NCBI GenBank assembly: GCA_031272145.1
Contig: JAISUL010000031.1
Coordinates: 1 to 33,434, forward strand
DNA from: Synergistaceae bacterium
Lineage (GTDB): Bacteria; Synergistota; Synergistia; Synergistales; Aminobacteriaceae
Direction of reading: 5' to 3'
DNA length: 33,434 nucleotides
Shown piece after piece: positions 1 through 33,434 of this stretch. Position 1 is the stretch's first letter; every line of letters starts with the position of its first letter. Under the pieces are notes generated by a model. The model saw only the letters and a list, made by a program, of their open reading frames with translations. It did no database searches and was not told the origin of the DNA. A program made the translations under genes and the position numbers.

Positions 1-150
1 GACATTTTGATAGAAGACCTCACGCTGGACGTCGGCGCGTTCAACTCGGGGGCCTTCCAGATCATGCCGGGCGCGTCGGTGACCTTGCGGCTGGCGGGGC
101 AGAACTTCCTCAAGTCCGGGGGGGGACTGGGCGGGGATAGCGGCGCCTGA
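1..150 (+). CDS. 5' part of surface protein, frame 1, ends at frameshift
   Basis: The frame starting at base 1 is open from the window edge to a TGA at 148-150. It encodes about 40 residues that match the same region of the two paralogues downstream: an 'IEDLTLDVGAFNSGAFQI' segment followed by 'VTLRLAGQNFLKSGGG'. The paralogues read 'VTLDGVEF...FDI...VFLRL' and 'ITFDNVDI...FDI...VHLRL'. After the G8 run at 118-125 the homologous continuation ('AGIAAPEGATLTI', compare 'AGLRVPHNAVLHI') lies one frame over and joins the large open frame after it. This is therefore the upstream half of the same gene, whose true start and signal peptide lie outside the window. Function: probably an exported carbohydrate-binding-like beta-helix protein. 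The domain assignment is by pattern only. Confidence 0.7.
   Translation, partial: DILIEDLTLDVGAFNSGAFQIMPGASVTLRLAGQNFLKSGGGLGGDSGA
118..125 (+). repeat. G8 homopolymer at the frame switch
   Basis: Eight consecutive G residues lie in coding sequence. Homology to the paralogues is in frame 1 before the run and frame 2 after it. Removing one G (G7), or adding two, would join both halves into one open frame; the present G8 gives early termination at 148-150. It is either a contingency (phase-variation) tract or a homopolymer miscall. Confidence 0.75.
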
Positions 151-205
151 GGGGGCGACCCTGACCATTACTAGTGCGGCGGGCGATGGCTCGCTGGCCG
201 GGGGG

Positions 206-3200
206 TTGACGGCCATCAGCGTCTACGGGGCTGGCATCGGGGGCAACCGCGGCGAGGCTGGTGGGAATATAACCATAAACGGCGGAACAATCAACGCGAC
301 GGGCAGCTATGGCCTAAGCGGACAGCAAAGCGGCGGCGCATGCATCGGCGGCGGCTGGCATGGCGACGGGGGCACCATCGTCATCAACGGCGGCGCGGTG
401 AACGCATACGTCGAAGAGGGTACCAGCAGGGGCGCGGCCTGCATCGGAGGAGGAGGCAGCGAATACAGTGACAACTTAGCTAACGATAACGGCACATGGG
501 ACGGCGGCGAGGCGGGCGACATCACCATCACCGGCGGCATTGTCAAAGCGATCGTGACAAGCGGCTTTGTGTCTGGCATTGGCAGCGGGGTAGCCCCCAG
601 AAATGGCAACGTCGACGGGAAGATCACGATCGTTGGCGGCTTAGTCACAGCGCATGGTAATTTGGCTGCAGGTATCGGGGCAGGAACCAGAGCTGACGGC
701 GGCACCATCACCATCAGCGGCGGATTCGTTGACGCCTTCACAACCTCTGCCACAGGCAATGGCGCCGCCATCGGCAGCGCATGGAATTACAACACCTTGG
801 GCATCGTCCCCAGCAACGTCATCACCATCAACGGCGGCTCTGTCATCGCACACACCGGAGGCAATGGCCCCGCTATCGGCCCTGGTTCGGGCGCTGTAAC
901 AAAAGACAAGATCGACCTCGCCGGCGGTTCCATCATAGCGATATCCCCTCATTGGCCCATTGGAACTGGTGAAGGCGGCTCCTTTACTCTGGACGTTGAC
1001 GTTGACACTGGGAATATCGACGTCAACCTAATGGACGGCCGCAGGATGGTGCTGTTGTCGACATCGATCGTGTGGAACAGAAGCGATCTCGATCTGTACT
1101 ACGATGCTGAGGGGTGGCAGATTTATACCGTGCTTCACGATGTAGGTGAATACGCGGCGAAGGGAATCCTCACGCCAGGCGGCTGGAAAGTGCGTCCTGA
1201 CGTTCCTTACCAGTACGGTATAGTAGACCCCGTGCTGACCTATGACGAGGCCAACAAAGTCATCGCCCTGCAAAAGGGGCTGACCATCCCGAAGGGTGCG
1301 ACGTTGGCCGTGCCTGAGGGGTTCACCCTGGATTTGAACGGGCAGATCATTAACAACGACGGGCTGGTGCTTGTTAAGGGCGTTCTCAGCGGGGACGTGG
1401 GAGGGACGGTTCTTTCCTTTAGCAACGGCGTCGGGACGCTCTCCGGCAGTGGCACTGACGATGCGGGCATCTCCAACGGCTTCTATCTGGCTCCTAACGA
1501 GACTCTGAAGATCGCCTCCGGTCAGGTGCTCACGCTTCCGGAGGGCTCGGAGGCCACCAACGACGGTACTATTATCGTTGAGGAGGGCGGGCTGCTGAGC
1601 GTTGTCTTTGGGAAGCTGACTAACCGCGGGCTGGTGCTTGTGGATAAGGGCAACGCGTTTGGCGAGACTAACGATAGTGGTGGGTCGGGGTCGACTGCCC
1701 CCTTTGGGACTGGCGGGACTTTGACCTTGAATAATACCACTTGGATCGTTGGTGGGACTGCGCCTCTGCCTGACGACTTCACAGTCAGCTTTGACGAGAC
1801 TTTACTCGTCCAGTCCGGCACTACCGCGGTGATCCGCGGGACGGCTGTCAACCACGGCACGATCGCGGTCGAGGCCGGCGGCACCCTTTTGGTCTATGGC
1901 ACTCTGGACAACAAGAGCGTCATCGAGAACTCCGGCACTCTGGACAACAAGGGCACGTTCGAGAACTCCGGAACCGTGATGGGCTACGGCAGGATAGTCA
2001 ACGAGCAGGACGCCGTCATCAACAACCGCTTCACTGGCGTGCAGGAGTACGTCAGCGCCCATATTCCCTTCGCGCTCATCTACGTGGCCGCGACCGGCAC
2101 GCTGGACAACTACGGGACTCTGAACGACTTCGGCTCCCTCCTTGTCGACGGGGTCCTCAACAACAAGGCCGACGCCCTCCTGTACAACGGGCCTAACTCC
2201 TACATCCGCATAGCCGACGGTGGGGTGCTCAACAACGAGGGGCGGCTGAACAACGAGGGGACGATCGACATCGAGGAGGGCGGCACGCTCAACAACTCCG
2301 GCGTCATCGACACTTTGTCGGGGACGATCAACAACCGTGGCACGCTCAACAACCTGAAGGGCATCATCAACGGCACGTTCGACGGCGACGGGACGTACAT
2401 TTGGAACGAGAACGACACCGAGGGCGGATCGAAGAGCTCGACCGACATCGCGAGCGGCCTCGTGACGCTCGTCAGCGCGACAGGGGAGATACTCACCACG
2501 GAGGCGCATATGGTGCGGCAGTTCGATGGGTGGTTGATCACCGCGCCGGTCGGGACTGACCTTTCCAACCTCGCGCTTATCTTCACGCTGCCCAACACTG
2601 GGACTGTCATCACGCCTGGGAACGGCAGCTTCCATGACTTCTCCGGCGACAGCGAGCAGACGTACACCGTGTTCGCCGCGGACGGGACGGCGACGGCGCA
2701 CTACGGCGTGCAGGTCAGGACACTGGCCTCCGACGGCCTGCCATGGACGCTGCTGAAGACTAGTGTACCGTCAGAGTGGAAGATCAGCGAATCTCAGGAC
2801 CTCGACGGGAGCATGACGTTCGTGCTGGAGGCGCCTCTGGCCGACGGCGTTGACACGCACAAGCTGGGCGAGGTGGAGGCGGCTCTTGGGAGGAACTACA
2901 CCAGCGTGACGTACGCGCCGACGATCAACTGGACCGGCACCCCGGTGCCGTACGGGACTTCCGTGCTGTCCGTCACGGGCAGGGCGTCGAGTTTGGCCGA
3001 CCTGAGGCATTATCTATCGGTTTCACGAGTGGAGTGGACGACGGTGGACGACGGCAAGTACTATCAGGTTATATCGCCTGATATAGTTTACGGTGACATG
3101 ACGCTGGGGCTGTCGCTTATTAGCGGCGACAGTGCGATTCAAAACTCCGGTGGCGGCGGCGATGGGAGCGGATGCACGGCGGGGTCGTGGCCGTTCATAG

Positions 3201-6130
3201 CGGTTTTGTGCGCTGTGGCGGGGTTGATAGGGCTGGCCCACCACAAGAGGCGTTCTGGCCGTTCCTTCATCTCCCTTCTGATCTTTATACTGGCCCTGCT
3301 GGCGGTTTCTACCCCAGCGATGGCAGCCAGCGACCCGTCTGACGGCGGCTTCAACGTCACCGCGGCTGACGGCTCGACTGACGGCTGGAGCTGGGTGCTG
3401 GATTATGACTTCCCGAACGCTAAGTTGCTGGAGAACGGCACTTACCAGGTCGTCTACAACGACGCCACCCCGACGAACCCTGTCAAGGGCTACATTCTGA
3501 ACATCACGAAGAATGGTACATACACCATCTCCGGCAAGGGCTACCAGACGGGCGACCGCATCCTCGTTAAGAATGGCCTCAGCGTCGACATCACGTTCGA
3601 TAACGTCGACATCAAGGTCAAGAGCATACGCAACGACTACACTCCAGCAGGCGAAGAAATATGGCGCGGTGAGGGTAGGGGCGGCGGTTCGGCCTTCGAC
3701 ATCGGGACGGGCAGCAGTTCTACAACAGTTCACCTCAGGCTCTTTGGAGAGAACGCCTTGATGGGCGGTGGGGGGCGCTATGATACTGGGTGGTACGGTA
3801 ACTATCGAATAGCTTGCGCCGGTTTGCGCGTGCCTCACAACGCGGTTTTGCACATCTACGGTTCCGGTTCGCTGACAGCGCGCGGAACGTCCTTTGGATA
3901 CAGCGCATTCGGTGTACGTGCGCTTGGAAGTGCCGGTATAGGCGGCGACGGCACTGAATATGACGAAGAGTGGGAGGACCAGGAAAGGAGAATGGAGGCC
4001 GGTACTATCATCATCCACAGCGGCACGGTGAGAGCCTATGGCGGCAATATCACCGATGGCGGCGGTGCCGGCATAGGCGGCGGCTATAAAGGCGCCGGCC
4101 ACCGCATCGAGATACATGGCGGCTACGTGGAGGCCGTTGGAGGCCACGGTGCGGCGGGCATCGGAAGCGCCAAAAAGCATCGTGACCAGCTGCTTGCCGA
4201 CCCGCTTAACCTCACTCCGCTAGAAGTCACCGTCACCGGCGGCATAGTGAGAGCCTCCACTGCGCCAGGCGGCTTCGACACGCCAGGCATAGGCGACGCC
4301 GCTGGCATAGACAACTATTGCCTCAACCAGCAGGGCACGTTCACTTTGAACGGCGACGCCACGGTGTACGCGATAGTGGGCGCGAAGGGCGCTGACCGCG
4401 TAATAACAAGGGGCATCTTGAACGAGGACAAAAGCGTCACTCTAGCGGGGGACGTCACGCTACGGGAGGATATGACCGTGTTGGCGAAGGCGACGTTCCC
4501 GCTGCCCAGCGTTCTGACGATCGCCCCAGGCGTCACGCTGACAAACGACGGCACGATCGAGATCAGCGCAACCGGGGGGATCGTCAACAACGGGACGGTC
4601 ATCAACAACGGGACGATCCACAACGCCGGGACGATCTCAGACCTCACGGGGACACTCGCCAGCGAGAACAAGGGCTATATCGATAACGAGGGCAATGGCG
4701 TGTTCGTCAATACCTTGATGCCCGTGATACGCCTGCTGTCCTCCAGCTCGCCGGTTCTTGAGAGGGATGGCGAGTACGTCCTGACGTTCGAGGCTAGTGG
4801 TACGGAGCCGATCACATGGACGACTAGCGGTATGCCGAAGGGCTTGTCTCTGGACGTGGGTGCGCAGACCATATCCGGCGTCCCGCTTGACCTGATGGCC
4901 GGTGAGCACGTCTTCACTTTGACGGCCTCCAACGACGTGGGGAAGAGCTCGCATCACGTCTACCTCACGATGCTGCCTAACGTCCCCTTGCCGCCGGTCA
5001 TCCAGCAGATAGACGCCGGCAACAAGATGGCATACGTCAGGCTGCACGGGGCTTCGGCGGACGCTCTGGGCGGCGCCCCCATCCTTGACTACAAGGTCAA
5101 GCTGAACTTCGAGCTGGACGGCACCGCCTACGAGGAAGTCCGCCCCATCGACGTGTATCCGCCCGTCGAGGCGAACACCATGGCCGGCCTCCTGCTGACC
5201 GGGCTGGAGAACGGCGTGGATTACCACGTGCACGTCAGCGGCAGGAACTCCGTCGGGGAGAGCGAGTGGTCGGAGGAGTCCGAGTTCGCCCGCGTCACGC
5301 CGCAGCCGGATATGCCCATCCCCCCCAGCCAGCCTCGGAACGTCATAGCGCAGGCCGGCGACAAGATGGCCATAGTCACCTTCGAGGCGCCTGTGAGTGA
5401 CGGCGGCAGCCCGATAACGGACTACATCGTTACCCCGTACCACGGCAGGAACTTTGACGATGGGATACGCACTGGCAAGGAGCTTCATCTAGAGGTGGTC
5501 TCGCTTGACAACGGCACGACGTACCGCTTCAAGGTTCAGGCCGTCAACGCGGCGGGAAACAGCCTTGAGGCGTGGTCGGAGTCCGTGACGCCCCCCGGCG
5601 GCGACCTGCCGGCGGCGCCGCAGAACGTGACGGTGGAGGTCGGCGACAAGAGCGTCACGATCATCTTCGACGCGCCTAGCAGCGACGGCGACAACGCCAT
5701 CCTGGGCTACATCGTGACCCCGTACTATGAAAGCGCGGACGGGGTGACTATGAAGGGGGCGCCTGTCTTTGGGGAGACGAGCCCGATAACCGTGACCGGC
5801 CTGAAGAACGGCTTGGCGTACTACTTTACGATTCAGGCTGTCAACGCGCTGGGTGCCGGCCCGGAGTTGTGGGTGAACAACGGCGAGCCGGTTTCGCCGA
5901 TCGGCCCTGTGGAGGGGCCTGGCGAGAACGATGGCGACGTGGCGAACGACGGCGGGATAGACAACGACGGCCAGCGCGACCAGAGCGTCGGCGGCGGTGA
6001 CAGCGGCGGCAGCTGCGGCGTTGTCGGAGCCGGAGCGTTTTCTCTGGCCCTGCTGTGCGTCTACGCATGGAGTAGCGCCAGTAGGGGAAAGGGGAAGGGT
6101 AAGGGTAAGGGAAAGGGCAAGGGCAAGTAA
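206..6130 (+). CDS. fused giant surface protein: two tandem anchored beta-helix/FN3 proteins read as one
   Basis: This is a 1974-codon open frame. The first TTG (206) is not a credible start; the frame is open from 83 and continues the gene cut by the G8 run. Residues 1-300 hold repeats of the type 'ITINGG-V-A...AAIGGG', like carbohydrate-binding beta-helix proteins. Residues 380-750 hold 'GTLNNEGTI'-type repeats. Around 990-1015 a Gly-rich stretch, Cys990, a hydrophobic helix and HHKRR form a Synergistota-type C-terminal sorting tail. With no stop codon this runs into a signal peptide (hydrophobic core about 1023-1035, cleavage after AMA near 1040). A second complete protein follows: beta-helix repeats, a putative Ig domain (about 1505-1590), three FN3 domains (about 1595-1915), then a second sorting tail with Cys1937 and a (Gly-Lys)7 end. 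Location: probably the cell surface. Either two proteins by internal restart or one fusion is possible. Confidence 0.75.
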   Translation: MTAISVYGAGIGGNRGEAGGNITINGGTINATGSYGLSGQQSGGACIGGGWHGDGGTIVINGGAVNAYVEEGTSRGAACIGGGGSEYSDNLANDNGTWDGGEAGDITITGGIVKAIVTSGFVSGIGSGVAPRNGNVDGKITIVGGLVTAHGNLAAGIGAGTRADGGTITISGGFVDAFTTSATGNGAAIGSAWNYNTLGIVPSNVITINGGSVIAHTGGNGPAIGPGSGAVTKDKIDLAGGSIIAISPHWPIGTGEGGSFTLDVDVDTGNIDVNLMDGRRMVLLSTSIVWNRSDLDLYYDAEGWQIYTVLHDVGEYAAKGILTPGGWKVRPDVPYQYGIVDPVLTYDEANKVIALQKGLTIPKGATLAVPEGFTLDLNGQIINNDGLVLVKGVLSGDVGGTVLSFSNGVGTLSGSGTDDAGISNGFYLAPNETLKIASGQVLTLPEGSEATNDGTIIVEEGGLLSVVFGKLTNRGLVLVDKGNAFGETNDSGGSGSTAPFGTGGTLTLNNTTWIVGGTAPLPDDFTVSFDETLLVQSGTTAVIRGTAVNHGTIAVEAGGTLLVYGTLDNKSVIENSGTLDNKGTFENSGTVMGYGRIVNEQDAVINNRFTGVQEYVSAHIPFALIYVAATGTLDNYGTLNDFGSLLVDGVLNNKADALLYNGPNSYIRIADGGVLNNEGRLNNEGTIDIEEGGTLNNSGVIDTLSGTINNRGTLNNLKGIINGTFDGDGTYIWNENDTEGGSKSSTDIASGLVTLVSATGEILTTEAHMVRQFDGWLITAPVGTDLSNLALIFTLPNTGTVITPGNGSFHDFSGDSEQTYTVFAADGTATAHYGVQVRTLASDGLPWTLLKTSVPSEWKISESQDLDGSMTFVLEAPLADGVDTHKLGEVEAALGRNYTSVTYAPTINWTGTPVPYGTSVLSVTGRASSLADLRHYLSVSRVEWTTVDDGKYYQVISPDIVYGDMTLGLSLISGDSAIQNSGGGGDGSGCTAGSWPFIAVLCAVAGLIGLAHHKRRSGRSFISLLIFILALLAVSTPAMAASDPSDGGFNVTAADGSTDGWSWVLDYDFPNAKLLENGTYQVVYNDATPTNPVKGYILNITKNGTYTISGKGYQTGDRILVKNGLSVDITFDNVDIKVKSIRNDYTPAGEEIWRGEGRGGGSAFDIGTGSSSTTVHLRLFGENALMGGGGRYDTGWYGNYRIACAGLRVPHNAVLHIYGSGSLTARGTSFGYSAFGVRALGSAGIGGDGTEYDEEWEDQERRMEAGTIIIHSGTVRAYGGNITDGGGAGIGGGYKGAGHRIEIHGGYVEAVGGHGAAGIGSAKKHRDQLLADPLNLTPLEVTVTGGIVRASTAPGGFDTPGIGDAAGIDNYCLNQQGTFTLNGDATVYAIVGAKGADRVITRGILNEDKSVTLAGDVTLREDMTVLAKATFPLPSVLTIAPGVTLTNDGTIEISATGGIVNNGTVINNGTIHNAGTISDLTGTLASENKGYIDNEGNGVFVNTLMPVIRLLSSSSPVLERDGEYVLTFEASGTEPITWTTSGMPKGLSLDVGAQTISGVPLDLMAGEHVFTLTASNDVGKSSHHVYLTMLPNVPLPPVIQQIDAGNKMAYVRLHGASADALGGAPILDYKVKLNFELDGTAYEEVRPIDVYPPVEANTMAGLLLTGLENGVDYHVHVSGRNSVGESEWSEESEFARVTPQPDMPIPPSQPRNVIAQAGDKMAIVTFEAPVSDGGSPITDYIVTPYHGRNFDDGIRTGKELHLEVVSLDNGTTYRFKVQAVNAAGNSLEAWSESVTPPGGDLPAAPQNVTVEVGDKSVTIIFDAPSSDGDNAILGYIVTPYYESADGVTMKGAPVFGETSPITVTGLKNGLAYYFTIQAVNALGAGPELWVNNGEPVSPIGPVEGPGENDGDVANDGGIDNDGQRDQSVGGGDSGGSCGVVGAGAFSLALLCVYAWSSASRGKGKGKGKGKGKGK
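3173..3325 (+). other. anchor-to-signal-peptide junction inside the fused gene
   Basis: The codons run from Cys990 through the membrane helix 'WPFIAVLCAVAGLIGLA' and HHKRRSGRS directly into 'FISLLIFILALLAVSTPAMA'. No stop or intergenic gap is present. An in-frame TTG at 3224 could restart translation and give an N-terminus of MIGLAHHKRRSGRS followed by the hydrophobic core, a typical signal peptide. No strong Shine-Dalgarno sequence is visible before it, so restart is speculative. Confidence 0.55.
6086..6127 (+). repeat. hexamer repeat coding for (Gly-Lys)7 tail
   Basis: Seven consecutive GGN-AAG hexamers end the second surface protein just before its TAA at 6128-6130. The repeat extends the basic end of the sorting tail well beyond the usual few Lys/Arg. 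The unit length is a multiple of three, so slippage would change tail length without breaking the frame. Confidence 0.85.
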
Positions 6131-6174
6131 AAATCCCTCATCCGAGCACTCTCCCTAGAATGGAGGCAGTTGTT

Positions 6175-8994
6175 ATGTGCAGTACAAAGTCACGAGAAAC
6201 GCCGTGCGCCCTGCTCCTTCTCCTGCTGCTGCGCCTACTCCCCCCCACCCCGGCGTCAGCGGATCTGGGCATTGGCGGCGACCCCGGACATGAATGGAAC
6301 GACAACGTCCTGACCATCACGGCGGACGGCACCTACATCATCTCCGGCGATGGCGACACATCACCTAAAGAGCAGCGCGTACTCGTGAGGAGCGGCCTCA
6401 GCGTCGACGTCACGCTCGATGGCGTCGAATTCGTCATGAGCGATAGCTCCGGCGGCCCAGCCTTCGACATTGAAGGCAACAGCACGGTCTTTCTCAGGCT
6501 CTCAAACTCTAACTCTGTTACTGGTGAAGACGATGTTAGTGGAAACACCTACGCCGGTTTCCACGTGCCTTACGACGCGACTTTGAGCATCAGCGGCGGC
6601 GGCGAGCTGACAATAAATATGCCTACGGCGTCAGATGGTGCGTGGAGCGCAGCAGCCATAGGCGGCAACGGCTATCAAGACCCCTCGGCGCACGAAAACG
6701 ACGCCGGCAAGATCATCATCAATGGCGGCACGATAACAGCCCACGGAGCCCCCGGCATAGGCGACAATAACAGACAGAGCACGCTGGTTTTGAGCGGCAA
6801 CGTCAGTGTGGATGCCTCCGTCAAGGCCGCGAACATCGCGCTGGCAGGGAGCGTCACGCTGCAGAGCGGGAGCGAGTTGACCATACCGGAGGATTGTTCG
6901 CCTTGGCTGGGGTCGCCCTCAGGCAGCGGGTCGCTGACGCTCGTTGATGGCGCTGTGCTGACCAACAACGGGACGATTAATGTTTATCCCGGGTACACGA
7001 TCAGCGGCGCTATAGCGACGGGCAGTGATCGTGTGTACTATGCGCCGACGATACACTCCCCCGCCAGCATCCCCCTCGCTTACGTGCGGGAGCCGTACGA
7101 CTTGGAGTTCACCGCTACCGGCGACACGCCGATCACGTGGACAACGGACGGCGATCTGCCTAACGGTCTGACGGTGACGTCGGACGACTCCAGTTTAGAC
7201 ATATCCGGCGAGCCGAACGTCGAGGCCGGCAGCTATAGTTTCACTCTGAAGGCTAGCAACGACGTGTATTACGACGAGGTGGTAGTGCCGCTTGAGGTGC
7301 TGCCGGACGTCCCCTTGGCGCCGACCATCACCAGCGCAACGCCCCAGAAGGATGCAGCCGAGGTTACGTTGGCGGCGGTGACGTGGCGGGAGCTTGGCGG
7401 GGCTCGTATTCTAAGCTACGACGTCGAACTGAGCTGCGGCGCCGACGGTTCGTCGACCCGTACTCTTGCGGCGACTCCGCATACGGAGCCGGGCGTGCCT
7501 GTCGTGCTCTCGCTGCTCGATATGAGGGAGGAAGTGTCGTACGATCTGCGCGTCAGGGCGTGGAACTCCGTCGATTCTAGCGACTGGTCGGATTGGTTCT
7601 TGGACGTCGTCCCGCTGTCGCACAAGAGCACTCCCGGAGCGCCCAAAAACGTCGTCGCGACGCCCGGCAACGAAAGTGTAACGGTCAGCTTCGACGCGCC
7701 GCTAGTCAGCGAGGACACCCCAATACTGAGCTTCAGCGTGACCATGAGCCACGACTCAACCCTCGGCGCGCCAGTCACGCTTCCGGCGGCGGCGAGTTCA
7801 TACGTGGCAAGTTCGCTGACGAACGGGACGGCGTACCAGTTCAAGGTGGCGGCAGAGAACGAGAGGGGAATTGGCACGGAGCAGTGGGCGAACACGGTGA
7901 CGCCGGCGACTGTGCCGGGAAAGCCTCTGAACGTCACTGCTGTGTCCGGCGACACAAAGGCCATTGTCAGATTTGACAAGTCGGCGAGCGACGGCGGCAG
8001 CGCGATAACGGAGTACGTCGTTACCGCGTACCGGCAGCCCGATAACGTGGCGGTAAAGACGGCTTACCCGAACCCGAAGACAGGCACGTCGGCGACCGTA
8101 TCCGGCCTGTCGAACGGCGTTTCGTACGTCTTAGCGGTTCATGCTGTCAACGAGATCGGCCCCGGCGAGGATGGGCGGTCGAACACCGTGACGCCGGAGC
8201 GGGACGAAACATTGCCTGGGCCGCCTCAGAACGTCAAGGCTAGTGCGGGCAACACAAGGGCCGCGGTCATGTTTGAAGCGCCGGAGAGCGCCGGCAGCAG
8301 CCCGATAACGGAGTACGTCGTGACAGCGTATCAGGAGGATGGCTTAACGCCGGTAGAAGCGACGGTTTCCCCGAGCCCCCCGAGCCCCCCGAGCCCCCCG
8401 AACCCGGTGGTGAAGAGCCCTGCGACCGTATCCGGCCTGACGAACGGCACCGCGTACTTGTTTGCGGTTTACGCGATCAACGCGAACGGCGAGGGCGCGG
8501 AGGCGTGGACTGACGCGGTGACGCCGAAGCCGTCGACGGTGCCTGGGCCGCCTCAGAACGTCACGGCTGAAGCGGGCAACGCAGCGGCCACGGTGACCTT
8601 CGCCCCGCCGAGCTACGACGGCGGCAGCGCGATAATAGAGTACGTCGTGACCGCGTACAAGCAGCCCACGAACGTGGCGGATAAGACGACTTCTCTGACC
8701 CCGCCGGCAAGCGAGTCGGCGACCGTAACTGGGACAGTATCCGGCCTGACGAACGGCACTGCGTACAAGTTTGCGGTTCAGGCGGTCAACGCGAACGGCG
8801 CTAACGAGAAGAAGGCGTGGGCGAACGAGCAGGCCGCGGTGACGCCGGCGGAGGGCGTCGTCGACGACAACAACAATTCTCAGAACAACAGCGGCGATCA
8901 GGGCGGCGGCGGCTGCGACGCGGACGAGGCGGCTGGTGTCGGAGTACTGCTGGCTCTGCTGTGTGCGTATGTGCGGGGCCGCAGGCTGCGGTAG
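6175..8994 (+). CDS. exported surface protein with Ig-like and five FN3 domains and sorting tail
   Basis: The start is the ATG at 6175, since GGAGG at 6162-6166 lies 8 bases upstream; an in-frame ATG at 6160 overlaps that site and has none. The product is 939 residues. A signal peptide (poly-Leu core, cleavage after PASA) is followed by the same beta-helix/carbohydrate-binding-like module as its two upstream paralogues, including 'IIINGGTITAHGAPGIG'. A putative Ig domain follows ('YAPTI...ITWTTDGDLPNGLTV...FTLKASND'). Then come five FN3 repeats of the form 'PGPPQNV.A..GN..A.V.F..P..DGGS.I.EYVVTAY...NGTAY.F.V.A.NA.G'. The end is GGGGCDADEAAG, a hydrophobic helix and RGRRLR, a Synergistota-type sorting tail. 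It sits 44 bases after the fused gene and before a strong terminator. Likely role: adhesion or surface binding. The ligand is unknown. Confidence 0.85.
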   Translation: MCSTKSRETPCALLLLLLLRLLPPTPASADLGIGGDPGHEWNDNVLTITADGTYIISGDGDTSPKEQRVLVRSGLSVDVTLDGVEFVMSDSSGGPAFDIEGNSTVFLRLSNSNSVTGEDDVSGNTYAGFHVPYDATLSISGGGELTINMPTASDGAWSAAAIGGNGYQDPSAHENDAGKIIINGGTITAHGAPGIGDNNRQSTLVLSGNVSVDASVKAANIALAGSVTLQSGSELTIPEDCSPWLGSPSGSGSLTLVDGAVLTNNGTINVYPGYTISGAIATGSDRVYYAPTIHSPASIPLAYVREPYDLEFTATGDTPITWTTDGDLPNGLTVTSDDSSLDISGEPNVEAGSYSFTLKASNDVYYDEVVVPLEVLPDVPLAPTITSATPQKDAAEVTLAAVTWRELGGARILSYDVELSCGADGSSTRTLAATPHTEPGVPVVLSLLDMREEVSYDLRVRAWNSVDSSDWSDWFLDVVPLSHKSTPGAPKNVVATPGNESVTVSFDAPLVSEDTPILSFSVTMSHDSTLGAPVTLPAAASSYVASSLTNGTAYQFKVAAENERGIGTEQWANTVTPATVPGKPLNVTAVSGDTKAIVRFDKSASDGGSAITEYVVTAYRQPDNVAVKTAYPNPKTGTSATVSGLSNGVSYVLAVHAVNEIGPGEDGRSNTVTPERDETLPGPPQNVKASAGNTRAAVMFEAPESAGSSPITEYVVTAYQEDGLTPVEATVSPSPPSPPSPPNPVVKSPATVSGLTNGTAYLFAVYAINANGEGAEAWTDAVTPKPSTVPGPPQNVTAEAGNAAATVTFAPPSYDGGSAIIEYVVTAYKQPTNVADKTTSLTPPASESATVTGTVSGLTNGTAYKFAVQAVNANGANEKKAWANEQAAVTPAEGVVDDNNNSQNNSGDQGGGGCDADEAAGVGVLLALLCAYVRGRRLR
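8372..8398 (+). repeat. 9-bp tandem repeat coding for Ser-Pro-Pro
   Basis: Three units of CGAGCCCCC, with a partial fourth, encode an SPPSPPSPP stretch inside the fourth FN3 domain, in a strand-connecting loop that the other FN3 copies lack. The unit is a multiple of three, so copy-number change stays in frame. Confidence 0.8.
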
Positions 8995-9026
8995 CGGCCT
9001 AGCCGGATAGCCGCAGTCAGAAACTG

Positions 9027-9070
9027 GCGCGGGGGTTCTCCTGTTGGGGAGCCCCCGCGCTGTTTTGTGC
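9027..9070 (+). terminator. rho-independent terminator after surface locus
   Basis: A 15-bp stem (arms 9027-9041 and 9046-9060, with two G-T pairs) closes a TGTT loop and is followed by TGTTTTG. It ends the surface-protein locus. The convergent Rpn gene ends at 9083, so the hairpin may serve both strands, although the T-run is only good on the plus strand. Confidence 0.85.
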
Positions 9071-9082
9071 CGTTTTGTTACT

Positions 9083-9928
9083 CTACGCGTCCGCCTTCTT
9101 GAGCCTGGCGATCTCGCTCTTGGTGAAGCCCGTGTACTTGCGCACGGTCTCCGGCGGAAGCCCGTCGGCGAGCATGGAACGAGCGACCTCGGCGCGGCCC
9201 TCGGTGCGGCCCCGCGCCATACCTCGCGCCATGCCCTTCTCCATGCCCTGCGCCATGCCCTCGGCGCGGCCCTGCGCCGAATAAACTTCCTCGAACATAG
9301 ACACGTACATATGTCTCTCCTCCTCCCCAGCGGCCTCGGTCAACTCACTCATGTACTCGACCATCTGCCGCCTGTAGTCCGGGTCCCGCAGCCTCATCTG
9401 GTAGTCCAAAGCCAAAAGTATATCGGCCTTGTCCTTGGGCTCCCACTTCCGCTCCAGCCACATCTTGGAGAGCTCCTTGAGGTAGCGGAACTTCATACCC
9501 TCGTCGTTCCCGCTCTTCTTGGCGCACTTCAGGGCGTAGAGCACCAAGCCTATGTGGCTGTCGTTCGCAAGAAGAACCTCGTCCGGCAAGTCCAGGATCG
9601 ACACGGTCAGGTACTTGTAGAACGACACCACGCCAAACTGCTTCCAGATGTAGAACGTCTTCTCACCCTCGGGCCTTTTGTCGGTCAGGGCGACTATGCC
9701 GATTGGATCGACCTTGAGTTTCAGGTATATCTCCGATCTATAGGCATACATCCGAGTCGGCAGGTCACCCCCGCCTTTGCCCTGAATTTCGATGTGGCAG
9801 AACACGACGGGCTCCTCGCCGCCGAGCAGGTTGATCCTGGCCAGCATGTCGACATGATGCGCCCCGCCCTCGCTGTCGAAGTTCAGCTTGCGCATCTCCT
9901 GCTCAAGGAACACCGGATCGCGGCTCAC
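9083..9928 (-). CDS. Rpn-family PD-(D/E)XK nuclease/putative transposase, 5' end displaced
   Basis: The product resembles the Rpn (recombination-promoting nuclease, formerly transposase_31) family. It has 'HHVDMLARINLLGGEEPVVFCHIEIQGK', with the Asp and Glu-x-Gln of a PD-(D/E)XK core, then a helical region. The C-terminal Gly-rich repeat is 'AEGMAQGMEKGMARGMARGRTEG', which is typical of the family. The GTG at 9928 gives 281 residues but leaves out conserved N-terminal sequence. The same frame upstream reads 'FGWEAIAIFAPPLYAAADVSRDPVF'. An ATG at 10004 in the neighbouring frame reads MEERGLSF and would join it if one base were lost near 9981-9984. The gene therefore looks frame-shifted at its 5' end, by mutation or miscall. 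It follows the TIGR02757 gene on the same strand. Confidence 0.75.
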   Translation of the reverse strand: MSRDPVFLEQEMRKLNFDSEGGAHHVDMLARINLLGGEEPVVFCHIEIQGKGGGDLPTRMYAYRSEIYLKLKVDPIGIVALTDKRPEGEKTFYIWKQFGVVSFYKYLTVSILDLPDEVLLANDSHIGLVLYALKCAKKSGNDEGMKFRYLKELSKMWLERKWEPKDKADILLALDYQMRLRDPDYRRQMVEYMSELTEAAGEEERHMYVSMFEEVYSAQGRAEGMAQGMEKGMARGMARGRTEGRAEVARSMLADGLPPETVRKYTGFTKSEIARLKKADA

Positions 9929-10008
9929 GTCGGCGGCCGCGTACAGGGGCGGGGCGAAGATGGCGATGGCCTCCCAGCCGAAAACTAAGACCCCTTTCTT
10001 CCATAATA

Positions 10009-10896
10009 CTACAAATTTCCTCCCCTTCCCCCATTGTACAGATTCACCAGCGCGTCCACGCTCAGAGGGAACGCCTTCCCCGAGGGGAACGCCTTCCCCG
10101 AGGGAAACGCCTTCCCCGAGCCGCTTCTTATGCCGAACCGCGTCAGGGCGAAGTCGTAGCGCGTAGGGTCAAGCGGCGACGCCTTCGCCAGAGCTTCGGT
10201 TATCTCCAGCGCGGCCGTCATGTCGGCCTGCTTTCTGCTCGTCAGGCCCAGGCGCAGGGCTATATGGTGAATGTGCGTGTCTATCGGCATTATCAGGTCT
10301 CGCGGGTCAAACACGTTCCAGCCTCCGGGGTCGACCTCGTCGCACCTCGTCATCCACTTGACGTAGAGCATCAGGCGCTTGCACGCACTGCCTCCGCTCG
10401 GGGCCGCAATTAGAGGGAAACCAGACCCTGCTAGGTCAGCGGGCCCCGAAAGGAAGCGCGCTAAACCGTCCAGCGCGTCGAGCATGGGAGCGTGTCCCTT
10501 ACCGTCTGCGCGGCTCCTCTCCGAGTGAATATTCCGAAGGCGGTTTTCCAACGATCCGTCCTTCCTTATCGCCTCTCCAGCGCGGGCTAGGAGGCCGGCC
10601 ATCTGAGAGCCGGTTGTGAATCGGTGCTTGAACCCCGCTAGACGGGCGGGCAGAGCGGCAGGACTGTTCATCAGAAAATCCGCCGGACGAGGCCCAAGGA
10701 CGTCCAGCACGGAGCGAACGCTCTTCATTATCTGAGCCACGCGGCCATAGGCCAGACACGAGGCCACGAGCCCAACCACCTCGCGGTCGCGCAGGCCGTC
10801 GTACTCGTAGAGAAACGCCAGCGGGTCGGGGAACACCAGCTCCCGCCGGTTGTAAGCGTAATAAAGTCCGTCGAGAAACGCCTTCATCTTGTCCAT
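10009..10896 (-). CDS. TIGR02757 family protein (DUF2400)
   Basis: This is a 295-residue protein with the features of the TIGR02757/DUF2400 family: 'FPDPLAFLYEYDGLRDREVVGLVASCLAYGRV', 'LMLYVKWMTRCDEVDPGGW' and 'LIMPIDTHIHHIALRLGLTSRKQADMTAALEITEALA', ending in 'YDFALTRFGIR'. The family has no firmly assigned reaction to my knowledge. The ATG at 10896 (MDKMKAF) is preferred because an earlier in-frame start would overlap the divergent purN start; the ATG at 10887 is also possible. Near the C-terminus a three-fold SGKAFP repeat is inserted. The family normally continues there towards a CxxxxPxC-like end, which is absent here. Confidence 0.85.
   Translation of the reverse strand: MDKMKAFLDGLYYAYNRRELVFPDPLAFLYEYDGLRDREVVGLVASCLAYGRVAQIMKSVRSVLDVLGPRPADFLMNSPAALPARLAGFKHRFTTGSQMAGLLARAGEAIRKDGSLENRLRNIHSERSRADGKGHAPMLDALDGLARFLSGPADLAGSGFPLIAAPSGGSACKRLMLYVKWMTRCDEVDPGGWNVFDPRDLIMPIDTHIHHIALRLGLTSRKQADMTAALEITEALAKASPLDPTRYDFALTRFGIRSGSGKAFPSGKAFPSGKAFPLSVDALVNLYNGGRGGNL
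10064..10117 (-). repeat. three 18-bp tandem units coding for SGKAFP
   Basis: Three near-identical 18-bp units (the second starts at 10082, the third at 10100) each contain GGGAA...CGTTCCC-type partial dyad symmetry. They encode SGKAFP three times near the end of the TIGR02757 protein. A related GGGAAG/GTTCCCC sequence occurs in the partial gene near 33256-33290. Confidence 0.8.
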
Positions 10897-10899
10897 TAG

Positions 10900-10931
10900 G
10901 TTATTATAATGAAATAAGGGAGGCGTTAAGC
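10900..10931. promoter_or_regulatory. divergent AT-rich start region of purN and TIGR02757 gene
   Basis: A TATAAT box at 10905-10910 on the plus strand overlaps a minus-strand TATAAT in the near-symmetric TTATTATAAT. AGGGAGG at 10917-10923 is a strong ribosome binding site for purN at 10932. No convincing -35 box is visible on either strand at 17 bases. Confidence 0.4.
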
Positions 10932-11513
10932 ATGGCACTTTTATCTACGAGGCTTGGAGTCCTTGTCTCGGGGCGGGGCAGCAACCTCGGGGCGATACTT
11001 CAGGCGATCGACGAGGGACGGCTCTGCGCCACGGTCGCGGCGGTCGTCTCGGATCATCGGGACGCGGGGGCGCTGGCCCGCGTGTCCGGACGGAAGGAGT
11101 GCGCGGTGTTCGTGGTCGAGCGCGGAGCGTACCCCCAGCAAGGGGAGTTCGAGGATAAAATAGCTGAGTGCCTGGAGGGGGAGAGGGTCGACCTCGTCGT
11201 GCTGGCCGGCTTCATGCGCGTGCTTAGCGGCCCGTTCGTCAGGCGCTTCGCCGGGAGGATAATCAACATCCACCCATCGCTGCTGCCGTCGTTCCCGGGG
11301 CTCCACGCCCAGAGGCAGGCGCTGCTTCACGGGGTCAAGGTCGCTGGCTGCACGGTTCACATGGTGGACGAGACCTTGGACGGAGGCCAGATACTCGCCC
11401 AGGCCGCGGTCCCGGTCCTGCCTGACGACACGGAGGAGACCCTGAGCGCCCGCATCCTGGCCGAGGAGCACCGAATATTGCCAGAGACGATAGCGCGGGT
11501 ATTCACGACTTGA
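10932..11513 (+). CDS. purN: phosphoribosylglycinamide formyltransferase (GART)
   Basis: The 193-residue protein transfers the formyl group of 10-formyl-THF to glycinamide ribonucleotide, the third step of purine synthesis, in the cytosol. It shows the N-terminal phosphate-binding 'VLVSGRGSNLGAIL', the catalytic 'INIHPSLLPSFPG' with Asn112 and His114, and Asp150 in 'DETLDGG'. These three are offset by six from the well-known E. coli residues Asn106, His108 and Asp144. The length is usual for the family. The start is the ATG with AGGGAGG upstream. The stop codon overlaps the queA TTG start, so the two are translationally coupled. No other pur gene is present in the window. Confidence 0.96.
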   Translation: MALLSTRLGVLVSGRGSNLGAILQAIDEGRLCATVAAVVSDHRDAGALARVSGRKECAVFVVERGAYPQQGEFEDKIAECLEGERVDLVVLAGFMRVLSGPFVRRFAGRIINIHPSLLPSFPGLHAQRQALLHGVKVAGCTVHMVDETLDGGQILAQAAVPVLPDDTEETLSARILAEEHRILPETIARVFTT

Positions 11514-12631
11514 ACATCACCGACATCAACGCGTGGGATTACCCCCTGCCTGACTCCGCCATAGCCCAAAGCCCGGCCGTCCCCCGCGACTCCTCCCGCC
11601 TACTGGTGTGGCACGCCGGGAAGGACGGCGAACGAATCGAGCACAGGCGGTTCTCGGACGTCGCGGACTACCTCACGCCCCGCGACCTGCTGGTGCTCAA
11701 CGACACGCGGGTCATACCGGCCCGCCTCGTCGGAACTAGAACGGGCGGCGGCAGGGCAGAGCTCCTCCTGCTCTCCCCCGTGCAGGCTGGGGAAGACGTT
11801 TTCTGCGCCCATGCCCATGCCCACGCCCACGGCACATGGAGGGCGCTGGTTCGCCCAGGCCGGAGGCTGCGCGACGGCGACAGCGTGCTCGTCGGGGACA
11901 GAGAGATAAAAATTATCGCGACTGAATCGGACGGGGTTCGGGTCGTCGAGGTCGGAGCATCAAAAGAGGACGTGACGGCCTTTCTTGATCGCTACGGCAG
12001 GACGCCACTTCCGCCGTATATAAAGGAAGATGCAGGGACTCGCGGTTCTTTTCATGCTGCATATCAGACGGTCTTCGCCGAGAGGGACGGGTCGGCTGCG
12101 GCTCCCACGGCAGGGCTGCACTTCACGCTCCCGCTTCTCGCGGCGATTGAGGCTAAAGGCGTTGTTAATGCTCGGGTTACGCTGCACGTCGGGCTGGGGA
12201 CGTTTCGCCCTGTGAAGGTCAAGGACATACGGGAGCACGTGGTGCACTCCGAGTACTGCGAGGTGTCGGCGGACGCGGCGGAGGCGGTGAGGCGGTGCCG
12301 AGAGCGCGGCGGGCGCGTCGTCGCGGTGGGCACGACCGTGGCCAGAACCCTTGAGTCCCACGCGGACAGCGAAGGCCTAGTCAGGACTGGCGCGGGGGAG
12401 ACGTCGCTTTTCATACGGCCGGGCTTCCGCTGGCGCGTGGTGGACGCGCTCATCACCAACTTCCACCTGCCCAAGAGCTCGCTCCTGATGCTGGTGGCGT
12501 CGTTCGTAGGGCAAATCTCTGGGATGGAGGACAGTCACGCCCTCGCCGCCCTGAAGGACGCCTACGCCGCGGCCCTGGCCGAGGGATACAGGTTCTTCTC
12601 GTTCGGAGACGCAATGATGATCAAAAAGTAA
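11510..12631 (+). CDS. queA: S-adenosylmethionine:tRNA ribosyltransferase-isomerase
   Basis: QueA uses SAM as a ribosyl donor to make epoxyqueuosine in tRNA. Family motifs are clear: 'PRDSSRLLV', 'LVLNDTRVIPARLVG', 'RYGRTPLPPYI', 'AAPTAGLHFT', 'HVGLGTFRPV' and 'ITNFHLPKSSLLMLV'. The start is a TTG sharing bases with the purN stop (TTGA). The preceding frame offers no ATG, and the family N-terminus aligns here (residues 1-35 'DYPLPDSAIAQSP..PRDSSRLLV'). Residues 101-107 are an alternating His-Ala stretch encoded by four GCCCAY hexamers (11807-11830), an expansion not usual in QueA at this loop. The 373-residue length is slightly above the usual 340-350. Confidence 0.95.
   Translation: MNITDINAWDYPLPDSAIAQSPAVPRDSSRLLVWHAGKDGERIEHRRFSDVADYLTPRDLLVLNDTRVIPARLVGTRTGGGRAELLLLSPVQAGEDVFCAHAHAHAHGTWRALVRPGRRLRDGDSVLVGDREIKIIATESDGVRVVEVGASKEDVTAFLDRYGRTPLPPYIKEDAGTRGSFHAAYQTVFAERDGSAAAPTAGLHFTLPLLAAIEAKGVVNARVTLHVGLGTFRPVKVKDIREHVVHSEYCEVSADAAEAVRRCRERGGRVVAVGTTVARTLESHADSEGLVRTGAGETSLFIRPGFRWRVVDALITNFHLPKSSLLMLVASFVGQISGMEDSHALAALKDAYAAALAEGYRFFSFGDAMMIKK
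11807..11830 (+). repeat. GCCCAT/GCCCAC hexamer repeat in queA
   Basis: Four tandem hexamers encode Ala-His four times, in a surface loop between the strands that precede 'GTWRALVRPG'. The unit is in frame, so slippage lengthens or shortens a His-rich loop. Confidence 0.85.
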
Positions 12632-12640
12632 TTTATGTTA

Positions 12641-12678
12641 TATACTTGCCGTTGCGCGCCTTTCGCGCGTAGTGGCAA
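12641..12678 (+). promoter_or_regulatory. candidate promoter and inverted repeat before the dehydrogenase operon
   Basis: TATACT at 12641-12646 could be a -10 box. It abuts an interrupted inverted repeat: TTGCC (12646-12650) with GGCAA (12674-12678), and an inner GCGCG (12654-12658) with CGCGC (12664-12668). There is no T-run, so this is more likely an operator or leader hairpin than a terminator. The -35 match is poor. Confidence 0.35.
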
Positions 12679-12697
12679 CACGAATGGAGGTCGTATT

Positions 12698-13699
12698 ATG
12701 GACGCACCTAACATAACGAGGATGGCGTCGGAGGTATCGGTTCAGCAGTACGGCAAGGAGCGTCTTCTTTCGTTCTACGAGACCATGGTCAAGATCCGCA
12801 GGTTTGAGCGGCTCGTGCGGGAGAAGTTCCTCGGCGGTGAGATTCCCGGCTTTGTGCACGTCTACATCGGCGAGGAGGCTATAGCGACTGGCGTCATGGC
12901 CAACCTGACCAACAGCGACTACATCGAGAGCACGCACCGCGGCCACGGCCACACTATAGCCAAGGGTGCCAACCTCAACAACATGATGGCGGAGATTTTC
13001 GGGCGGAAGACCGGCTGCTGCAAGGGCAAGGGCGGTTCGATGCACATCGCTGACTTCAGCGTCGGTATGCTCGGAGCCAACGGCGTGGTCGGAGGCGGCT
13101 ACAACCTGGCGCTCGGCGCGGCTTTGGCCATAAAGATGCAGAACAGGAACGACGTCTCCGTGGTCTTCTTCGGGGACGGGGCCAGCAACAGGGGCACCTT
13201 CCATGAGGCCGCGAACTTCGCCGCGGTGTGGAAGCTGCCCCTGTTTTTCGTCTGCGAGATGAACGAGTACGCGTCAACGACGCCCTACCGCACCGCGACC
13301 TCGGTCGACGACATCGCGCAGAGGGCGTACGGGTACAACATGCCAGCCGTGATAGTGGACGGCAACGACGTGCTTTCCGTCTACGAGGGCGCCAAGAAGC
13401 AGATAGACTACATCCGCGCCGGCAACGGCCCCGCCTTCTTGGAGTGCAAGACCTACCGAGTGGACGGGCACTTCGTGGGAGACCCGGAGAAGTACCGCAC
13501 CCGCGAGGAGGTTCAGAAGAACGTCGACGACCGCGACCCCATCATGCTTTTCGAGAGGAAGATCTCCAAGGTCTTCACGAAGAAGGACTTGGCCGACGTT
13601 CAGAGCAAAGTTGACGATCAGATAGCCGGCGCGCTGAAGTTCGCTCAGGAGTCGCCTGAGCCGGACGCCTCCGAGCTCTTTTCCGGCCTGTACGTTTGA
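12698..13699 (+). CDS. acoA: TPP-dependent acetoin/2-oxo-acid dehydrogenase E1 alpha
   Basis: The 333-residue E1 alpha subunit binds thiamine pyrophosphate and, with the beta subunit, decarboxylates or cleaves the substrate and passes the acyl group to lipoyl-E2. The TPP motif starts with GDG at 159-161 ('FFGDGASNRGTFHEAANFAA') and ends near 187-189 ('CEMN', where many relatives have ENN). 'ESTHRGHGHTIAKG' and 'KGKGGSMHIAD' are characteristic of the AcoA/PdhA group. The start is the ATG at 12698 with GGAGG 9 bases upstream; an ATG at 12635 would add 21 unsupported residues. It is the first gene of a four-gene operon. Whether the substrate is acetoin or pyruvate cannot be told from sequence alone; overall resemblance favours acetoin. 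Confidence 0.9.
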   Translation: MDAPNITRMASEVSVQQYGKERLLSFYETMVKIRRFERLVREKFLGGEIPGFVHVYIGEEAIATGVMANLTNSDYIESTHRGHGHTIAKGANLNNMMAEIFGRKTGCCKGKGGSMHIADFSVGMLGANGVVGGGYNLALGAALAIKMQNRNDVSVVFFGDGASNRGTFHEAANFAAVWKLPLFFVCEMNEYASTTPYRTATSVDDIAQRAYGYNMPAVIVDGNDVLSVYEGAKKQIDYIRAGNGPAFLECKTYRVDGHFVGDPEKYRTREEVQKNVDDRDPIMLFERKISKVFTKKDLADVQSKVDDQIAGALKFAQESPEPDASELFSGLYV

Positions 13700-13728
13700 G
13701 TGGCTTTGTTGTTGGAGGTGGCAGACTT

Positions 13729-14700
13729 ATGAAGAACATCACTTTTTCTCAGGCGACTCTGGAGGCCATGGAGGAGGAGATGAAGCGCGACCCGACGGTC
13801 TTCGTCATGGGCGAGGACATCGCTAGGCAGGGCGGCATCTTCGGGCAGTTCAAGGGGCTTCCCGACAAGTTCGGCACGGACAGGATCAGGGACACCCCGA
13901 TAAGCGAGACAGCGATAATCGGCGCGGCGGTGGGAGCGGCTCTGGCCGGCATGCGCCCCGTGGCCGACATGCACTTCGCGGATTTCGTCGGCGTGTGCAT
14001 GGACGAGATTTTCAACCAGATGGCCAAGGTTCACTACATGTTCGGCGCCCAGAAGACCGTGCCTGTCGTGGTGCGTGCCCCCGACGGCATAATAAATCAG
14101 GCGGCGGCGCAGCACTCTCAGTGCGTCGAGGCTTGGTTCACCCACATACCCGGCCTGAAGGTCGTCATCCCGTCCAACGCGGCGGACGCAAAGGGGCTTC
14201 TGAAGTCCGCCATACGCGACGACAACCCGGTCATGTACTTTGAGCACAAGGGGCTTTTCTCGATGAAGGGCGACGTGCCTGAGGGCGAGCACCTGGTCGA
14301 GATAGGCAAGGCCCGCGTTGACCGCGAGGGGTCTGACATCACGATAGTGTCGTGGTCGATGATGCTGAACCACGCCGCGAAGGCCGCCGACAAGCTCGCA
14401 GCCGACGGGATCAAGGCCGAGCTGATAGACCTTCGCAGCCTCTCCCCGTGGGACAAGGATGCCGTGCTGAAGTCCGTGGCCAAGACGGGCAGGCTCTGCG
14501 TGGCTCAGGAGGCGGTGAAGCAGGGCGGCTTCGGAGCTGAGATCGCCGCGACCGTCGCCGAGGAGGCGCTCGACTGCCTCGATGCGCCCATAGTCCGCGT
14601 GGGCGCGCCATTCACCCCGATTCCCTTCGCTCGCCCGCTGGAGCAGGCCTACAGGGTCACGGCCGACACCATCTACAACGCCGTGCGCAAGCTGTTCTAA
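13729..14700 (+). CDS. acoB: acetoin/2-oxo-acid dehydrogenase E1 beta
   Basis: The 323-residue transketolase-like beta subunit is the partner of the preceding E1 alpha. Recognisable segments are 'VFVMGEDIARQGGIFGQFKGL', 'DTPISETAIIGAAVGAALAGMRPVADMHFADF', 'GAQKTVPVVVRAP' and, near the end, 'CVAQEAVKQGGFGAEIAA'. The Glu in 'ISETAI' is the conserved residue that contacts the TPP pyrimidine in this family. GGAGG at 13714-13718 supports the ATG at 13729. The 29-base gap to E1 alpha and 18-base gap to E2 mark an operon. Confidence 0.92.
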   Translation: MKNITFSQATLEAMEEEMKRDPTVFVMGEDIARQGGIFGQFKGLPDKFGTDRIRDTPISETAIIGAAVGAALAGMRPVADMHFADFVGVCMDEIFNQMAKVHYMFGAQKTVPVVVRAPDGIINQAAAQHSQCVEAWFTHIPGLKVVIPSNAADAKGLLKSAIRDDNPVMYFEHKGLFSMKGDVPEGEHLVEIGKARVDREGSDITIVSWSMMLNHAAKAADKLAADGIKAELIDLRSLSPWDKDAVLKSVAKTGRLCVAQEAVKQGGFGAEIAATVAEEALDCLDAPIVRVGAPFTPIPFARPLEQAYRVTADTIYNAVRKLF

Positions 14701-14718
14701 TTACTGGGGGGACGGCAA

Positions 14719-16092
14719 ATGGCGACGACGATCACCATGCCGAAGCTGGGCCTCACCATGAACAGCGGCTCAGTGCAGGAGTGGAAGAAGAAGGTCGGCG
14801 ACACGGTCAAGAAGGGCGAGCTCCTCTACACGGTCGCGACGGACAAGCTGACGGTTGACGTGGAAAGCCCCGCCGACGGCGTGCTAGGGGCTATAACTGT
14901 GGAGATAGGCCAGGAGGTTCCGGTGGGAGCCCCGCTCGGCGTGATAGTGGCCCCAGGCGAGGCAGTACCGGTAGCAAAGCAAGAGCAGGAGCCAGCGGCC
15001 AGCCAGCTTATTGCTCAGCCTGCGGCTCAGGCGGCGGCTGTTGCACAGCCCACTGCTCAGCCATCGATGCACTACAAGGCGTCTCCTAAGGCGAAAAAGC
15101 TGGCGCGCGAGAGTGGCGTTGACCTCTCCCTAGTGCCGGGCACCGGCCCTGACGGCTGGGTCGTGGCCCGCGACGTTGAGGCAGCGGCGGCGGCGGGGGC
15201 GGCAGCGGGAGAAAAGGTCAAGGCCTCACCTGTCGCTGCGAAGATGGCGGCAGAGGGCGGGGTCGACCTCTCGTCCATAGATACTGGCGGCAAGCGCGTC
15301 ATGAAGGCCGACGTCGAGGCGGCCATAAAGGGCGCCGAGGCGGCCATTGCGATGGGCAGCGAAAAGGCTGCGGCCCGCGAAAACCGCGTGCCTGCCACTC
15401 AGATGCGCAAGGTCGTGGCTTCCCGCATGCTCCAGAGCACGTCGTCCATCCCGTCCGTGCACTACTTCATGGACGTGGACATGGGGCCGATCAACGCGCT
15501 TCGGGCTAAGTACAACGACGCCCTAGCAAAGCGCGGCGGGAAGGTCAAGATCTCCCTGAACGACGTCCTGATGAAGTTCTGCGCCTCGCTGCTGATGCAG
15601 TTCCCGATGGTCAACGCCTACGCCGAGACCGACAGCGCAGGCAAAGTTAGCGCCTTCATAACGCACGACTACGTGAACGTGGGCCTGGCCGTGGCGCTCG
15701 ACGGAGGCCTGATAGTCCCGAACGTGAAGGACGTCCAGGCGAAGGGCCTGGCTAAGATAGCGGAGGAGCGTGACGACCTCGTCGCGCGGGCGCGTAAGGG
15801 CGCTCTCACTGGCGACGAGATGGCGGGCGGTACGTTCACCATATCGAACCTCGGCGCACCCGGGCGCGGCGTGGACTCGTTCACCCCGATAATCAACCCG
15901 CCTGAGGCCGCCATACTCGGCATAGCCCGGACTATAGACAAACCGGTAGTCGTGGACGGGTCAATAAAGATCTGTCCGATGGCGGCGTTTTGCCTTGCAG
16001 CCGACCACCGTCTGGTGGACGGCGCCGACGCAGCTATGTTCCTCAGCCGCCTGAAGGAACTGGTCGAGAACCCAGACCTGTTCCTGCTGTAA
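14719..16092 (+). CDS. acoC: dihydrolipoyl acyltransferase E2 with two peripheral-binding domains
   Basis: The 457-residue E2 core of the complex has these domains in order. A lipoyl domain spans 1-80, with the lipoylated Lys43 in 'VATDKLTVDVESPADG'. An Ala/Gln-rich linker follows. One E3/E1-binding domain lies at about 119-155 ('ASPKAKKLARESGVDLSLVPGTGPDGWVVARDV'). An Ala-rich linker leads to a second, weaker copy at about 167-205 ('ASPVAAKMAAEGGVDLSSIDTGGKRVMKADV'). The catalytic acyltransferase domain runs from about 222 to 457, with 'DHRLVDGADA' (His430, Asp434) as active-site motif. The second binding domain is unusual, as most E2 proteins have one. The Ser/Asp variation in its 'G.G..G' loop suggests it may not bind normally. 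Confidence 0.93.
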   Translation: MATTITMPKLGLTMNSGSVQEWKKKVGDTVKKGELLYTVATDKLTVDVESPADGVLGAITVEIGQEVPVGAPLGVIVAPGEAVPVAKQEQEPAASQLIAQPAAQAAAVAQPTAQPSMHYKASPKAKKLARESGVDLSLVPGTGPDGWVVARDVEAAAAAGAAAGEKVKASPVAAKMAAEGGVDLSSIDTGGKRVMKADVEAAIKGAEAAIAMGSEKAAARENRVPATQMRKVVASRMLQSTSSIPSVHYFMDVDMGPINALRAKYNDALAKRGGKVKISLNDVLMKFCASLLMQFPMVNAYAETDSAGKVSAFITHDYVNVGLAVALDGGLIVPNVKDVQAKGLAKIAEERDDLVARARKGALTGDEMAGGTFTISNLGAPGRGVDSFTPIINPPEAAILGIARTIDKPVVVDGSIKICPMAAFCLAADHRLVDGADAAMFLSRLKELVENPDLFLL

Positions 16093-16104
16093 GGGGCGAA
16101 AAAC

Positions 16105-17487
16105 ATGGGCAAGAGGATCGTAGTCATAGGCGGAGGGCCTGGCGGATACGTCGCTGCCATACGCGCGGCGCAGCTCGGCGCTGCAGTGACTCTGGTTGAG
16201 AAGGGCAGCCTCGGCGGCACGTGCCTGAACGTCGGCTGCATCCCGACGAAGGTTCTTCTGCACTCGGCGGAGCTCTACAGCGCCGTGAAAAACGAGGGGC
16301 CGTCGATAGGGATTCTCGCGGAGGGCGTTCGTTTCGACTGGGCCGCGATTCAGAAGCGCAAGGCCTCCGTGGTCTCGCAGCTTGTGGGCGGGGTCGGAGT
16401 GCTGCTCAAGTCGAACGGGGTTGATCGCGTGACCGGAGAGGCCAAGCTGACGTCGCCGAGGACGGTCGAGGCCGGCGGCCGCGTCATTGAGGCCGACGCG
16501 ATCGTGATAGCGACCGGCTCGGTGCCGTCCGTCCCCCCCATAAAGGGCCTTGCGATAGGCGGCAACGTGATCACCAGCGACGGAGCACTATCGCTGCCGA
16601 GCCTCCCTGGGAGCATCGCCATAGCGGGGGGCGGGGTCATAGGGGTGGAGTTCGCCTCGGTGTTCTCGTCGTTCGGCGTGTCCGTGACCGTGGTCGAGAT
16701 GCTGCCGCAGATTCTGCCGAACATCGACTCGGAGATCGCGGCTGTGCTTCGCGCGGCGCTTGAGGCCAAGGGCGTCGTCTTCCACACCGGGGCTAAACTA
16801 AACAGCGTGGAGTCCGATGGCTCCTCCGTGTCGCTTGACGTGGGTACGGAGTCAGGGCCGATCAAGCTAAATGTCGACACCCTGCTGGTCGCCACTGGCC
16901 GGCGTCCTTCCGCGCCGGACATGGGGACTGCCGGCGTAGATGTGCAGCGCGGGCGAATCGTGGTCAACGAGTACATGGAGACCAGCGTGCCCGGAATTTA
17001 CGCGATAGGGGACTGCGCCTCGCCGATAATGCTGGCCCACGTGGCGTCACGCGAGGGCGAGATAGCGGTGGAGAACGCCATGGGCGCGCGGGAGAAGATG
17101 GAGTATAAGACCGTGCCCAGCGCGATTTACACGTCTCCGGCTGCGGCGTCGGTCGGCCTGTCGGAGGACGCGGCGAGGAAGGCCGGGCACAAGGTAAAGG
17201 TCGGGCGCTTCCCTCTGTCGGCGAACGGCAAGAGCGTCATCGCTGGCGACGCCGGCGGTTTGATAAAGATCGTCGCGGACGAGCGTTACGACGAGGTGCT
17301 TGGCGTCCACATCCTAGGCGGCCCTGCGACGGACATGATAGCCGAGGCTGGGCTTGCCCTGCGTCTGGAGGCAACGATCGACGAGATCGTGACGACGATA
17401 CACGCGCACCCGACCGTGTCCGAGGCGATGGGCGAGGCGGCGCTGGCAGCGCTTGGCCGCGCGATACACATGCCGAAGAAGCAGTAA
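16105..17487 (+). CDS. lpdA: dihydrolipoyl dehydrogenase E3
   Basis: The 460-residue FAD flavoprotein reoxidises dihydrolipoyl-E2 with NAD+. It has the FAD-binding 'IGGGPGGYVAAIRAAQLGA' (8-26), the redox-active disulfide Cys40/Cys45 in 'GGTCLNVGCIPTK', the NAD-binding 'IAGGGVIGVEFASVFSSFG', the second FAD segment 'GIYAIGDC', and the catalytic pair His435/Glu440 in 'HPTVSEAMGEAA'. No lipoyl domain is fused to it. It starts 12 bases after E2, behind AAGGGGCG. It is the last gene of the operon and is followed directly by a terminator. Confidence 0.97.
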   Translation: MGKRIVVIGGGPGGYVAAIRAAQLGAAVTLVEKGSLGGTCLNVGCIPTKVLLHSAELYSAVKNEGPSIGILAEGVRFDWAAIQKRKASVVSQLVGGVGVLLKSNGVDRVTGEAKLTSPRTVEAGGRVIEADAIVIATGSVPSVPPIKGLAIGGNVITSDGALSLPSLPGSIAIAGGGVIGVEFASVFSSFGVSVTVVEMLPQILPNIDSEIAAVLRAALEAKGVVFHTGAKLNSVESDGSSVSLDVGTESGPIKLNVDTLLVATGRRPSAPDMGTAGVDVQRGRIVVNEYMETSVPGIYAIGDCASPIMLAHVASREGEIAVENAMGAREKMEYKTVPSAIYTSPAAASVGLSEDAARKAGHKVKVGRFPLSANGKSVIAGDAGGLIKIVADERYDEVLGVHILGGPATDMIAEAGLALRLEATIDEIVTTIHAHPTVSEAMGEAALAALGRAIHMPKKQ

Positions 17488-17497
17488 TAAAGCAACG

Positions 17498-17532
17498 GCG
17501 CGGGGGGTGGCGTGATCGTTCCCCGCGCTTTT
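17498..17532 (+). terminator. terminator of the dehydrogenase operon
   Basis: An 8-bp stem (GCGCGGGG at 17498-17505 with CCCCGCGC at 17521-17528) and a 15-base loop are followed by TTTT. The T-run overlaps the stop codon of the convergent coiled-coil gene. Confidence 0.8.
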
Positions 17533-18163
17533 ACTTCAATAAGTACTGGAGCGCCATCGGTACCAGCAAGGCCAGGACTACCCCGCCGAACATCCACCAG
17601 AAACGGGAGTCCACCCTCTCGAACTTCTCGTCGAGCTTCTTGCTGAGGTCGTCGATCCTCGCGTTGAGCTCCTTGCTGACGCCGTCGATCTTCGCGTCGA
17701 GCTTATCGCTGACGCCGTCGATCTTCGCGTTGAGCTCCTTGCCGACGCCGTCGATCTTCGCGTCGAGGCGATCGAACTTTGCGTCCACACCGTCGAACTT
17801 TGCGTCCACACCGTCGAACCTCTTATCGAGGCGCACTACGTCCTCGGAGACCTTGTCGACTTTCCCTTCGAGACGGGCTACGTCCTCGCGGGTCGCACCG
17901 AGCTTCTCGTCGAGGCGCTCAACCTTCTCGTCGAGGCGCGAGATGTCCTCCCGCACCTTCCTGAAGTTCTCGTTCGACAGGGCATCCTGCTTGTCCTGCG
18001 CCGCCCTGATGCCGTCCACCTTGCAGTCCAGACGCCTGACCTCGGCGCCGAACACCTTCTCGTCGACGGGCGTGATGTAGAGAGACGTCATCTCCATCTC
18101 GCCCCAATCGCCAAGCGCCCGCGGCTCGTCCTTCACCATCGTGTCCTCGGCCATGACTAACAT
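17531..18163 (-). CDS. coiled-coil protein with C-terminal membrane helix
   Basis: The product has 210 residues, with the ATG at 18163 chosen because GGAGG lies 8 bases upstream; an in-frame GTG at 18187 has none. No enzyme family is recognised. After a short variable N-terminus the chain is a long charged coiled coil ('DEKVERLDEKLGATREDVARLEGKVDKVSEDVVRLDKRF'). It then shifts to an 11-residue repeat (AKIDGVGKELN / AKIDGVSDKLD / AKIDGVSKELN / ARIDDLSKKLD) and ends in one membrane helix ('WWMFGGVVLALLVPMALQYL'). It would be a tail-anchored rod. Similar small coiled-coil membrane proteins lie at the right end of the window. It is convergent with lpdA and divergent from the TolC-like gene. Function unknown. 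Confidence 0.8.
   Translation of the reverse strand: MLVMAEDTMVKDEPRALGDWGEMEMTSLYITPVDEKVFGAEVRRLDCKVDGIRAAQDKQDALSNENFRKVREDISRLDEKVERLDEKLGATREDVARLEGKVDKVSEDVVRLDKRFDGVDAKFDGVDAKFDRLDAKIDGVGKELNAKIDGVSDKLDAKIDGVSKELNARIDDLSKKLDEKFERVDSRFWWMFGGVVLALLVPMALQYLLK
17775..17816 (-). repeat. perfect 21-bp tandem duplication in the coiled-coil gene
   Basis: Two identical 21-bp units (17775-17795 and 17796-17816) encode the heptad DGVDAKF twice, just where the coil switches to an 11-residue pattern. Confidence 0.85.
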
Positions 18164-18180
18164 CACCTCGCCCTCCGATA

Positions 18181-18209
18181 TTAACACATATCGCGCGTTG
18201 TATTATAAT
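18181..18209 (+). promoter_or_regulatory. sigma-70-type promoter of TolC-like/pepT/dnaG gene run
   Basis: TTAACA (18181-18186), a 17-base spacer and TATAAT (18204-18209) form a near-consensus promoter 38 bases before the GTG of the TolC-like gene. It is the only convincing promoter before five co-directional genes. Confidence 0.7.
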
Positions 18210-18247
18210 GTGCGGTACATGAATCTTCGGAAGGGCGGTAGTCCGCG

Positions 18248-19702
18248 GTGAAACATTTTTCTGGTTTTTGGAGGCGCTGCGCCATCCTCGCGTTATTCGC
18301 GCTGCTCGCGCTGAACGCGACGGAAAGCGCGGCGGAGGACGAGAGATGGGTGGCGCTGGTGCGAAAGTACTCGGCGCCGGAAAACGCGGCGGTGCTAAAC
18401 AGGCCGCTTCCTCTCGAAGTCCTGGCGCGGTGGTGGGACGCTTTGGGCGACGACGTTCTGACGCAGCTCGTCGAACAGGCGTTCAAGGACAACAAGGATA
18501 TGAAGACGGCGCGGGCAAAGGTCATGGAGTCACGCGCCTCGCTCGGCATAGCCAAGTCCGCCAATATGCCCGTCGTCGACACGACGGACTACTGGTATAG
18601 GACAAGGACGTCCGAGAACAACGGGACGGGCAACGGCCAGACCGTCGGCCTGTACCACCTCGGCGTAGACGCCTCGTGGGAGCTAGACCTGTTCGGGCGC
18701 AACGCGGACAGCATAAGCGCAGCCGCGGCCACCCTCGAGGCTGACTACGCCTCCCTGCACGACGCGTGGGTGTCCCTGTCGGCCGAGGTCGCTCTCACCT
18801 ACATCTCGCTGCGCACGCTTCAGAGCCGCCTGGACATAGCGGAAAAGAACCTGACGCTCCAGACCGACACCCTGGATCTGGTTCGCTCCCAGTACGCGGC
18901 AGGGCTGACCAACGCCCTGGCCTTGGCTCAGGCACGCTACTCAGTCGAGGAGACGAGGGCGACGATACCGACGCTGAAGGCCAACATCGAGCAAACCGTG
19001 AACGCCCTCGCCATTCTGGTCGGCGAGGTGCCTGGCAGCCTGCTTCTGGCCAGAGAAAGGAAGCCCCTGCCCAAGCCGGACGCGTCGGTTCTGATTGGCA
19101 TACCCGCGGAGGCAGTCCGCCAAAGGCCGGACATACGCGCCGCCGAGCGCCGCCTCGCCGCCCAGACCGCCACGAGAAAGTCCGCCGAGAAGGACCTGCT
19201 CCCAAGCTTCTCGCTCATCGGCTCGATCGGGCTTGAGTCGCTTTCGAGCGGCAACCTGCTCTTCGGGGACAGCCTCGGCTTCAACATCGGCCCCCGCATA
19301 ACCCTGCCCATCTTCCACGGCGGCGCCATACGCAAGAACATCAAGGTTCAGTCCGCTAAGGAGGAGCAGCTCCTGGCAGCGTACGAGAAGACCGTGCTGA
19401 ACGCCGTCGCCGAGGTGCGCAACGCTCTGACGTCCAACCTGCGCGAGCGCGAGCGCAACGCCTCTCTGGCGCGCGGGGTCGAGGCCGCTAGTGAGGCATG
19501 CGAGTCTGCCGAAGACCTCTACATAAACGGCCTGGCCGACTTCAGCAACGTCATCATAACTCAGCAGGCCCTGCTCTCCCTGGAGGACGACTACGCCTCC
19601 AGCGAGGGCGCTATGGTCTCGAACATCGTGAACTTATTCAAGGCCCTCGGCGGCGGCTGGGAACCGCTTGCACCGTCGCTATCCGCGCAGCAAAAGGAGT
19701 AA
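18248..19702 (+). CDS. TolC/NodT-type outer-membrane efflux factor
   Basis: The 484-residue outer-membrane factor belongs to the NodT/OprM-like branch of TolC proteins, which form trimeric channels for RND or ABC export. A signal peptide (core 'CAILALFALLALNATESAAED') is followed by 'WWDALGDDVLTQLVEQAFKDNKDMKTA', the mid-protein 'GVDASWELDLFGRNADSISAAAATLEAD', 'RQRPDIRAAERRLAAQTA', 'NIGPRITLPIFHGG' and the second helical repeat. Unlike most members of the OprM branch it lacks a lipobox Cys after the signal peptide. It starts with GTG behind GAAGGGCGG. No periplasmic adaptor or inner-membrane pump is encoded nearby, so its partner must lie elsewhere. Confidence 0.9.
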   Translation: MKHFSGFWRRCAILALFALLALNATESAAEDERWVALVRKYSAPENAAVLNRPLPLEVLARWWDALGDDVLTQLVEQAFKDNKDMKTARAKVMESRASLGIAKSANMPVVDTTDYWYRTRTSENNGTGNGQTVGLYHLGVDASWELDLFGRNADSISAAAATLEADYASLHDAWVSLSAEVALTYISLRTLQSRLDIAEKNLTLQTDTLDLVRSQYAAGLTNALALAQARYSVEETRATIPTLKANIEQTVNALAILVGEVPGSLLLARERKPLPKPDASVLIGIPAEAVRQRPDIRAAERRLAAQTATRKSAEKDLLPSFSLIGSIGLESLSSGNLLFGDSLGFNIGPRITLPIFHGGAIRKNIKVQSAKEEQLLAAYEKTVLNAVAEVRNALTSNLRERERNASLARGVEAASEACESAEDLYINGLADFSNVIITQQALLSLEDDYASSEGAMVSNIVNLFKALGGGWEPLAPSLSAQQKE

Positions 19703-19706
19703 GAGA

Positions 19707-20972
19707 ATGTACTCTACGCTCGAACGTTTCTTGCGGTACGTAACGTACGACACCCAGTCGGTCGAGGGAGCGCAGACCGTGCCGTCCACGCCGGGGCAGG
19801 CGGTACTCGCCGAGGTCTTGGCGGAGGATCTGCGATCGCTCGGCATAAATGCGTCAGTTAGCGAACACGCCTACGTCACGGCGTCCCTTCCGTCGAACCT
19901 TCCTAGCGGACATGCCGCACCGGCCGTGGGCTTCGTCGCGCACATGGACACGGCGACGGAGCTAACGGGCAAAAACGTGGCTCCGAGGGTCGTCGAGAAC
20001 TACGACGGAGGCGAGATAGTTCTTCGCCCCGGGCAGGACCCAGTCGTGCTCTCCCCCGCTGACTTCCCGTACTTGGCCGACTACAAGGGGCAGGACGTCG
20101 TCGTAACGGACGGAAACACCCTGCTCGGCGCCGACAACAAGGCCGGCATCGCCGAGATAATCGGAGCAGTAGATTATCTAGTCCACCACCCGGAAATAAG
20201 GCACGGGGACGTCAAGATCGCCTTCACCCCGGACGAGGAGGTGGGGCATCTGGCGAAGTTTCTCGACGTAGAGAAGTGGGGGGCTGACTTCGCCTACACC
20301 CTCGACGGAGGCCCGGTCGGCGAAATATCCTACGAGAACTTCAACGCCGCCGGAGCCAAGGTGACGATAAAGGGACGCGCCGTCCACCCAGGCAAGGCGA
20401 AGGGCCTGATGCTGAACGCCGTCACGATGGGGCAGGAGCTCAACGCCCTGTTCCCCCCTGCTGAGACGCCGGCCACGACGGAGGGCTACGAGGGCTACTA
20501 CCACTGCATGAACTTCGAGGGCAGCACTGAGAGCGCTGTGCTTCGATATATCATACGGGACCACGACTCGCGGAAGTTCGACGAGCGCAAGAGGTTCGTC
20601 GAGAAGGCCGTCGCTTGGATGAACGACAAGTACGGCGGGCGGTTCACTCTCGAAATATGGGATCAGTACCGCAACATGCTGGACAAGATCAAGGAGAGCG
20701 GCAAGGGCTTCGTGGTCGACACGGCTATGGAGGCGATGCGCCTGCTCGACATAACGCCGCGGGTCATCCCGATGCGCGGCGGCACGGACGGCGCCACTCT
20801 GACGCAGAAGGGCCTTGTTACTCCCAACCTATTCACCGGCGGCCACAACTACCACGGAAGGTTCGAGTTCATCTCAGTCCAGGCGATGGAGAAGGCCACG
20901 TCGATGGTCTTGAAGATACTTGATCTTTTTGCCTCGCCCTCGCCCTCGGCCTCGCGGGGGTGGCCGAAGTGA
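19707..20972 (+). CDS. pepT: peptidase T (tripeptide aminopeptidase, M20B)
   Basis: The 421-residue cytosolic di-zinc aminopeptidase removes N-terminal residues from tripeptides. The metal and catalytic residues of M20B are present: His79 and Asp81 in 'VAHMDTA', Asp143 in 'LLGADNKAG', Glu177/Glu178 in 'TPDEEVG', Asp200 in 'TLDGG', and the late His in 'GGHNYHG'. AAGGAG before the ATG at 19707 fixes the start, four bases after the TolC-like stop. The last dozen residues ('SPSPSASRGWPK') are an extension coded by a CCCTCG-type repeat, and they overlap the next gene by 13 bases. Confidence 0.95.
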   Translation: MYSTLERFLRYVTYDTQSVEGAQTVPSTPGQAVLAEVLAEDLRSLGINASVSEHAYVTASLPSNLPSGHAAPAVGFVAHMDTATELTGKNVAPRVVENYDGGEIVLRPGQDPVVLSPADFPYLADYKGQDVVVTDGNTLLGADNKAGIAEIIGAVDYLVHHPEIRHGDVKIAFTPDEEVGHLAKFLDVEKWGADFAYTLDGGPVGEISYENFNAAGAKVTIKGRAVHPGKAKGLMLNAVTMGQELNALFPPAETPATTEGYEGYYHCMNFEGSTESAVLRYIIRDHDSRKFDERKRFVEKAVAWMNDKYGGRFTLEIWDQYRNMLDKIKESGKGFVVDTAMEAMRLLDITPRVIPMRGGTDGATLTQKGLVTPNLFTGGHNYHGRFEFISVQAMEKATSMVLKILDLFASPSPSASRGWPK

Positions 20973-22564
20973 ACTTCCGCGACAAAACGGGCGAGAGGGC
21001 ATATTCGCTTCTGCTGGAGCTGGCCGCCATTCCGAGCGTGACGGGCTCAGACGGCGGGGAGGAGGCGTGCGCGGCGTTCATCCGCGATCACGTGGCGAAA
21101 ATCCCGTACTTCGCCGAGAGGCCGGAGGATATGCACTTTATCCCAGTCGGCCCCGACAACCGCCGCCACGCTGTCGCCGCCCTGCTGCGGGCAGAGAGGG
21201 AGACCAAGAAAACCGTCATCCTAACGGGGCACTTCGACGTGGTGGACGCAGAGTCGTGCGGGCCTCTGAAACAATGGGCTTTCTCGCCGCTGGAGTACAC
21301 CGAGCGCGTCGGCTCGGTCGCGCTGTCGGACGACGCCAGAGCCGACCTCGAATCGGGACACTGGCTCTTCGGCAGAGGCGTCTCGGACATGAAAACCGGC
21401 GTCGCGCTGAACATCTGCCTTCTTGAGGACTACGCCGAGGCGCGGGGACAGCTCGGCTTCAACGTCCTGCTCCTTCTCGTGCCGGACGAGGAGGGCGACT
21501 CGGCTGGGATGCGCGGGTCGGTTCCGTTCCTTGCGCAGCTGCAGCGCGATGAGGGGCTGGAGTTCGCCATCTGCGTGGACACGGAGCCAGTCTTCGAGAG
21601 CGCAGACGACAAGACCGGCGCCCCGTGCCCCACCGTATTCTACGGAAGCATCGGGAAGCTGATGCCGCTCTTCATGTGCGTCGGGCGCGAAAGCCACGCT
21701 GGGGAGTACGACCAAGGGCTGAACTCGGCCCTGATCGCCTCGTACCTGATAGCGTCGCTGGAGGGCAGGATGGCCGACACGCTCGGCGATCAGTCCTTCC
21801 CGCCAATGTGCTGCCTCCGCGTGAAGGACATGAGGAGCGCCTACTCCGTGACTCTGCCGGAGCGAACGGTGCTCTACTTCAACTGCCTGACTGTGAGGAG
21901 GACGCCGGACGCGGTCTTCAACGAGATGAAGGAGCGCGCAATGGACGCCCTGTGGGAGACCCTTGCCCACCTCCGGCACTCCGGATGGGAGCCGCGCGTG
22001 CTCACAGTGGCCGAGGTCATGCGGCAGGCGGCAGAGAAGGATGATGACGCATTACTTAAAACTATGCTTGACTTGACATCAGCGGACGAGCGCGAGCGCA
22101 ACATAGAGGCCCTGTCCTGCGCGCTGGACCTGCTGGGCGAGAAGGGGCCACTCGTCGTCGTGGGCTTCGTGCCGCCGGTGTACCCGCCACGCCTGAACGA
22201 AAACGCCTCCCCTGCCGAGATGGCCATACGCGCCGCAGTGCCGGCCCTGAGGGAGCACCTAAATGCGGAGGGCTTCGGACTGAGGGAGGCGGAGGTCTTT
22301 CAAGGCATCACGGACATGAGCTTCACCGGCTTCCGCGGCGCCGGGCTGGACTCCGTGGCCAAGAACATCCCGCTTTGGGGACGGGACTACGCCCTGCCCA
22401 TAGAGGAGCTGCGGAAGCTCGACATACCGTTCGTGATATTCGGCCCTATGGGGAAGGACGCGCACAAGCTGGCCGAGAGGGTGGAGCTCAACTTCGCCTT
22501 CAACGTCCTGCCGTCCGTCCTGCCGCGTTTTCTGTCGAGCGTCACTAGCGTGAGCTGCGCCTAA
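20960..22564 (+). CDS. RocB-like M20 family peptidase
   Basis: This 534-residue M20 metallopeptidase homologue resembles RocB, a protein linked to arginine use in Bacillus whose exact reaction is unclear. The di-zinc ligands fit M20: His91/Asp93 in 'TGHFDVVD', Asp143 in 'GRGVSDMKTG', Glu177/Glu178 in 'VPDEEGDS' and a late His in 'GKDAHKL'. The middle region is the long insert typical of RocB ('YGSIGKLMPLFMCVGRESHAGEYDQGLNS'). The GTG start overlaps the end of pepT, and a GTG three codons later is an alternative. Coupling to pepT suggests peptide or amino-acid catabolism. Confidence 0.85.
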   Translation: MAEVNFRDKTGERAYSLLLELAAIPSVTGSDGGEEACAAFIRDHVAKIPYFAERPEDMHFIPVGPDNRRHAVAALLRAERETKKTVILTGHFDVVDAESCGPLKQWAFSPLEYTERVGSVALSDDARADLESGHWLFGRGVSDMKTGVALNICLLEDYAEARGQLGFNVLLLLVPDEEGDSAGMRGSVPFLAQLQRDEGLEFAICVDTEPVFESADDKTGAPCPTVFYGSIGKLMPLFMCVGRESHAGEYDQGLNSALIASYLIASLEGRMADTLGDQSFPPMCCLRVKDMRSAYSVTLPERTVLYFNCLTVRRTPDAVFNEMKERAMDALWETLAHLRHSGWEPRVLTVAEVMRQAAEKDDDALLKTMLDLTSADERERNIEALSCALDLLGEKGPLVVVGFVPPVYPPRLNENASPAEMAIRAAVPALREHLNAEGFGLREAEVFQGITDMSFTGFRGAGLDSVAKNIPLWGRDYALPIEELRKLDIPFVIFGPMGKDAHKLAERVELNFAFNVLPSVLPRFLSSVTSVSCA

Positions 22565-22582
22565 TGGGGCGGGGCTCACGGG

Positions 22583-22638
22583 GCGTGGTGCACGGAGTGT
22601 GGTTCACGAAGTGTGGTTCACGAAGTGATGGTTCGGCG
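22583..22638 (+). repeat. 14-bp tandem repeat across the LptF/G start
   Basis: Four 14-bp units, the second and third identical (GTGTGGTTCACGAA), the first and fourth diverged, span the start region of the LptF/G gene. The unit is not a multiple of three, so a copy change would move the possible start codons and any upstream frame. Confidence 0.75.
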
Positions 22639-23839
22639 CTTTAGGCTTCCGATCCTCGACCGTCTGATCCTGATCGAGATAACGGGGCCGTTTCTGTTCG
22701 GGATGTTTATCTTCACGATGATCTTCGTCGCCGGAGACCTGATGTTTCAGGCGGCGAAGCTGGTCATCGAGCACGGCGTGTCGCTGGGCGTTGTGGCGCG
22801 CCTATTTGTCTACAGGCTGCCGGAGGTCGTTGCCCTCACTCTGCCTATGTCATGCCTCCTTTCCACGCTCCTGGGAATGTCGCGCCTCGCGTCCAACAGC
22901 GAGCTCGTGGCACTCAAGTCCATAGGCGTGCCGTTCTCGCGGGTGCTGCGCCCGGTGCTCATGGCCTCGTTCGCCGTGGCGCTGGGCGCCTTGGTCTTCA
23001 ACGAGACCATCGTGCCGGTCACGACTCAGGCAGCCGAGAACCTGATGCGCTATGAGATATTCAAGAACCAGTCCTCCGCGCTCCAGGAGAAGGTCTTCCT
23101 CCGCGACGAGAGCGACGGGGAGCTTAAGCGCGTCATCTACCTGGACCAGCTCGACACGGCGGCTGGGACTATGAGCAACGTCATGCTGCACGAGTTCGAC
23201 AAGAACCGCCTGACGCGGGAGTCGTTCGCGAAAAGCGGGATATGGAAGGACGGCGAGTGGTGGATCGAGGACGGCAGGGTCTTCGAGGTCGCGGAGGACG
23301 GGGCCGTGCGCCTGCTGTTCCGCTTCGACAGGCAGAGGCTGGCGCTGAACCTCTCGCCCGAGCAGCTTCAGCGCCGAAGCAAGCGCCCGGTGGACATGAG
23401 CGCGAGGGAGCTCTGGCGCTACATAACCGAGGCGCGCGCCGCCGGAACCGACCTCTCACCCCTGTGGATGCTGTTCCACCTGAAGCTGGCAGTGCCATGG
23501 GCATGCGTGATCATGGCGGCGCTGGGCGCAAGCTTCGGGGCGTCGCGGAAGGGGCGCTCCGGGTCAGGCGTGGGCTTCGGCATAAGCGTCGTGTTCGTCT
23601 TCGCATACTACGTCATCATGTCATTCTGCCGCGCCCTGGGCGAGTCGGGCAACATGCCGCCCATTCTTGCCGCCTGGACGCCCAACATAGTCTTCCTGTT
23701 CGTGACCCTGTTCTTCGCCCGAAGGGTCGACGAAAACCCGGTAGCAAGAGCAAAAGTAAAACCTAAACCCACCCCCAAATCCACGTCTGCGGCTCCAGCA
23801 AGGCGCATCGCCAGACGCCGCAGCTCTAACACATACTGA
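22628..23839 (+). CDS. LptF/LptG family permease (YjgP/YjgQ)
   Basis: The 403-residue inner-membrane protein belongs to the LptF/LptG family, which with the ATPase LptB extracts lipopolysaccharide for transport to the outer membrane. Three N-terminal helices include 'PFLFGMFIFTMIFVAGDLMF' and 'LPEVVALTLPMSCLLSTLLGMSRLASNSELVALKSIG', the family signature. A periplasmic beta-rich domain (about 125-265) and three C-terminal helices follow. The basic tail is 'KVKPKPTPKSTS', then Arg-rich. The start is unclear: GTG 22613, GTG 22625 and ATG 22628 all lie in the 14-bp repeat and none has a good ribosome site. Whether it is LptF or LptG is undecided. Its presence shows a diderm cell. Confidence 0.88.
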   Translation: MVRRFRLPILDRLILIEITGPFLFGMFIFTMIFVAGDLMFQAAKLVIEHGVSLGVVARLFVYRLPEVVALTLPMSCLLSTLLGMSRLASNSELVALKSIGVPFSRVLRPVLMASFAVALGALVFNETIVPVTTQAAENLMRYEIFKNQSSALQEKVFLRDESDGELKRVIYLDQLDTAAGTMSNVMLHEFDKNRLTRESFAKSGIWKDGEWWIEDGRVFEVAEDGAVRLLFRFDRQRLALNLSPEQLQRRSKRPVDMSARELWRYITEARAAGTDLSPLWMLFHLKLAVPWACVIMAALGASFGASRKGRSGSGVGFGISVVFVFAYYVIMSFCRALGESGNMPPILAAWTPNIVFLFVTLFFARRVDENPVARAKVKPKPTPKSTSAAPARRIARRRSSNTY

Positions 23840-23840
23840 A

Positions 23841-25580
23841 ATGAACGATGATGTGAGAAACGTCAAGGATCGCGTTGACATAGTTGACGTGATAGCGGAG
23901 AGGGTTCGCCTGACCGCCGCCGGAAGGGACTACGTCGGGCTTTGCCCGTTTCACGACGAGAAGACGCCGTCGTTCCACGTGTCGCGCGAACGGCAGAGCT
24001 TCCACTGCTTTGGGTGCGGCAAGGGCGGGGACGTGTTCACCTTCGTCATGGAGAGCGAGGGACTGGACTTCCGCGCGGCATTGGAGCTCTTGGCCGATCG
24101 GGCCGGGGTCGAACTGACGGCTAATCGCGAGGCATACGAGAAAAACTCGCGGAGACGCGGGCTTCACGACGTCATGGAGCTGGCTGCGCGGGTCTTTCGC
24201 TCGCTTCTGTCGGCAGCGGAGGGGTCTGCGGCCCGCGCGTACCTCGCGCGGAGGAACGTCTCCGACTCGGACGCCGCCCGCTTCGAGCTCGGCTGGAGCG
24301 CCGCGTCATGGGACTCGCTCTGGAGGCGCCTGCGCGACGAGGGGGTGTCGCCGCGCGAGGCGATGGACGCCGGCCTCGTCGTAGAGGGACAGAATGGAAT
24401 CTACGACCGCTTCAGAGGGAGGGTGATGTTCCCCATACGGGACCTGTCGGGGCGAGTCGTTGCGTTCGGCGGGCGCATAGTCGACGGAGAGGGCGCGAAG
24501 TACATCAACAGCCCCGAGGGGGTCATCTACAGCAAGCGCAAGAACCTCTACATGCTCCGCGCCGCGCGGGACTCGATAAGGGAGAGGAAGAGGGCCATCC
24601 TGGTCGAGGGCTACATGGACGTGCTGCGCCTCCACATGAGCGGCTACACGGAGGCAGTCGCGTCCCTCGGAACGTCCCTCACCGAGGAGCAGGCAGGGCT
24701 GCTCAAGCGCTTCAGCGACCGATGCCTCATATGCTACGACAGCGACACGGCCGGGCAGGATGCCACACTGCGCGGCATGTACACGCTCCAGAGCCTCGGC
24801 CTTGACGTGAGCGTCGTCGCGCTTCCGAAGGAGCTGGGAAAAGACCCGGACGAGCTTCTGTGCTTTGAAGGAGGGAAGGAGATATTCGACGCGGCGGTCG
24901 CGTCCGCCCGTCCTTTGGTGCTGCAGCACCTCCACGTCGTCCGCCCTCTGCTCGACTCGCCGGAGCGGGGGAGGGGGCTGGCCTCGCTCTTCGAGGGGCT
25001 TACGCGCCTGTCCATTCCGTCGCTGGCCCCCTACGCGCCGCAGCTGGCCGCGGCTATGGGCATATATCCCCACCAGTTTTGGGACGAAATAAAAAAAGCA
25101 GCGCAGCGGAGGAGCGCAGACCGTCGGCCGGAAAATAGAGCAGAAGGCGCGCCAACCGAGGCGGACGGCGAGGGCAACGAGGCGCTAGACCCTATGGAGG
25201 CGGCCATGTGCTCGCTTCTGTGGCGCGACGAGGAGTTCCGCTCGTCGTGCGACGCGGCCGAGACCGTCGCCCTGCTGTCGGGCAGCGGGGTCAAGGACGT
25301 CGCCGCGGCCATCCTTACCGACTCGCCGGAGGAGCTGGAGGAACGCTGGCATATGACAGGCGAGGTCTTCCCAATGAGGGTCATAGCGCTCGGCGACGCC
25401 TTCCGCGCGTCGTTCCAGCGAGGCGAGGACACGCCCATTCTGATAGCGGGCGAGCTTAGGCGCAAGCGGAACGAGGAGCGGGTAAAAATGCTGGAGGCCC
25501 GCATGAAACAGGGCTCAGCCACGCCCGACGACATGGCCGAGTTTAACCGCCTAGCTGCCCTGCTGAAGGCCAAAAGCTAA
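23841..25580 (+). CDS. dnaG: DNA primase
   Basis: The 579-residue primase makes RNA primers for replication. The CHC2 zinc ribbon uses Cys35, His38, Cys56 and Cys59 ('LCPFHDEKTPSFHV', 'FHCFGCGKGGDVF'). The core includes 'YDRFRGRVMFPIRDLSGRVVAFGGR', and the TOPRIM fold shows Glu257 in 'LVEGYMDVL' and Asp301/Asp303 in 'CYDSDTAGQDA'. A shorter helical C-terminal domain for helicase contact follows. The ATG sits one base after the LptF/G stop and no clear ribosome site is visible, so translation is probably coupled. The common partner rpoD does not follow; instead selA converges with a four-base overlap. Confidence 0.96.
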   Translation: MNDDVRNVKDRVDIVDVIAERVRLTAAGRDYVGLCPFHDEKTPSFHVSRERQSFHCFGCGKGGDVFTFVMESEGLDFRAALELLADRAGVELTANREAYEKNSRRRGLHDVMELAARVFRSLLSAAEGSAARAYLARRNVSDSDAARFELGWSAASWDSLWRRLRDEGVSPREAMDAGLVVEGQNGIYDRFRGRVMFPIRDLSGRVVAFGGRIVDGEGAKYINSPEGVIYSKRKNLYMLRAARDSIRERKRAILVEGYMDVLRLHMSGYTEAVASLGTSLTEEQAGLLKRFSDRCLICYDSDTAGQDATLRGMYTLQSLGLDVSVVALPKELGKDPDELLCFEGGKEIFDAAVASARPLVLQHLHVVRPLLDSPERGRGLASLFEGLTRLSIPSLAPYAPQLAAAMGIYPHQFWDEIKKAAQRRSADRRPENRAEGAPTEADGEGNEALDPMEAAMCSLLWRDEEFRSSCDAAETVALLSGSGVKDVAAAILTDSPEELEERWHMTGEVFPMRVIALGDAFRASFQRGEDTPILIAGELRRKRNEERVKMLEARMKQGSATPDDMAEFNRLAALLKAKS

Positions 25581-26965
25581 TTAGGCACCAACCGCTGGAA
25601 CGCCGCGATGACCTCCTCCTCGTCGCCGGGCAGGAGGGTGCGGACGTGTATGACCGCCGCGTCCCCGCGCGCCCCGCAAAGTATCGGGGTGCTACGCGAC
25701 CTCAGAGCTGCCAGAAGGCGCCCTGCTCCGCCTGCTCCTCCGCAGGGCAGGACTGCGCCCCAGCCCGGTATCGGGTGCTCAGGATGCGACCCGCCTCCTA
25801 CCGCGTCCTCGACCTGTACCGCTACTCCGCCTATGGCCGATGCGATTCGCCTCGCCTGCTCCTCCATGGATTCGCCGCTCCGGCGCAGCATAGCGAGGGT
25901 CGGCACTCGGTCGAGCTCCCCCAGCCTGTAAAGCCGTGCCGTGGCCGCGAACGCCGCGAGCGTCATCTTGTCAACCCTCAGGGCGCGCGCCGCCGGGTGG
26001 TTTCGCAGCTGGTCAACGAGGCACTTCTTCCCGACGATGACGCCTATCTGAGGGCCGCCCAGCATTTTATCCCCTGAGAAGGTCACGAGGTCGCAGCCGG
26101 ACGCGATGCAGGCTCCGACCGACGCCTCGCCGGAGAGCCCGAGGTCAGCTCCGTCCACGAGCAGGCCGCTGCCAGCGTCCTCCATCATGACGAGGCCGCG
26201 GGAGTGCGCTAAGGCGGCCATGTCCTCCCGCTTGGGCGCGGAGGTGAAGCCTATGATTCGGAAGTTCGACGGGTGAACCTTGAGGAGCATCGAGGTGCGG
26301 TCGGTTATGGCCGCCTCGTAGTCGCTCAGGTGCGTGCGGTTGGTCGTGCCGACCTCGACGAGAAGGGCGCCGGAGAAGGCCATTATGTCCGGCACGCGGA
26401 ACGCCCCTCCGATCTCGACGAGCTCGCCGCGCGACACGACGACCTCCGTGCTGTGCGCAAGCGCTGACAGGCACAGCAGCACGGCGCCGGCGTTGTTGTT
26501 CACGACCAGCGCGGCCTCGGCGCCTGTGAGCTCGCGCACGTCGTCCTCGACGTGGGAGTTCCTGCTGCCCCTCGTGCCCTCCTCGACGTCGTACTCGAGG
26601 TTGCCGTAGCGCGAGGCAGTCATGCGAACCGCCTCGACCGCCTCGTCCGCTAGGCATGAGCGCCCAAGGTTGGTGTGTATGACGACGCCTGTGGCGTTTA
26701 TGATCCTCCGCAGGCCGCGCCCAGCCCGTCTAGCGAGCGCGTCAGCCAGGGCGGAGCGAATGGCGTCGGGGGCAAGCGGCGCCTCGTCCGCCGCAATACG
26801 GCGCCGCAGCTCCGCCAGAGCCGCGTCGAACACGCGCTTGACCGTGCCGCGCCCAAGCTGTTTCAGCCAAGGCTCAGTCCACTCCTCGCTGAGGAGCGCG
26901 TCCATCGCCGGTATAGACCTCATTTGCGAGGGCGCCTTCCGATTTTGTTTCGCGCTGTCGAGCAT
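25577..26965 (-). CDS. selA: L-seryl-tRNA(Sec) selenium transferase
   Basis: The 462-residue PLP enzyme converts seryl-tRNA(Sec) to selenocysteinyl-tRNA(Sec) with selenophosphate. Typical segments are 'RIINATGVVIHTNLGRSCLADEAVEAV', 'YGNLEYDVEEGTRGSRN', 'ALVVNNNAGAVLLCLSALA' and 'DLVTFSGDKMLGGPQIGVIVG', with the PLP Lys300. GGAGG 10 bases before the ATG at 26965 supports this start over a 59-residue longer frame. The family length is about 460. It implies that the organism uses selenocysteine, although selB, selC, selD and any selenoprotein are outside the window. It may share the region 26966-27080 with the divergent gene. Confidence 0.96.
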   Translation of the reverse strand: MLDSAKQNRKAPSQMRSIPAMDALLSEEWTEPWLKQLGRGTVKRVFDAALAELRRRIAADEAPLAPDAIRSALADALARRAGRGLRRIINATGVVIHTNLGRSCLADEAVEAVRMTASRYGNLEYDVEEGTRGSRNSHVEDDVRELTGAEAALVVNNNAGAVLLCLSALAHSTEVVVSRGELVEIGGAFRVPDIMAFSGALLVEVGTTNRTHLSDYEAAITDRTSMLLKVHPSNFRIIGFTSAPKREDMAALAHSRGLVMMEDAGSGLLVDGADLGLSGEASVGACIASGCDLVTFSGDKMLGGPQIGVIVGKKCLVDQLRNHPAARALRVDKMTLAAFAATARLYRLGELDRVPTLAMLRRSGESMEEQARRIASAIGGVAVQVEDAVGGGSHPEHPIPGWGAVLPCGGAGGAGRLLAALRSRSTPILCGARGDAAVIHVRTLLPGDEEEVIAAFQRLVPN

Positions 26966-27080
26966 GAGAGCAAAACCTCCAAGATCGAGAGAATAGCGTG
27001 TTGCACCGAGGGCAGGCCTATGATAGCATCTGCGCCGTCTTATTATGCGTCGTCCATAAAAAAGAGGGGAGTTGGTCGGT
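26966..27080. promoter_or_regulatory. divergent intergenic region selA / SprA-like gene
   Basis: On the plus strand TTGCAC (27001-27006), 17 bases and TAGCAT (27024-27029) form a modest promoter candidate. GAGGGGAG at 27064-27071 is the ribosome site for the ATG at 27081. The minus strand carries GGAGG for selA, but no convincing promoter was found there. Confidence 0.35.
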
Positions 27081-27896
27081 ATGGAGATAGCTTCCGCTTT
27101 GTCGGCGGGATATTTGAGGCCGTCCGTGCAGGCGCGGGACACTGGCTTGGCGATGGGCGAGCAGCGCGTTCTGGCTCAGGAGCGGGCGCTGAAGGCCGCG
27201 GCTGGCGCGGACGCCGAGGTGTCCTCGACGTACCATTACACGACCGGCCCCGACGGACGGCGGTACATCACCTCGGCCGAGGTCACGGTGAAGGGCGACG
27301 AGGCCGCGCTCGGCAGGACGCCCGGAGGGGTCAGGCACATAGAGCCCAAGGCGCCGGAGCAGGGCGGAGTGGCCAATGCCGAGCAGTCGTCCAGCGAGGA
27401 GCGGGTTCTGGCCGAGCTGCGAGCCACGGAGCGCGAGGTCATCGCCCACGAGGCCGCCCACAAGGCCGCGGCGGGGCGCTTCGGAGGAGCGGTCAGCTAC
27501 ACGTACACGAGGGGGCCTGACGGCAGGTCTTACATCACCGGCGGTGAAGTCCCGATACACGTCCCGCCGTCGAGCGACCCTGAAAAGACCCTGCGCGACA
27601 TGGAGCAGGTTCAGCGCGCGGCCATGGCGCCCGGCGACCCGTCGAGCCAGGACAGGAGCGTGGCAGCCAAGGCCGCGGCAAGCGCAGCTCAGGCGCGGCG
27701 CGAGATAGCGGCCGAGAGCCAGCCGACGCCGTATGTCGCGGACGATGAGAAAACCACCGTTAGCACAAACATGATGGACGCCATCAGCGCCTACAAACGC
27801 TCGGCGTCGCCCTTGGGCATGTGGGCTTTGGGGCGCGGCTTCGAGCGCGGGTCTGGGTACGGGTACGCGAGGCACGCGCTCTCCATAGCGGCGTAG
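27081..27896 (+). CDS. SprA-like putative metalloprotease-domain protein with internal duplication
   Basis: The 271-residue protein resembles the SprA-related / 'putative metalloprotease CJM1_0395' family. The core is 'ELRATEREVIAHEAAHKAAAGRFGGAVSYTYTRGPDGRSYITGGEVPI', with HEAAH at 123-127 in the HExxH pattern. An earlier half-copy at about 42-72 ('VSSTYHYTTGPDGRRYITSAEVTV') repeats the beta part but lacks the His-Glu motif, so the N-terminal half looks like a degenerate duplicate. No signal peptide is seen. Protease activity is only a prediction from the motif. It stands alone between selA and the FkbM gene. Confidence 0.75.
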   Translation: MEIASALSAGYLRPSVQARDTGLAMGEQRVLAQERALKAAAGADAEVSSTYHYTTGPDGRRYITSAEVTVKGDEAALGRTPGGVRHIEPKAPEQGGVANAEQSSSEERVLAELRATEREVIAHEAAHKAAAGRFGGAVSYTYTRGPDGRSYITGGEVPIHVPPSSDPEKTLRDMEQVQRAAMAPGDPSSQDRSVAAKAAASAAQARREIAAESQPTPYVADDEKTTVSTNMMDAISAYKRSASPLGMWALGRGFERGSGYGYARHALSIAA

Positions 27897-27912
27897 AGTG
27901 GCAGATTGTTGT

Positions 27913-29053
<1,141 letters not shown>

Positions 29054-29113
29054 AATGATCTCCTCCTGTTTCGTGAAATGCGAACAGCAAATTCCACGCC
29101 CCCGATTTTAGCA

Positions 29114-29204
29114 CGGGCTTATCCCTTTTGAGGCTAACACCTCTTGCGCGCCGCTGGGAATGATAGGAAAAGACCCCCTCGTCCACAAGCTGGGCATAAG
29201 CCCG
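29114..29204. repeat. inverted repeat upstream of OB-fold gene promoter
   Basis: CGGGCTTAT (29114-29122) and ATAAGCCCG (29196-29204) are exact inverted copies 73 bases apart, in the space between the FkbM gene and the next promoter. The 245-base gap holds no open frame I can support. Confidence 0.5.
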
Positions 29205-29209
29205 ACCTC

Positions 29210-29260
29210 TTGACGGAGCCTAGGGGCTGTGCTACACTGCTTTTTGGGGTCTTAGACCCC
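29210..29260 (+). promoter_or_regulatory. promoter and leader hairpin of the OB-fold/dapA/asd operon
   Basis: TTGACG (29210-29215), 17 bases, then TACACT (29233-29238) is a good sigma-70-type promoter. Right after the expected start of transcription, TTTTT and a hairpin GGGGTC-TTA-GACCCC (29246-29260) form a structured 5' leader. Confidence 0.65.
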
Positions 29261-29298
29261 ACGCTGTGCGGATATAGATGCGAAAGGCGGTGCGTCCG

Positions 29299-29583
29299 AT
29301 GGAACTCGAAAATCACGTCAGAATATCTGGCAAGGTGCACTTTCTAAAGGGACAGTCGGAGGGCGAGAGCGGCGTCGGCAAGTACGCGCAGTTCGCCGTC
29401 CGGCAAGACGGAGAGCTCGACGGGATGGCGCGGCACGACTTCCTCCTCGTCAGGGTCTATGACCCAGACCTGAGGGAGACCCTCCTCGCCAAAAAACATG
29501 GCGAACACGTCCTAGTTGAGGGCTCATTACGCTCATCGCGTGGAAGCGGGGTCAACTATGTGCGCTGCAAAACCATCGCCTAG
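29299..29583 (+). CDS. small OB-fold protein, SSB-like
   Basis: The 94-residue protein has the strand pattern of single-strand-DNA-binding OB folds: 'NHVRISGKVHFLKG', 'GKYAQFAVRQDG', 'HDFLLVRVYDPDL', 'KHGEHVLVEGSLRSS' and 'NYVRCKTIA'. It is too short and too diverged for a normal SSB. The ATG at 29299 follows AAAGGCGG by 8 bases; an ATG at 29278 is less likely. It overlaps the next small gene by 26 bases and heads the dapA/asd operon. Nucleic-acid binding is inference. Confidence 0.6.
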   Translation: MELENHVRISGKVHFLKGQSEGESGVGKYAQFAVRQDGELDGMARHDFLLVRVYDPDLRETLLAKKHGEHVLVEGSLRSSRGSGVNYVRCKTIA

Positions 29584-29890
29584 CGGCAGCCTACCGTCGG
29601 CCACGGACTGGGCGCGCGCTCCGGCCTCGACGGTCGTGTGTGATGGGGTGCTCCTGCGCGACGTCGTCCAGGCCATCATGGACGGGTTCGACACCCCGGA
29701 CGCCGTGCGGGAGCTCCTAGGGGTCAGCGAGACAGCTACGGGTGCCGATGGGACGGTCGTCCCCGACGAGATTCCGGCCATTCTGGACGTCTTCGTGCCG
29801 GTCGTCAACGCGTGGAAAAGCGGCAGCGTGTGCGGCGGGGCATGCGCTAGCTGCGGAGGAGGTTGTGGAGTTGAAGACTCTCTCGCTTAG
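29558..29890 (+). CDS. small Cys-rich protein, BFD/ferredoxin-like
   Basis: The product has 110 residues. The central 'VVCDGVLLRDVVQAIMDGFDTPDAVRELLGV' resembles the helix-turn-helix of BFD-type [2Fe-2S] proteins ('VC..V....I..AI..G..T...I'). The last 20 residues hold four Cys (92, 96, 99, 103) in 'VCGGACASCGGGCG', with Cys28 further upstream. Metal or Fe-S binding is likely but the family is not certain. The ATG at 29558 lies in the end of the OB-fold gene, and the 3' end overlaps the start of dapA by 20 bases, so the three are tightly coupled. Confidence 0.6.
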   Translation: MCAAKPSPSGSLPSATDWARAPASTVVCDGVLLRDVVQAIMDGFDTPDAVRELLGVSETATGADGTVVPDEIPAILDVFVPVVNAWKSGSVCGGACASCGGGCGVEDSLA

Positions 29891-30785
29891 GGGCACGGGG
29901 ACTGCGCTGATCACCCCGTTCACCAAGAACGGCATAGACTACGAGAGGTTCAGGAAGCTGCTTGACTGGCAGATCGACGAGAGGGTGGAGTTCTTGGTCG
30001 TGCTGGGCACGACGGGCGAGAGCCCCACCGTGACGTCGGAGGAGCGCAAGGAGATCGTCCGCATGGCCGTAAAGCGCGTGAACGGCCGCGTGCCAGTCGT
30101 CGTTGGCACTGGCGGCAACAGCACGCCCCACGCCGTCGAGGAGAGCCGCCGCGCCGAGGCGTTGGGCGCGGACGCAGTGCTGGTCGTCACGCCCTACTAC
30201 AACAAGCCGACGCAGGAGGGGCTCTACCGGCACTTCAAGGCCGTGGCCTCAAGCGTGTCCATCCCAGTCGTGCTGTACAACGTGCCGGGGCGCACCGGCG
30301 TCAACCTGCTGCCCGATACCGTCCTGCGGCTCGCCGAGATAGACAACATCATCGCGCTCAAGGAGGCCTCCGGGAATCAGGCTCAGGTCGACGAGACCAT
30401 CCGCCGGCTGCTGCGCCGGGTTCGCAGGGACTTCTTCGTTCTGTCGGGCAACGACGACCAGGCCTTCCACCTCGTGAACGCCGGCGGGCACGGGGTTATT
30501 TCGGTGCTGTCGAACGTGGCGCCGCGCGAGACGTCGGACATGATCCGCGCGTGTCTAGCCGGCGACGTGACGAAGGCGAGGGAGCTCCACCTCCGCCTCT
30601 TCCCCCTCATGAAGAGCCTGTTCATGGAGACGAGCCCCGCCCCCATCAAGTACGCGGTCAGCAAGCTGGGAGGGGCGAACTCCCCAAGCTTTTGCGAGAA
30701 CCACCTGCGTCTGCCTCTGGTCGAGGCCTCGGAGCAGTGCGCCGCCCAGATCGACCACGATATGAAGGAGTGCCTCGGCATATGA
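29871..30785 (+). CDS. dapA: 4-hydroxy-tetrahydrodipicolinate synthase
   Basis: The 304-residue cytosolic TIM-barrel aldolase condenses pyruvate with aspartate semialdehyde in the lysine/diaminopimelate pathway. It has 'GTGTALITPF', Thr47/Thr48 in 'LGTTGESPT', 'VTPYYNKPTQEGLYRHF', Tyr136 in 'LYNVPGRTGVNL', the Schiff-base Lys164 in 'IALKEASGN', and 'SGNDDQAF'. The TTG at 29871 is chosen because GGAGGAGG ends 8 bases before it; this start overlaps the Cys-rich gene. The last bases overlap the asd start (ATGA), so synthesis of its substrate is coupled. Confidence 0.96.
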   Translation: MKTLSLRGTGTALITPFTKNGIDYERFRKLLDWQIDERVEFLVVLGTTGESPTVTSEERKEIVRMAVKRVNGRVPVVVGTGGNSTPHAVEESRRAEALGADAVLVVTPYYNKPTQEGLYRHFKAVASSVSIPVVLYNVPGRTGVNLLPDTVLRLAEIDNIIALKEASGNQAQVDETIRRLLRRVRRDFFVLSGNDDQAFHLVNAGGHGVISVLSNVAPRETSDMIRACLAGDVTKARELHLRLFPLMKSLFMETSPAPIKYAVSKLGGANSPSFCENHLRLPLVEASEQCAAQIDHDMKECLGI

Positions 30786-31849
30786 CACCGAAGAACATAG
30801 CGGTTTTCGGCGCGACCGGCGCGGTCGGGGTAGAGATGGTCAAGGTGCTGGAGGAACGGGTGGACGGCGGCACGCTGGCAGTGAGGTCGCTGCGCCTCCT
30901 GGCTTCCCGCCCCGGGAGGACGGTCAAGTGGCGCGGGGACGATATTCCGGTCGAGGAGGTCACCCTCGAGAGCTGGAGGGGTATCGACGTAGCCCTGTTT
31001 GCGGTCGACTCTGACGTCAGCAGGAAGTGGGCGCCAGTTGCGGTGGAGGCTGGCTCCGTCGTGATCGACAACTCAAGCGCCTTCCGTATGGCGCAGGACG
31101 TGTCGCTCGTCGTGCCCGAGGTGAACCCCGAGGACATAGCTTCTCATGCAGGGCATGGGCATGGGAAAATTATCGCCAATCCGAACTGCTCCACCATCAT
31201 TGCGATGGTAGCTCTGGCACCGCTGCACAGGGCGGCGGGTCTGGTGCGGCTGTGCGCCTCGACATATCAGGCCGTCAGCGGCGCTGGAAAGGCTGGCCAA
31301 GAGGAGCTTGAGCGGCAGATAAGGGACTACGCGGCGACCAAGTGGGATAATACTAACAGCGACCCCGACATGTTTGACTTGCCGTCCGTTCCGTCGGTGT
31401 TTCAGCATCAGATAGCGTTCAATCTGATTCCGCACATAGACGCGTTTGTCCCCGATGACTGGTACACCAAGGAGGAGCTCAAGATGCGGGACGAGTCGCG
31501 GAAGATACTGCACGCGCCCAGTCTGCGCGTGTCGGCCACGTGCGTGAGGGTGCCTGTGATGCGCAGTCATTCCGAGGCCTTGACGATTGAGACGGAGCGT
31601 CCTCTTTCCCCCGGCGAGGCGCGTGCGATATTGGAGCGTGCGCCAGGGGTGAAGGTTATTGACGAGCCGCTGAAGAACCGTTATCCCATGCCGCTTTTCG
31701 CCTCCGACCAGGACTTGGTTCACGTGGGCCGGATCAGGCGCGACCATAGCGCCCCGGAGGGCTGCCACGGCCTAGTGCTGTGGGTGTCAGGCGACCAGCT
31801 TCGCAAGGGTGCGGCGACTAACGCGGTGCAAATAGCAGAGCTGCTTTAG
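30782..31849 (+). CDS. asd: aspartate-semialdehyde dehydrogenase
   Basis: The 355-residue enzyme reduces aspartyl phosphate to aspartate semialdehyde, the substrate of DapA. The NADP site is 'VFGATGAVGVEMVKVLEER', the active-site Cys136 is in 'ANPNCSTIIAM', and the catalytic His263 is in 'VPVMRSHSEA'. 'STYQAVSGAGKAGQEEL' is also typical. The ATG overlaps the dapA stop by four bases. Residues 122-129 ('HAGHGHGK') just before the active-site strand are a His/Gly insertion coded by a GGGCAT-type repeat, which the family does not normally have there. Confidence 0.96.
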   Translation: MTPKNIAVFGATGAVGVEMVKVLEERVDGGTLAVRSLRLLASRPGRTVKWRGDDIPVEEVTLESWRGIDVALFAVDSDVSRKWAPVAVEAGSVVIDNSSAFRMAQDVSLVVPEVNPEDIASHAGHGHGKIIANPNCSTIIAMVALAPLHRAAGLVRLCASTYQAVSGAGKAGQEELERQIRDYAATKWDNTNSDPDMFDLPSVPSVFQHQIAFNLIPHIDAFVPDDWYTKEELKMRDESRKILHAPSLRVSATCVRVPVMRSHSEALTIETERPLSPGEARAILERAPGVKVIDEPLKNRYPMPLFASDQDLVHVGRIRRDHSAPEGCHGLVLWVSGDQLRKGAATNAVQIAELL

Positions 31850-31895
31850 GGGAACTTGAGGCCTCTAGCCGACGACGGCTTAGGCAGTCCCCTTT
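31849..31895 (+). terminator. structured hairpin between asd and panB
   Basis: A compound hairpin is visible: GGGGA pairs with TCCCC (849-853 with 888-892 of 31 kb), CT with AG, GCCT with AGGC (31861-31864, 31882-31885), and GCCG with CGGC closing an ACGA loop. Only TTT follows, so termination may be partial. It could also be a leader element for panB. Confidence 0.5.
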
Positions 31896-31928
31896 GTGGC
31901 ATCATACACAGGAAGGAGTTTTTATTCT

Positions 31929-32804
31929 ATGGCTAAGAAGAAAGGCCGCTTGGAGTTTCTTAAGATGAAGGAAGACGGGGAGAAAGTCGCGTGGGTTACG
32001 GCGTACGACTTTCCGACGGCGATGTTTGCCGAGGCCGCTGGTATGGACATGATCTTGGTAGGCGACTCGCTTGGCATGGTTGTGATGGGATACAGCGGCA
32101 CGATTCCCGTGACTATGGACGAGTGCATTTCGCACTGCCGTGCCGTTCGCCGTGGGGCGCCGAACACGTTTATTATGGGCGACATGCCGTTTGGCTCGTA
32201 CCAGGTTTCCAACGAGTTGGCTGTTGAAAACGCCATCCGCTTCTTCAAGGAGGCCGAGGTTGACGCGGTGAAGCTTGAGGGTGGCCGGAGGGTTGAGGAG
32301 CGCATAACGGCGATCGCTGAGAGCGGCGTGCTGGTTTGCGGGCACATTGGCCTGACGCCGCAGAGCTCCGGCCCTATGGGTGGCTTCAAGGCTCAGGGTT
32401 TGACGCCTGACTCGGCGACTCACGTGATAGAGGACGCCTTGGCGGTTCAGGACGCTGGGGCTTACGCGGTTCTTTTGGAGGCCGTTCCGCCGGAGCTCAC
32501 GGAGTTTCTGCACAAGCGCCTAACTATTCCCGTGTACTCGATTGGTGCCGGTGCGCCGTGTGACGGGCAGCTGATTATCTGCGGGGACATGTTGGGGCAG
32601 TTCCAGGCCTTTACGCCGAAGTTCGTGAAGAAGTACGCGAACGTGGCCGAGGTTGTGACGAACGCCTTCAAGGAGTACGTTGACGACGTGAAGCAGGGCC
32701 GTTTCCCCACGGATGAGCACGTTTACCACGTGAAGAAGGGCTGCGAGGAGGAGTACGCGGTACTCCTGAAGAAGTACACGAGAAACCCCCCGTTTATGCT
32801 GTAG
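31929..32804 (+). CDS. panB: 3-methyl-2-oxobutanoate hydroxymethyltransferase
   Basis: The 291-residue enzyme transfers a hydroxymethyl group from methylene-THF to 2-oxoisovalerate, giving ketopantoate for CoA synthesis. Typical segments are 'DMILVGDSLGMVVMGYSGTIPVTM' with metal ligand Asp46, 'MGDMPFGSYQ' (Asp85), 'DAVKLEGG' (Lys115, Glu117), 'HIGLTPQ' and 'IGAGAPCDGQ'. AAGGAG before the ATG at 31929 sets the start. It is some 25 residues longer than most PanB, by a charged C-terminal tail. panC and panD are not adjacent. Its third codon positions use T more often than neighbouring genes, a possible sign of different expression or origin. Confidence 0.95.
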   Translation: MAKKKGRLEFLKMKEDGEKVAWVTAYDFPTAMFAEAAGMDMILVGDSLGMVVMGYSGTIPVTMDECISHCRAVRRGAPNTFIMGDMPFGSYQVSNELAVENAIRFFKEAEVDAVKLEGGRRVEERITAIAESGVLVCGHIGLTPQSSGPMGGFKAQGLTPDSATHVIEDALAVQDAGAYAVLLEAVPPELTEFLHKRLTIPVYSIGAGAPCDGQLIICGDMLGQFQAFTPKFVKKYANVAEVVTNAFKEYVDDVKQGRFPTDEHVYHVKKGCEEEYAVLLKKYTRNPPFML

Positions 32805-32827
32805 CAGCAGCGGCAGCAGCATACACT

Positions 32828-32866
32828 CTGGGGGCGTTTGTTTCCTTCGCCCCCAGGGGTTTTCTT
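32828..32866 (+). terminator. rho-independent terminator after panB
   Basis: A perfect 9-bp stem (CTGGGGGCG at 32828-32836 with CGCCCCCAG at 32848-32856) and an 11-base loop are followed after GGG by TTTTCTTC. Confidence 0.9.
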
Positions 32867-32894
32867 CAGTCTTTCAGTCTTTCAGACTTTGGAT

Positions 32895-32947
32895 TATTAT
32901 AACGCGGCGCTGGACTTTGCGCCCTGAGCTGCAGCGTCAGCGCTGGG
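32895..32947. repeat. direct repeat, copy 1 (matches 33189-33241)
   Basis: About 50 bases containing TATAACGC, TTTGCG, CCTGAG and CAGCGTCAGCGCTGG match 33189-33241 with few differences. The second copy is the 3' coding end of the partial gene; the first lies downstream of the broken paralogue. Confidence 0.75.
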
Positions 32948-33166
32948 AAAACGTGTACATCATGCTGAACGCCCCGAACATAATTGTGGCAACCAGCACC
33001 ACGGCGGCAACCATGTTAGCGCGGAATGAGCTGCGCGTAGCCTTGCCCTCGTCAGTGATTTTGGAATCTATATTCTGGAGCGCGCTCCGGATGTCCTTGC
33101 TCCCAGGCGGTCTTCGACGCGCCCTAGCTTCTCGTCGTACAGCCGATCGTCCCGCTGTTCGTCCAT
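32937..33166 (-). pseudogene. small coiled-coil/one-helix membrane protein, frame-broken copy
   Basis: The ATG at 33166, behind GAGAGGTG, begins 'MDEQRDDRLYDEKLGRVEDRLG'-like sequence. Near a GGG run at 33102-33104 the frame must move by one base to continue into 'SKDIRSALQNIDSKITDEGKATRSSFRANM', a membrane helix ('VAAVVLVATIMFGAFSMMYTF') and the stop at 32937. With one extra G the product is about 76 residues. It is a paralogue of the next gene. Downstream of its stop the sequence still matches the 3' coding end of that paralogue but out of frame, so this copy has lost an internal segment. It may be a decayed gene, or one with a miscalled base. Confidence 0.6.
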
Positions 33167-33190
33167 CGTTGAACACCTCTCTTGCTTGAA

Positions 33191-33434
33191 TTATAACGCA
33201 GCGCTGGGCTTTGCGTCCTGAGCCTCAGCGTCAGCGCTGGCTGGCGCAGTGGCGGATTCCCTAGGGGAACTCGCTTCCCTTTGGGAAGCCCGCACTCCTT
33301 GGCTAACCTCCACATAACGCGGCTCGCCGTGCTGGAACATCGTGTACGTCATGCTGAACGCCCCGAATATGATCGTGGCAACCAGCACCACGACGGCGAC
33401 CACGTGAGTGCGGAAGGAGTCGCGCGTCGCCTTG
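33191..33434 (-). CDS. small membrane protein, partial (runs off the window)
   Basis: The frame is open from the right window edge ('KATRDSFRTH', continuing upstream outside) to the TAA at 33191. It has one membrane helix ('VVAVVVLVATIIFGAFSMTYT') and a hydrophilic Ala/Ser-rich tail ('YVEVSQGVRASQREASSPRE...'). It is the tandem paralogue of the broken copy to its left, and by analogy should begin with a short charged coiled coil. Its tail contains a GGGAAG/GTTCCCC dyad like the 18-bp units in the TIGR02757 gene. Function unknown. Confidence 0.65.
   Translation of the reverse strand, partial: KATRDSFRTHVVAVVVLVATIIFGAFSMTYTMFQHGEPRYVEVSQGVRASQREASSPRESATAPASADAEAQDAKPSAAL

Follow-up and report, generated by a model that had tools for sequence, protein, structure and literature searches.

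A frame break at a G8 tract in the gene for a large repeat-rich protein of a Synergistaceae bacterium: a candidate slippage switch

The closest measured case to the locus analyzed here is that of the sortase-dependent pilus genes of Bifidobacterium breve, in which the length of a G tract joins or separates the secretion and anchor parts (PMC9187656). The likeness consists in a poly-G tract in the coding region of a (here, putative) surface protein of a gut bacterium. However, the B. breve tracts are approximately G11-G12 in length, with measured mixtures of lengths, whereas the tract described here is a G8 known from one assembly, and both the protein and the phylum are unrelated (PMC9187656). 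The Campylobacter phasome similarly includes many G tracts within ORFs, and the cut-offs of PhasomeIt (at least 7 for G/C and at least 6 for dinucleotides) are reached in the present host genome, with G8 itself close to the lower limit of variable G/C tracts; in Campylobacter, though, the tracts are mostly G9-G10, with few dinucleotides, whereas long GA tracts are the major class in the host genome (PMC6321876). A third parallel is the Type III system of Mycoplasma mycoides, with its phase-variable DNA methyltransferase containing AG repeats (PMC3498834): the host genome encodes a methylase split at a G8 run (contig C62) and carries GA repeats elsewhere, but this methylase is a different gene, on a contig other than the one analyzed here, and is likened to the Mycoplasma system by its repeat tract only.

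The kind of switch at issue is, then, already known; it is its scale in Synergistota that we did not encounter in the searched literature. No paper on phase variation or homopolymeric tracts in Synergistetes/Synergistota was found in a search that was thin on subscription literature and hence is no proof of novelty.

The G8 tract and the homologs of the interrupted gene

The window, that is, the whole stretch of DNA that was analyzed, is an entire contig of 33,434 nt (C60) that begins inside a gene. Direct reading of the sequence gives an exact G8 run (GGGGGGGG) at 118-125 (plus strand), 117 bases from the contig start, and this is the only homopolymer of at least 8 bases in the whole window. 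Read from base 1, frame 1 yields DILIEDLTLDVGAFNSGAFQIMPGASVTLRLAGQNFLKSGGGLGGDSGA, 49 residues followed by a TGA stop (148-150); this 5' part of the gene spans 1-150 (plus strand), with the true start beyond the contig end, and the missing 5' end and signal peptide were not found on any other contig of the assembly. Frame 2, read across the tract, yields ...GGDWAGIAAPEGATLTITSAAGDGS... and stays open until a stop ending at 6130, such that the remainder of the gene (126-6130, plus strand) comprises approximately 2000 codons. At 118-125, a pure repeat tract thus lies within a coding region, and its length sets the reading frame.

Frame translations and alignments with paralogs place the frame change at this tract. 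Five homologous copies, along with one fragment at a contig end, stay in a single frame through the equivalent point. The paralog on contig C106 is 80% identical at the DNA level over 405 bases spanning the site, with one single-base gap, at the G run, and its product, a single 1211-aa ORF with a signal-peptide-like start, reads ...NFLKSGGDWAALAAPEGATL... straight through. The C88 copy, which is truncated where its contig ends, reads ...NFLKAGVDWAALEVSDGAEL... in a single frame, and the frame is likewise uninterrupted in two copies on contig C77 and one copy on contig C12 of genome G015, as well as in the copy at locus L147. Because the C106, C88 and other homologs are all continuous here, the frame shift can be located at the G run, in agreement with the earlier note on this DNA, which described a passage from frame 1 to frame 2 at eight G residues. 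A shift at the neighboring GGGG (133-136) is ruled out by the GDWA/VDWA reading of C106 and C88, which puts the gap at G8. Also ruled out is the arrangement envisaged in that note as an objection, namely, that the two frames belong to separate genes: in C106 and on G015 C77, the homologs are single ORFs. The frame break is, in short, confirmed as a real feature of the assembled sequence, placed at G8.

What carries meaning here is not how long the run is but that the frame breaks at the one place in the window where a base is repeated at least 8 times. By itself, the length of the run is unremarkable and does not exceed the expectation from composition: a first-order Markov model predicts approximately 1.4 runs of G8 or longer in the window, and when the codons of the ORF are shuffled, such a run arises in 47% of the trials (and a run of at least G7 in 83%). 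No comparable G run is present in any of the homologous genes examined, all of which are paralogs or come from other genera rather than from sister strains, the host genome having no congener in the comparison of 99 genomes; C106 encodes the same two glycines with an interrupting C in place of the pure G run. No further copies of the site were found in viral contigs.

The large protein and its relatives

The region downstream of the break is still a gene: it is open over its entire length and constrained, with dN of 0.13 and dS of 0.88 relative to C106 over the first 85 codons that align beyond the tract. Some 2000 stop-free codons together with these values imply that the loss of frame is recent, reversible or not real. 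The frame-2 product combines a repeat-rich N-terminal module, an internal junction with anchor-like and signal-like features, and He_PIG and fn3 domains, and at its C-terminus, it has a hydrophobic stretch and a basic tail. This terminus, like the signal-peptide-like segments with which the homologs begin, was judged by eye; the only NCBIfam match is a weak one of the MXYO-CTERM type, below the cut-off. Going by these features, the very large protein is probably exported and anchored, and the gene does have the look of the large exported repeat protein that was originally proposed.

At the junction (3128-3330, plus strand), sequence reading identifies a hydrophobic segment that contains basic residues and resembles an anchor; it leads, in frame and with no stop in between, into a segment resembling a signal peptide, so that two putative exported modules are fused in one ORF. 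The fused layout is shared with another genus (locus L043 on G015 C77, ORF 3-5870, minus strand); C106, unlike C60 with its fused ORF, carries each module type as a gene of its own, the two genes being divergent. An AlphaFold model of the 347 residues that follow the tract is poor (mean pLDDT 56.5), and this low-confidence model has no significant match in PDB; the strand pattern and weak matches lean towards a beta-solenoid. The next gene in the window (6160-8994, plus strand) encodes, according to its ORF and domain matches, a second related protein with fn3 domains, as an intact 944-aa ORF. Elsewhere in the genome, on contig C83 (locus L010, approximately 3642-3680, minus strand), a member of the same surface-protein family has a frame break at AAA, with no repeat tract. 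At L147, in another Synergistaceae assembly, a flagellin-like ORF (593-3364) has a central domain related to the C60 surface protein.

Repeat tracts and frame breaks across the genome

The host genome (2.05 Mb in 107 contigs, approximately 98% complete) is rich in simple repeats of two kinds. There are 555 overlapping matches to (GA)7 and 346 to (GA)12, from which arithmetic gives at least 42 separate GA tracts of at least 7 units; in the comparison set of 99 genomes, 96 lack (GA)12. Poly-G reaches G13, and under the Markov model used for the window, runs of at least 12 are in excess genome-wide (5 observed against 0.7 expected), whereas those of at least 8 are rarer than expected (39 against 108).

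Long G/C runs are associated with changes of frame. The loci analyzed, approximately 3 kb around all listed runs of G8 or longer plus nine further GA tracts, on which the codon scores were also trained, were chosen for their long tracts, with the short runs providing an internal control rather than a sample of the genome as a whole; within these loci, the frame changes at 6 of the 8 G/C runs of at least 8 with coding signal on both sides, compared with 34 of the 591 runs of 4-7. Two of the six, at G8 runs on contigs C9 and C61, proved to be gene junctions once the frames were read, and without them, the frame changes at 4 of 6 long runs against the same 34 of 591 (Fisher p = 2e-4).

Apart from the G8 of the large surface-protein gene on C60, the tracts that leave their genes out of frame are the G8 in the N6/N4 DNA methylase gene on C62, a G9 in a radical SAM gene (C39), a G10 each in genes for a methyltransferase (C31) and a subtilase (C83), a G13 in a DegT aminotransferase gene whose profile is split at positions 39/38 (C80), and C12 runs on the coding strand (contig C16, locus L132, 1524-1535 and 2603-2614) in two genes that are radical SAM-like by peptide similarity. 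The two C16 genes are tandem paralogs, with the C12 run at the equivalent position near the 3' end in each. In frame are the G13 of a glycosyltransferase 2 gene (C79) and three unremarkable C8 runs on the coding strands of genes that peptide reading, without a family match, identifies as ClpA-like, MreB-like and CTERM-type.

Among the GA tracts, the (GA)28 at 28200-28255 (minus strand) of the window splits an FkbM-family methyltransferase gene, with the domain halves in different frames; an FkbM paralog on contig C5 with approximately (GA)18 is in frame. Other GA tracts that were read lie in genes for glycosyltransferase 8, a group 56 glycosyltransferase and radical SAM proteins, and the contexts read, which come from ten long tracts out of the 42 or more, are mostly glycan- or protein-modifying genes. 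The suggestion in the earlier note that G8 and the GA tract jointly effect coordinated surface variation is unsupported: a distance of 28 kb separates the two, their genes are unrelated, and separate tracts slip independently of each other. The genome encodes both MutS and MutL, and NucS is absent from it; with MutS and MutL in place, there is no general repair defect that would raise slippage, and loss of mismatch repair as the cause is ruled out.

Possible switching and the competing explanations

Our best explanation of the break, for which we see about an even chance, is slippage-driven ON/OFF switching at G8, with the assembled copy OFF. Under this scenario, replication would be prone to slip at the run, which belongs to the 5' part of the gene encoding this very large protein, and one G would be gained or lost as a result. 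In the assembled state, the frame would be lost at G8 and translation would stop approximately 8 codons further on, whereas other G counts, in other cells, would allow the full protein to be made. The C60 tract would then be one among many repeat-tract switches, the others residing mostly in genes whose products build or modify glycans or methylate DNA and in that of a secreted protease. We infer length variation and reversibility as well as a surface location and a benefit. Switching is favored by the combination of homologs that place the break at the run, a downstream frame that is open and constrained, and tract-associated frame breaks throughout the genome. Counting against it are the location of the run next to a contig end in a single assembly, the genome-wide depletion of G runs of at least 8 along with the three C8 runs that are in frame, and the presence of MutS and MutL together with the C83 family member that is broken outside a repeat. 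The shortness of the run counts against switching as well, and here the description of the site as a contingency locus holds in part: the tract does lie in the coding frame, in a genome rich in frame-breaking tracts that include another G8, that of the C62 methylase, but the length of the run stays within what composition predicts, and none of the homologs examined has a counterpart of it.

The proximity of the tract to the contig start brings up an error of assembly or consensus, in which case the organism itself would have an unbroken gene and the assembly a wrong number of G residues at a thinly covered contig end. The source is a fragmented, metagenome-type assembly, and in B. breve, the G-tract lengths in database entries differed from those in the real population (PMC9187656); the fully open and constrained downstream frame fits an error, too. 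We nevertheless consider an error unlikely, if worth serious attention, because the only other in-gene frame break in the window is the one at (GA)28, all remaining score changes falling at gene junctions, and because frames are also broken at several G and GA tracts that lie well away from the ends of their contigs. A run of a length predicted by composition and lacking in the homologs could, alternatively, have been the site of a real but incidental frameshift, a single slip at a chance G run in a redundant paralog on its way to becoming a pseudogene, with no role in switching. The break in the C83 gene would then be a comparable lesion, and at least two intact related genes, the one on C106 and that at 6160-8994, could cover the function; yet, no second lesion has appeared across the approximately 2000 codons, and the same pattern recurs at many tracts of the genome, which makes such decay rather improbable. 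Finally, G runs of such size can trigger RNA polymerase slippage in some bacteria, and transcriptional slippage, or ribosomal frameshifting, could yield some full-length protein, in which case the site would set the level of expression rather than an on/off state. This possibility appears remote in view of the homologs, which lack a conserved slippery site and all read through in frame.

If switching is the correct reading, it might be part of a far broader phenomenon. Tentatively, and with slightly less assurance than an even bet would warrant, we propose that repeat-tract switches are very numerous in this lineage, despite the presence of MutS and MutL. They would comprise the GA tracts, of which there are at least 42, together with about nine poly-G tracts from the curated genes, and would act on genes for glycans, DNA methylation, proteases and surface proteins; one of them would control a protein of more than 2000 residues in which two exported modules are joined end to end. 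Should the tract lengths prove variable, this phylum of gut anaerobes, on which little work has been done, would be added to the bacteria that randomize their surface via slippage of DNA. A single genome would then have dozens of such loci, GA dinucleotides being the main class, and a gene that its annotation calls broken may, in genomes of this kind, be off rather than dead. The G8 locus by itself would be a modest addition.

Poly-G runs of at least 10 are more widespread in the family. They are numerous in the large genus g15 (genomes G044, G045, G053, G057 and others), where the counts, which are of overlapping matches, some of them at contig ends, suggest that poly-G tracts are common.
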